Source of the DNA: Isoetes taiwanensis
Taxonomy: Eukaryota > Streptophyta > Lycopodiopsida > Isoetales > Isoetaceae
Assembly (NCBI GenBank): GCA_021234155.1
Contig: JAJEKV010000278.1
Location: forward strand, 62,001 to 126,000
Direction: 5' to 3'
Length of the DNA: 64,000 bases
Positions within the stretch are counted from its first letter, which is position 1. Every line of letters starts with the position of its first letter. Below the pieces are notes generated by a model that ran no database searches, was not told where the DNA came from, and saw only the letters and a program-made list of their open reading frames with translations. Positions 1 through 64,000 of this stretch are shown piece after piece. The translations under genes and the position numbers were made by a program.

Positions 1-1629
1 ACATTGGTAACAATTCAGTGATCGGTCGAGCATAAACTACTCCATCTATTGGAGCAGGAGGTGTTGCGATTGGATGGACATGAACTTCACGACCTGGTTC
101 AAGGATATCAAGGAGGTCTGGATAATTATGGCCAAGAAATTGAACTCCATCAATTAAATGCTTGCATGTAATATGAAATGAGGGATTGTCACAGTAATGA
201 GACATCATTTGTTGAGTATACCTTATTCTAGTATAGGTCTCACTAGCCATCGATAGGGTCATTGAGTCCTCCGTCCTCCAAAACCACGGTTGCAGAATCC
301 TCCCCGTACATTCTTAGTAACCTTTGGGCAGTAGCAGAGCATTTCTTATATGCACATGGGCTGTATCTACCAAATTCAGCTACGAAATATAAACAATCAA
401 TGTAAGTACGACTACATATGAAAGGATAGGGCCGGAATGGATTAACCTTAACAAGAGATATTCTCTCATTGAAGCAGTGCTCGAGAAGAGAGCCTGAAGT
501 AAACAAAGTATACAGACAAATATTGGTCATTCGATCTAGAACATGGACTTTCAAGACCTGCCAATGCGACGCAACATGATTTGTCATATCTACATTTGTA
601 TGTTCAAATAGTCACCCGAACCTTTGCCACTTGTCGTCCCATACTGCACCAAACACCCAATCCTACTCCAAGTAACTAGATGATAATACTTTCTATTCTT
701 GTATTAGTACACATAATGCATATTCATTCAAGATGTCAATTGGCAGGTACCTGATGATTGCTTCATTTTCACCATACATGCCATAGAAGTAATGCAATAA
801 CCCGTTGTACTCAACCACGGAGGATGCCTTCATCATCTTGCTCAATCTATGGAACACATCCCTTTTTTGATATACTCTCACAATCTTGGGGATCAAGGTG
901 CGTAACCATGCACGCTTAGCTCAACCAACATGCTAAAATGTGACATGCAACCTGTTCACCACGGTTGTTATGACAGTGGGCATCCCTGGTGATCACCTCT
1001 GCAATGACTACATGCTCGACTTCATTGAGGTCGATGGTGAAAGATTTTGGTCTAACATTTCCCATCCTTTGAAAGGTCAATAGCAAGGCAATACGCAAAG
1101 CTAGATGCTCATATTTAGCACCTGGAGGTGAATTTATGCAGAGCACGTAGAAGACAGGATGACTTACACCATCTACTACAGGAACAATAGCTGCATACAG
1201 AGGGCAATTATACATGTTAGCTTTAAATATTGAGTCCATCGCCCGACCACCATTACCACTATATCTAATCGTTGCTTGAAGCATTGCATCGTCCTGAATC
1301 ACATATATCCAGGGATGCCTATTCGGGTCAGGACTAGATGTGTTGTATGGCTGATGATATATGACAATCCCAAGATGCTTCCAATCATCCATCCCATCCT
1401 CGATAGTATCCCAATCAGTACTTAAACTTCCACCTGTGAATAGGGACATACTCATGATTGATATTTTAGATGATAAAGCTGCAAGAATACAGGTCATGCA
1501 TCCCATCAGTTCCAGGCAAAAAACTCTCTCATATCTAGAGAATATTCTAATTTCACTTTGAATCATTAATTCAATTGCTAACATGGTTACAAAAATGCGC
1601 ATGTCTGTAAGTTCAAAATTTATATACAA
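1..1629 (-). pseudogene. MULE-like transposase remnant
   Basis: The longest open stretch (916-1629, 237 codons) contains DSIFKANMYNCPLY, AIVPVVDGVSHPVFYVL and PKSFTIDLNEVEHVVIAEV. This resembles the catalytic core of Mutator-like (MULE/SWIM-type) transposases, where an acidic residue in an fmiD-type motif precedes a helix of paired hydrophobic residues. Downstream, 693-896 (YFYGMYGENEAIIRYL, LNEYALCVL) and 243-587 (ASHWQVLKVHVLDRMTNICL) look like the later helical part of the same protein. The reading frame changes and stops lie between the pieces, so no full protein is made. I see no terminal inverted repeats, and the 3' end may leave the window at base 1. The family assignment is by resemblance only; a host gene derived from a MULE is an alternative. 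Confidence 0.45.
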
Positions 1630-1881
1630 TTATAAAAGATATTGAATGGTATATTCTTGTCCGGACAAGCCACAATAATTACCTGGAATAAGAATAAGAC
1701 CATCGAATGTTCAAGCTGGTGTGGTAAAAAAAAGTCACCCCCCCTCCCCACCCGCAAACCACTTTTTTTTTGGGGGAGGGGGGTATGTGTGTGAAAATGG
1801 GCTATTAAAAAGCATTGCATAAGTTTTAAATACATATTGCATATTGTTGATCTTCATGATGAAACAAAATGGTTATGTATG

Positions 1882-1916
1882 GGGGAAAAGAAATTGGGAC
1901 CCAATTTTTTTTCCCC
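1882..1916. repeat. short perfect-type hairpin
   Basis: GGGGAAAAGAAATTGGG (1882-1898) faces CCCAATTTTTTTTCCCC (1900-1916) with almost no loop. The neighbouring 1721-1790 is a C-run/T-run/G-run low-complexity stretch. No function is visible. Confidence 0.6.
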
Positions 1917-1918
1917 AT

Positions 1919-2785
1919 CAATATGGAAACAGGGGAGCAAAATTTCCCCCCTTTTCCCCTGCGGCCATGGCTGCGTTGATGCGCTCAAGGAGGCCGCCTG
2001 TGCATCCCAGCATGATTTCACTCCGAATGGCGAAGGCGGTGGCTCGATAAAAGCTTGTTCAGTGCATTTTTGTCTTGATTTTTGCAGTATTGGAGTTTTT
2101 TGTGGCTTTGCAAGCTGATTTTTCTTCGTTAGCTTTAGCAGCTGGTTCTTTGAGCGAAGTTGGAGTAGTAGGTCGAAATAATGCAGGTACTTGTTGATCT
2201 TGACGAGTTTCTAGTGAATCTTGAGGAGTTTTTCATGAATCTTCATGAGTTTTAAGCATCCGATCAGTTGAGGCGGCTTAGTTGAGGTATTTCAGCTGAA
2301 AAATGCAGCATGCAGGCGATTTCTTGTTCGGATTTAGCATGCAGGCGATTTCTTGTTCGGATTTCTTGTGCAGGCGATTTCTTGTTCGGATTTCAAATTT
2401 GAAAAAATGCAAAAGATGCGGCGATTTCTTGTTCGGATTTAGCATGCAGGCGATTTCTTGTTCGGATTTAGCATGCAGGCGATTTCTTGTGGATTTCTTG
2501 TTCGGATTTTTGTTATAAACGTTGTTTTAAATACAGTGATGTTTTGAATGTTTTGATGTTTTGAATCAGTGTGTAAGTTTCAGTGTGTAACTTTGAGTGT
2601 AAGTTTCAGAGTAATAAACAGTGAAAAAATAACATGAAGAAAACAGTGAGAAAAAAGCATGGAAACCTGCTAAACCAGTCATCCAGAATTGGAAGACCCA
2701 ACTTCCATTCCGGATTGTAGGGGGCTGACACGTGTCAGCAGCAGAATGGACGCCAGAGAATAAATGCGACCCTGTTTCCATATTG
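1919..2785. mobile_element. small non-autonomous element with 16-bp TIRs
   Basis: CAATATGGAAACAGGG at 1919-1934 is the exact reverse complement of CCCTGTTTCCATATTG at 2770-2785. The 867-bp interval has no coding sequence I recognise and contains the minisatellite at 2303-2513. The TIRs include a TA next to TGGAAACAGGG on both sides, which would fit a TA-targeting DNA transposon. I could not settle a target-site duplication, so the superfamily is open. A chance 16-bp match at this distance is unlikely but not excluded. Confidence 0.4.
2303..2513 (+). repeat. 28-bp minisatellite
   Basis: The core GGCGATTTCTTGTTCGGATT recurs about five to six times, usually preceded by AGCATGCA. One interruption (about 2395-2425) carries an AAATTTGAAAAAATGC spacer, and the last unit is internally shortened. 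An open frame through it is a by-product of the repeat and is not a gene. Confidence 0.85.
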
Positions 2786-3031
2786 TCAAGGGCGATATAA
2801 ATACAAACATTAACAAACTAATATTATATGTGATATTATAGCTAACACTAATAAAAACACTGATGACAGATATTGACATTATTGATAATAACAACAATGA
2901 AGCAAACAATGATGATAAAAAGAAAACTAGATGATATTTCTATGAATGATACAATAAATGATGTTAATCCCTAACACTCATAATTATTGACATAACAGCA
3001 ATGATGAGACTATATATGATTATATAAGTGA

Positions 3032-3059
3032 CTAGAAAAAGTGCCCAGCTTTGCTGGGC
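3032..3059 (-). mobile_element. Helitron 3' terminus (hairpin plus CTAG)
   Basis: Read on the minus strand, the sequence is GCCCAGC, loop AAA, GCTGGGC, then ACTTTTT and CTAG, followed by T. This is the canonical Helitron 3' end: a GC-rich stem-loop a few bases before CTRR, inserted before T. The same terminus occurs at 14008 and, on the plus strand, at 27625, so it belongs to one family. The body of this element would run to higher coordinates, where captured TMK-kinase and PPR fragments lie in the same orientation. I did not find a convincing 5' TC end. One weak candidate is near 12375, where the minus strand has A before TCGTATATATATACG. Confidence 0.7.
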
Positions 3060-4080
3060 TTTTCATCAGGATTTTTCCAGAATTAATAAACTTATGGTTA
3101 AGATCGTCCTTATAAACTGTTATATTTACTGAGATTAGAGTTTGAATACAAATGGGGTTTTGGAATGTTCTTCGCAATTGTCTTACATTTGTAATGCAAG
3201 AATTCGTGTGTCCTTTGAGTGTTGTCTTGCGAAGCTTATACCTATTTAGTTCTCGTCACTTTGTCCAAATTGACTTCCACCCTTGGAGTGTAGAGCTATC
3301 ATGGAACATCCTTATTGCATATAGCATATTTTTAGTTGCGATCAGTTAACATTGACATTTGTCGATTATCTTGTAGATGCAGTCTGGGACATAAATTAGA
3401 GAGGTTTGTTTATTTGGTATTAGTAGATGTTATCCTATCTCATGCCTTCTTATAATGTACATGCACCACCATGATGGTTGTGTCCATCTTTATGTTTGAT
3501 GTTGTTGTTCACTATATAAGTCCACCAATGGAAGTTGCAACACATATGTATTTTGGAGCTGGAAGTATGCCTCTATGCCCAATTATGATAAAATGTTTAG
3601 ATGAATACTTGTGCCTTGTTATAGCATGCATGCAATTAAAGTTGGATTGAAGAGTAGCTTGTTAGCGTTGTTGCATCATGTGCAAAGTTGCTTGAATCAT
3701 ACAATACTCTAAGAACTAACATTTGCAAATTGAATGCTCGTGTACAATGTAAGATCTTGAGTTACACAACATTTTCTTACATTCAATGTAGCATCAATGT
3801 TGAATGCTAAACAGCTAGTATGTTTGATAAAATAATCATGAAGTTGGTTCATAAAGAAAAGAAAAACAAAGTGCTGTGCACGGAAGGTTGCCCTCCATGG
3901 CGGGAGGGTGAAGTGGCTTAAATCATTGTTCAAAGTCATGTTTTTACAATCAATCAAAATTGCTACTTGAAAACAATAGAGTACTTGATACCATAACTTT
4001 ATGAAGTGAAATGTAACATGAGCGCATGTAAAATACTTGCTTCATAAATTTAATACATAAGCACAAGCAAGCAATAATAA
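3060..4080. other. Helitron-internal sequence, no recognised gene
   Basis: AT-rich sequence between the Helitron 3' end and the first captured fragment. No open frame here resembles a known protein. ATG-initiated frames are below 85 codons. Confidence 0.5.
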
Positions 4081-4107
4081 AAATGGACTTTTAAAGGTCA
4101 AATCTAA

Positions 4108-4275
4108 GATGCATGTATACACAACACCCAAACCACCCCTACCCAAGGCCCTTTGCTCATTGAAATTCCTTGTGGCATTTCGCAACACTTGTATTGAAAT
4201 TACAAGGTTTCCACCTTCAACAACTTGTACATCACTAGGACCATTATTCTGCCCACTAGTCATGTTATATGCCTC
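4108..4275 (-). pseudogene. TMK-type receptor kinase exon fragment
   Basis: The fragment contains VEGGNLVISIQVLRNATRNF, NEQRALGRGGLGVVY. This matches the start of the kinase domain of plant TMK (transmembrane kinase) leucine-rich-repeat receptor kinases, where NLVISIQVLR precedes the glycine-rich ATP loop GRGGFGVVY. Here the loop reads GRGGLGVVY. Only the juxtamembrane end and the P-loop are present; the catalytic lysine, the HRD and DFG motifs and the extracellular region are all missing. After VVYT the sequence runs into unrelated coding, consistent with an exon edge. It shares orientation with the nearby PPR fragment and with the Helitron terminus at 3032, which suggests capture by that element. 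It is not functional as a kinase. Confidence 0.75.
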
Positions 4276-4417
4276 CTTTGCGTAATGATTCAAAATATAT
4301 TCTTTATATTCTTTTGTGATGATTATAAACTGCAACAGACAAAACTTGTAATGACATCAAGAACAAATAAGACCTTGATTCTAAAAAAGAATCTGATGTA
4401 GTTGAATCAAGATATAT

Positions 4418-5460
4418 TTACCCGCCAGTTCTTGACCTATGACAAACAAGCGCATCACATATCTGCCTTGGAGTTGGCGAATCTTTAAGCACATATATTG
4501 TGATTATATCTGGCATTACACAATCAATTTGCATCCTAGCATAACACTTTAATGCTTCATGGCCTAATCCATGACCAATTTGCATCCTAGCATAACACTC
4601 CAATGCTTCATGGCCTAATCCATGCTTAGCATGTTTCACAAATAAAGAAGTCCATGATACTATGTTTCGATCCGATAATTTGTTGAAAATCTCCTGAGAA
4701 GTCCATGATACTATGTTTCGATCCGATAATTTGTTGAAGATCTCCTGGGAGTCTGCGAATCAGCCACATTTAGCATACATGCCAACTAATGCATTGGCAA
4801 CAACAATGTCTTTCTCAAGACCCTTATGAACAACCTTCACATGTATTTCTTTGCGTTTGTCCAGCGATCTTGTATTGCCACAAGCATTCAAGATGCAAAC
4901 AAAGATAGCAGCATTTGGGCTTGTGCCTTCCAATTGCATCTGTTCAAAACTAATCAGTGCTTCCCGAGCACATTCATGTTGAACGTATCCTCCAATCAAT
5001 GCAGTGCAGGAAACAACATTTCGAACTGGCAGCTTCTCAAGGGCTATTCGTTCCTCTGCAAGTGCACCACATTTCAATATCCTTGAGTTGTGGACATGCT
5101 TTCAGTAGAGCTGTAAATGTAAAACAGTTAACATGTACACTATCTTCACACATTTCTTTGTACAGGTTCAGAGCATGACGTGATTCCCCGCATTGAATAT
5201 ATCCAACAACTAGGAGAGTCTAGGAATGCTGACTGCGATAAACCAGCGTATTGAAAACCTCATGGGCATCAGCCAAGCTCCCACATTCTATAGACATAGC
5301 TACAACATAGTTCCCAACACCGCCATTAACATGCAATCCAGTTTCTGAGCTATGCATATGAATATGCTTGGCGTATGCTAAAATCTTAAATTTCCTTGCC
5401 TTTTGCAACAGACCTACAATTGAACCTGGCTCACTACACTAGTCCACAAGGGTAATAGAA
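4418..5460 (-). pseudogene. PLS-type pentatricopeptide repeat fragment
   Basis: Several PPR units are readable: GNYVVAMSIECGSLADAHEV (about 5230-5340), RNVVSCTALIGGYVQHECAR with EALISFEQMQLEGTSPNAAI (about 4920-5030), and DIVVANALVGMYAKCG (near 4760). PPR proteins bind RNA in organelles, one base per repeat. This copy is broken by stops and frameshifts. It also carries two local tandem duplications of about 51 bp, at 4520-4625 and 4647-4748, each duplicating part of a repeat. Neither an organelle-targeting N-terminus nor a DYW end is present. It lies between the TMK fragment and a DNA transposon and shares the Helitron strand, so capture followed by decay is the simplest reading. Confidence 0.8.
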
Positions 5461-5694
5461 TTAAGAGCTGACCAGCGAATGTCTTCCTGCGCTTTTAGAT
5501 AATTCAATGAGCCTAACTTTCTTTCTGATCTGAAGTTTGACATATGTAGTATCTCATGTCATCACTGGTCCATGAAATTTTATGGACCGAGTTTATGAAG
5601 CATTTTATACGAAAACAATTCATAATAAAAATGTACCGATGGTTAACTTACTAATTACAGGAACCCATCGACAGATTGTTCTATGTGCTGCAAC

Positions 5695-7545
<1,851 letters not shown>

Positions 7546-7639
7546 TATTCTCTTATTGCCAACAAGATTGGGATTATGTGCACCATCCTCCTCAAGTTCC
7601 AGCAGCACAGGTTCATTGGTTGTCCTCTTCTTCTTAGTC

Positions 7640-8118
7640 TTTCGAGGAGGAGCAGGCTCCTCAACCCTGCCTACAACTCGTCCTCAACTTAATTCCATGA
7701 ACTAGCAGACAATGCAATGCCTAGAATGCAATAACAGACAAGAAAGAGCATGAACAGACAAGGAAGAGCAAGGAGAAGCCCTTCCAAAAATCAATTAAAT
7801 AGATTAACGTAGTGTGTCAGGAGGGAACGTATCTGGATCTTGGCTGAATAGGAGTTCAAATCTCCCTCTAAAATCTACATGCAAACTTGAAACACATATC
7901 TCACGGTGGGAGATGTGTCCAACTCAGTGATCTGGAGCTTGTGAGGGCCAGATTTTTTCTGAGCATGAACTGCATGCAATATTTGAGGCGCCAAAGGATT
8001 TCCTGGCTCGAAATCTCCAGCATGCAGGGAGCCATGAAGGAGCCGCATGCAATTAAGGAAGGGATTAGGGTGCGCCATCTTAAAGGTGTAGAAAAGAAAA
8101 GCACATACTTGTATGCGC
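7640..8118. other. gap without recognised gene
   Basis: This stretch lies between the transposase 5' region and the end of the sucrose-phosphate synthase fragment. Open frames up to 120 codons exist on both strands but none resembles a known protein. Confidence 0.4.
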
Positions 8119-9823
8119 CTACAATCTCTTGTGGTGAACCATCGGCCAAAAATAGGGCTCCAACTCGAGTTCTGCTTGAACCCTAAAAGAGACCACACTG
8201 GTCCATAAAGGTGCGCCAAAACCGGCCCCTGCACCAATATTCGGCACCCCCCTTATTGTTTCGTCTACAGATGCACCAGGGTAGTAAAGTTGGGTTCCAC
8301 TGCTGCATATAACAACATCAAAATCTTTCACTGCTATGCCTTCAGAAGTCATCATATGAATGGTTTCTCTGAGTGTCAAAGCTATTGCTAATACAAATCC
8401 AGTGGAACGACCAGTGTTATCGAGCTTCACAGCTTTGAAAACTTCTCGCATAACATTTGACATTCCTTTCCCAGGATATGCACCCTTAGTGTAACTGTCA
8501 ATAGCAATGACGAACAATCTTTGTCTCCTCCGTAACATTGGTAACCTGTTCATAGTCTGACCATTGATTTGAACATATCTTTCACCTGAACCATGCTTGT
8601 TCTCATTTTCTTCTTTGGTTCCCTGTTTATGCTTTTCATAGGCCTCCTTAACCTGGTCTGCTATCCTATCAGCGCCTCGAAGAATCTTCTCTAACAGGGA
8701 ACTACAAAGGACCCTCTTTCCCCATCATCAGACAGATGAAGAGAAAGATCTTGCACGTCCCTGAGAGAATCCCCTTGTGATTCAGCATCAGCATCGCCAT
8801 TTGATTCTTCATTCTGCCACTGTGGATGCCCCATTCTACAAAGTGCAACCTTAGAAAGATAATTTGTGCAGTCTTGAGGCGTAATAATGGAGAAGCTAAA
8901 GCATTTTGCAAACCATACAAGATTAGCCAGCTCCCGCAAAGGTCGGCATTCACCAAACGCCCTCAACAAATTTATGATGTTCTTCTTGGGGTCCGGGCGA
9001 GCTAAAGCCAGAATCATTGGCTTATGCTTATTTGTAAAGGAACGCATAATCTGCATTTACACATATACATAACGTTAATCACATTGGAAAATGACAGTTT
9101 ATGTGAAAAATTAATGTACACCAAGGATTTTTTTACCTCTGCCCAAATTGGTGGATCTGCTCTTGGTGAAACAGGAGTTACAGAAGTAGCATCATTGGCT
9201 GCGTAAGCAACAGCTTCTGCATCTCCCTCTATAACATCACTAGCATCTTGAACAATAACATTGCTGAAGTCCATTCCAGGTGATATAACCTAAAACAACT
9301 TTCACATTAACATACCATAACAGCTACTTTACAAAACTGACTTTCAAAAAGAACATACCGCCATGTGTGGCATATATTGGCCAAGACAACTAACTCCACG
9401 CTTTTCCCTTGCTCTAAGAATTTTAGCAAGCTTGACATTAAAACCATCATACAAACCCCACTGCTCGTCAATCTCTTCCAAGCTTGTGATAACAAGCTCA
9501 GCAGCATCAAGAGATAACTCTTCAGCCTCTATCCGATGCATAATTTTGTATGTAGCATTGATATCTAATAAGGCGGCAATGTCATCACCATCTGTATAAT
9601 ATCCATGTATTACATGAAGCCATATTGAATCTCTTGCACAGATTTGTTCTCCCAAGACTTTGGTCATATTCAAAATATGGGCCATTGCACCATCCACAAA
9701 TTCTTGAATATGTGGCCAGAGCAATTCTTTACAATTTATGATCTTCTTGGGGTCCGGGCGAGCTAAAGCCATAATCATTGGCTTATGTTTATTTGTAAAG
9801 AAATGCATAATCTGCATTGACAC
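8119..9823 (-). pseudogene. Sucrose-phosphate synthase fragment, unit A plus C-terminal part
   Basis: Reading leftward on the minus strand, pieces of plant SPS appear in near-natural order: [74 protein letters not shown] (9823-9361), then MDFSNVIVQDASDV (9274), [16 protein letters not shown] with [15 protein letters not shown] (9056-8930), and finally RRRQRLFVIAIDSYTKGAY, STGFVLAIALTLRETIHMM and FDVVICSSGTQLYYPGA (8553-8270), the phosphatase-like C-terminal domain. SPS makes sucrose-6-phosphate from UDP-glucose and fructose-6-phosphate in the cytosol. A GT-AG intron is retained after MPHMA (about 9285-9356), so the source was genomic DNA. The first ARPDPKK is joined abruptly to WPHIQEF, a rearranged junction. 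Unit A also lacks about 105 bp (SGALNVP to GRQSKE) that the other units keep. It makes no enzyme. Confidence 0.88.
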
Positions 9824-10640
9824 ATATACATAACGTCAATCACATTGGATTATGACAGTTTATGTGAAAAATTGATGTACACCAAGGATTTTTTACCTCT
9901 GCCCAAATTGGTGGATTGAAACAGGAGTTACAGTGCATCATTGGCTGCGTAAGCAGCAGCTTCTACATCTCCCTCTATAACATCACCAGTATCTTGAACA
10001 ATAGCATTGCTGAAGTCCATTCCAGGTGGTATAACCTAAAACAAGTTTCACATTAACATACCATAACAGCTACTTTACAAAACTGACATTCAAAAAGAAC
10101 ATACCGCCATGCATGGCATATATCAGCCAAGACAACTAACTCCACGCTTTTCCCTTGCTCTAAGAATTTTAGCAAGCTTGACATTGAAACCATCATACGA
10201 ACCCCACTGCTCGTCAATCTCTTGCTTGGTGCTTGTGATAACAAGCTCGGCTGACATCAAGAGATAACTCTTGACCTCTATCGGCGCATAATTTTGTATG
10301 TAGCATTGATATCTTCTTTGGACTGACGCCCTTGCTTAAGCAATTGATTAAATTTATTATGCCCTAGTGAATGTCCTGTGAGCACCATAGGTACATTCAA
10401 TGCTCCTGATAATAACTCGGCAATATCACCAGCATCTGCACAATGTCCATGTATTACATGGGGCCATATTGAATCTCCCGCACAGATTTGTTCTCCCAAG
10501 ACTTTGGTCATATTCAAAATATGGGCCATCGCACCATCCACAAATTCTTGAATATGTGGCCAGAGCAATTCTTTATGCAAATACTTATCCCTTGGACCAC
10601 ATGGAATTCGCACAATGTATGTCCCTCTGCGCTCTCATAC
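9245..10640. repeat. left arm of SPS inverted repeat
   Basis: This arm (units A and B) is the reverse complement of 10720-12215. The inner edge can be read directly: ACAATGTATG and TTGGACCACATGGAATTCGC on this side answer CATACATTGT and GTATTCCATGTGGTTTAAGG on the other. The outer edge is at CATTGCTGAAGTCCATTCCA (about 9262-9281). The arm is about 100 bp shorter than its partner because unit A lost about 105 bp. Intron sequences are included in the match. Confidence 0.88.
9890..10613 (-). pseudogene. Sucrose-phosphate synthase fragment, unit B
   Basis: A second partial SPS unit runs in tandem with unit A on the same strand: [60 protein letters not shown] (10613-10278), then, after a frame change, [20 protein letters not shown] (about 10230-10130), and MDFSNAIVQDTGDVIEGDVE (about 10020). 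It contains the part of the glucosyltransferase domain that includes the [11 protein letters not shown] stretch. A stop and frame shifts disrupt it. It forms the inner half of the left arm of the inverted repeat. Confidence 0.88.
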
Positions 10641-10798
10641 ATTTCTTCACCGCATGTGGACCGGAGCTATGGGGAACCTACGTAAATGTTGTCGGGTGCC
10701 GATGATACGTGATGAACAAGTAGGAGAGAGCACCGAGCATACATTGTGCGTATTCCATGTGGTTTAAGGGATAAGTATTTGGCGTAAAGAATTGCTCG

Positions 10799-11530
10799 CT
10801 ACATATTCAAGAATTTGTGGATGGTGCGATGGCCCATATTTTGAATATGACCAAAGTCTTGAGAGAACAAATCTGGCGGGAGATTCAATATGGCCTCATG
10901 TAATACATGGATATTGTGCGTGATGTCCGACATTGCCGAAGTTATTATCAGGGCATTGAATGTACCTATGGTGCTCAGGTGACATTCACTAGGCATAATA
11001 AACTTAATCAATTGCTTGCAAGGGCGCCAGTCCAAAGAAGATATCAATGCTACATACAAAATTATGCTACGATAGAGGTCAAGAGTTATCTCTTGATGTC
11101 GTTGAGCTTGTTATCACAAGCACCAAGCAAGAGATTGACGAGCAGTGGGGTTCGTATGATGGTTTCAATGTCAAGCTTGCTAAAATTCTTAGAGCAAGGG
11201 AAAAGCGTGGAGATATTTGTCTTGGCTGATATATGCCACGCATGGCGGTATGTTCTTTTTGAATGTCAGTTTTGTAAAGTAGCTGTTATGGTATGTTAAT
11301 GTGAAACTTGTTTTATGTTATACCATCTGGAATGGACTTCAGCAATGCTATTGTTCAAGATACTGGTGATGTTATAGAGGGAGATGCAGAAGCTGCTGCT
11401 TACGCAGCCAATGATGCACTATAACTCTTGTTTCACCAAGAGCAGATCCACCAATTTGGGCAGAGGTAAAAAATCCTTGGTGTACATCAATTTTTCACAT
11501 AAACTGTCATAATCCGATTGATGTTATGTT
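10799..11530 (+). pseudogene. Sucrose-phosphate synthase fragment, unit C
   Basis: This plus-strand copy mirrors unit B. It has [19 protein letters not shown] near 10805-10860, then [29 protein letters not shown] (about 11128-11190), and a post-intron piece GMDFSNAIVQDTGDVIEGDA (about 11330-11390). Frameshifts and a stop after ICLG interrupt it. The intron-like stretch 11245-11320 begins with GTATGTTC after the MAV codons and ends in a T-rich tract, as in the other units. Confidence 0.85.
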
Positions 11531-11538
11531 ATGTGTAA

Positions 11539-12215
11539 ATGCAGATTGTGCGTTTCTTTACAAATAAGCATAAGCCAATGATTATGGCTTTAGCTCGCCC
11601 GGACCCCAAAAAGAACATGATAAATTGTAAAGAATTGCTCTGGCCACATATTCAAGAATTTGTGGATGGTGCAATGGCCCATATTTTGAATATGACCAAA
11701 GTCTTGGGAGAACAAATCTGTGCAAGAGATTCAATATGGCCTCATGTAATACATGGATATTATACAGATGGTGATGTCATTGCCGCCTTATTATCAGGGG
11801 CATTGAATGTACCTATGGTGCTCACTGGACATTGGCTAGGGCATAATAAACTTAATCAATTGCTTAAGCAAGGGCGTCAGTCCAAAGAAGATATCAATGC
11901 TACATACAAAATTATGTGTCAGATAGAGGCCGAAGAGTTATCTCTTGATGCTGTTGAGCTTGTTATCACAAGCACCAAGCAAGAGATTGACGAGCAGTGG
12001 GGTTTGTATGATGGTTTCAATGTTAAGCTTGCTAATATTCTTAGAGCAAGGGAAAAGCGTGGAGTTAGTTGTCTTGGCCGATATATGCCACGCATGGCGG
12101 TATGTTCTTTTTGAAAGTCAGTTTTGTAAAGTAGCTGTTATGATATGTTAATGTGAAAGTTGTTTTAGGTTATACCACCTGGAATGGACTTCAGCAATGT
12201 TATTGTTCAAGATGC
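11539..12215 (+). pseudogene. Sucrose-phosphate synthase fragment, unit D
   Basis: The best-preserved unit, open for 191 codons from 11539. It starts with [18 protein letters not shown], then jumps through MINCKELL to [20 protein letters not shown], and continues through [20 protein letters not shown] and [20 protein letters not shown] to [15 protein letters not shown], where GTATGTTC marks an exon end. In real SPS the ARPDPKK segment comes after, not before, WPHIQEF. The junction is therefore a head-to-tail duplication join. The same join in unit A shows that duplication came first and inversion second. Confidence 0.88.
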
Positions 12216-14007
12216 TATCTCATAGAGGAATTCATTTTACCTAAGCATAAAGCACAGTATAAATTAATTCAATTGAATAATGTATGTCTGTTTTGCGTTG
12301 AGAAGGACGAGAGCTTTGCTCCCCTTTGACCGACGTGGCATATAAACGTGTGCTAGGATTTTGACGTATATATATACGATACGTAAAAATAGGCTAGCAA
12401 GAGTTGTGAAAATAAAAAAATACACGCAAGATATGTGTCGGAGTCTTCCAAGCGCAGCCTTTAGCCGCCAAAATCTAGTGGCCGAGAAGCATTCTGGTGC
12501 TCCTCGTCCGTTCTTGAATAGATAGGGATGCACCCCCCGACATTCTAAAAAACAAAATCAACTAGATTCCTAACATGCGCGACGCGATGCGTCGGTCATC
12601 GGCACGTTTTGTGGAGCACATTTTTGTGAAGCATAGATTAATTACATAGGTTTTACGTTTTTTGGAGCACGTTTTTGTGGAGCATAGATTACATTTACGT
12701 GATTTTCAACAAAAAGAAGAGACATAGATTGGGGGAGATTGAGCAGCCTTTTGAAACTCTGAAGTAATCTCGCTTTTTCTTCGACTCCAGTCCCCTTCGC
12801 CTTTCAGCCAATGATCATAATTGAACCATTGTTTTTTAACTGTTACATCCCTCAAACTCTTCGAATTTTGTAACTAGATAGATTCCTATAGATTCGTAGC
12901 ATCGAATACCTATTTAACTCAATGCATTTGAAAAGCAAATGAGTGTTTTCTATTCACTCTAAAATTGGATTCCCCGTTTTCTATTTCGTGTTTCCACTGT
13001 CGCATGTAAAGCATATGGTTTACAATTATTTTACATGCTTTCACATTGAGTAATTCAATGTAACAACTCAGTAATTCACATGTTTCCACATTCAAGTAAT
13101 TCACTATTCTAACCACTATTCCAACTTCTACTTTATAACTGTGTAGTATAAAGTAATAATACAAAAACTATTCTAAGAGGAACTTTTGTCTTTCCAATAC
13201 TAAATATTAGTTAGTTGGCCTCTACTGGACCTAAAGAGAAGGGTAATATTAGTCCCAACCTTCCAATGCACACAACCAAACAAAGGGGTCATTTTTAAAA
13301 GGAGAAATTTTCATAAGTAGAAAATTTCGCGAAGAAATTTTCTAGAGCTGCAAGGGGCAGAGCTACAAGCGACGCTGCCAGGTCAGTTGGTAGCCGCCAG
13401 AAATTTTTAAACGTACTTTTTTTTTTGCTGATAAAAATTCTACGACGAAACAAAAAGGGGGCGTAAAATTTGCTCCTGATTTTCTCTTTCTAGCTATTTT
13501 TCAGGCAGTGGCGTTTAAACTGGGACGACGACCACAACTGAAGTGGAGATCAGGTGGAGATTTTACGATCTAAAAAAAACTGAGGTCTGGGAGAGAAATT
13601 TCACGCCCTCTTTTTTGTCCTCCATATTCTCGTTGGTTTAGCTAGAATGTACATCATATCAAGCACTTCTCTATGCATTCTAATATGAAGAAAGGAGGAG
13701 CAGGGGAAGGGATTTTTTTTTTTGAGGGGGTCGGAAAGGGGAGGGAGGGGGTTTGGAAAGGGGTTGAAACTTAGGCTAAATACATAATCAGCTACCTTGT
13801 ATATGTTAAAACACAACTAACATGTATCTTTAAGGAAGTTCCTACTAGCAAAAGCTTACCTTCAATTGGCCGATTTGATAGAATTGCTCCAAAAACAAGA
13901 TTGCTTATTGTATCTTTGAACTTCGAATGCAAAGTATATCAATGCAAGCACTTATTCTTTAAATTACGTGGATTGGGTAATAGCCACTATCCTTTTTATA
14001 ATGTTTA
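12216..14007. other. region without recognised gene; possible Helitron terminus at 12562
   Basis: No coding sequence is recognised. At 12562-12594 the minus strand reads CGACGC, loop, GCGTCG, then about 14 bases and CTAG before T, resembling a second type of Helitron 3' end. Two similar stretches (about 12605-12645 and 12660-12695, sharing GGAGCACGTTTTTGTGGAGC-like text) form a short direct repeat. 13430-13760 holds A- and G-rich low-complexity tracts. Confidence 0.35.
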
Positions 14008-14035
14008 CTAGAAAAAGTGCCCAGCGTTGCTGGGC

Positions 14036-16365
14036 TATAATGCATGCAATATTAGAAAAAAGACATGCCAAAAATTAAATTTATTGAAAAGGCCAATTGA
14101 ACTTGAGAATCTAAATAAATATAAATATATAAGAAAGATTATTTAGGCCAGACCTTGGAAAACTTCATGCCTTCTACAATGTTCTTTGCAACATCTAGTT
14201 TACAAAATCACAAAGATTTTCTACATTCTTTGATCCTAGACTTGCATCTTAGAACATAAAACATGATATTAAGCCCGAGCTAGTCGGTCAAATATTCCTA
14301 CAATTTGTGGGTTTGATTGAATAGAATTTTCTTAATAGATTAATGGAGTCAAAGTACTATTATATATGTGTGCAAAAAAAAAATTATAACATTGTTAATT
14401 TAGGGGAGCCTCATTTTGCACGACCTTTGGACTTGTTCACGACCTTGTAGATAGCATCCGCAAATAAAGATGAGAAATATGAGGCAAATAAGAAACTACC
14501 TAAGTTTTTGCCAATGCATATCTAATTTTTCGCCAATACGCTTTTTCCTCCTAGCATAGCACACATGTGACTTGCCATTTTGATGATCACTTCCTCAAGG
14601 CCATTGTTTTCACTATGGCCATGCCGACAATATAAACACAAATATTTAAAATCACGAGGACCTGCGGAGGAAATCCACCGCCCAAATACGATTATGGAAT
14701 GGAAGCATCCACCATCATATCAACGCTCAAAAGGTTAACCCGCACATACTTTCCTTCCTTCAAGATAACTCGATCAACTAACATCTACGACTTCAATTGC
14801 TTGGGTTTTAAGACTATACTTATTCCTAAAAGACAAGTTAGTAAGTTGATAGCACAAACAGTTTTTACAAACCCCAACTTGACAAATCCAACCCTTTGCG
14901 CCCAATCGGCTAAATACGTTGAATCTATTGAATCCATGCCCCGACAACTATATTCCCATTGGAGATGATTATACGAACAAATTTTTAAAGCTCTCAGTTT
15001 CAATCCACAAAGGGCATTTCATATTCGCAGACTAATGATGTGTATGGCACAAAAAATTGAAGCTTCACCTTTTCTCTTGTAGAGAGACAAAACCACGCCA
15101 AACCCAACCTTACATATGCATTTTCCCTCAAATATATTTTACTTATCACATGGAGAAACCTCCAAGCTGCCTAGAGCTGGTGGATGCTAGAAACCTAGAA
15201 GCTAGTATACGGGCCCCTATAACCGCATTTCCAAAGCACCGAATCCCAAAACCTTTGAGCCTATTTCTTGCCATAGAATGCAAATGTAAAACAAATAAGA
15301 ATTTAGAAGACAATAGCTGCAAGAGAATCACATGGTTATTAGCACACATTTCAATCTTATATGCTGGTAACTTATAGCAATTTTGTAATCACAGAAAATC
15401 AATGCAAATACATTTTAAGCGCCTAAAGAATGCAAATCCATGGAAGAAACGACCAAGGAATGCTTTATCAAAGAGTAAAACTTGGACATTCAAAGCATAA
15501 CCCAACGCATGCTTACCTCAGATTGCTACATCCTGGGCATACCAGTTTTGCATGATTCACATAGGCGCTGGGTAATAAACAACCAACCCAATTTTTTTTC
15601 TAAGATAGATAAATGCTCGGGCCTATGCAGAAGGGCAGATTTGGGCCCGAATTCCACCGCAGATCGGAGCAGTGGCGATCCTGGAAAGCATGGGCGCTGG
15701 TTCCTACCAGCAATTTTCACCATTTAAGAACCACTGGTTCGTGCTCAGACAATTTTCCTGTTCTACCAATGCTACCATTGTTTCGAATGGGTGGGACCAT
15801 TGATCCGTGCAAGAGTTTTCAGGCTATAAAAAATGCTGGCCTTTCGTCTGGGAGATTCTATAAATCTCCCATGATCTGAGGGTCTGGAAATAACAATAAA
15901 AAAGTATAAGGATAAGGATAATGCTAAAGAAGTCGACAACAGGTCGGTTTTCTAAATTAAAGATTGAAGCCTTAGTAATACAATCCATTATTTCAAGAAT
16001 TCTTCGATGCAAATCTACTTCCCCATTAGCCATACCAAGGGATTGCGCAGAAAACATGCTTAACACGTGGATAGCTGGACGTAAGCTGATAGATAACAAT
16101 ACAGGAGTATTAAAACCGTGTTTAACCAAAAAAACATCACTATCTTCACCAAACCAAAAGGAATAATAAGAAAAACATAAAGTACTGATTAATTCCAAGC
16201 CGGTAATAATCTTATAAATAAAGCAACCTGTAAACAAAGCGACCTATATCTCAAACATACGCGTGTAGTAATCTCAAACCTGTCCAAGACCCATGTTTGC
16301 AACCACCTAGAAATGAGCATCTTGCCACTTAAAAGGAACAGCACAAGTAAACCATCCATCTCTAG
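14036..16365 (-). other. Helitron interior, unrecognised
   Basis: The minus strand has open stretches at 14785-15003 (ALKICSYNHLQWEYSCRGMD) and 15824-16237 (GEVDLHRRILEIMDCITKAS) that could be captured exons, but I do not recognise the proteins. Plus-strand frames of similar size overlap them and look like shadows. Confidence 0.3.
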
Positions 16366-17451
16366 TCACTTCTTCTTTCCAGTAGGGTCTTTCTTTTCCA
16401 CAGCTTTGATAACACCAACAGCCACAGTCTGCCTCATGTCACGAACAGCAAACCTAGCCAATGGAGGATATTCAGCAAAAGTTTCCACAGTCATGGGCTT
16501 GGTTGGAATCATCTTAACAAAACCTGCATCACCATTCTTCAAAAACTTGGGTTCCTTCTCAATCTCCTTTCCTGACCGCCTGTCTACCTTGGTCAGAATC
16601 TCAGAAAACTTGACTGCAATGTGAGAAGTGTGGCAATGCAAGACTGGCGCATAACCATTGCCAATCTGACCTGGGTGATTCATAATAATAACCTGAGCAG
16701 TGAAGTTTGCGGCTTCCTTTGCCGGGTCATTCTTGGAATCAGATGCAACAAAACCACGTTTCAAATCCTTGACAGCAACATTCTTCAGATTGAATCCAAC
16801 ATTGTCACCTGGCAGAGCCTCCAGGAGGGACTCATGATGCATTTCCACGGACTTGACCTCTGTGGTAAGTCCCGTAGGCGCAAAAGTCACAACCATACCA
16901 GGCTTCAGAATACCTGTCTCAACTCTTCCCACTGGCACAGTTCCAATACCACCAATTTTGTAAACGTCCTGAAGTGGGAGACGCAGAGGCTTGTCAGAAG
17001 GTCTCTTGGGTTCTGTCCAAATGCGTCGGCCCCTTGTACCAATCAAGGTTAGCAGAACGTTCAATCATGTTGTCTCCCTCAAACCCTGCAATAGGAACAA
17101 ATGGGATCTTGTCTGGGTCTGTACCCAACTTTCTTCAAATATGAAGACACTTCCTTGACAGCCTCACTCCCAATGTGAATGCAAGGAGTGCATGCTCACG
17201 GGTCTGACCATCCTTAGAAATATCAGCCTCAAAACCTCCAGTTGTAGAATCAATAATCAAAATAGCACAATCAGCCTGTAAATGCAAGAGAACTGCGATC
17301 AGAAGTTGGAAACAAAGAGTGTCAAATCAGTGAACTTTACCTGTGAGGTTCCAGTAATCATGTTCTTAATGAAATCACGATGCCCAGGAGCATCAATAAC
17401 AGTGCAGTTGTACTTCGTGGTCTCAAACTTCCACAAGGCAATATCAATGGT
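16366..17451 (-). pseudogene. Elongation factor 1-alpha fragment (captured)
   Basis: From [20 protein letters not shown] and [17 protein letters not shown] (17451-17341) through [79 protein letters not shown] to a stop at 16366, this is plant EF-1alpha, the GTPase that delivers aminoacyl-tRNA to ribosomes. A 65-bp GT-AG intron (17276-17340) sits between TGTSQ and ADCA, so genomic DNA was captured. The first roughly 65 residues, with the GHVDSGKST P-loop, are missing, and there is a frame change near 17065-17170. The final 700 bp are open and very close to ordinary EF-1alpha, suggesting recent capture. It sits inside the Helitron in its orientation. Confidence 0.93.
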
Positions 17452-17636
17452 CAATCAGAAACACAGGCCAAAAAAAATAGCATATGCAAGTACATTATAT
17501 CTTGGTAAATCAGATGCCCTGTTTGCAGTAAAAAATGTATTAAAAGTCGACAATGGTCTTAAGTTTTGGCTCCTTATTGTCACAAAACTGCAACACGATC
17601 AAGTTGGCTGTCCAAACTGTGTTTACTTTGACAAGT

Positions 17637-17830
17637 TTAAAAAAGATTGTATGTCTCTGGTGAGGGCTGAAGCAGTGATATCATTGTTGTAGTTTTCAAT
17701 GCATGCACCAATTGCTGGAAGCACTTCATAATCTGATGGGTTGTAGAGCTATCTAGACCAGTTGATATATTATCCATGAATAGGGTTCTTGCTGGCCCCA
17801 CTACCATTTCTCCTGTAGATTCATGCACAA
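17637..17830 (-). pseudogene. PDR-type ABCG transporter exon fragment (captured)
   Basis: [20 protein letters not shown] and [20 protein letters not shown], then [18 protein letters not shown], match the Walker B/D-loop region of plant pleiotropic-drug-resistance ABC transporters (normally [15 protein letters not shown] and LLQPAPETFDLF). The catalytic glutamate after Walker B is replaced: the copy has MDN where functional transporters have MDE. Only this single exon is present. It lies between the EF-1alpha and laccase fragments in the Helitron. Confidence 0.88.
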
Positions 17831-18317
17831 AATGATGGAGACAAAATTAAGTTCTATAAAGAACACTTTGAATCAAACATGTAATTGGTAAACAAAGTTA
17901 GTTAATAAAACGCTCCAAGCAGATACACACTCGGGTGTCAGCAAAATCCAGACCACAGCAATATATGAAGCACTAAATCAACCAGCAGGCACAAAAAATA
18001 CAATCTCAGAACAAAATGCAAATCATACGTACCTTTAATTCTTCAACACGAAAGGTCACGTCTACGGCCATCCCAATGTTACAGGATTATGGATAGTTTC
18101 AAACCAATCGTAAAGAAGATATTTATTATGGAAGAATATGAGAGGTTTATCCTACTCTGTCTGAGCATTTCTGTGGCACATGTAAGCATTTGCCAAATAT
18201 AAGTGGCAAGCCGAAGATCCATATAATAGATATTAAGGTGATAGTCCATGCCTCCAACTCCCTGTCCCATTGTTATTTCTTATACACAATGAAACAAACA
18301 ATACATACTCTGTGAGG

Positions 18318-19115
18318 AGCAATTAAAGTAAAGGGGCCCTGGCCAGCCATTGTTGTATAGGCATCAGAATTGTTGGGTGTCCCTCCTGTTGATAAGGCCT
18401 GGCTTATCACGGACTCCAATAAGACATAAGTTAACATCCTAAGATACAACTCTTTAACAGTTTTGTCTTGTTAGTACCTAGAACAAGGGTAACTTCCTTA
18501 TCAGGCTTTGCAAAGGGGAATCCAATCCCTTCTCTAGGATGAATTATGAATGCTCCATGGATTGTTGCTCTGAGCCATGCTATATGTGCATGCCACCAGA
18601 GTGTCCCTGTTTGGCCTTGAGTTGTGAAATTGTATAGGAAAGAGTTTCCTGGTTGAATTGGACATTGTGTAATATATGCCAGTCCATCGAACCATCCGGA
18701 GCGGATTTGCCTCACTCCATGCCTGTCAACACAAGTTAATATACACATCCATCTCAAATTGATGAGTATTTGGTAGTGTCTTACCAGTGAATGGTGATGT
18801 TATGTGGTGATAGATTATTGACCCTGATAAGTACCCTATCTCCTTCATTTGCATGGATCTCAGGTCCAGGAAACTGCCCATTTACTGTAGCGATATTTCT
18901 AGTCATGCAGAGTCTGGTAATGCTCAGCATTGTCACCTATAAAATGCAAGAATTAACACAAAAACTATGACACGATGAAAGAGATAAAACGAAATTGAGA
19001 AAGGGAGCACAGTGCAAACATTAAACTCGTAATTCCTGATGATGGCTGCAGCTGAAGAAAAGCAGAGAAACACAAGGATAACAAAGCATGTTGTGATAGA
19101 CTCTTGTGCGCCCAT
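18318..19115 (-). pseudogene. Laccase 5' gene fragment, exons 1-4 (captured)
   Basis: Exon 1 (19115-19020) begins MGAQESITTCFVILVFLCFS, a signal peptide followed by IIRNYEFN. Exon 2 (18936-18785) reads VTMLSITRLCMTRNIATVNG, QFPGPEIHANEGDRVLIRV and [12 protein letters not shown]. Exon 3 (from 18722) completes the copper motif HWHGVRQ and continues [39 protein letters not shown]. Exon 4 (about 18415-18318) has SQALSTGGTPNNSDAYTT. All junctions are GT-AG. Laccases are secreted multicopper oxidases acting on lignin precursors; this piece covers cupredoxin domain 1 and the start of domain 2 only. Start codon, signal peptide and exon phases are intact, so a chimeric transcript could begin here. The later copper ligands are absent. 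Confidence 0.92.
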
Positions 19116-19520
19116 GTTTGCTGGAATTGAGCAGGCTGTTTGATGAATGGGCCACAACTCTGCTTTTTATAAGTTAGGCTAAACTGTGTAGTTGGAGCGT
19201 TCAAATCTATTGGGCAAGCACGGAATGCATCAAATCTAAGCTAGGCCTTGCCTACCTCATTTTAGTTATAAGCAAGCTCATATATTCAAGCTTCATATCT
19301 TACCTGATGTCACCAGCCATCTGGAAAACCCACGTTTTGTTTGCAAAGAAGCGTAGAAATTGTGATATTGCCGGAGCTGCTGCTTCGGCCAAAAGGGAAG
19401 GAACGCACCACATCGGAGACCCAACCGCTCTTGGAAAAAAGAACACACATCTCGGCCATCTATTCAATCGAATGGCCCTGCTGCTTGCAAAACGAATTTC
19501 GGGGATGTTCAAGGACGAAC

Positions 19521-19637
19521 TTCTAATCAATAACCAAAGCTATCTTTTACCGGAAGTAAAGCAATTCTAACCCCATTCCGGCAATCAATAACCATAGCTA
19601 TCTTTTACCAGAAGCAATTCTAACCCCATTCCGGCAT
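19521..19637. repeat. tandem duplication of about 57 bp
   Basis: AATCAATAACC, AGCTATCTTTTACC and GCAATTCTAACCCCATTCCGG occur twice in succession near the 5' end of the Helitron. Confidence 0.75.
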
Positions 19638-19808
19638 TCAGGAACTGGAAAGGGAAGATGCGAGAAGCAGAGAGCCAGAACCGTCGTATAAAGAAAACCG
19701 CCAAAAGCCAAAATCAAGGGATGAAAATAAGTTGAGAAAATTCAACGCGCAAGATTGCGCACAGACTATCACAAAACGCCTTTATTATTATATATAGATA
19801 TAGATAGA

Positions 19809-20431
19809 TACCCAACAATGGACACTGTCCTTTTTATAATGTTGATGCCGGAGTTGACATTAGAAGGGACCATGTCTTTAAAAAAAGAAATTATGTACAT
19901 CCAATTATTAGCTTAAAATAATGGTTAAAGAACAAAGTAGATTGGCGGTAGGGAAACATTTTCCTTGTTTGACTCAATTGTAGCCAACTAATAGCTTAAA
20001 AACAAATTAGATTGAGTGACCCACAAGAAGGAGAATAAGCACTAGAACAAGAACTAGAATAGACATGGGAAGGCCCACGACAACCTTTGGACTTCGAGCC
20101 GCAAAATTATGGCGGCTTGTACGAGCATTACGCCAACAAGACCGGCCGCCAATTGCAAATACACAACATTTTGGTGAGAGACTCGTCTGGAGGGGGAAAA
20201 CCGGCCGATAGATAGGCATATCTTTCATGACAGCAGTGTACAAACATTTTGAAAAAATATCTAAGGTGGAGGGTAGTCCACCAATTGGGTCTGACTACCC
20301 ACTAATAATAATAAACGGGACCTGCCATAGGAACAACCCAGGCCCCTTTTAAGATGGCGTAAAATAAGAAAGGCAAATAGGAGGCAACGTGCGAAAGTTT
20401 ATCACCGGGATGAAAAACCCCGCCCTTTTGG
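19809..20431. other. gap without recognised gene
   Basis: Sequence between the Helitron 5' end and the next retrotransposon tail. A 78-codon minus-strand frame at 20007-20243 is not recognisable. Confidence 0.4.
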
Positions 20432-20433
20432 TT

Positions 20434-20464
<31 letters not shown>

Positions 20465-20660
20465 TAAGAATTTTTTGATTAATATAAAAACAAGGTACAC
20501 GACCTTCTTGTGGGCTCCACAATAGGCCAGATAGGAAGTATACAATGCTCTTGGTCACCAGATAGAAAGAATTGTAACAAAAGATACACGCAGCCATTAA
20601 ACTAAGATCACGTCCATGTACTATGGTCAAGGTTCTCAACCTCTTCTTCATCCCTGCAAA
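20432..20660 (-). mobile_element. LINE 3' end with poly(A) tail
   Basis: A run of 28 T (20432-20459) followed by GAGGGTAAGAATTTTTTGAT is, on the minus strand, a LINE-type 3' untranslated end followed by a poly(A) tail. The same arrangement (T-run then a short G-rich lead) starts three other L1-like insertions at 25233, 28696 and 51448. How far this insertion extends to the right is unclear. I found no matching target-site duplication, and up to about 22.8 kb nothing recognisable as LINE coding follows. Confidence 0.55.
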
Positions 20661-23155
20661 ATGATATGCTCCTCAGCCTTTTAGTTCTTCCAGTACTAGA
20701 GGGCGTGGCCTTCTTCCCAACTATTGTAGGTACTATGGGAAGGTAATAGCACTTGTAGAGTGCAATCAAAATTATTCCTCAAGATCTTGAAGAACGCATC
20801 GAAGGAATACCTAGAAGAATAAGATAGGCAGGTCGCTCTTGATTGTATGAGAACGCCTGAAGATCTGCCTTCTTCTCCTACTAGCAGTACTATCGAGGCT
20901 TACTTGCTCTTCCAGAAATACGCTCCACTACCAAGAAGCCCAGCTCGCAAGATTTTAAGCAGAAGTAGAACTGTACTAGGCAAGATGGCCAATTGTCTTC
21001 CCACTAGCAAGGTACTATAGGCATTTCAACAAGAGCTCCCTCCACTACTAGAGCAACCCGCTACTCCACTTGTATAACTGCCTCAACCTCTTCTCTACAA
21101 TAAAGGTACTATAGACTAGGCTATTCTTTCCATGAGAGCTTCAAGGCAAAGTAACTACAGTTTTGAATACTACAGGAGAAAGCCAATCGCAATTCTAATG
21201 GAAATTTTTCAGAGAAGCTTCCAGTAAGATGTTGCAGCCCCACAGACTCATGGCAGCCCCGTCATGACAAATAGGAGTTGCAGTGAACAAAATATCTGTT
21301 TCAATAGTCTGCCTCCTGAAGCACACCCCCGAAAGATTTGAAGGCATTAACATTTAAACAGTATATGTGTTGCAGCTACAAGAGACACAGGTCTCCCGTC
21401 CTGTATATCTTGCTTTACCAATCTGACATGTACGGATCACCAAGTCATCCTCTCTAGCTGGGATAGAGAAGGGAAATAACCCATAGGTGAACAGCTAATA
21501 TACATATCAATGTGCATTGAGAAAAGGATGGGCCATCCACAAGTAGAATCATAGCAGCTACTATCCATGAGTTGCCTCTCTTTTACATTCTTCCAGACAA
21601 ATCAACTCCTCAAACCTTCAGATATGCAGCTCCTTAGGACTGAGTGCCTATCAGTCTTCTCAAAGTTAAAAAAAGAGGCTACCATTTCATGCGGCCGATG
21701 GTAGTCCAGCCACTATCTTCCCAACACTTCGAAATGCACAAAGAGAATGCACTTAGTCTCCTAACACACAAACAATACTAGGCAAGCGATACAGAAGACC
21801 TGATACTCCATGCCATATCATCCAACAGGCTTGAGGATCGACAAGAAAGCCCTAAGCAGCGCCTACAAGGAGTGCAGGCACTACTGCAGTGAGTGCAGTC
21901 TTCAAATCACAGCGGTCTTCAAATCAAAAGCAGATATATGGCATACTCAGATCTGAAAAACCAAGCCTACTACTGTTTATATGCTCTAGCGTCAGCCAAA
22001 AGATGAGATCCAGACGAGTTCAACTAACCCACCAGAATCTTTGGAGCATCTGCTTGCTAGCCTATTTACTGCTTAAACAGAAAAGCTCTCACGGCAAAAA
22101 ACACAAAGCAAACCCTTACCAAATCACAACCTGTTGTTTAGAGAAGAGAAGATTGAAATGGCGGCCATACTTCAACCAACTCCCTGTTGCAGCAGACCCA
22201 AATGCGGGTGGTAATGGAAAACCTCATGATCTGCTATGGGCTTCTGCAAAACAGAAGCAGCATGGTATCTGCTCTTTCAGCTACAGCTCAGACCCTTGTG
22301 GGCTCACAGTGCTCGGGCGGCCGCCATCACCGCCCTAAGGCGCAAACCCTTTCGGGTTTTCGAAGAAAGCCCTAATGATAAACCTTCACCCGACGGCTCC
22401 AAATGAAAAGCCCGGGCCATCAAAGTGGAGATCATTGATGAAAAAGTCGAGGAAGCACAAGATGGAGGTCGCAAATAAGACGATTCCTCTCGAACCCAAC
22501 ACGAGAGCCATAAGAAAGAAAATTCTTTCTGGACCAAGGCTCTGGCTGGTCATGCTGATTGGACCCCGGCTCATATATCTACAGATCTTAGGTGGGATCC
22601 ATGATTTGTGCGCTGCAATGTATGGCAGGAAGGAGAAACTTTGGATCAAACTCAAAATTGGAGCTATATGGAGGTTGGCAAAACCCCATTCAGGCTGTCT
22701 GGGGACTCACACAATTCTTGGAGCGTGCTGCTACGTCTCCTGACCCGTCAGTTCACTGTCAAGCAGGTTTCTGTGCAGCCCTAAAGTGCCTTCTCCAATG
22801 TTCAATTGCTCGACGATAACCAATTTATTATTGTAATCCAAATGCCAGTGTCGTTGCGTTTAGACTTCATACTTGCCTACTTATTGAATGTCAGTATGTT
22901 CCCGCGAAAGCCCACCGTGCTTTTGAAGACATGGCACAGTCTGGGTTTCTGATCGATGCATCACCGTCTATTGGCCAGATGCGCTAAAAAATCGGCAAAT
23001 TCTCATCCAGAAATATCACTCTGAGGCACGTTCTCACAGCCGGCAGGATGATTTTGACAAGGTTCCTGATTTTCCCCCTTCTGAATCTGCACCTGCTTTT
23101 CTCCTCCAAGTGTTCTCTCGTGGGGGTTTAAAATGTGTATATGTGCTTCCTCCTA
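20661..23155. other. region without recognised gene
   Basis: Overlapping open frames on both strands at 21889-22820 (up to 149 codons) do not resemble any protein I know. No rRNA, tRNA or transposase signature is visible. Confidence 0.4.
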
Positions 23156-23239
23156 TCTAATACACAAATATAATAATCTTTATATTGTAAGGTTTTGGCG
23201 TAAGTATGTAATGCATCGCGCCCTAAATTGGGTGGCTGA

Positions 23240-24690
23240 GATTTGATCACGCTATTCTACGGTTGGATTTTGATGAGGTTGAGTTTAGGGCCAGGGAAAT
23301 TTTTTCGTGCTGGCCCGAGCTGTATTTTCTACGGTTCAAGCTCCGTTCTGGCAGCAGATTTGGAGGTCACGATCAGCTCACTGGATCTGCTCAAGGTAAG
23401 CATAGCTTGCTATTTCCATTTCCTGAAACCCTTGCTAAATATTTCCTTATTTCCATTAGTTCTGGTGGAGACAGCAGCTTAGAGCTCTGTTGCCTATGAT
23501 TTTAGAATCGGACTCAGCTATAGATTACGAGGTTGCCTCTGATAAGATATTGAATTGCACAGTCAAGCAGCAAGAGCAAACGGTAGTTTTAAAACCGATT
23601 TCAGCAACAACGGGTCTTTCAAGTTTGAGGGGGCCTCCATCCAATTTAACAATGGCATCTGATGAAGCCAGTTCTAATGCTAATCCTACCAAGCAGATTA
23701 GAAATCCTGGAACACCGGGTAAAAACTTCAAATCTTATCTACAAATTTTACTCCATTCAATTTTGTTATTACTTTTTTTGTTGCTCAGTGCTGGCATTAT
23801 TTGTTTGCAGATGTTGACACGGAAGTGATTGCCATACATGTAAATTTACGTCCTACAATGGATCTTGGATATAGATTACTCTTCCTTCAAGGAATAACTT
23901 CATTACCAAGTAAGCTGCTTCAATTAAAATATTAACTAGGGTTCTGCTTTCAACCTACGAAATCCGATCCTTTTTTTATTTCAAGCATAAGAATGTGAAA
24001 TGGCAAAATAATGAGTGATAATTGCTGCTCTGCATATCTGCCTCTTATTAGGCTTTCTTCATTGATCTCAAAAGCTGAAAGAGTTTGGAGTTTGTGTTTT
24101 ATACAGGAAAGCATGAGCACAGATGCCAGTCCAATGCCAGTAGGCACTATAGATGATATATATTTGAGTGCTTTAGGCTATTCTTTTAATACAACCATGG
24201 CAATAGTTCTGGTAGTAATGGTTAATACTATTTTTGTTCCTAGGTATGATTCTCATGTATATAAGGAAAATTAATGCTGGTATTGCTAATTCTAACCCTG
24301 TAAATTGGCAGCAGGATGATGCACTACGCAACAGAATGACACAAGAAAAGGTGAGTCTATTCATTTTCTTACAAAATTGTAGGACATGGCACAAGAAATT
24401 GAAAGAGAAACGAAATTTATTTAGAGGGACACGGTTAATTTTAATAGAGGTTCCGATTCTTTCATAAAATATAGAGTGCAGTGTGTCCATGAAAAACTGA
24501 ACTTTGACAAGGTTATTGGCGGTCTTTAATATACATAAAATTCTACCTATAAATTTGTGACTTTCTACGATGACAGTGCATTATTATTGTAGGATAAAGC
24601 TGATGAAAGGACCTGCACCACATACAGACATTGTTGCCATGATTGCAACAAGGATGGGCGCACCTGATAATGGACCAAAGCTAAGGGGAG
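23240..24690 (+). pseudogene. unrecognised captured multi-exon gene piece
   Basis: A series of short coding stretches has matching splice sites. One ends at 23395 before GTAAGC and includes EVEFRAREIFSCWPELYFLR with FKLRSGSRFGGHDQLTGSAQ. The next ends at 23718 before GTAAAA and includes ISATTGLSSLRGPPSNLTMA. 23811-23909 lies between TTTGCAG and GTAAGC (DTEVIAIHVNLRPTMDLGYR). 24107 onward follows ATACAG (ESMSTDASPMPVGTIDDIYL). One ends at 24350 before GTGAGT (NWQQDDALRNRMTQEK). One starts at 24593 after ATTGTAG (DKADERTCTTYRHCCHDCNK). The exon pattern says this was a real gene, but I cannot name it. Being inside a Helitron and co-oriented, it is probably captured. Confidence 0.5.
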
Positions 24691-25137
24691 GCAAAATGTA
24701 CTCTGAGCCTAAACTTTATGCTGGACACCTCTATATAAAAGTATTCTGTAGCAAAAATGCAGGGTTTTTTCGGAAGGATGATGTACTGTTTGTGAAGTAC
24801 GTTCTGATTTGGAAAACTTTTAAACATGGCAGATTACATTATTCATGTCCATGTCAGTGCGAGTTGTGGCATGGCCATGTGAAGGACATCAACAAATTGA
24901 TGTTTTCTATTGGCTTTGCAGCATCACTCAACAACAATATTTGAGGGCATTGAAACCAGATGCTTATGCCATGTCCACTCTTGCTTATGTCATTACTGTT
25001 CTATTGCATGATGTTTTGTGGTCTGTAGCATGCAATCTCTGGTAATTTCATTCTTAACAGCTCCCCAAATTCCATGAGCTTCTATCCTGTTTGTAGCAAT
25101 AAAAACCACCACTATTTGAAGTATCAAGCACAATAAC

Positions 25138-27507
25138 ATATTTTTTGCTCTACATGTGCTTCCTTCTAGAGCAATACAAGCACCTATAATGGAAACCTTT
25201 GATCAATTGACCATTCAATAGATAGGACTTTTTTTTTTTGAAGAACTGTGTCATCAATATATTAAAAGAATGGTAATGTTACAAAGCAAGTGAGGAGGAA
25301 GGAGAACTGCCCCAAAGAGACAGCGATACCTCGACACTCCACAACAAACTCACAGAAAAACTGCAACTCTACTGCTGTACAAACCGACCAACACCATCTA
25401 CAACACCCAAATGGCAAACTTCCGCTCTACTAATACCGGGAACACCAGAAAGCTTTGAAATAGCTTGTACCTGAGTCGAGGAATCAGAGAGGCTGCAGGC
25501 TGCTGAATCCCCTGAAAGATCCACAACCGCCGCCGCTTCCAAATCAGCCACACCAACCAAGCCACACACAGATGCAAGGCTTGCTGCCGCAAGAGCGGCC
25601 AAGCACCAGGATACACATGAAGCAGCAACTGCTGGCTAGTCAATCTCACCTGAAACAGAGCCCTAACCCAATCCCAGGCAGCCTGCAAGTGAGGGCATAA
25701 AACCAGACAATGCTCCACAGTCTCACGATGAAGGCCACAACAAGGGCAGAGAGGGCTCACACCCGGCCTAAACTGACTCACAAGGGCATTCACCACGATA
25801 CGGTGCGGTGCACCACCGCCACGTAAGCACCCTAACCCCGGTGGGGAAGTGAGCTCCATGTCCACGCCCAAACCGAAAGCACCATCGAGAACCAGGAAGC
25901 TGCAGAGACCACTTGCCCGGAAGGGGCAGTGTGTCATGAATAGCCAAAGACCCGATAAGAAGACCGCGACAAAGCAAGAAGACACAACATCCGGATGAAC
26001 CTTCCAAACCCGCACCACCACATCATCACGAGGGACTATAGGTATGTGTAGCGGAATACTCCCCGCCACGTGTTCCCAGATAGCCCGGTCACTGCCCCTC
26101 AGGTGAAAGCGAGCTCGAAAAAACTCCCATGAAGCTAGCTGACCACCCCAATACCAATCCTCCAAGGTGAGCACAGCAGCTCGCCTCCAACGGGTCTGTG
26201 TCCGAGCATGCACAGTGGCAGCCAAGGGCAAGTGTGCAGGGGGTAGAGGAACCCACAAGAAAGGAGAAGAGTGGTGATAAACTGAGGTATAATCTAGCTG
26301 GAAGAGTACACGCACATGATCCCAAGCCCGCAACACCCCTGTGAGAAAAGGGGATGCATGTGGGAAAGGCCAGAGACCATACAACAGTGCCCAGGGCAAC
26401 TCCACATGCACAGAGGGCTTCCCAAACACCACACAATGGAAGAGACTGCAACAACAGCGCCACACCAGGAGAAGATGCTCCATCCTGCAGAATGCTCCAA
26501 ACAAACTTGGAGACCAACACCTTACAATGCAGCCAAATCCGAATGGCCAAGCCCCCATCCTCCCCGGGGAGGAGACACTTCCACCAAGCCACTTTAACAA
26601 CCGCCCTTCATCATCCCCCCCCACACAAAAATTTTGAACAATCTTATCCAAAGCCCGTAGATTACCCTCGGGAGCTAGCATCGCAGATGTCAGATACACA
26701 TGAGTGCTACAAAGTACTGACTTGGCAATAGTGATCTACCTGCCATGGACAATTTGCTACCCTTCCACCAATTGAGGTGTTTCTGCAACCCCTACAAAAT
26801 CTCATCCCACACCCTCCCCATGGAAACATCCCCTCCAAAGGGAATACCCAACAGCTTAGTACACACATTACCTGGAAGCACCTTCCAAGGAAATAGAGCC
26901 AAACAAGGGGGAGTCGGAGTCAGTTGGGCCCATAATGCGGAGCACTTACCCCAATTCAGAAGAATGCCCGAGGCCAAGAAGAAAGTATCCAACAAACCCT
27001 TCACATCCCGCAAATTTCTCTCTTCTGCCACCAAGAAGAGGAAAGTGTCATCGGCAAACTGGTGAATAATCTGCTGGCTACCATCCTGCATTCGAAGCCC
27101 ATCCACCACGCCCTCCTCCACTGCAGCCAAAAACAACTGAGACAGTGCCTCCGCCACAATCGTAAACAAAAACAGCGCCAAAGGGCACCCCTGACGCACC
27201 CCTCTGCCTAAGGAGAAAAAGGCGGAGGGTTCACCCTGGCACACCACCGTAGCCCATGCTGACCTATGCAGCTTCATGACTGTCTCTGTAAAGCGTGGAC
27301 CACAGCCCAACGCTAACATCATGGCAGACAAGAACTCCCAACGGACACTATCGTAAGCTTTGGCAAAGTCAAGCTTAAGATAGGCAATAGATAGGACTTT
27401 TGATTAATAACATTCATTTTTTGCTCTACATGTGCTTCCTTCTAAAGCAATACAAGCACCTATAATGGAAACCTTTGATCAATTAACCATTCATTAGATA
27501 GGACTTT
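25138..27507. repeat. direct duplication of about 100 bp, split by LINE
   Basis: TTTTTTGCTCTACATGTGCT through TTGATCAATTGACCATTCAA and TAGATAGGACTT occurs at 25138-25230 and again at 27415-27507. The duplication predates the LINE, which landed in its first copy. Confidence 0.85.
25233..27384 (-). mobile_element. L1-like LINE, 5'-truncated, 17-bp TSD
   Basis: CAATAGATAGGACTTTT flanks both sides (25216-25232 and 27385-27401), and a T-run follows the left copy, so this is a poly(A)-tailed minus-strand retroinsertion. RT sequence is at 27331-26792: ARG-type VRQGCPLALFLF and the catalytic box FADDTFLFLV (FADD in place of the usual YADD), then LLNWGKCSALW. 26699-25398 continues the same ORF for 433 codons and ends with a zinc-binding motif, PLCPCCGLHRETVEHCLVLC, plus LVWLIWKRRRLWIF, the zf-RVT end of plant L1 ORF2. 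A frame break near 26750 separates the two parts. The endonuclease and ORF1 are missing. Confidence 0.92.
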
Positions 27508-27625
27508 TGATTTATTGAGCACTTAATAAAAAGTACTATGCATATTCGTACAAGCTTTTCTCATTTGGGCCAAGACATTTACATACTCCCAATTTAGGCC
27601 CAGCAACGCTGGGCACCTTTACTAG

Positions 27626-27928
27626 TTCCTCTTATGTTGATGTTACTGATGTTGTTGTTACAAATGTTATGTTATAGTGAGCCACCCTTCGAGGTGGATA
27701 TGTATGTTATTTGATGCTATGTGCTCATGTTTCATGTGCTTTCGCAGTTAGGTAGGTCCCGAGGGAGACGGCATGAATGACACGTCCATTCTTCCCCATC
27801 GGGTTCTTGCTCACCATCAAGGGCCCGATGATAGTTGGACGGCCTCGTGGCAGCGAGCTTGCACTGTCGGGAGAGATGAACTCCAGTTCTATACGATCAG
27901 GGCGTCGTATACGAGCAGGAACGTCACA
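27626..27928 (+). mobile_element. LTR 3' portion (same family as 39121-40656)
   Basis: From GTGAGCCACCCTTCGAGG to the end GGAACGTCACA, the sequence follows the minus strand of the LTR at 39121-40656, sharing CGCAG-TAGGTAGG, GGGATGAACTCC-like and CGTATACGA blocks. The upstream LTR part is missing, cut at the Helitron end. The terminal CA is directly followed by a primer-binding site. Confidence 0.75.
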
Positions 27929-27929
27929 T

Positions 27930-27941
27930 TGGTATCAGAGC
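27930..27941 (+). promoter_or_regulatory. tRNA-iMet primer-binding site
   Basis: TGGTATCAGAGC, complementary to the 3' end of plant initiator methionine tRNA, one base after the LTR end. The same site occurs at 39108-39119 (minus) and 34514 (Copia). Confidence 0.88.
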
Positions 27942-28177
27942 AATGATCTTGGAGGACCAAGATCGAGCACTGGCCATTTCTCTAGTAGTACTAATAGTCT
28001 AGATCTTCAATCTTGAAGTTGAAATCCCAAGCATGAACCTCGTGAAATGGGGAGGGGGAATTTTTTTTTTCCATCAGTAATGTAAAAGAGTTAAGCAAAA
28101 GAATTACTTAGCAAAAGTAAGTATGAAATTCTAGTAAAACTTAAAAAAAAAAAAAAAAAATGGCCACTAGAAAGTGA

Positions 28178-28246
28178 GTACTCACAGAGTGTGCCTGGAG
28201 CCATTTCTAAATTTTAGCTCCAGCATCTGGCGCACTGTGTGAGTAC
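28178..28246 (+). repeat. hairpin element copy 1
   Basis: GTACTCACAGAGTGTGCC at one end pairs with GGCGCACTGTGTGAGTAC at the other, with an AT-rich AAATTTTAGCT centre. It is one of six 65-70 bp copies in the window. Confidence 0.85.
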
Positions 28247-28394
28247 TCGACCTCCAAACTGTATCAAAATGAACCCAAAACTGAATTCATGTGTGAACCT
28301 AAAACTGGTGAATTCTGGCTCCACTCATCGAGTAGAGCAGGAAGATACCCTCATATCAAACTTTTGGAATCATCTAGGACCTAAACATGTGGCC

Positions 28395-28465
28395 ACTACT
28401 CACAGAGTGTGCCTGGAGCCCTACCTAAAATTTAGCTTTAGCCTCTAATGCATTATGTGAGTAGT
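28395..28465 (+). repeat. hairpin element copy 2
   Basis: ACTACTCACAGAGTGTGCC faces GCATTATGTGAGTAGT, with CCTAAAATTTAG in the middle. It lies about 150 bp after copy 1, similar to the spacing of the pairs near 36.9 and 38.8 kb. A TATA-like TTTATAAACAG at about 28635-28645 follows, so this is a third, disrupted promoter cassette. Confidence 0.85.
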
Positions 28466-28691
28466 CAAAATTTTGAACCTTCATAACTAGAGCTAGACAG
28501 CTCCAAATCGCCTGAAATTTGTTGCAATGGTCTAGAACTCATTTATGACCTCGAGTTAGGTTAGAAATGTCACACTCCACCTCAAAAGGACTAAAATTGC
28601 TCAAGCCCTAAATTTTGTTTTCCAAACTAGGGTTCTTTATAAACAGAAGCAATACCACATTGGGACCGTGCAAGTCCTTCTCTCAGCTCAA

Positions 28692-28695
<4 letters not shown>

Positions 28696-28722
<27 letters not shown>

Positions 28723-29119
28723 GGAGAAACGGCAGTGATTATATTATATTACATGCAAAAAGGTACATAGTAATACAAAATACAGAGAATAAACTCTGTT
28801 ATAAGGCCATATTTAAACAAAAACGGCCTATCGCTCCCAAGGAGGCTATTTTTAATAGACTAGAACACTGTTTGGATATGCAAGTCAAAGAAAGAAAGGA
28901 AATATTTTCAGCAGACCATCAAGATAAGTGTATCAGTGGCGAAATCAGTCATCCATAACTCCATCCAGAGTTATAATCGCATATGCTTGATCCGTGTACT
29001 TATTCAGCAGGTAATCCAGCTCCACAGCCCCATATGCAGACGCATCCAAAATATGAAGAATCCAGGACTCCCGCGCTCCCTCACAAATACCAAGCTTATC
29101 TTGGAAATACGGCTTGAGT
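28696..29119 (-). mobile_element. 5'-truncated L1-like LINE with 13-bp TSD
   Basis: TCAGCTCAAAGTT occurs at 28683-28695 and 29120-29132, and the left copy is followed by a T-run ending at 28722. On the minus strand 57 codons stay open from the truncation point to a stop: KPYFQDKLGICEGARESWIL, HILDASAYGAVELDYLLNKY, TDQAYAIITLDGVMDD. The pattern LD-Y-LD-LLN matches the C-terminus of the LINE ORF2 at 51.7 kb (LLLDFTNYRVDKLDLVLNIL), so it is the tail of ORF2. The insertion split the region behind the third hairpin cassette. Confidence 0.85.
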
Positions 29120-29132
29120 TCAGCTCAAAGTT

Positions 29133-32100
29133 GATGCCTTACTCCTCAATAAAAGTGCTCAAGAACATTCCTTTGTTATAGTCATCTAGACCCTCAGCAT
29201 AGCAACACAAGCTCAAATATTGGTACATCACCTCTTCTCATGCCAGAGGCGTAAACCTTGACCTAACTCTATTGTCTTTCCAATAGAATTTGACTTAACT
29301 GCCACATTGACACTCCCTGTTGTCAGGATATCTAGAAAGGAGCTAGAGTCTAGAGCTTCCCAATTGTTACTCCATGTGTAGAATATTGGAACCCCCCAAA
29401 ACCAACCTTTGCTAGGATCTCAGTGTATGTCCTAAACGTCATGAAGGCTTTGTAAAACAAAGCTCAGTTCATGCCAGACCACATGTCATAATGTCCATAG
29501 ACTTGAAGGATATAAGTATATCTCTATTAATACTGCCCGAGCCATTTTACTTGCTTATAGAGCCCAGAATGTTGTAGGAGAGCCTTCAAGTAGCCGTTTG
29601 ATCTGAACCCTTAGACTCTAGGATATACGAGCGTTTACTTTGGAGTACGAGGTTAGAGCCACAGAAGAGCAAGATGCACAACTTCTTGAAGACATTGAAG
29701 ACCAAGCGACGTACTGACAATCAAAGGGAGGAGAGTGAAAGGCAGGCCCAAAAGAGCGAAGCACAATAGAAAATACCTCTACCAACAAAACGAGTAGTAC
29801 AAGGGCACTACCGGCCTATCAGCAATCTTCATCGAATGGAAGATATATGTCAATCATTCGCATCAAGAATCTTTTGGACTGTCAAGCACTCGGCTGCAAC
29901 ATCCATGAGCTCACATCAGAAAGAAGATCTCGACCCCTTCACCGACTCAATGCATACGAGTTCAAATGGAAGAACGCAAGCAGAAACATACAGGTGAAGG
30001 AGTATATCAAATGGGGAAGCCTAGATTAGCATCACGAGCCAAGGTTGAAGAGCGTAATCTTCCGTCGAAATGACAATTCATAGCGACACAAGAGCGCAGA
30101 GAATCGGGGGAAAAACCACCACGATCTCGCAGCCTAGCAGCTCAAGCGGATGTCAAGAAATATCAACAAAAGGTGCGGTGCAACAGAGCTAGACAACTGC
30201 AAACCACTCAAGTTCGGCCATGACGAGCTTTTAGCTCCCTTGCACCAGTAAGAAGACGGTAATGACTTCATCGATTTCAAAAATAGGGGATCATGATGGA
30301 GGAAGGAGAAAGGACCCATATCAAGGGAGGAACATCTCCAACTTGAAGGCCAAGTAGTTTGAGACTCGAGTGGACCCAACCCAAAGGATGGAAGTGCCGA
30401 CCTAGCCAACAACTACAGACCACTCAAAGGCAACCCAGAGGAGCAATGTTATGTGCAATGGAAATGACCACACTTTCAGGCACTGGGGAGGCATCTTGCA
30501 AAGATAAAGTCTAAGCAACAGAAGTCGCGCTCACAAATTCAACCTGTGGAGAAATGACACCATCTACCTACCGATAGCCATCTCATAGCTTCCAAGGCAT
30601 GCTTGAATGACTGATTGCAACAACCAGGTGATCCTACTCAAGCAATCAATGGCACAACACATCTTCAACCTTGCAACAACACACCACATGTAGGGATGTC
30701 AAGCGGTCACCGTACTCCACATCATAGGTAAACACATTAAGGAGGAGCATGTTCCACTCGAAGGTTCACATCAAGGAACATTCTTCGCAACTTGGGATGA
30801 CAACCTCAGATCAGACACGAAGGTCAACTATAGTAGCAGCACCTCAAGGAACCTCGGAGTCAACCAGAATGAGGAATATGTAGCAAAATCGAGGAATTCA
30901 AACACGATAGGAGGAGGGGAAATCCTAAAGGAGTATAAACATTTAAGCATAACCTCTTATATAAATTAGAAAGGTGGATGAATTGAAATCCCAATGTAAG
31001 TGTGTATATACCTATTATATATATCGGGTGCTCACATATATAGTGTAGAAACACGAGTTTAGAGCCATTTTTTAGGGGTTTAGCGTTTAGATCGAGAGTC
31101 TCCATCACTTTGACGGCCAAAGGATGAAACAAAGAAACACAGCTATAGCCCAAGGTTAAGTTTTCGAATGGAAGAGCAAGTACGAGGGAAGACGACTAGA
31201 GCCCAAGCAAAGCTTCGACAACAAACACTTCGGGAAGCGGCCTCAAGTAGAAGATCATTCCTCCAGCAATGTCAGGATGAGAGACAATGCCGGTCATGTC
31301 AAGATCATTAGCACTGCACCATCTAGGTTTTGCACGACGACATCTTTGGGTCGCAACTCTACCTCCTGTGGCAGCAGCAATACTTGACAACCTTATGACA
31401 CGAGTGTCCTCAACAATAGAAAGATGAACGGCCCAATATCTTCAGAAACTGCGGCTACGACCTCAAGCCAACAGACATCGAGGAATTCTTCTAGACGACC
31501 CGACATGAACGAGCCAACTGAGGAGGCAACCTCTCGGTGACCATAACCCCCCCTTATAGTGACGTATGTTGATGTGTAACATGCGTGCGAGATGGAGATA
31601 CACTTATGAAAGGTGCCGCAGGGATGGGCTGTGCCTATGCTCATTCAACAACTAGGTGATGGCTTCGTCAAGTACTCCTACCAACAATTAGAAGAGAAGA
31701 CGCCAAACGTATCTCTGACATGATGGACCTCAACGCCCAAGATAGAAGCATTCGACATCTTAAGGACAAGGATAGCAACCAAAGCATCTTCAGCAAAAAG
31801 AGAGTTCAAGACAATATCCAGGCTATTCAAGGACAAGAGTAGATCTAGGGTAGAAATTTCTTCAACCCAAGGGCCAAGCTATGCAGATATAAGGGTACAT
31901 CATCCATGACAGCATAGCCATCGGGAAAGGAATCCATGAGGTTTTACTCGTCAGGGGGACGCAAATGCATTGAGGGACAAAGGCCACGGCCAGAAGCTGG
32001 AGAAATGCTAATACTTTCACGAGCTCCTTAGACGCAACATGAGGTTCAGAACTGTGGAGCGTGGTCAAGTTCAACTAGAAGATACCACAAGACTAAAAGG

Positions 32101-33150
32101 TAGTATAGCACCTTAGAACGCAACAACGTCTAAGCCATCAAATCGAGGGGATCCAGCAGATAAGATTGCAACCTCGATGTAGAAGCGACTAGGCAAACCG
32201 AACTGAAGAATAGACGATTCAACTAAAAACCTCATCAGAGTATGGCAATTCATATGCAACTTGGTAAACCCAAGGATCGACAATTCGAAGGGCAACTAAC
32301 GAAGAGAACAACTCTTTAGGAGTCTAGCCAAAAGAATTGTGCACAACTTCAAGAGATGTCTCCTATTCAGACATTGTGGAGGGGGGACAATTATTGCCCA
32401 AGAACAAGATTAGGAAGCAGACCGGAACACCGAAGCATCAACATCCGTCATACCCCTAATTAGAGATGAAGCAAAAGCATATTGTGTCGTAGCCAGGAGA
32501 CATTGAAGAGCATATCAATACCATCGCATTAGGAGGAACATCGACAACACTGCCATGGAGTACGTGTGCACCTCGAGGCAAGACACCAAGGAGACCTAAT
32601 AGCTTTAGTAGTATTTGTAATTGTGTAAGCTATATGCCTTGCATGGATATCCTCTTTATTATTCTCTCTCTCCCATAGTGTAACATATCAAAAAAAGGGA
32701 GACCCGGGCAATTCAAAGGGGTGAAGAAGTCAACAGCCTCAACACTCGTCTGGCAACATGCTACCGGCAAGAAAAGGACTCGAAGTGAGAGACGTAGGCA
32801 CAACAGTATCGTATCTAGAGCCATCCTTTAGCCGCCAAGATGAAGAATTCAACGTGGAGGATGTTTTTCAACGGAACCACCTTCAAGTTTTTGGGAAGTG
32901 ATATAGAAGATTTCAGGTGGTCAACTGCGCCATCAAAACCAACAGCAGTGGGAGGCCTCTAATGAAGAAAGTTGACCTCTACATCGAGGAAGAGCCTGGA
33001 GTCTTGAGCAACTCGAAAGAATGTTACCTTGCTGCTTCAAGAAGGCAACGAGTGGATGAGTTGCTAGCAAGATTGAGGAGCTACAATCATATAGTCGAGT
33101 AGGATAGGCTTATGGATGATCACATCCATAATGGGATTGGAAGGCATTTC
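29133..33150. other. repeat-like region without recognised gene
   Basis: Several frames of 60-100 codons exist on both strands, none recognisable. A weak integrase-end-like stretch (LEYEVRATEEQDAQLLEDIE, about 29630-29700, plus) and a purine tract GTGGAGGGGGGACAATTATT at 32377-32396 hint at an old LTR retrotransposon interior. I would not assign it further. Confidence 0.35.
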
Positions 33151-34512
33151 TAGATATTCTCATGAAAGGATTGACCCAAGTTGAGCTAAGTGTCAACGAT
33201 TGGGAAGGAAATACATAGGAGTAACTAAAATTATACACGATTGTTAACAGACATCCAACATATTGAAACCACTTGGTGAGAGTGATCACCTTGCTAAGAA
33301 GGAATCACTACTAGGATACTTGTTGACCATGTATAAAGCTAGTACCTCCAAGGAATAATCCAACCAAATGAAAAGAAGTAATCTAACAAGTCCCGCCAAC
33401 TTGTTATGATGGCACCAATTCAATTGATAGGAATATTCCAAGTTGTAAATAACTAAGAACGGGGGAATCTTTAGAATATAAAATTGAATAATATATGAAA
33501 GGTACATCTAAAATAAGAAGTATATTAATCACATATCTGAGACAAAAGGAATTGTTATGATGACAAAACCTTGTGGTTTATAATTGTTCTAATTAATTCG
33601 GTAACCCATCGCTTAGGGATAGATATGTTAAACATGATGGTTAAATGGTTAAATATGTTATCTAAAGCTAACAAATTAATGTGTTAGCTAAGAAGCATAT
33701 AACCTCTTAAGGTAGATAGAATAGCTGAGATATTATGACAACATCAATTGAGGGGATAGGGTGCATTGGATAGCATCATTGGAGATGTGTAGGACCATTT
33801 TCTTATGAAGAAATTGGGGGCTCTATCTTAGGACTGAACCTACCTGCATCTTAGGGGTTGAATCGCCATCAAATTAGTCGATCCTTAGAATAGAGTCCCT
33901 TCCGCAAGTAGCCAAAGCAGATGAAGTACAAGATGGATGGATGCTTTAATGTCCATGTGACCTTCAGCATGCAAGACTGATGTGGTAGCCAACTACACCA
34001 AAGCAGGGGAGCGAATTAATGGAAGCAATGCAACGGCCAAGTCGTCTTCAAATTAGTCGACACCGGTTCAATGGGGGGATGTATTCTAGCCTTAGCGGGT
34101 GCGACAACTAAGGTGGGGAGAGGCTTTGCATCTGAGTGTAGATAGAAGGCATGGGAAAAGCATAATTTCCTTACGCCGTGATCCATTGCCTGCATTCATA
34201 CCTAGGAATGAATGAGCTAGTTCCATGAGGGCATATATCATAAGCTTAATGTCTTGTTGATAAATTATATGTTACCTTCATAAGGATGTAATTCCTTCCA
34301 AAGGCATTTAAGTAACCTTCATAGGGTCCTGGTAAATATAATAAGAATGTATAGCAACTATAAAGTATATACATGTAAGGTTGATACATCACCAACCAAC
34401 TACGAGCGAGAGTTACAAGTTCAACACTTGGTTCCGATGATATAAACTCTAGCTAGTTTGAGTGCATACTATATGCTAGTAATGCATTAGTCTTTTGCTA
34501 AGATAATTTTCA
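33151..34512 (+). mobile_element. Copia upstream region and 5' LTR (left limit unknown)
   Basis: Non-coding sequence leads to TTTTCA at 34512, directly before the primer-binding site TTGGTATCAGAGCC. By position, part of it must be the Copia LTR, but I could not fix the TG start and no second LTR copy is in the window. Confidence 0.45.
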
Positions 34513-34534
34513 TTGGTATCAGAGCCAGGTTATA

Positions 34535-35275
34535 ATGACAACAAGGCTTGGTGCAAGTCTGTCAAGTGGAATAACCATGTTTGAAGGAGAAGCAGGCTTC
34601 CAAACGTGGAAGGGCAGGATGAAAGATGTCTTAGAAGCTGAAGGATTGTGGGATTATGTGAATGGTGAAAATGAAGTTGAAGGAGATAGTAGCTCAATAA
34701 ATATGCCACATGGAGAAGGAACATCTGCTACCATAGCAACTGCAAGTGGAAGAAACAATTTGAAAGGAAAATTACAAGAAGCTAGAGTGATTATTGCGAG
34801 TAAGTTGGGATCTAGCATTCTGCATAAAATCAGAGATAAAACACCAAAAGAAATATGGGATTATCTAATCAAAACATATGAGATGAAAAATACTTCACAG
34901 CTGGATATGCTAGAAAGGGAATTGAGAAAACTTATTTTTCAAGAAAAGGACAATCTCACTTTGTTTTTTCAGAAGTTTGACAACATCATTGCTGACTTGG
35001 AGGCTGCCAAAGTACCAGTTACACGAGAATTCTAGGTACTCAGTCTTGCAAAAGCCTTTTCTAGTTTTGGTCAATTGAGTACATTGATTAGAACAGTAGG
35101 AAGAAATAGGAAAAAGGCTGGAGCATTAATCAGGACAGAAATAGAACAAAGCAAGTTAACAAAAGAAGAAGAAGAAGATACTGAGGTTCTATATGCTGGA
35201 AAAGGTAAGAACAGTGAAAGAAAGATTGACCCATGTTTTACATGTAAGATGTTGGGACATCTAAAGGAAGGAAGG
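34535..35275 (+). pseudogene. Ty1/Copia gag, truncated
   Basis: The primer site TTGGTATCAGAGCC ends 9 bp before this ATG. The protein has FEGEAGFQTWKGRMKDVLEA and LWDYVNG, the UBN2-type Copia Gag start, then KTYEMKNTSQLDMLERELRK and FFQKFDNIIADLEAAKVPV. A stop lies after REF (35036), and Gag continues in another frame to CFTCKMLGHLKE, the beginning of a CCHC zinc knuckle whose last cysteine is replaced by a (GGAA)n tail from the adjacent insertion at 35270. Protease, integrase and RT are absent. Gag forms the particle that packages element RNA; this copy cannot. Confidence 0.9.
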
Positions 35276-35423
35276 AAGGAAGGAAGGAAGGTTTTTTTAT
35301 CGTCCACGGAGACCAATCGGTATATGGGACCCAATACAAAAGCGCAGCAAGCGGATTACTACCCGGATTAAAAAACTCCCGCCCCGAAGGGTTTTCGAGG
35401 GAAGCGACCTGTCCCGGCTTGTC
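35266..35423 (-). mobile_element. SINE-like or RTE-type 3' end with (CCTT)n tail
   Basis: On the minus strand: CTCGAAAACCCTTCGGGGCG, AACCCGG, TTGCTGCGC, GGGTCCCATA, CGATTGGTCTCCGTGGACGA, then TAAAAAAA and repeated CCTT. A second copy lies at 55266-55425 with the same left and right limits but a (TCATTC)n tail. Equal limits and simple-repeat tails suggest a short interspersed element of about 115 bp, or the 3' end of an RTE-type LINE. It abuts the second ORF cassette of the H3 element on one side and the Copia gag on the other. Confidence 0.6.
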
Positions 35424-36470
35424 GCTGTTGATTCTTCGTCGGCTCGGGCACTGGTTCTATGTCTTCCCACATATTCATCGACGGGAATCTCCGTCAGGTC
35501 TCTGTGGTCCCTTATTGTTGAGGCGATTCTGGTCAGGTCGATCTCGCCTCTCCTTTGGACACCTGTGGGAGCTGGTGTCGAAGAACTTGGCATCAAAATA
35601 TTTGTGGTCTTGCCACGGATCCCCATCCGTTCTTGGATGGCGTAGAATTCTTCTTCTGAAGGCAGGTCCCGAGCTGTCATCATTTGCCGGATGCTGCTAT
35701 AAGCCTGAATATCTGAAGTTGACTCCCCGGTGTAGGTGTCGGCTTCCCTTACGTGGATTGGGAAGTCGGCTCCCTGGCTCTGCATTCGGGGAGGTTCTGG
35801 ATGTCACTTAGGAGCAGATACTCCTGGCCGTTGATGATGATGGGAGCTAGGCTTGTGATACCTAGCCCGAGTGGGGGAGCGATCCTGTGGGTCTGCAGGT
35901 CCTGGTCGAAAGACTGGATCTCCTGCTCTGCTTGTCGTCGCTCCTGTTCTGGGTCGAACTCGACGTAGTCTTCGTCGTCTGAGTCGAACTCTTCGTCTTC
36001 GGCTCTTCCTCCTTGCTCTGCTTGATACTGCAAGAGGAGCTGACCTTCTGCTGAAGAGGCTATGGGGTCCACATCTAAGGCCGGAATAGATGGTTCCCCG
36101 ATTGGGTTCAGGGCATGGTGAGAGAGAAAGATGGCTAAGGCAGCGGTATAGGAGAAATACTTGGTCCTATTTACTGTCATGACCATGTAGTCTGGCAACC
36201 TAGCAACTTTGTTGTTCAGGTACTTGGCAATGTTGGGGACATCACTCAAGGCTGCTTGGGAACAAAATATCTTGTACAGGGGGGAAGCTGTACTAAGGAA
36301 GGCCCTACCCTAGCTTGAAACTCAGTCATGACTTCCATGTAGGATGGGGTTGCTTGCAAGGTGGCTTGGATGTCTATCTCCTTCTGGAAAACTTGGAAAA
36401 TGGCATTGACATCTGCCTTAGCTACATGGGCACTGGCGCTGTACCATCGCCTGAAATCTGCAGTTGCCAT
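35424..36470 (-). CDS. unrecognised acidic protein of the H3-like LTR element (second cassette)
   Basis: The ATG at 36470 opens MATADFRRWYSASAHVAKAD and runs 75 codons to a stop at 36246. A second frame begins about 36249 with SDVPNIAKYLNNKVARLPDY and TKYFSYTAALAIFLSHHALN, then a strongly acidic part (EDEEFDSDDEDYVEFDPEQE) and IIINGQEYLLLSDIQNLPEC to 35749. A third frame (35785-35424) has SEEEFYAIQERMGIRGKTTN. The three frames overlap end to end, as expected for one protein interrupted by two small shifts. I do not recognise it. A TATA box (36590-36581) lies 111 bp upstream of the ATG, with two hairpin elements beyond it, a layout matching the H3-like gene next door. Confidence 0.55.
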
Positions 36471-36580
36471 TGATCTTGACTAAACTGGGCTAACAAACGA
36501 CTCTTGAAGCGCCTAAGGGAGCTGGAAAATCACCTAAAAGCTGGGAGCAAACCTGTAAGATGCTAATTGAGATACGGGGG

Positions 36581-36590
36581 TCTATTTATA
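36581..36590 (-). promoter_or_regulatory. TATA box of second cassette
   Basis: TATAAATAGA on the minus strand, followed by CCCCCGT. The H3-like cassette has TATAAGTAGACCC in the same relation to its ATG. Confidence 0.7.
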
Positions 36591-36783
36591 GGCAAAAGGA
36601 AAAAACCCTAATTTTTGGAAGACTTAGAAATTTTTTGAGTTGGGCAAATCTCACCTATTTTGAGGTCAAAATGAGGATTGGAAAGCTAATTTGAGGGTTT
36701 GAGCATGAGTAAGACTATCTAATCAACCTATTGCACAAACTCGAGGTCAATTGGAGGTGGCATGAGAGAGATAATGCTGAAAA

Positions 36784-36850
36784 TACTCACGGTGTGCGCT
36801 AGAGGGCTGACCTAAAATTTAGGTCGAGGTCCTGGCGTATACCGTGAGTA
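36784..36850 (-). repeat. hairpin element copy 3
   Basis: TACTCACGGTGTGCGC pairs with GCGTATACCGTGAGTA; the inner GACCTAAAATTTAGGTC is itself palindromic. About 310 bp upstream of the second-cassette ATG. Confidence 0.92.
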
Positions 36851-36985
36851 ATTTGGCCCTATTTGGTCAAAAGTTATCTAAACAGGATAAACTAAGAGTC
36901 AAAACATGATGGTCTCATCGAGAATGCAAGATTGACCCCTTACTTGAGCAGTTTGGAGGTGTTTAGGACCACTTTTGATGTGAAA

Positions 36986-37052
36986 TACTCACGGTGTGCG
37001 CCCAGGGCCTGACCTAATATTTAGGTCGATGCTCTGGCGTATACCGTGAGTA
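36986..37052 (-). repeat. hairpin element copy 4
   Basis: TACTCACGGTGTGCGC and GCGTATACCGTGAGTA with inner GACCTAATATTTAGGTC. About 200 bp from copy 3 and nearly the same sequence. Confidence 0.92.
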
Positions 37053-37196
37053 ACTTCTCACTTTTTGGCCATAAAATGTCCAATTTAACTAAAACAAAAG
37101 GCAATTATTGCTAACTCAACCTAATTAACAACATTTATGCACTTAGAATTTACTCAAAACAACTTTTTATTAACAAAATTTATTATTTACAAGGTT

Positions 37197-37810
37197 TTAT
37201 CTTTCTCCTTTAATATAGCTAGCTAACTGCATATCCTTGGTCATTAGGGTCACTCTCTTGGCATGCATGGTGCACGCTCTTGAGTCTTCAAAATGCTGCA
37301 CCAGCTTCTGCTCAGTTGCTTCTTGCAAGGCTAGCAGCATCTCGCCTGTGACCCTCATGCTCGTGTCGAATTCTTGCACGACCTCCTTCACGAGCCTGGC
37401 GAATGGTGCTCGGGGGATGAGAAGGCCGTAGCTTCTCTGAAAGTGTCGGATCTCTCGGACGGCTTGTGATAGTTTTGAGCCGGCTTTCCTGGCTATTGGC
37501 TTCTTCGGGGGAATGGGTTTCTCAGGAGGTGGCTTGAGAGCCTTCTTCTTCGATGGCCATCTTCCTTCGATGTACGTGACCTTGTTCGCCTGATAGTAGG
37601 AGTTGTATGCCTCCCACTTCTTCATGAATTCCTGGTACGCCTTTAGCTTCTTCTAATAGACCCTGCGATGGTCTACCACATAAGACTCCCGGGCAGGTCG
37701 GGGTGGCTTCTTCGGATCTTTGTCCTTCTCCCACGTTGGGTAGGATGGGGGTGCTTGTACCTGCCGATCCCGGTCTGTCCGATCCTCATCTGCAGGTCTG
37801 GAGGGGCTCC
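37197..37810 (-). pseudogene. Histone H3 fold domain of H3-like LTR-element protein
   Basis: The last 91 or so residues are unmistakably a histone H3 fold: QAVREIRHFQRSYGLLIPRA, PFARLVKEVVQEFDTSMRVT, LLALQEATEQKLVQHFEDSR, ACTMHAKRVTLMTKDMQLAS, ending YIKGER. Canonical H3 has REIRKYQKSTELLI, PFQRLVREIAQDF, ALQEA-E--LVGLFED and [20 protein letters not shown] in the same order and spacing, with no extra loop-1 residues. A basic linker (WPSKKKALKPPPEKPIPPKK) and a helical stretch (KLKAYQEFMKKWEAYNSYYQ) precede it. The frame extends upstream to 37810 apart from one TAG at 37655-37653, and it overlaps the end of the H3-tail ORF in a different frame. Nucleosomal use would need this domain; whether the product is made in full here is doubtful. 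Confidence 0.9.
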
Positions 37811-38446
37811 CTACTTCTTGATGAGGATTGTATCTTCATCATCTGAGTCGTCGAAGGATGGGGGCTGGTCGGGCGGCTGTTCGTTGATGACGATTTTGGT
37901 CAGTGGCGTCTTCTTGAGCTTCCTCTTGGGCTCCTCCTTGTCTTTGCCCTTGAGTTTCTTCTTCTCCTCCGCCTCCTGCTCCTCTCGCTTTCTTTTCTTC
38001 TCGGCCTTTCTCCTTTTCTTGCACTGTAGCTTTGCCTTCTGGATTTGGATCCAGGCCTCGAGTTCTTCCTCCAGGGTCGGCTCGGGAGTTGGCTCCTTCT
38101 GCTCCTCCTGCTTTTTAGCAGCCTGCTCCTGTTCTGCTCTCTCTTGTTGTTGTATCTCCTCTTCAATTTCCTCGAATACTTCTTGAGTTTCCTCATCTGT
38201 TGAGCCCTCTGCTTCCACCTCTGCTTCTTCTAAGTCCTGGTTGATGAGGTCAGCCAGGTCTTCTAGTGATCTTTGCTCGGATCCCTCCTCCTGTAGCTCC
38301 TCTGAAATACTCTCCTCAGCTGATGGAAGTTCGTCTCCTCGAGCGAGAAGCTGCTCTCGAAGTAGCTGCTGTATGCGCCTCTTATCTTGGACGCTGGGCT
38401 GTTCGCCTGGTCGATACTTCCGAGCAGTTTGTTTGGTGCACGCCAT
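37811..38446 (-). CDS. H3-tail-like N-terminus with acidic and lysine-rich region
   Basis: The ATG at 38446 gives MACTKQTARKYRPGEQPSVQ. After Met removal, residues 1-9 are ACTKQTARK against ARTKQTARK of histone H3; K4, R8 and K9 are kept, R2 becomes C and S10 becomes Y. RPG echoes the YRPG that precedes the H3 fold. Residues about 40-120 are very acidic (EAEVEAEGSTDEETQEVFEE), and about 135-195 are lysine/arginine-rich coiled coil (KKRRKAEKKRKREEQEAEEK). The ORF stops after DDEDTILIKK at 37811, and the H3 fold follows at once in another frame, so the two are read as one gene split by a frameshift or by an unseen splice. The start is supported by a TATA box 105 bp upstream. Confidence 0.75.
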   Translation of the reverse strand: MACTKQTARKYRPGEQPSVQDKRRIQQLLREQLLARGDELPSAEESISEELQEEGSEQRSLEDLADLINQDLEEAEVEAEGSTDEETQEVFEEIEEEIQQQERAEQEQAAKKQEEQKEPTPEPTLEEELEAWIQIQKAKLQCKKRRKAEKKRKREEQEAEEKKKLKGKDKEEPKRKLKKTPLTKIVINEQPPDQPPSFDDSDDEDTILIKK

Positions 38447-38550
38447 GCTTTACTTCACGTCGATCGGAGCTCTGGCGCCCAAAAATCGCCTTGAAATGCG
38501 GGAGCTAACTTCTAGACAGGAAGTCTACAAATGAGAGGGGTTTGGGTCTA

Positions 38551-38556
38551 CTTATA
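38551..38556 (-). promoter_or_regulatory. TATA box of H3-like cassette
   Basis: ACTATAAGTAGACCCAAACC on the minus strand, 105 bp before the ATG. The downstream leader (GGCGATTTTTGGGCGCCAG) resembles that of the second cassette (GGTGATTTTCCAGCTCCC). Confidence 0.65.
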
Positions 38557-38658
38557 GTTTGGCAAATTTTAGGTCAAATTCTAAGTTGCTCATTTTCATG
38601 TGTCAAAGCACCTATTAACTTAAAACATGTACTTTCTTTAGAGTTTTCTAAGCAATTT

Positions 38659-38725
38659 TACTCATGGTGTGCGCTAGAGGGCTGATCTAATATTTAGATC
38701 AAGGCTCTGGCGCATACTGTGAGTA
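38659..38725 (-). repeat. hairpin element copy 5
   Basis: TACTCATGGTGTGCGC and GCGCATACTGTGAGTA with inner GATCTAATATTTAGATC. About 210 bp upstream of the H3-like ATG. Confidence 0.92.
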
Positions 38726-38871
38726 ATTTTGCATTTTTGACTAAAATTATATAACTTCTAGACATATTCCTAGGGGTATGATATACAAATCTAACTAATT
38801 CTTACCTTAAAACTCGATCTAGCATATTATCTTGTTAAAATTCATCAAGTTTCAAGGTGATTATGGCCAGT

Positions 38872-38937
38872 TACTCATGGTGTGCGCCGGGGGCTCAATC
38901 TAAATTTAGGTTGATGCTCTGGCGCATACCATGAGCA
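38872..38937 (-). repeat. hairpin element copy 6
   Basis: TACTCATGGTGTGCGCC and GGCGCATACCATGAGCA with CTAAATTTAG in the centre, about 210 bp from copy 5. Confidence 0.9.
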
Positions 38938-39107
38938 ATTTCCACACTTAGTGAGATTTTAGTTCGATTTCTAACTGTTACTAGCTTAGCATAAACTACA
39001 AAAAATGAGAAAAAAAAATTTCCCACTTTTTCGAGGTTTGAGAATTCTACTAAGTTAGTACTACTGGGAGCATGGCCTGTGCTTCGCTCTTGGTGTCCAA
39101 GAACATT

Positions 39108-39120
39108 GCTCTGATACCAC
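39108..39120 (-). promoter_or_regulatory. tRNA-iMet primer-binding site of H3-like element
   Basis: Minus strand GTGGTATCAGAGC, starting at the base next to the LTR end. It fixes the element orientation: LTR on the right, interior to the left. Confidence 0.9.
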
Positions 39121-40656
39121 TGTGACGTCCCCTACTCATATACGGTGCACTCATCGTATACAAACAGGAGTTCATCCCCCATACCAGCTCCATGCTGACA
39201 CAAGGCCCTCCACGTATCACTGCAACCTTGACGAGTTCCAGTGGGAAGAATGAAGGGGTCATTTTACCCTGTCTCCCTCAGGGCCTACCTAGCTGCGGAA
39301 GCGTAAACATACATGTAAGTACCAATACATCAACATCACATGACCATCACGAAGGATGGCTCACCACATATCTGCATAGATAAAGATCAGTACATCACAT
39401 ATGGAGATCCTACCCAAGGCTCAGACTCAAGGGGGATGACTGACGGCTTGGGTCTCCAGAAGTCATTGCAGACAGAATTCATGGCAAATGGATTTGGCTG
39501 GCATAAGAACATGGCTTAGGGTAGTCCACTCCATTCGCCCCTCCTGTGAACACTTTGCAGAGTAGGTTGAAAGGTCTTGGGACTTGACTGTAGCCGGCCG
39601 GATGCATAGCCAAAAGGGCTACTCCTGGGTTGCATCTCCCCAGTTCCGATGGGGCAGGTAGGGATTGCTCCCACCAGAGGCTGACATGCTGACTCAAGGT
39701 GACTAGAGGGCTACTGCCCGTACTCGACTGAACTCCATGGAAGGTGTACACCACCCCAAGAGTGTCGAACCCATGCAAAGCCCGCACGCAGTGGCAGAGC
39801 ATTAGGTCTAGTGCACTGTAGTCCCCGATAGGCTTTACTACCAGAGGGACGTGATCATGAGTCAGGACATGAACCTCCTTGTAAGCCAGTCTGGCCTCTC
39901 CACCCACAATCAGGTGTGGCTCTTGTACACAGGCCGAATTTAATAGTACATTAAAGAGGGCTAGCTAGGAGCATCAACTACTAGGCTTTTAAGGCCTCTA
40001 CCCCCCTTCCTAATACAATGATTCCACAGAGATCATCATCACATACATATCATAGAAGAACTAAAGAATAAGATTTAATCTAAATCACAGAGTTAGGTTC
40101 TTTAGTTATGGCTTGATATCTAGAGGTCTAGATGGCTGCTATGGGCAATTCAATAGGCTAAACCTACTTACACGATGCCTGGGAGCCGGATTAGACTATT
40201 GAATTGGCAAAATACCTGATCCCTGGCTTGCTCCTCCTGCTCTGAATGCGTCCATGCTGCAGACTGCTTGAAGATGAAGCTAGAAAGGGGGCTAATGAGC
40301 TAGGCTGCTCAGACAGACTTCGGGAGTCAAGATTGGCTCTTGGAGCAAGCAAAACGGAGTTCTAGAAGGCTGTGGACGAAAATGGAAAGTTAGGGTTTTA
40401 GATGCCTTATATAGACTATAAGTTAGGGCTAGGGTTTCTATTAACCCTTGAGCATGTGGGATAAATGGGTGTGGCCCAATTAATTAAGTGGGCTAAAGTG
40501 TACACATGAATAAATGTGCACACACTTGCAAGTTGCCCCCTAGGGTGCTACTTGCTTAGCTAAACGTCGGCGTACGCGTCAATCAGGATGGCGTGTACGC
40601 GTGACGATGCAGTACAGTATACGTCCTGGGACTGTATACTGTGCTGGAACGTCACA
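39121..40656 (-). mobile_element. 5' LTR of H3-like element (about 1.54 kb)
   Basis: On the minus strand it begins TGTGACGTTCCAGCACAG (40656) and ends GGGGACGTCACA (39121), so the ends are TG...CA with matching TGTGACGT/ACGTCACA. It resembles the 57320-58980 LTR over long stretches (for example GGCTCAGACTC, GTCCACTCCAT-CGCCCCTCCTGTG, ACTTTGCAGA), so the two belong to one family. Plant Ty3/gypsy elements commonly have LTRs of this size. No second LTR is found to the left, so the element is truncated at about 35.42 kb. Open frames inside it (such as 39479-39907) are not genes. Confidence 0.88.
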
Positions 40657-42372
40657 CACATGGTCCGAGGTTCATAATGTGAGAGCAACAGGGCAAGCTG
40701 GTTTTAGGGCGAGGAGGTCTACAACAGATCATTTGGTTACCATGAGAGCCATGATGGATTCAGTGGTTGGTAAGAAGAAACCTTTATATGCATTGTTTGT
40801 TGATTTCTCAAAAGCTTTTGATATGGTTGGAAGAGGACATTTGTGGGATAGAATGTCAGCTCTTGGTATGCCTGTTGAGTATACGCATGCAGTGGCCAAA
40901 CTTTATGATAAAGTATTGGTTCAGCTTTCTTTCCCATACACCAGTGATGAGTATGTTGAAAGCAATATGAGGCTTAAGCAGGGCTGCCCACTATCGCCCA
41001 CACTTTTTGGTTTGTTCATAGACCAACTGGAGGATTGGATCTGTCAAAATGGTGGTGATGGAACGCCTCTATATAGGTATGTTGTTCTGCTATTGTTGTA
41101 TGCCGATGATGTTGTTCTATAATCTAGGAGTGTAGCGGGTCTACAAAAGCACTTGGATGCTCTTGAGGGATTTTGTGACATGAAAAGCATGCGGGTCAAC
41201 ATGGCTAAAACCAAGGTTATAGTGTTTGGAGCTACCAAGGTAGATCATGTAAAGGTATTTTACAAAGGAGAGCCTGTTGACATTGTGGATAGTTATAAGT
41301 ATCTTGGTCTAATTGTAGACAAAAGTCCCAACTGGAATATAGCGGCTGAGCAAAAAGCGGATGGTGGGCTTAAGGCTCTCTATGCCATGCAACGCAGGTG
41401 TAGGAAAGCAGAAATATGGGATTTCAGCATGAAGAAGCAGTTGTATATTGCTTTGGTGCAGTCAGTGGTGCTATATGGATGTGAGGTATGGGGGGCAGGT
41501 TTGGCGTTGGATAGATGGAAGAAAATTGAAAAAATCTGAGAAAAAGATTCTTTTCGTCTTTGAGCTTGAACTAAGATGCAAACACCATATGATATGCTGT
41601 TAGTGGAATGTGGGATGCTCTCTTTGGAAGCGGAAGCACTTTGTAAGACTCTCCATTATGTGCATAAGGTGCTCTATGTCATGCCGAATGATAGTTTGCC
41701 AAAAGCATGGTTTGCGGACATAGAGGGGTGGATAGCCAGATGGGGGATGCATATGGATGATTTGGAAAATTGTAAGGATAATATACGAGGTTGGGTTGTG
41801 GATAATGTAACCCGTGTGTGCTGGAGAGAAGGTGCGGTTAAGGAGTTCTACAGGGTCCATATCAATCCCATGCTACAAGGGGCCAGTTACTTACACGAAC
41901 ACATTTCTATTAAACACAGACATGCTATATGTAGGATGAGGTTAAGCTCACACAGGCTTGGGCTGGAGTTGGGGAGATGGAGTGATATTCCACATGAGAT
42001 TAGGTCGTGAAAGTTGTGTGATCAGAGGGACTCTTGAGGATGAGGCACATGTGCTACTTCACTTCATTCATCATATGCCACATTGCGTGCTAAGCATGGT
42101 ATGAAAGCTTATACACTTGCTGAATTTTTTTTTACTACCCAGGGGGTGTGATTGGGGCATATATACTTCTTTGTTTTGGACCATAGAGAAAGATGCTTGA
42201 AAGCAATGGATGTAAAAGAGGAGGACGAGGAAGAGATTGAGGGGGTTAATGCATTATTAACCGATGATGCATTAGATGAACTTTTCTATAATTACTAATG
42301 TCTCGGGTTTGGACGCCTCATAGGCTGGCGGTCTCACAGACGTAATAATACAATTTCATTTCATTTAATTTC
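40657..42372 (+). pseudogene. LINE reverse transcriptase, 5'-truncated at LTR
   Basis: From GQAGFRARRSTTDHLVTMRA and KKPLYALFVDFSKAFDMVGR (RT motif with FVDFSKAFD), through MRLKQGCPLSPTLFGLFIDQ to LLLLYADDVVL at 41122, a stop breaks the frame. It continues MRVNMAKTKVIVFGATKVDH and SYKYLGLIVDK (41153-41539), then the thumb and tail region to 42010. The end has repeated TTTCA units (about 42353-42372), a simple-repeat tail rather than poly(A). The sequence starts exactly at the LTR edge, so the endonuclease half was removed when, or after, the LTR element inserted. The clade looks RTE/I-like, not L1; I leave it open. Confidence 0.88.
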
Positions 42373-42376
42373 ATCT

Positions 42377-42449
42377 CTCTCTTCCTCCCCCCCCCCCCCC
42401 CTCCCTTACCCCCCCTCCCTCCCTCCCTCCCTCCCTCCCCCCCTTCCTC
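42377..42449. repeat. C-rich / (CCCT)n low-complexity tract
   Basis: C-runs and CCCT repeats follow the LINE tail directly, probably expanded from tail slippage. Confidence 0.85.
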
Positions 42450-42612
42450 CTGAGCTCAGTTTCCCTATCCAACTGTTGAATCCTCCATTCCATGATTCTA
42501 CAAGATCGGTACAAAAGAACTTATCCAACCATGAAGTGTCATGCGGGCGACTGTTGTGTAGAAACCCACGTGTTTAGGCCCTTCGAACAAAGATAGAGGC
42601 TCGAAATGGCAG

Positions 42613-44395
42613 CTTGACTTTGTCGTATCGTCCGGAATGGCAAAATTATCCTAGGAATCAAGTTACACAGTCAGTTTTAGCAACGAAAGAAATACGAACA
42701 CTCTACATGGCAGTATTTCGCAGCCACCTCCTAGGTTGCAAATGTGTTAGACATGAGCTACTTTGGCGCTTCTTGGAGAAATAGTGGTCTTCTGCCCATG
42801 AAACTTGGTCCCCATAGTAATGTCCACGTTATGAGTCTATTCCCAGAGCCAATTCACAGTTCCGGAGTGGGAGAGTTGCCCGTTTGTGCCAGGGGCTTTT
42901 GGAAGAGGACTTTTAAGGTGAGCTGCTTCCAGGAGGTTTTAAGGGTCCTTCTTCCAGCATCAACACTCTCCCTCTACATGATGATACAGCACAAGATCCT
43001 GTCGAATCTGACTAGGACATGACCTCCGAAACGTAAACCCTATGTGTTGCTAGGTTACTGTAGGGTTTAGGTTATAGAGGTCGAGTTTTGGCCGTTTGCA
43101 CTTGGGACGTGGTCAAGAAGCTGCAGTTGAAAATGCGAAGCAATAGGAACTGACAGGATGGGGTTTGGATTTATCCTCGTCCCAATGTGGCAATTAGAAG
43201 TCAAGAGCGCCTTTTGCAGTAGCAAGATTGTTTGTGATCATTCGAGATGGCCGATAGATCCAAACTCTGTTATTTTAGTTATCATGGCTCTACATGCATG
43301 TTCAGAAATATTGCACCTAGTTATCTATGAAAACAATTACATTTTATAGTTATTGTAGGGTTTATGTTATGGAGGTCGAGTTTTGGTCGTTTGCACTTGG
43401 GACGTAGTTGAGAAGTTGCAGGTGAAGATGTGAAGCAATAGGAACTGACGGAATAGTGTTTGGATCTATTCTCAACCCTCTGTGGCAATTATAAGTCAAG
43501 AGCTAATTGTATATGATTATCTTTGATAGAAGTGACCAAAAGAGTTGACGCTGCACATGACCTTAGGCCCTATTCAGACATGTGACAATTGAAGTCATGC
43601 GAAGAAACCCTTATAAAGCTCATAGGGTTTATGCTTTGGAGGCTGAAACGTGGTCCTTTTCATGGATAACTTGGTGCACTATCTCTAAACATTCATGCAG
43701 AGCCATGGCAACTGAAAAAATGGGCTTCGAGATCTATCGGCCATCCAGAATATCCCAAACAATATCTTGCTACTGCAGAAGCAGCTCTTGAATTTTAATT
43801 GCCACATCGAGAGAAGGACAGATCCAAACTCCATTGCGCCAGTCTCTATTGCTTCGCGTCTTGGACTGCGACTTCTCAACCATGTCCCAAATGCAAACGA
43901 CCAAAACCCGACCTCCATAACGTAAACCCTTCAATAACCTAGCAACATATAGGGTTTATGTTTCAGAGGCCATATCCTAGTCAGATTCGACCAGGATCTT
44001 GCACACTATCATCACGTAGAGGGACGGTGTTGATGCCAGAAGATGGATCCTTAAAACCATGCGGAAATAGTTGTCCCAAATGTCCTCTCCATATGATACT
44101 GGCAACAAACGGGCAACTCCCACACTCTGGAACTGTGAATTGTCTCTTCCAATTGACTTAGAACATTGACATTACCCCGGAGACCAAGTTTTATGGGCAG
44201 AAGACCATCCATTCTTCAAGAAGCGTCAAAGTAGCTCATATCCAACACATTCATAGTCAATTGGTTTAGGAGGTGCCTGCAGAATACTACCATGTAGAGT
44301 GTTTGTGTTTCTTTCTTTGCCAAAACTGACCGTATAACTCAGTCCCTAGGGTAAGTTTACCATTCGGGGCTATGTGGCGAAAAATAAGCCTCTGT
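42613..44395. mobile_element. 1.8-kb foldback element with arms of about 650 bp
   Basis: The left arm (about 42613-43300) reappears inverted at about 43690-44395. For example, GAACACTCTACATGGCAG (left) answers CTACCATGTAGAGTGTTTG (right), AATTCACAGTTCCGGAGTGG answers CACACTCTGGAACTGTGAAT, and GAGGTCGAGTTTTGG answers CCAAAACCCGACCTCCATAA. A second forward copy of the inner part, GAGGTCGAGTTTTGGTCGTT, lies at 43374-43510. The arms are diverged and no ORF is recognisable. It could be a foldback transposon or a MITE-like hairpin. Target-site duplication not found. Confidence 0.78.
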
Positions 44396-45289
44396 TTTAC
44401 CTTGGAGAGGATGAGTGGAAGACTTGCACTATGAACTTGAGCATGTAACGAAAATTCTAGTAGATGGGGACTGCAATTAGACACCTTGAGTATCTGTTTC
44501 AAATCTAGGATGCCACCGTCAGCAATGTGTATTTTCATACGAATACAACAAAAAACTATTAATAATCATATATATGTGATAAAAATACGCTTTTTGATTG
44601 TGCAAACATTATGGCATAGTTCACCCAAACACACAAAACACAACATAAAACCAACCCTATGTTTTCCTCTACTGCTAGTTTTGCACTTGGTAGCAATCCT
44701 CTTCTGGATCACAAACAGGCGCGCAAAATTTTCTTGCATCCATTCTTTGTTTGTAACGTGGAAGTCTTAATTTTGACAAGATCATGTGACCCCGAGCAAG
44801 AAAAACCGTTGGGAAAAATCTTTGTTGACCGCATCATGTGATCAGATCATCAGACCCTGAACCCAAAAGCAGTTAATTCATGGGAAATTTCTATATGGTC
44901 TGTAACCAATTATCCTCAGGTCTTCAAGTCATAGGCTAATGCCTTGTCGGATCAAGAATATTCGCGGAAAATTTGCAAAGATGGGATTTCCCAGAACGGA
45001 AGGAGCCGTGAAAAATTAGGTCTGGAGGCTCTTCACTGTAGACACCTGTTCTCAAGCACATGGCGGTGCCTCAAGACAAGCGGCTATGGCGACGAATATG
45101 GCAGAAACCCAGGACCTCTCTATTTCCATTCTCTTCCGCCATTTCCATTCTCCAGGCCTCCGGCTTCACCCATTTCGACGGCTTCGCCTTTGTCTATCCT
45201 GTAAAATGCGAGCCCACAACCCAATCTTCTGTCTGCTTTCTTAATAATTTCCTTTTTATTCCGACTTTGAATTTTTCAGTTTGCCAAAC
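44396..45289 (+). promoter_or_regulatory. upstream region and leader of PB1 gene
   Basis: No gene is recognised. The stretch just before the ATG at 45290 is C/T-rich (about 45115-45200), common for plant leaders. A clear TATA box was not identified. Confidence 0.35.
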
Positions 45290-48097
45290 ATGGGTTTCTT
45301 AGAGGACGAGATCTCTGTCAAGTCCGGTGACTCTTCCAACAGTAGTAAGATCAAATTTTTATGCAGTTTTGGTGGCAAAATCATGCCACGTTCTCCAGAT
45401 AATCAGCTCAGATACGTCGGAGGTGAGAGTCGTATTTTGGTTGTGGGTCGGAATATTTCTTATTTAGAATTAATAGAGAGGGTTGTTAATCTCTGTGGCA
45501 GTGATTTTATAACGGTTAAATATCAGTTGCCAGGGGAGGACTTGGATACATTGGTGTCATTGATTTGTGATGATGATATTGAAATAATGATGGAAGAATA
45601 CGAAAGGTTAGAGGCTATGGATGTCTCTGTAAGATTAAGGCTTTTTATATTTCCATCAGACAAGAAGGTTCTTTCTAGTGATGCCATTGAACAGTTAAGG
45701 GCTTTGAGTGCTAAAGAGCAGGCGAAAGGTGTGGATACTAGTTCCTTGGGAGGTTCTTCACATAGTTCCTTTGGAGGTTCTTCTGTAAAGAAAATCCAGA
45801 ATGATCAGGGGAATCGAGTTTCAGAATATTTGATTGGCCAACAAGCTACTATACCTGTAACATCCTTGCCACAGAACTATCAGGGCACTCGAGTTTCAGA
45901 ATATTTGATGGGGCAACAAGCTGCTTTACCTGTAACATCGTTGCCGCAGAACTATCAGGCTAGTCGAGTTTCAGAATACTTGATGGGGCAACAAGCTGCT
46001 ATGCCTGCAACCTCCTTGCCACATAACTATCAGTGTACTCCAGTTTTGATGGGGCAACAAGCTGCTATTCCTGTAAACCCCCTGCTGCAGAACTATCAGG
46101 GAACTGCAATTCCAGAAGATTTGATGGCGCAACAAACTGCGATGCCTGTAACGTCCTTGCCACCAGGTATGGTTTTTCTTCATATTGTTCTCCATATGTT
46201 TCTTTCGTTGCTCAAGTCAATCCTCTTATTGCTGGAGATTCTGTTCCTCCAGGTGCTCTTTTTAAGCAATTGTCTAATATGACACTTGCCTCAGTTGCTG
46301 TGGGCAATTCAGCCCCCATGGTTTCTTCGACTCCACCTGTTGTTCCTTCACTTGCTCCAGCGTTGATGAATTCTGTTCCTTCAGTAATGAATAATCCAGT
46401 TTCTATGATGCCAAATCCTGTTCCTCCAGTAGTGAATGGTCCAGTTCCTGCAATGGCAAATCCTGTTTTTCCTGCTAATTCATTGGTGAATCCTGTCCCT
46501 GCAATGGTCAATACTCCTGCTTGTGGATTGGTGCATCCTGTGGTTTCTGTCAATCCAGTTTCTGGAATGGCAAACCGCGTCCCACCAATGGTTAATAATC
46601 GAGTTTCTGCGATGGGGAATCATGTTGTGTCTGTTAATCCCTTGGTGAATTCCGTTCCTCCAGTTTCTGCATTGATGAATTCTGTTCCTTCAGTTAATTC
46701 AGCTGCTCCATTGGTGAATCCTGCCCTTACTGTTAATCCAGTTACTGGAATGGTGGTGAGTCCTGCTTTTCCCGTTAATGCAGTTACTGGAATGGTGAAT
46801 CCTATTGCACCAGCAGTTAATAATCCAATTTCTGCAACGATGAATCCCGTTGCTTCTGTTAATTCATTGGTGAATCCTGTTCCTCCAGTTTCTGCACTTG
46901 TGGATCCTGCTTCTCCGTTGTTGAAACCTGTTTCAAAGGCAATAGTTTGTGATGAAAAACGGGGTCCAGTTCCTCCTGTTGCTATTATGACTTCAGCAGG
47001 TATTATTACTTCAGCAGGTGCAACAGTTCCACCAGTTATTCCTGGAGCCCCATATGTTGCAGTCCCTCCAGGGCAGGTTAAGTCACCAACTTCTTATGTT
47101 CCTGTTTCGCATCAAGATATTCAAGCAGCTAACAGAGCTCCAACGCTTTCGTCAGCAGCTACACATGCAATGCATATGTCCCCATCAGGATTAACACGTC
47201 AAGGAGCTGGATCTCCGCATTCATCCTATTCTAGAGCTGACTCTGAAGATATTGCAAGTGAGGCAATAATTTGTGATGAAGAACGAGTTCCTCCCAGTGC
47301 TGTTGTTACCCCAGCGGGTGTTGTCACTCCAGCGGGTATTGTTACTCCAGCGGGTGCTACAGTTGCACCAGTTGTTCCTGTTGTCCCTTGTCCTCCAGTA
47401 CAGTTTGGAGCACCAACTTCTTATGTTCCAGTTTTGCATCAAGATGTTCAAGCAGCTAGCAGGGCTCCCACAACTCTTTTGGGATTATCTCGTTTAGGAG
47501 CCGGATCTCCTCATTCTTCTGTTTCTAGAGCTGACAGTGAAGATATTTCAAGGAAGGCAATAGTTTGTGATGAACACGTTTCAGTTCCTCCAGTTGCTTG
47601 TATTACTCCAGCAGCTGCAGCTGTTGCATCGGTTGTTCCTGGTGCCCCCTACGTCGCAGTCCCTCCGATACAGGTTGGAGCACCAACTTCTTTTTATGTA
47701 CCAAGTTCTTATGTTCCAGTTTCACATCAAGATGTTCAACCAGTTAGCAGGGACTCCACCACAACTCTCTTGTCAGCCACTGCACATGCAGTGAATGTGT
47801 CTCAGCCAGGATTGACGCCTTCAGGTCGAGTATCTGGACCTCTGTATTTACAAGGAGTTTCACGTTCAGGATCTGGTGTGTCTACACAGTCATCGTGCTC
47901 GAGCCGAGTCTGAGGATATTGCAAGGGAGGCCTTAGCTTGTGATGAAGAACGTGTGATCTATAGTGCCGCTCCAGTTGAAGAATGTGTGGTTTATAGTGC
48001 TGCTCCAGTTGCCCAGGTTTACTATCCTGATAATACTGTTCATCTTTCATGTCAGTATGTTCCTGTCCACCATTTTCAAGGTAGAATTGTGCCCTAA
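45290..48097 (+). CDS. PB1-domain protein with Pro/Val/Asn-rich repeats
   Basis: The ATG at 45290 gives MGFLEDEISVKSGDSSNSSK, then a PB1 domain (about residues 22-120): IKFLCSFGGKIMPRSPDNQL, RYVGGESRILVVGRNISYLE, TVKYQLPGEDLDTLVSLICD with DDDIEIMMEEY, ending VRLRLFIFPSD. This is the plant family that includes PAL OF QUIRKY-type PB1 proteins; PB1 domains mediate dimerisation. Four to five imperfect repeats follow (RVSEYLMGQQAALPVTSLPQ). An 84-bp GT-AG intron (46167-46250) restores the frame as LPP-GALFKQLSN. Exon 2 has dozens of NPV/NSVP units and three SRADSEDI-type blocks ending CDEE. Near 47895 a one-base shift leads to a stop at 47913; the other frame continues with the same block (RAESEDIAREALACDEERV) to a stop at 48097. 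Probably expressed host gene, with either a frameshift allele or an alternative end. Confidence 0.85.
46167..46250 (+). other. intron of PB1 gene
   Basis: GTATGG to TCCTCCAG, 84 bp. Reading through it would give a hydrophobic tail (LHIVLHMFLSLLKSILLLL) and a stop, so retention would truncate the protein to about 330 residues. Confidence 0.75.
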
Positions 48098-48802
48098 TGG
48101 CTGAATTTCAACAGCATGGAAGAGTTTTTACTAGTTCTTGGGCGATGTTTTACTCTTGTTCTGGTGAACAAGATACCTTGTCATGGGGTTCTCCAAGAGC
48201 TTGAAGATTCTTACACCATGCTGCTTTGTTGTGTTTTTCGTGGTGGTTTTTGCCATATCATAAACCATTGCTGTTGAGGGCCTAAATCATGAGACATAGC
48301 ACATAAAACAGCCATTACTGTTATCTTACTTGTTGAGGGCCTAAATCATTGGATACAGAAATAAAAGAGGCATTGTAGCTTTACTGATTGTCATCCGTGT
48401 TGGGAGGGAATCTTGTAAAGCCGATTGTCCTACGTATTGGAATGTGTTATTCTTACGGATTTTGGTTTAAGCCATAATAACGTTAGTACATATGCTCCAT
48501 CGATTGTTCTTATTGCATGATGCATCATTAGGACTGTTTCTTTCTATGCTTGCTTGATGTGCAACAATATCATCAAAATTGTTTTCTAAATCCAAGGCTT
48601 ATACAAATTTTGTTAAATAGAAGGTAGGACGCGGAGCAGATATAAGCAAAAGGCTTTATATCACTGAGATCTGTATCTTTATTGGCATTCCTTTTCCTTA
48701 TGTGTATAATTTCTGTTCGCTCATAATTTCATTTGGCATCATATCACGCCAATAATGGGAAGTTAACGTGCATACTGGTACGCTCTGATATAAAAAAAAA
48801 AA
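48098..48802 (+). other. 3' flank of PB1 gene
   Basis: Untranslated and intergenic sequence. GAGGGCCTAAATCAT occurs twice (near 48275 and 48337). No gene seen. Confidence 0.4.
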
Positions 48803-49258
48803 GGGAAAAACTCTGAAATACCCTTATGTTTTGCTAAAATTAACAAAACGCCCCTAGTTTTTGGGGTATTTTAATGGAAATGATCATAACTTTTTTGTGA
48901 TGATCCAAATGAGAATGAGCCTTTCAGAGCTATTGTAAAGGAGGATGAGATCTTTCCATCAAAGTTAACATCTCCTGAATTGAAATCCGAAATCTCAAGT
49001 TATGGTCTTGTAAATCCCTCTGAAATTTCTACAATTTTCTTGTGTATTCAAAAAAGCATAACTTGTGATTTAAGACTCCGATTTATATGATTTTACCTTT
49101 GATGAAAAGATCTCATCCTCCTTTATAATAGCTCTAAAAGGCTCATTCTCATTTGGATTATCACAAAAAAGTTATGATCATTTCCATAAAAATACCCCCA
49201 AAACTAGGGGCATATTGTTAATTTTAGCAAAACATAAGGGTATTTCAGAGTTTTTCCC
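48803..49258. mobile_element. MITE, near-complete palindrome
   Basis: GGGAAAAACTCTGAAATACC at the left end is the exact inverse of GGTATTTCAGAGTTTTTCCC at the right. The arms run about 210 bp each: AGGAGGATGAGATCTTT faces AAAGATCTCATCCTCCT type text, leaving only a short loop. Flanking A-runs (AAAAAAAA) could be the target duplication. No ORF. A transcript would fold into a long hairpin. Confidence 0.92.
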
Positions 49259-49850
49259 AAAAAAAACCCTTAAAGAAGGTTGCCGCCAAAAGTCAAATTA
49301 CTATGATTAAAATTTCAACACAAACCCAACTGCTTAGCCTTCTTCCCAACCCTACAGTTCTGCTAGTTAAAAATATAGACTGTCGAACCTAATGTAGATC
49401 TGAATGGCATAAGCTTAAGCTCCGAACAACTGTAGCTCCTGAACGATCTGAGTAGCCGGCTAATATGTGCTAAACGAAATATAGCCAATCGCTATGACAT
49501 GATTCCTACTAGCAACGATATGGAATGCAATCCAGCCTGACCTCCGATCTTTTTCTGATCGAGGTAGTACTGCTCCAGTTTTTTCCTGCTCAAGCAAATT
49601 AATCCTTTAAAGCCCCATTCTCTGTTTTTGGTTTCCAAAGGGAAAGCATTGTTCTCTGATTTTGCAATTCCAGTGCTATTTCCTTTTATTTTCTACAATC
49701 ATCTAACGATTGGTGACAGAAGAATAGCCCAGATCTATGCACAAATAAACAACATGACACCTTAACACCGAGTTCACAAAACATGACACCTTAACACCGA
49801 GTTCACAACAAATATAGTGCCACAGGCACAGCACTTCTCTCTCTATTTTT
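49259..49850. other. gap without recognised gene
   Basis: Between MITE and the glycosyltransferase end. AACATGACACCTTAACACCG is tandemly duplicated at 49750-49806. Nothing else recognised. Confidence 0.4.
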
Positions 49851-51106
49851 CTATTTTCGTTCCAGCTTCAATTTATACATCTCTTGTCTCTCTCTTTCCA
49901 ATATACCTTGCCGAAAAACCTCGCCAGTTTGTGGCCATAACCATCTCTCATTTGAGCAGTCAGCATCTGCTTTCTCTGCCATATCTTCATCCATACCCTT
50001 CGAAATGTTGATGCCAAACCATTTTATCCACATATGACCGCGTCGAGTTCTTAATGTATTTGGATCGATAAGAATTAATTTTCCGGCGCTGTGATAAGCC
50101 CAAATGTTTGCTAAGATGTCCAAAAGTCTGCAATAAGAGTGTTGAGTCTGAAATACCAATAATAATGTTATATAACAACCGATATGAAGTCTAAATATCA
50201 CAACTTTTATTCAAAGAAAAAGGTGCTTATTATCCCACTTAGGTATGCTCTACAATATATCGTTTACCTCTAAAGTAGAACTTGCCAAAAGGCATCTTCC
50301 ATTGTCATGATGCTCGCGATAATAAAGGGCATCCAAGGCATCAATAAACATTCTCAAAGGTCAAAAGTGTAGGTATCTTTATAACTTGGAAGATTTTGCT
50401 TGTATTAAAAGGGAAATATCTTGAAAGAGAACAAATTCCATAAAGGAGGAAGTAGGCATAACCCAGTAATGCACACTGGACCAACTATAACCTCTAGAGG
50501 GCATAAAGGGCAGTTCTTCCCAGCTATCAGGCAAGTCGTACATTTCTATAAAAGCTTCCAGAAAGATGGACCTGTGAAATTACTACAGTTTTTTACATCC
50601 CCAATTGGCTGGCAATTAACATGGGTCCACACCCAAGATAATACAGGATTTTCTAAAAAAAGCTTATGAACATCATTACCTGCAGTTTCCACCATTACGA
50701 GCATCATAAAATGACCAGAAAATGTCATCCTCACTTTCCCCATTATTGTCCATGTTGATAGGTGCCCAAAAATAAATAACATCCCCATCTCTCCCAATCT
50801 TTAACAAGTCAACAAGAACTTCTTCTGCTTTAACAGATAAAGCAACCTGTAAAACACACATTCAATAACAGCAGAAGTGATGGTGAGTAAAAAGATTGGA
50901 TAAGAAACGTAGCTTACATTTCTTCCTGCTGCCAGTCATGGTTAAAAACCTATCCATCAATTTTTGTGCACACGGTCTAGACGATTCTCAATTGCTAAAA
51001 ATGCTCCAAATTCACAAAAGGCGTCCCGGAAATATGAACTATTGACAAATGGAAGACATACTGCAGCATCCAAATCATCGAACTTGGGTCTCCTTCCTCT
51101 CGGAGA
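49851..51106 (-). pseudogene. family-1-type glycosyltransferase, C-terminal exons
   Basis: Four exons follow one another with GT-AG sites. 51106-50918: GRRPKFDDLDAAVCLPFVNS, FCEFGAFLAIENRLDRVHKN. 50846-50680: VALSVKAEEVLVDLLKIGRD, GDVIYFWAPINMD, FWSFYDARNGGNCR. 50571 down to about 50400: FLEAFIEMYDLPDSWEELPF, VHYWVMPTSSFMEFVLFQD. About 50130-49851: LLDILANIWAYHSAGKLILI, KWFGINISKGMDEDMAEKAD, ERWLWPQTGEVFRQGILERE, ending LKLERK. This matches the C-terminal half of a plant glycosyltransferase-like family (Arabidopsis At5g04480-like). The first exon carries three in-frame stops in its last 15 codons (KN-stop-WIGF-stop-P-stop-LAAGRN), so it is a pseudogene. The GT-B catalytic exons are not seen upstream. 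Confidence 0.85.
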
Positions 51107-51438
51107 CTGCAAATCAGAATGCCAACAGATTATTACTTTCTTTCGCTGAGGGCCTACATTGATAATGATTTCTAAAGGTATGCTATCAGCTACAACATGC
51201 CACTCTTATGTTATGAATGGCATAGCAAAATCACAACTATCCTCAATCAAGATCGTATTTTCAGCTCCCAGTCAATGTAGTTTATATCTGATACCCCAAC
51301 AAGTTGATGAGGCAAATATTAAGGTAGTGTAGTGACAAACGCGGTTTTATAACAAAAGTCTAGGTTGTGCAACTTATCACTGTATTTTATATCGAATACC
51401 GCAAACCTAACGAGGCACACATTAAGGTAACCTAGTGA
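51107..51438 (-). other. intron-like sequence with internal tandem repeats
   Basis: GTTATAAAA followed by a TCACTA, CCTTAATAT-TGCCTC, GATATAAA-TACA pattern repeats two to three times here and resumes beyond the LINE at 53918-54000, showing that the LINE landed inside this repeat. The 3' end GATTTGCAG joins the first exon of the glycosyltransferase fragment. Confidence 0.6.
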
Positions 51439-51445
51439 TGAATGC

Positions 51446-51446
<1 letters not shown>

Positions 51447-51478
<32 letters not shown>

Positions 51479-53909
51479 GAGTCAAGGTGGGATTTATATT
51501 CATACTAAAGTCTTAAATACATTCAGGGTATACCATAGATGGCATACATATAATAAAAATTGCACATTCCTGATAATAGGAGTTGTGCTATCAGCCAGAT
51601 CTAAGTCTGATCTATCCAAAATTCAAAATTATTATGACTAGACATAGATTAGCAGTTTCAGATGTAGAACTGTATTGCTCATTGTGCTTCGATCAGATCT
51701 TGGATGGTAAGATCCTGGACAGACCTGCGGCCTAAAATATTGAGAACCAGATCGAGCTTATCCACTCTGTAATTTGTGAAGTCCAGCAATAGGAGGACAT
51801 GAGCCTCTCTTTTCTGCTGCCATTTATGAAACAGGTTCATGAAATATGGTCGAAGATTGTTGTGTCTCCATACTTCAGGCTTCTTCAGTATTTTCTTCAA
51901 TGCAGAAGCATGGATAAGCTCCTGTTTCAGCTGGATGAAAATTTCTTCTTCTTCTATACCTGGAAGATTGGCATCTTCACTTTCTGAGTCTTCTGCAACT
52001 CCCATTCCCCTGTCAGCAGCTCCCCACCTGTTGAGTCTCTTCATAGCATCTGTGCAACACATCATCATCAACAGTTAGATTGAGAATAAAGAATTCATAA
52101 TTACCCTGAAATCTGCCAAAGGCATTCCAGCCTGTATCATAATTTTTTCCTTTCAGGGATTTATGTGCTACTGCTGAGTTAGCCAAGTCTGCAAGAAAAG
52201 TTTGTTTGAGCCAAATGAGATTGGGATTTTTGTTTTCCATTGCCACCCTGTTCCTGTGTTTCCAAATTGCCCAGCAGCCTAATGACCTTGTAGTACATTG
52301 GATTCTATTATCTGTATTCAGAAATTCAATAAGTCCACGTTCTCCAATTGCTGTCTTGTTGATCTGAGAAGTCCAATTCCAAAACTCTGAAACAAATTGA
52401 CACTGGAATACATGGTTAGATGTTTCTGCTTCCCCACATCCCATTGGACACATCTTTGAGACCTTTGGATCCATCTTATGTCTTTTAAAGTTTGCTGTCA
52501 GCCCCTGATGTAATATGATCCACCTGAATGCCTTTATTTTGTTTGCAGTGTAATTTTTCCATCCCTTTTGCGATTGTCGCTAGTGTTCTTCTTCACAATT
52601 CCATAATAAAGTAGCCTTTGAAGGTTTATGGCTAATCGATTAATTGTAGATTGCTTTGATCGAGTAAACTTCAACGCCCTTTAGCCGCCATCGATTGGTG
52701 GTATCCGCCGACTCATCAATTTGTCGACTTTCTCCATAACGCCTTTGTATATTTTTCTATCCATCGCGGATCCTTTTGTCAACTCGGCCCATTTGTTTCC
52801 CAATTTTTCCATCCTTTTGTCTCATCCCAAAGGTCACCTATCTTTCTTATTCGGCTGATTCCCTTTGCATATATTTCTCGAGGGTGTCCGAGGGCTAAGC
52901 ATTCATTGTCACTATTTAAGAACCCCCGGATGCGGAAAAGAAATTTATATCTTTTCGATCTTGTATCCAATATGGGAGGCTTATAACATAGTGCAGCCAA
53001 GTTCCAGGCCTGAAACATCCTTCTCAAAATGGGAGATGTATTTGGGCAAGGGTTAAATTGAAAATAGGCAGAGTCTGGTAGTTGGTGTCTTATACTGTGA
53101 CTACCCACAGGATAAGATTCATTGATCCAATACCTCACCAGTTTCTGAGCAGGTGATGTTGATTTATGCTGAATAGCCCTCCAAATCATCTTAGCAGCCA
53201 ATGCTTGTGCTTGCAAGAACAGATCCTTGCATCCCATCCCTCCTTCTTTCCTAGACTTGGTCAGGTCATCCCAAGCCACCTTATGTGTACCTTGCCAGAT
53301 AAATTTCCTAATTGCTGCTTCTATCTTCCCATATGATGCTTTATCCCCTATAATTGCAGAGGAGAAATACACATGAGTACTTCCAATTACAGCATTGGCT
53401 ATCTGAATTCTGCCAGCCAATGATAAAGAAGAAGAGTATGATCCAAGTTTCTTTTTGATCCGAGTCACTATTGGATCCCAGAGTCCTTTGAGAGAAGAGT
53501 TTAATGCCAGAGGTATGCCTAGTATTACTGTACCAGCATCCTTGCCAAGCATCTTAATTCCTTGCATCACCTTATCTTCGGATTCCAATATAATTGCACA
53601 TTTATTTCTGTTCAGACAAACTCCAGATACCTTGCCAAAGTTTTCCATTGCTAACAAAAGGTTTTGGAGACTTTCTCCATCCTTTTTCAAAAAGACAAAC
53701 GTGTCATCAGCATATTGCATTATTGAAAAGGTACCTTCCCCTCCTGGTAGTTGCAGTGACTGAATTTCTCCTTTATCCTGCATCTTCATTACCAGTTTTG
53801 TCAACACTTCTGCTACAATCAAAAAGAGGTAGGGGGCAAGAGGGCACCCTTGCCTAACACCTCTCCTACAGGGAAAGTTATCAGTGGATGATCCATTTAT
53901 GATTAGGGC
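51447..53909 (-). mobile_element. L1-like LINE, 5'-truncated, with 8-bp TSD
   Basis: TGAATGCA flanks both ends (51439-51446 and 53910-53917), with a T-run of about 30 at the left. On the minus strand RT motifs follow in order: CRRGVRQGCPLAPYLFLIVA, IMQYADDTFVFLKKDGESL and VCLNRNKCAIILES (53870-53560), then GSYSSSLSLAGRIQIANAVI and ARKFIWQG-type text. The zinc-binding end is at 52474-52380 (CPMGCGEAETSNHVFQCQFV), with CWAIWKHRNRVAMENK after it and LDLVLNILGRRSVQDLTIQD at the C-terminus (51700). The RT part is open for more than 400 codons; breaks occur between 52780 and 52480 and near 52075. Endonuclease and ORF1 are missing. Confidence 0.92.
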
Positions 53910-53917
53910 TGAATGCA

Positions 53918-54900
53918 ATTTTATAACACGTCTGTACATGTTTATGTGCGACCTGTCACTGTAGTTTATATCCAATACCCAACAAATTGATGCAGCGAAG
54001 ATGGCATCACATGGAAAATCTATGCCAGTTTCTGGGATTCGACAAATAAATGTCATCTTTTTATAACTAGATGAGTCTTGCTTCATATTTTCCATAGAGA
54101 GCGTGTATCTTTTTCTAGACTAAGGCAAAACTGGGTTTTTGATATCTGATCCAAAAGTGAACTTAGACATGAGGATAATGCACACAGAAGGACCAAAAAG
54201 TTCTTATGATCCAATTTCTGCACTAATGTTCTACACCCTATAAAAACAAGGGGCATGTTGATGTTTTTGAGAACAAATGTAGTAAAGTGCACTGTGTTTA
54301 TAACATGTATACAATCCTTCAAATAGTCCTTCAAATATATGGGTCAATATCGATAACAACATAAACTAAACCTGTAATTTAGGTTTAACAATGTGTGTAG
54401 AAGACAATTACCAAGCTAAGGCCACGATAAAGGAGATTGTTCTGATGTAAAACTGGCCAGCACCAGGTCCAAGATATGGCTCGTATATACATAAGGGCCG
54501 GCCCGTGCGCTATAGCTCACCATCTTCTCTTCCACGAAACTCGATTTTCTCTTTCTCAGCCCTTTTCACTCCACGATGAACATCTTCAAAATTTCCTTGT
54601 AGTTGTTCCTTTCTTTCCTCTAGCTATAAAGTGCAAAAAGCTTGTTAGCTTTATTAACTGCAACATTATAAAATAAAAATAGACAAACTGATAATCATCA
54701 GACCGTACAAATAGAAATCGAATAGAACGCTGCCCATTATTCTGCATCGTTATGCACAACTACGATTGCCCAGAAATGTGAATGCAGCCTAAACTATAGA
54801 AGAAAAATAAAACACAGTTAGAAGAACAGGAGTAATGACTTAGCAAGAATTAGAAGCGGAAATCAAAATCTCGAGCCCTAGCTACTAGCAAAACCATGGG
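53918..54900. other. continuation of host intron, no recognised exon
   Basis: Repeat units like those at 51.2-51.4 kb, then unrecognised AT-rich sequence. An 83-codon minus-strand frame (54083-54334) has no resemblance I can name. Confidence 0.4.
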
Positions 54901-54941
54901 ATTATTGTGTCATAAATCTTCTTTGGGTTGGCAATTCTTAC

Positions 54942-55138
54942 CACAAAACTTTGAGGAATTTGAGATTAGTTTTAGAAAATCCTGCCGACGGAGGTCCAGG
55001 CAAAAAGTCCAAAAGAAAAACCCAAAGATGATGAGTAGCCAAAATGCTGTTCGGAGAAGCCAGCGCAGAAGCAGAGGAGGAAATCGGGATGGTCGGAGAA
55101 AGGGAAAAGTAATTTTCAAGGACTTTCTAATTTCCATG
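54942..55138 (-). pseudogene. possible signal-anchor first exon of the glycosyltransferase
   Basis: MEIRKSLKITFPFLRPSRFP, then a single hydrophobic span (LLLRWLLRTAFWLLIIFGFF, WTF) and a basic turn (CLDLRRQDFLKLI), followed by a donor-like TTTGTG/GTAAGA near 54942. Golgi glycosyltransferases usually begin with a short basic tail and one membrane anchor, and this exon lies on the same strand upstream of the C-terminal exons at 49.85-51.1 kb. The link is by position only, since the middle of the protein is absent. An unrelated membrane-peptide frame is possible. Confidence 0.4.
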
Positions 55139-55265
55139 GCCGTCCGATGCAAAATTAAGAGATCTAATTGTTGAGATGAAAATAAGCTGACGTGGCAGGA
55201 CACGTGGCATAGCTAGAATTGTAGCAAAGTGTGCACCTCGGGTTAGGCAACACTGCTAAAAAAAA

Positions 55266-55425
55266 AAGAAAAAAGAAAAAAGAAAAAGAGAATGAGAATG
55301 AGAATGAGAATGATTTTTTATCGTCCACTAAGGCCAATCGGCCTATGGGACCCATAAGGAGCGCAGCAAACTTATTACTGTCCGGGTTAAAAAACCCTCG
55401 CCCCGAAGGGTTTTCGAGGGAAAAA
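55266..55425 (-). mobile_element. SINE-like or RTE-type 3' end with (TCATTC)n tail
   Basis: Second copy of the unit at 35266-35423: CTCGAAAACCCTTCGGGGCG, TTAACCCGGACAGTAATAAG, GGCCGATTGGCCTTAGTGGA, CGATAAAAAA, then TCATTC repeats and an A/T-rich tract. The neighbouring sequence differs between copies, supporting a short independent element. Confidence 0.6.
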
Positions 55426-55539
55426 CCGTGGCAGTAATAAGAATGCTGTCAAACTGTACAAGTATACATCAATGTTTATATACATGTCAAGTGTGTGCCC
55501 GAGGACATAGCTGATCTCGCATGTCCATAACCTCATGAA

Positions 55540-57319
55540 GATATGATCCCAAAGACGTCGCACGGATCTTTGTGCTCAATGTCACATGTAACGGCCGGCC
55601 GGGCCGACCAACTCAAAGATATCGCGGTCGAATTTGATCATATTTGGGCAACTTTGAAGGGTATGAGATTCATCCTCAATGACTCCCATTTGGCAAAGAT
55701 TGGACAGAGCACCGCCCCTGGCGTGGCTCACCAATCCATCGGCACTGTCTCAATTCAAAGATGATGTGCCCTCGTGCGAATGGAGGCAATGAGTCACGCA
55801 CCTTTTCATGGGCAAGTGGGTACGCAGTAGCATTGCGGGCCTCGTTCCAATGTGGGATTTATGTGGGCCGGTAGTGTCTTTGTCTTGACTGTTCAAGGGC
55901 ATTGGCATCCCAAAGCTTGCCGAGGAAGCAATCGCCAAGATATTGCCTCAAGCTATGGCGATCTGCCTCTGTTTGCACATGTATGCACCTCGTGTTCTCG
56001 CACATTCCATCTAGCCAACCATTGAGCTCTCTTTTCCCTCCAAAGAGGCCTTGAGGGCGCCGCGGCTCCATTGCCATGATATAAGCTAGTTTAGGGAGAC
56101 GAGCATCGCCCATATTGACCACCTTCGAAAATAGACAATGTGGCGATCAAGGGGGCCTCCTCAAGAGGCAAGAATCCTGTCTCCTGCAAGAGAATTTGAT
56201 ATGGGACTGTGGACTTCACCCCTAGTGCTCGTACTAAGAAGGCTTTTCGGACTGCTCCAAGTCATTCCAAGTAGCAAGTGATACTACCGGGCCCCATAAT
56301 TCCACCCCCAGATAAAAGGACAGGGCTCCACTAAGACCTTGAACAGGCGTGGATGATGGGCCCAATCATACAATTCCGCTCTATGACTATTGTTTTGCAT
56401 TGCATATAGTGCCTTCCACTGCTTGATCACACTCGAAGCCGTATGGATGTGTCCCAATTGCATAGTAGAAGGAAACTCCACTCCCAAATATTTGTATGTG
56501 GATGCAACTTCCACATTTTGGCCTCGGTGAATCGAAGGAGGGGGCCCTCGGTGACGCGGAAGATGATATGAAAACCACCTTAGTCTTGGCAAGGTTGACG
56601 CCGCATATCGATCGCCGCCATGTAATGTGTCTAGGGCATCGAGATGTCGTTGCATGTCTGCTGGTGTGTAAGCTAGGAGGTCTACATCATCGGCATATAT
56701 TAAGCTGTCGATGATCTCGATAGAGAAGGTGAGCTCCATCGCCCCCATTATCGGCAAAGCCAGCTCTCCAATTGATCAATGTAAAGCCCAAACAATGTTG
56801 GGGAGAGAGGGCATCCCCGACGAACCCCGATCATCGCTATCAAATGGTTGGCTTGTCCGCCGCAACCCGACCCGAGCATCTTTCAGATAGCTCGTATTAA
56901 TCGTGATTCTCGCAAATCTCTGAGGAACCCCACCAAGGCAGCCTTGCCCATAGTTTTTCCCGAGGCACGGTGTCAAACGCCTTCGCAGAAAATCCACAAA
57001 GCAACAATATAGATCCCGACGGCGGTTCCCGCTGTCTTCAATCGAGAGTTCGCGAACGGAAGATGTGGTCAATGGTTGAGTGCCGGTCCGAATCCCCGCC
57101 CGGGTGAGGGCCCGCACCTCACGCCTCCCGACCCTCGTCACCGCCGCCGAGAATCCCAAGCAAGCAATTTTGCAAAACACCGAACTGACCATGATTGTTC
57201 GATAATTGGTCGGGCAAAGGTGTGGGTCACCCGCCTTATATATGGGAACAACTCGCTATTGGTCCACTCATGGGCGGAAACCTTCCTGTAATGCCTTGTT
57301 GAACAAGGCGGTCAGCACT
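55540..57319 (-). pseudogene. LINE reverse transcriptase, degenerate
   Basis: On the minus strand: ARVGLRRTSQPFDSDDRGSS, SGMPSLPNIVWALH (57192-56776, RT palm start with CFVDFLRR), then SLIYADDVDLLAYTPADMQR and HLDALDTLHGGDR (56757-56600), YKYLGVEFPSTMQLGHIHTA and KALYAMQNNSHRAELYDWAH (about 56500-56380). 56122-55859 is the later region. The order and words (YADDV-LL, Y-YLG, ALYAMQ) match the LINE at 40657-42372, so it is the same family. It has many stops and shifts and is cut at its 5' side by the LTR at 57320. Confidence 0.82.
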
Positions 57320-58980
57320 TGTGACGCTCCCTGAACATATACGACCCTCGGCCGTATACATACGGGGACTTTCCCCTCCCATGGCGACCAACCCGCCATG
57401 AGCAGGGCCCTCCGTCTATTTCGGGCCATCTATAATATGATGCCCGAAAGAAGGACACGGCGGGGTCATTCGCCCCCTTCAATGGGGCTCCTACGTCGCG
57501 GAAGCGTGAATACAAGGATTAGCACACAGCATAAATCACATATAAATAACCACCACGAAGGGTGGCGCATCCATCCAAATACCAACGGCAAAGAATATGC
57601 ATCTAAACCTAAGAAAACACCCCGAACCCATGGTTCTACCCCGGCTCAGACTCCAGTGAGGATCGACCGACGGCTAGGTCTCAAGAGATCGCCAGACCAG
57701 AATCTTGACATGGCGTTGGCTGGCATAGAACATTGGCTAGGGTTGTCCACTCCATCCGCCCCTCCTGTGCACACTTTGCAGATGAGTCGAATCATGCTAT
57801 GGCATCGCTATAGCCTTCCGGACACGCAGACTCAAGGTATCACCCTTCGAGCCTACTACAGGGTTCATGAAGCCGGTCCCGATGAGGCAGGTGGGAAGCC
57901 GCCCCTTCCAGGATCACAGTGGTTCCATGGGTGGACTAGAGAATACGTGCCGCATCAGCGACCCCCGCATCCGTACCCGACTTACTCGCCCTAAATCTAC
58001 TCAAAGTACAGGATGCCCCATGCGGGTCACACCTCTGTACCCAGGGAGTGTCAGACCCATACCCGGCCTGGATCGCGCCTAGCTCACTGGCCGGCTATTA
58101 GGCCTAGTCCACTGTAGGAGTCTCAGGAGCCTTTTATGTTCGTGCAAGACCCCACCCCCACTTCACCACTATGTCCCTTGTTTGGTGCTAAGCCATTCCA
58201 TAGCATCCACGACTCGGTGGGCTCTTGTGCACAGGCCGCATCTAATGGGAATATTACAGGGCTCTATCTAGGAGCATACTATCATACATGAGCTCGGAGG
58301 TCTCTACCCCCCTTAGTTCCCCCATTTCCAGAGTGATACTATGCAAAGAACTATCAATCCATCCTTTAAGAGCAAAACCAGAATCAGAATATAAAGAGAA
58401 CTTACCTTTACAACCAAGGGTTAGCTCCTACGAGTAAAACACAGAGAGAACAGACAAAACAACACAACATGTGCCCAAAAGGGGCGCTACCCTAGAATAT
58501 CAGCCTATACTAGCCACCTACCCGAGTTCCTGCTGGACCCGTTATCGTTGGGCGCTTCCATCTTCTTGGGACTTGACGTTTAGCTCTGGCTACACAGGTA
58601 CGTGCTAGGCAAGGGTGGCGCCGGCTTTGGCAAAGGTAGGTAGGCGCTCAGCTCCTCAAAGGTGGCGCTCCACTCCTCCTGGTCGATTATGGCTGATATG
58701 GGGGTAGTGATCCACCTTGATGCCTCCAATTAGCATCACCATGTTAGCCAATCGATTTTGGCCAAGTGGCACCTTCCCAAACCATAATTAACTTAATTAT
58801 CCCTTTTACATATTAATTCCTTAATTATAGGTTATTATCCTTAATAATTAAATTAGCATAGCTAATTTAATCCCTTTTAGGTCAACCCCCTAGGTTACCA
58901 TACCCCATGGTAGCGTATCTATACTGGGTGACGTGTCAATATATTTATACGTATACCGTATAAATACTTGGAACGTCACA
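57320..58980 (-). mobile_element. 3' LTR of chromovirus (about 1.66 kb)
   Basis: On the minus strand it runs from TGTGACGTTCCAAGTATTTA (58980) to GAGCGTCACA (57320), with ATATATTTATACGTATACCG-type TATA sequence close to its start. A polypurine tract sits directly before it, and the pol gene lies upstream on the same strand. It shares blocks with the LTR at 39121-40656. The partner 5' LTR is beyond 64000. Confidence 0.9.
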
Positions 58981-58999
58981 TTCTCCCCTCCTTAGAATT
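58981..58999 (-). promoter_or_regulatory. polypurine tract
   Basis: Minus strand AATTCTAAGGAGGGGAGAA directly before the TGTGAC start of the 3' LTR; primes plus-strand DNA synthesis in Ty3/gypsy elements. Confidence 0.88.
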
Positions 59000-59590
59000 A
59001 ATGCTGTCCTCAGCATTGGAGTTAGATACAAATGCAGTAAATGAGATTATGAAGGAAGGTAATTCCTTATTTCCGAAAGTAATATATTAAAACCGCAAAG
59101 TTTAAAACAGTTTAAGCACCGAAGTGCAGTTCACATGATTATCATAAGCAACAAGTTCAAGGACCGAAGTCGAATATCAAATAACAGTGTAACAAGAAGG
59201 AACTACATGTAAACACAATGAAAACTGGAAAAGTCGGGCCATCAGCAACCCTCTATACATGGGCAGGTCACGTCTTTCGCCAATCGGGCCCGCACATGTG
59301 AATATATCGGTTTATATAGATAAAATAATTAGGTTGTGGTTGAAGGGTCCACCCCTATAAGAAATAAAAGAAAATTTATCTACAAGGAACCTATCATGCC
59401 TATGGTTCGCAATTCATTCTTGGCGTAAGGAATGGGCAAGTTCCTATTATAGCCAAGATGAATGCGGCTATGAACTACATGCTTTACAAGCGATTCATGG
59501 TCGTGTCCACATTGACATTCACCACGTCCTAAGGAACACAAAGGTGATCCCATCATCGGTAAGTGTTGTTAACTACGATGCATCTACCCC
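59000..59590 (-). other. untranslated 3' part of chromovirus
   Basis: Between the chromodomain end and the polypurine tract. No ORF recognised. Confidence 0.5.
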
Positions 59591-59591
59591 T

Positions 59592-60870
59592 CTACATATT
59601 CTCGTGAATCAAGTCTTCAAGCTTACCACGGGGCGGGTTGATAGCATCGTTGATGGTCTTGACCTTGAGATTCGCGCGCATAAAATCTGGATAATGCTTC
59701 TCAAGGTGCGTTTCCATCACCCATGTAGCATCCTCCACAGGCAAGTGCTTCCACTTGACCGGTGTATTGCAACTTTTGAGTCCTCCGAAGTCCGTTTTAT
59801 AGGCCCGGTCAAGGAGAGCTTCGTGCGGTATCTCGAAGCTGCTCCCTCTGTCATTTCGAGGAGGGTTGGGGTTTCCAAAACCTCCTCCGGATCGTGGGTG
59901 TGTTGTTTTGGAAGACTCACGTGGAAGACCTTGTGGATCTTCAAGCGGCGAGATCCAAGCGATATGCCTCGTTCTCCAATACATTTCGGTAATTTTGAAT
60001 GGTCCCGCCCATCCGGGCGCTTAACTTCTTCGCTAGCTTACCAATTTTAAGCTTGGCTTGTTTTACCTTGATTTTAAGCCAAACCGATTCGCCCACTTGA
60101 AAGATTCGTGGGGTTACGTGGTTTATCCGCTACACTTTTTTCGGCGGCCGTCGTGCGCCTAACAAGTAACTACGAACTTCTTCAACTAAGGCCTGCATTT
60201 CCAAAAGGAGCTGTTGGGAGACCTCCACTTTAGAAACAGGGGTTATGCGTGTGTGCGGAATAAGGCATTGATAACCATAGTTTATCATGAAAGGAGACAT
60301 TTCGAAGACTCTCGTTTCATCAAGTTATAGGCAAACTCAACAAGATAAATATAGTTGACCCATTGGGATTGCTTACTCCACACATAACTTCGTAGCATAT
60401 CCTCTATAATCCGATTGGTAATGCTCGGCCCGACCATCCGTCTCGAGGATGATAAGTCGTACTCATAGCAAGCTTGGTCGGATGGTGGTGAAGAAATCCT
60501 TCCGTAATGCACTTACAAATTTGGGATCTCGTGGGATACAATGACCCGTGGCATTCCGTGCAACCTCGAAGATCTCCTTTGCAAAAAGCGAGCAAGATCG
60601 GCGCGTGTCCGTGGTACGACATGGCAAGAAATGAGCCATTTTCGACAATTTGTCGACTACAACCATTAACGCATCATATCCACGAGAGTACGTGGAAGGC
60701 CCACAATGAAATCCATGGTTATCACTTCCCACTTAGCGTTGGGCACATCCAAAGGTTGCAATTCTCCGAGTCCTTAATTGTTACGCCGCTTTGGTGCGGC
60801 TGACACACTTGACTTTGCTTAATGTACTGGCAATGTCCTTCTTCATCGAAGGCCAAAATAACTGGAGCGG
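59592..60870 (-). pseudogene. Ty3/gypsy integrase with chromodomain, frame-broken
   Basis: Core pieces: RGYDALMVVVDKLSKMAHFL (about 60700), DPKFVSALRKDFF (about 60500), MSTTYHPRDGWSG and NRIIEDMLRSYVWSKQSQW (about 60460-60380). The C-terminal landmark KVFHVSLPKQ lies near 59930, and the chromodomain at about 59830-59690 reads VKWKHLPVEDATWVMETHLE with KHYPDF. Integrase inserts the element DNA; in chromoviruses the chromodomain steers insertion toward chromatin carrying particular histone H3 marks. At least four frame changes make this copy inactive. It follows RT-RNase H in the normal gypsy order. Confidence 0.88.
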
Positions 60871-60907
60871 ATCTTAAAGTAGGTTTTCATAAAACCCGCG
60901 ATGTCCA

Positions 60908-62329
60908 CTATAGAATTTTGTTGTGCGTGTCATGGAGGATTAACTTACGCACTCCGAAGTGAGGAGGTACACACAACTTGTCCTTGTGATACAACAAATT
61001 GCCCTCTTTCTTATATGAACGGAAAGCTTTGCGTTCTTTATCTGTGCGTGCCTCCTTACTCAAACTAGCCCAGATTTCACAGAACTCAGGATCCGTGGCC
61101 AAAGTCTGTTCTATCTGTTTGCCAAACTTACTTGTGAGTGTCGAAATTGCATTACAATGAGTCCGGGTTACCAAGGGATGGCGTGATAATGCATCCGCAA
61201 CCACATTGTGCTTTCCAGGCTTATACATGATCTCAAAATCATATTCCTCGAGAAATTCCATCCATCTCCTCTGACGGAGGTTGAGATTGGGTTGGGTGGT
61301 TAAATATCGGAGACTTTGGTGATCTGTGTCCAACTGGAATCTTCTACCAAGGAGGTAGTGTCTCCATATTCGCAAAGCGCGAACAACAGCTAGCAATTCC
61401 TGGTCATGGGTAGGATACCGCTGTTCTGTCTCATTCATCTTCTTTGAATCATAAGCAATAACCCTCCCCTCCTGCATTAGGACTCCACCAGTGGCAATTT
61501 TGCTGGCATCTGTGGCCACTAGTTTATCCTTATCAGGATCGGGCAATGTGAGAACTAGTGCTGACGTTAAGGCATCTTTAAGCTGCTGGAAACTTCCCTG
61601 AACCTTTGCCTTCCAGTGCTCCATCCAATCCTTCACCTTCTCATGCTTTGTAAGATTTGTAAGAGGTGCTGCAATCTTTGCAAAATCCTTAACAAATTTC
61701 CGATAATATCCGGCCAATCCTAAGAAACTTCGGACCTCGGAAACATTACCTGGAATAGGCCATTCCCTTACTGCCTCTATCTTTGCTGGATCTGTCGCAA
61801 TGCCCTCTGCTGAAATGATATGTCCCAAATAATCCACTTTGGGAGTGGCAAACTTGCATTTAGAGAACTTGGCAAAGAGCTGATGACGTCTTAGCTTTTC
61901 TAGGGCCAACCGAAGATGTTTCTCATGCTCCTCCAGGGTTTTACTATAGATGAGAATGTCGTCAAAGAAAATAACAACAAAATCATCCAAGTATTGTCGG
62001 AAGACATCATTCATCAGTCGCATGAAAGTTGCTGGGGCATTAGTTAATCCAAAAGGCATAACTGTAAACTCATAATGCCCATATCTCGTGCGAAAAGCAG
62101 ATTTATAGATGTCCTCTTCTTTAATCCTTATCTGATGATATCCGGAGCGTAAGTCAATCTTTGAAAAATACTTGGCCCCTTGCAACTGGTCCATTAGGTC
62201 ATCTGCCCTAGGCAAAGCATATCGATTCTTGATGGTATATTTATTAAGCTGCCTATAATCAATACACATCCTCAAGGAGCCATCCTTTTTCTTAACAAAA
62301 GGATAGGAGCGCCAAAAAGGCGCAAACAC
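60908..62329 (-). CDS. Ty3/gypsy reverse transcriptase - RNase H
   Basis: An open frame of 473 codons. RT motifs run in order: [60 protein letters not shown] and [20 protein letters not shown] (the catalytic pair is in FFDD, where most gypsy RTs have Y-DD). [14 protein letters not shown] and [20 protein letters not shown] follow. RNase [61 protein letters not shown], ending [19 protein letters not shown] zinc-finger-like integrase start ([20 protein letters not shown]) closes the frame. It copies element RNA into DNA and removes the RNA strand. Uninterrupted here, although flanking pol parts are broken. Confidence 0.95.
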
Positions 62330-62349
62330 TAGGCGAATGAAACCTAGGT

Positions 62350-63228
62350 TTAGTAACTCCTGGAGTTGCTTCTTAAGCTCGCCAACTCGGGGGACTCATA
62401 CGGTGACGGGGCCTTACCGGTAGGCTTAGTACACGGTTCCAAAACTATCTCACATTCTACTCCTCTAAAAGGAGGAAGCTTCGGATCTCGCCCGAAAAAG
62501 ATCGCTAAATTCCTGAGAAGATTGGCAATCCCTTCCGGCAAGGTATCAACTACTTGCTTCTGCTTGGCATCTGATTCAATGGAGGCAAGTCTAATAATGC
62601 AAAGCAACTTATCTTTACGTATAGCCTTATCTAACTGCCTGATGGTGATAGACTGCATAATGGGATTTAAGGAGTCACCTTTTATAGTTACGCGGGCTCC
62701 GTTAGCGGCGTTGAAGGTAACTTCCCGTTTCTCGCAATCTATATTGGCTTTTGCAGATGCCAAGAATTCCATACCAACAATAAGATCATATTTGCCAATA
62801 TCCATTAATTCGGCACCCAATGCAACTGGTGCACCTGGCAGCTGCATCTTAAGGTTAATGCGACGGCCATGCGTGTGTCTGATCTTACCACTGGCTAAAG
62901 TGACAGGCTTCGGTCGAGATCTCAAAGTCTCAAGCCGCAATACCTGGGCCATTCTAGGAGAAGCAAAATTATGTGTACTACCCGTATCCATCAGAATTAT
63001 AAAAGGTTTGCTGTCTACTTGACCTATGGTGGAAATAACGGCAGGCTGACTTTCAGCATTGCCGGTTTCAATAGCTGCAAGGATATGGGACTCACCGTGA
63101 ATGTACTCGGGAGCCTCCTCGTCGACAGGTAGTGTAGACTCCAGATCGTCCCAATCAAGATCGGCCATGGCCAGCTGGGCAGTTTGTGTGACATAAGGGC
63201 AATTCTGCATGTAGTGCCCGGGTCGCAT
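62350..63228 (-). CDS. Ty3/gypsy gag C-terminus and aspartic protease
   Basis: The frame starts within a CCHC zinc knuckle ([14 protein letters not shown], with the first cysteines just upstream at about 63240) that binds element RNA. The protease follows: [20 protein letters not shown], with the active-site DTGS, then [20 protein letters not shown], the second conserved pepsin-like strand. After it come linker residues and [20 protein letters not shown], the usual run-up to RT. A frame break separates it from the RT ORF at about 62335. Confidence 0.92.
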
Positions 63229-64000
63229 ACACCTGTAACATGCCTTATCTGCGTGGCCCGATCTCGGGCCTCTTTGGGAATAGATTGTAAGAGATTCTGA
63301 ACTTCCTTGCCGACATTATTCGGTTTGTCGGGCATGTTGAAGGTGACTTTCTTTTCCTGGCGGCCGTAAGAGTTCTGCTGAGAGGGCCCCGGACTTGGTG
63401 AGCGGGGTTGGTAAGGTGTGGGCGGCGTGGGCTGCGAGTAGTAAGGGCGGGGGCGGATCATTTGGTTCCTTGGTGTGTCCTCCTCGAGGCTCAATGCTTT
63501 AGCCTCGGCCTACCAGAATCGATTTTTGGGTCTATGGCCTTAACCATTCGTTTAATGGATGGGGCCAATCCTTCAATGTAACCCTCCACGGCTCTCTTTT
63601 CATTCATCCTTGGTACATACTGACCTCAAAGCGCATGAACTCATCGGTGTAGGCGAGGCGACATACCCATTCTGCTCTAACCTGTAAAAGGTCTGAATTT
63701 TCGGCATTTGTGCAAAGACGAGGCACATAATGCGACTTTAAAGGCCTTAGCAAACTTCTTAAACTTGCACCGCTTCGTCCGGATGCTTGGCTCTAGCATA
63801 GCCCTTCCACCAAATCACGGCAGCGGCTCTCGTAAGGTTTGTGGTGGCAACCTTTCATGTATCCTTTTCTCGTCATGCCATAGGACTTCCCAAACTCCTT
63901 CATTTCGTCCAACGGGACTCGTGCATTCAATCCGCCTCTAGATTTCCCATCAACCGGGGCGGTTTCCTATTCTTCCATATACTAGTTATGGTCAGTATCA
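63229..64000 (-). pseudogene. Ty3/gypsy gag, incomplete
   Basis: 63494-63290 reads SQPTPPTPYQPRSPSPGPSQ and KKVTFNMPDKPNN, the proline-rich part of Gag before the zinc knuckle. Upstream, interrupted frames to the window edge hold Gag-like words (KRAVEGYIEGLAPSIKRMVK, LRSVCTKDE). The N-terminus, primer site and 5' LTR are outside the window. Confidence 0.75.

Follow-up and report, generated by a model that had tools for sequence, protein, structure and literature searches.

A long-tailed histone H3 gene in a multicopy Ty3/gypsy chromovirus family of Isoetes taiwanensis

We found that an H3-fold open reading frame in a 64,000-nucleotide stretch of the Isoetes taiwanensis genome (the whole stretch analysed, hereafter the window) belongs to a long-tailed histone H3 gene, which a multicopy Ty3/gypsy chromovirus almost certainly carries as an accessory gene. 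The gene consists of an H3 tail, a charged linker of about 300 residues, and an H3 fold. Within the family, it is placed after the primer site and ahead of gag, with a TATA box and poly(A)-signal-like sites of its own. The best explanation overall, to which we assign a probability of roughly 0.75, is that the gene is a selected accessory gene of the chromovirus and that its protein would enter nucleosomes, or the deposition pathway, on element DNA.

The H3 gene and its element in the window

The ORF at 37197-37625 on the minus strand encodes 142 aa and matches the Pfam Histone family with 93.7 bits (E = 1.3e-26), so both the H3 fold that the preliminary description had placed here and its significant similarity to H3 stand. 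Among the best 60 of 189 PDB matches, the top ones are nucleosomal H3 (E ~2e-25). An AlphaFold model built on a 13-row alignment has helices at the expected alpha-N, alpha-1, alpha-2, and alpha-3 positions; it is modest overall (mean pLDDT 65.6), with the core helix blocks at 88-93. A Foldseek search with this model retrieved H3 chains from nucleosomes, most of them 52-53% identical to it across 90 columns. The similarity of the ORF to histone H3 is far above chance. Across 37 copies, the commonest residue is that of canonical plant H3 at 48 of 92 fold positions, which agrees with the earlier estimate that roughly half the residues differ, and the alignment confirms that loop 1 has the same length as in H3, with no insertion.

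An upstream ORF (38446-37811, minus strand) starts with MACTKQTARK and continues into a charged linker. Because it starts with the H3 N-terminal tail, we regard the two ORFs as one broken gene, with a frameshift and an in-frame stop lying between the tail/linker ORF and the fold ORF. Another copy has an unbroken 416-codon frame (Pfam histone E = 7.4e-23). An intron in place of the frameshift was considered and, from the comparison of frames alone, judged unlikely, because the sequence between both breaks encodes the same protein in the uninterrupted copy. The bounds given in the preliminary description thus have to be revised, as the gene reaches 38446 and the H3 tail upstream of the linker had been overlooked; the fold itself, the LTR (ending at 39121), and the tRNA-iMet primer site (39108-39119) are all present as described. 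We take the primer-binding site to be the complement of the tRNA-iMet 3' end. The features are as follows:

39121..40656, minus strand: 5' LTR of 1536 bp, TGTGACGT...GACGTCACA; ends predicted from sequence; same unit, whole or partial, in 19/20 other copies and at both ends of the L027 element
39108..39119, minus strand: primer-binding site TGGTATCAGAGC, separated from the LTR by one base; exact match in the window copy and in 17/20 others
38652..38941, minus strand: two imperfect palindromes of ~67 bp upstream of the H3 gene; similar region in 20/20 other copies
38548..38557, minus strand: TATA box CTATAAGTAG of the H3 gene; CTATAAATAG or CTATAAGTAG in 21/21 copies
37197..38446, minus strand: long-tailed histone H3 gene; one frameshift and one in-frame stop in the window copy
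38417..38446, minus strand: H3 N-terminal tail MACTKQTARK, the start of the upstream ORF
37197..37493, minus strand: H3 fold, alpha-N to C-terminal GER (Pfam E = 1.3e-26)
37166..37184, minus strand: two AATAAA poly(A)-signal-like sites directly past the H3 stop; AATAAA in 20/21 copies
36780..37057, minus strand: second palindrome pair, in the gene 2 promoter region; found under a strict arm criterion in 19/21 copies
36582..36591, minus strand: TATA box CTATAAATAG of gene 2; present in 14/21 copies
35404..36470, minus strand: gene 2, broken frames, cut at 35404; homologous stretch in 18/20 other copies
35287..35403, minus strand: LINE-like 3' tail of 117 bp that truncates the element and is foreign to the family; 84% identical to 55308-55422

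Read in the minus sense, the order is LTR, one base, primer site, leader, two palindromes, TATA box, and H3 gene, followed by two AATAAA sites, two palindromes, a TATA box, gene 2, the LINE-like tail, and a Copia gag. The 64-kb window holds an incomplete copy with a single LTR; neither a second one nor a gag-pol belonging to the H3 element was found there. The match of the LINE-like tail, at 55308-55422, sits downstream of a LINE reverse transcriptase, and we interpret the tail as an insertion into the window copy. Its position after gene 2 raised a non-LTR origin of the H3 unit, which was rejected because other copies continue into gag-pol. Gene 2 had no Pfam match above the cut-off and no relative among 2882 candidates, and its structure model was unusably poor (pLDDT 42).

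Other features of the window were noticed. The LTR start at 40656 sits within a plus-strand LINE reverse transcriptase frame, and two related LTR insertions (40656 and 57320) each adjoin reverse transcriptase frames of similar LINE type, through either chance or target preference. The LTR at 39121-40656 (minus strand) contains an open frame of ~150-160 codons, with similar frames in L010, L011, L012, L015, L018, L021, and L028. A decayed LTR element on the plus strand (27633-30150) resembles the H3 element in its LTR end, primer site, pair of palindromes, and TATA-like site, and it retains gene 2 remnants. It yielded no H3 by tblastn, a point against the best explanation given above, and represents either a related family lacking the gene or one from which it was lost. 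A 456-bp stretch at 48803-49258 is 86% identical to its own reverse complement.

H3-bearing element families in the genome

We searched the host genome (1.658 Gb, 1110 contigs) and found the H3 gene at 40 scored loci including the window (40 scored of 2066 first-look candidates), the others being 76-94% identical to the window and the copies lying on many contigs. A 36-mer from the linker, with up to 3 mismatches, occurs at 368 genome places, whereas the reversed control gave 0. From the 20 loci that matched best apart from the window (L009-L028), we fetched stretches of 9991 bases; all family copies were found through their H3 gene, so its presence in them is by choice. An LTR, whole or partial, accompanies the gene in 19/20 of these copies, the palindrome region of the H3 promoter in 20/20, the promoter region of gene 2 in 19/20, and gene 2 itself, whole or partial, in 18/20. 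The suggestion that LTR elements elsewhere in this genome might share the ORF has thus been upheld, and its recurring neighbours mark the gene as a feature of the element. The 40 loci and these neighbours, together with the purifying selection described below, rule out a captured pseudogene confined to one locus.

The family layout is LTR, palindromes, H3 gene, gene 2, and then Ty3/gypsy gag-pol. Gag is readable in 13/20 and the reverse transcriptase (RT) in 12/20 fetched copies. Pfam places gag, Ty3 capsid, protease, and RT of L013 together in a single frame of 941 aa; RNase H and the integrase H2C2 domain occur in L019, L020, and L027, two of which (L019 and L027) also have the integrase core. 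These four copies give the order gag, then PR-RT-RH-INT, which is absent from the truncated window copy. The L027 integrase terminates in a Tf2-1-like SH3 domain and a chromodomain (PF00385, E = 5.8e-10, in L045), and near-identical chromodomain residues are readable in L047, so that the chromodomain was seen in two copies. The L027 element (continued in L045), the only copy read to its end, has a PPT-like tract, a 3' LTR, and the target duplication GGACC on both sides. Its LTR pair is 96.3% and 95.7% identical in two pieces, and the K2P distance of 0.033 over 1543 sites corresponds to ~1.3 million years at an assumed rate of 1.3e-8 substitutions per site and year.

Two local arrangements were observed. 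Five H3 elements lie within ~113 kb of one contig (C907:37409952-37522130) at spacings of about 22, 33, 33, and 22 kb; they are probably not independent insertions, because the spacing resembles segmental duplication. In L046, the integrase of the L023 element is followed by another gene 2 and more gag-pol frames without an intervening LTR match, which points to either a rearranged or a tandem element.

Under the strict arm criterion, 21 copies contain 47 palindromes, of which 13 precede the H3 gene (in 11 copies) and 34 precede gene 2 (in 19 copies). None occurs elsewhere in the 21 stretches, and shuffled sequence yields ~3 per same length. A TATA box was found before the H3 gene in all 21 copies and before gene 2 in 14, and in four of the seven misses the scanned interval was wrong; L016 is the copy without AATAAA after the H3 gene. 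For six window palindromes (four of the H3 element and two of the 27.6 kb element), 5 of 23 arm pairs changed on both sides, a number reached by 78 of 500 shuffles, and the covariation score is 0.188 versus 0.125 in shuffled sequence (2/500 as high) and at most 0.072 when slid. The palindromes may be binding sites or hairpins that couple the H3 gene and gene 2 in one regulatory scheme.

A second LTR family in the same genome also bears an H3-fold gene (LTR end read in one copy). Searching the genome with canonical H3 gave 10117 candidates, 150 of which were scored: 15 formed a canonical group (E <= 5.9e-77), and the other 135 had E values from 4.6e-51 to 7.5e-44, many within open frames of 400-567 aa. 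Six of the 135, picked for their long frames, encode proteins of 409-425 aa that start with MANTK, MAITK, or MANIK; their N-terminal part is unlike that of family 1, and their H3 fold is near canonical (Pfam 2.8e-41). In the one copy read with its upstream flank (L048), the gene is preceded by an LTR-like end, GCGTCACA, and by a primer site identical to that of family 1; this copy has none of the palindromes described above. A gene-2-like stretch with weak collinear similarity (best E = 2.5e-4) follows the second-family H3 gene. A 36-mer from the fold has 192 genome places (control 0), among which other H3 genes may count. Over the six ORFs, dN/dS is 0.045 in the fold and 0.178 in the rest. 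This family lacks the ARTKQTARK tail; a modifiable tail is therefore no general requirement.

Constraint on the H3 gene and its relatives

Among readable copies of family 1, the tail keeps K4 in 32/34, K9 in 35/36, and R2 in 24/31. MARTKQTARK is exact in 16 of the 29 copies readable at all ten positions, and the window has MACTKQTARK; the ARTKQTARK tail is thus present, though ~300 residues separate it from the fold. Within the fold, H113 (35/35), K115 (36/36), R116 (35/36), and D123 (34/35) are kept, which we take to be H3-H3' and H3-DNA contact residues. Compared with canonical H3, R63 is changed to P (36/36), L65 to A (36/37), Q68 to A (36/37), and K79 to D (36/37), and the chaperone-recognition stretch 87-90 is altered, mostly to EMLL. 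The divergence from canonical H3 at about half of the fold positions, R63, L65, K79, and 87-90 among them, could mean exclusion from ordinary nucleosomes.

We aligned 37 copies (20 long, 16 gene-only, and the window) in the frame of one uninterrupted copy; two of them are free of frameshifts and stops. Pooled NG86 estimates over 666 pairs, which are non-independent and mix replication with decay, give dN/dS values of 0.102 for the fold (codon bootstrap 0.067-0.144) and 0.241 for the linker (0.199-0.280). The first 12 codons, i.e., the tail, give 0.191 (630 pairs), a value from just 12 codons and with no interval. The comparison between copies that the preliminary description had proposed is thus contrary to neutral decay. 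In the set of 20 long loci, where each gene could be read in 12-20 copies, dN/dS is 0.122 in the fold (0.079-0.175), 0.206 in gag (0.128-0.329), 0.251 in the linker, 0.303 in gene 2 (17 copies), 0.305 in the protease, and 0.419 in RT. The H3 fold has the lowest ratio of the genes measured, with an interval that overlaps that of gag. Because the RT ratio is high, many differences must be post-insertion, so all ratios are mixtures.

The ratio of nonsynonymous to synonymous changes in the fold is 2.13 for singletons versus 0.47 for shared variants, and the fold ratio is 0.86 in close pairs (dS < 0.10, 14 pairs) and 0.098 in distant ones (dS > 0.25, 631 pairs). These patterns indicate that shared fold differences, having arisen in replicating lineages, are filtered and that private ones, mostly post-insertion, are unfiltered, and they argue that the H3 fold is under purifying selection in replicating lineages.

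Between copies (L009-L028 and window positions 37197-38446), the H3 gene has a mean identity of 84.5% (transversions 0.057). In the same copies, the LTR (92.0%, transversions 0.028), the palindrome regions (~90%), and RT (92.4%, 0.020) are less diverged. Does the high divergence of a gene with a constrained fold reflect older H3 alleles retained through recombination between lineages?

A protein search revealed other proteins, known from protein sequence alone, that combine MARTKQTARK or a near form with a long unrelated linker and an H3 fold. The long-tailed H3 proteins form groups A (P0028 and relatives), B (P0013, P0015, and P0024), C (P0039 and P0054), and D (P0062 and relatives). The linkers of groups A and B had no match in the host genome, an empty result that tells little without a positive control. 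No relatives of the H3 protein or of gene 2 were found in the scanned viral contigs or in the phage search, and a profile search, swamped by canonical H3, showed nothing new among the best 120 of 7906 matches. Two proteins that turned up alongside the long-tailed ones (P0029 and P0043) have both an H3 fold and a Ulp1-type peptidase domain (PF02902).

Family 1 joins group B with support of 94/92 when represented by the window alone and 99/99 with eight copies, and family 2 groups with canonical plant H3 (97/76). The second tree included 8 of the 37 family-1 copies and left out P0042, P0068, P0029, and P0067, which have long branches. Neither families 1 and 2 as one clade (AU test, p = 0.09) nor all long-tailed H3 sequences as one clade (p = 0.215) is rejected, and the two families go back to either one or two H3 captures.

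Possible roles, known systems, and meaning

In the mechanism we propose, a plausible one along lines already raised in the preliminary description, the element H3 would pair with host H4 and, on element DNA, be built into nucleosomes or at a minimum enter the pathway that deposits H3-H4. There, the charged linker and the modifiable ARTKQTARK tail would confer an element-specific chromatin state, which would counter silencing or mark a landing site for the element's own chromodomain integrase. We infer that the protein would enter H3-H4 complexes and nucleosomes, since constraint falls on the fold and the H3-H3' contact residues, and that it would affect element chromatin, since the tail retains K4 and K9 and the integrase has a chromodomain. 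For the specific proposal that pairing with host H4 gives rise to element-specific chromatin, we put the odds a little below even.

Rather less probable is that the protein is not built into nucleosomes and acts as a decoy, likened to histone mimics, whose H3-like tail and fold would occupy host H3 chaperones, H3K9/K4 methyltransferases, or readers and so weaken silencing of the element. Selection on the tail (dN/dS over the first 12 codons, and K9 kept in all but one readable copy) fits such a role, and the ~300-residue linker and the altered 87-90 stretch suit an ordinary nucleosome badly. Yet constraint is stronger on the fold than on the tail (0.102 vs 0.191, the latter from 12 codons without an interval), a tail decoy has no need of H113, R116, and D123, and the second family has no such tail.

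We consider it unlikely that the H3-fold protein is a packaging or targeting factor, which would condense cDNA within the particle or pre-integration complex, or tether the integrase there to H4 and nucleosomes, without lasting deposition. The chromodomain at the integrase C-terminus of the same family would agree with a targeting role; our impression is that it is of type II, for which the accessible part of a plant LTR survey describes the partner as not identified (Neumann et al. 2019, PMC6317226). However, a gag with a capsid domain is present, and instead of being fused to gag the H3 gene comes with a TATA box and poly(A)-signal-like sites of its own.

The element H3 is very improbably a retroelement-borne CENH3 that marks or targets centromeres. 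Its LLIP, APF.RLV, and KDMQLA motifs resemble plant CENH3, and the AU test leaves a clade of family 1 and plant CENH3 unrejected in the first (p = 0.259) and the second tree (p = 0.329). The best trees nevertheless place family 1 elsewhere, with the long-tailed H3 proteins (99/99), and the second family with canonical H3. The missing loop-1 insertion, which the preliminary description had already noted, the H3-like KQTARK tail, and the spread of copies over many contigs also argue against it.

A host H3 captured once and riding along under neutral decay has a next to negligible chance: the window copy and most others are broken (all but two of the 37), and host-gene capture by LTR elements is known (PMC7264820, in the part available), but the fold ratio of 0.102, the drop from 2.13 in singletons to 0.47 in shared variants, and the two H3-bearing families in one genome contradict it; a low ratio produced by gene conversion from host H3 would fit poorly with a match to canonical H3 at just 48 of 92 fold positions.

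The element resembles plant chromoviruses in its LTRs, tRNA-iMet-type primer site, gag-PR-RT-RH-INT order, chromodomain, and 5-bp target duplication. Unlike them, it has two additional genes after the primer site and before gag, both preceded by palindromes and a TATA box; the H3 gene comes first. Plant CENH3 shares the H3 fold and some residues (LLIP, APF) with the element H3, which, unlike CENH3, has a canonical KQTARK tail and no loop-1 insertion, is multicopy, and lies within an LTR element. VANC of Arabidopsis VANDAL21 offers a possible likeness as an element gene acting against its own silencing; it is a transposon-encoded anti-silencing, DNA-binding protein of a DNA transposon and unlike a histone.

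The carriers of viral histones are, as a group, DNA viruses. Like the mobile genome of our element, the viral ones encode a core histone (a single H3 in xenomavirus and sylvanvirus, H4 in bracovirus; PMC9145170, available portion), from which the element H3 differs by the long spacer between tail and fold; the main text of that review, as far as available, contains no retrotransposon or retrovirus terms. A host-type domain kept in many copies is also found in plant LTR elements with additional ORFs (PMC7264820) and in orchid Gypsy elements, which carry an m6A demethylase domain (PMC9289625), according to the available parts of both sources. In the former, the available text places additional ORFs mostly between pol and the 3' LTR; the H3 gene here is upstream of gag. 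The latter reports 15 extra LTR-element domains from a screen of 121 angiosperms; there is no histone among the nine named in the available screen section, and "histone" occurs twice in the main text, in another sense. In the available main texts, the word is absent from studies of rotifer LTR-element ORFs (PMC5408684), accessory domains (PMC6338049), and Retand (PMC11963269), and occurs once in the plant LTR survey, for chromodomain binding (PMC6317226). The literature searched, which extended to neither subscription papers nor bioRxiv preprints, held no report of a retrotransposon-borne histone gene. The element appears to be of a known type, a chromovirus, with a new H3 cargo.

A wider reading, on which the odds lean clearly against us, is that there is a class of plant LTR retrotransposons that carry and refine their own core histone, with element-made chromatin that would be read by their own integrase or would block silencing. 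It would comprise at least two families here and, probably, further lineages elsewhere, as represented by the long-tailed H3 proteins. Nucleosomes containing the element H3 would form on the element, which would then be both a writer and a reader of chromatin. At a practical level, "histone H3" matches in plant genomes can be transposon genes: 135 of the 150 scored here lie far below the canonical group, and of the six of these that were read, the one followed far enough upstream has an LTR end and a primer site.

Few host genes are guarded as closely as those for core histones. An H3 kept by a retrotransposon under strong selection would mean that a mobile element acts at the nucleosome, where plants silence transposons. 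The element H3s are natural divergent variants for probing which residues are needed for deposition, tail modification, and chaperone choice, and they are candidate partners for the chromodomain of the same element, which renders the chromatin arms race directly testable. Together, this suggests a retrotransposon equipped to act on chromatin.
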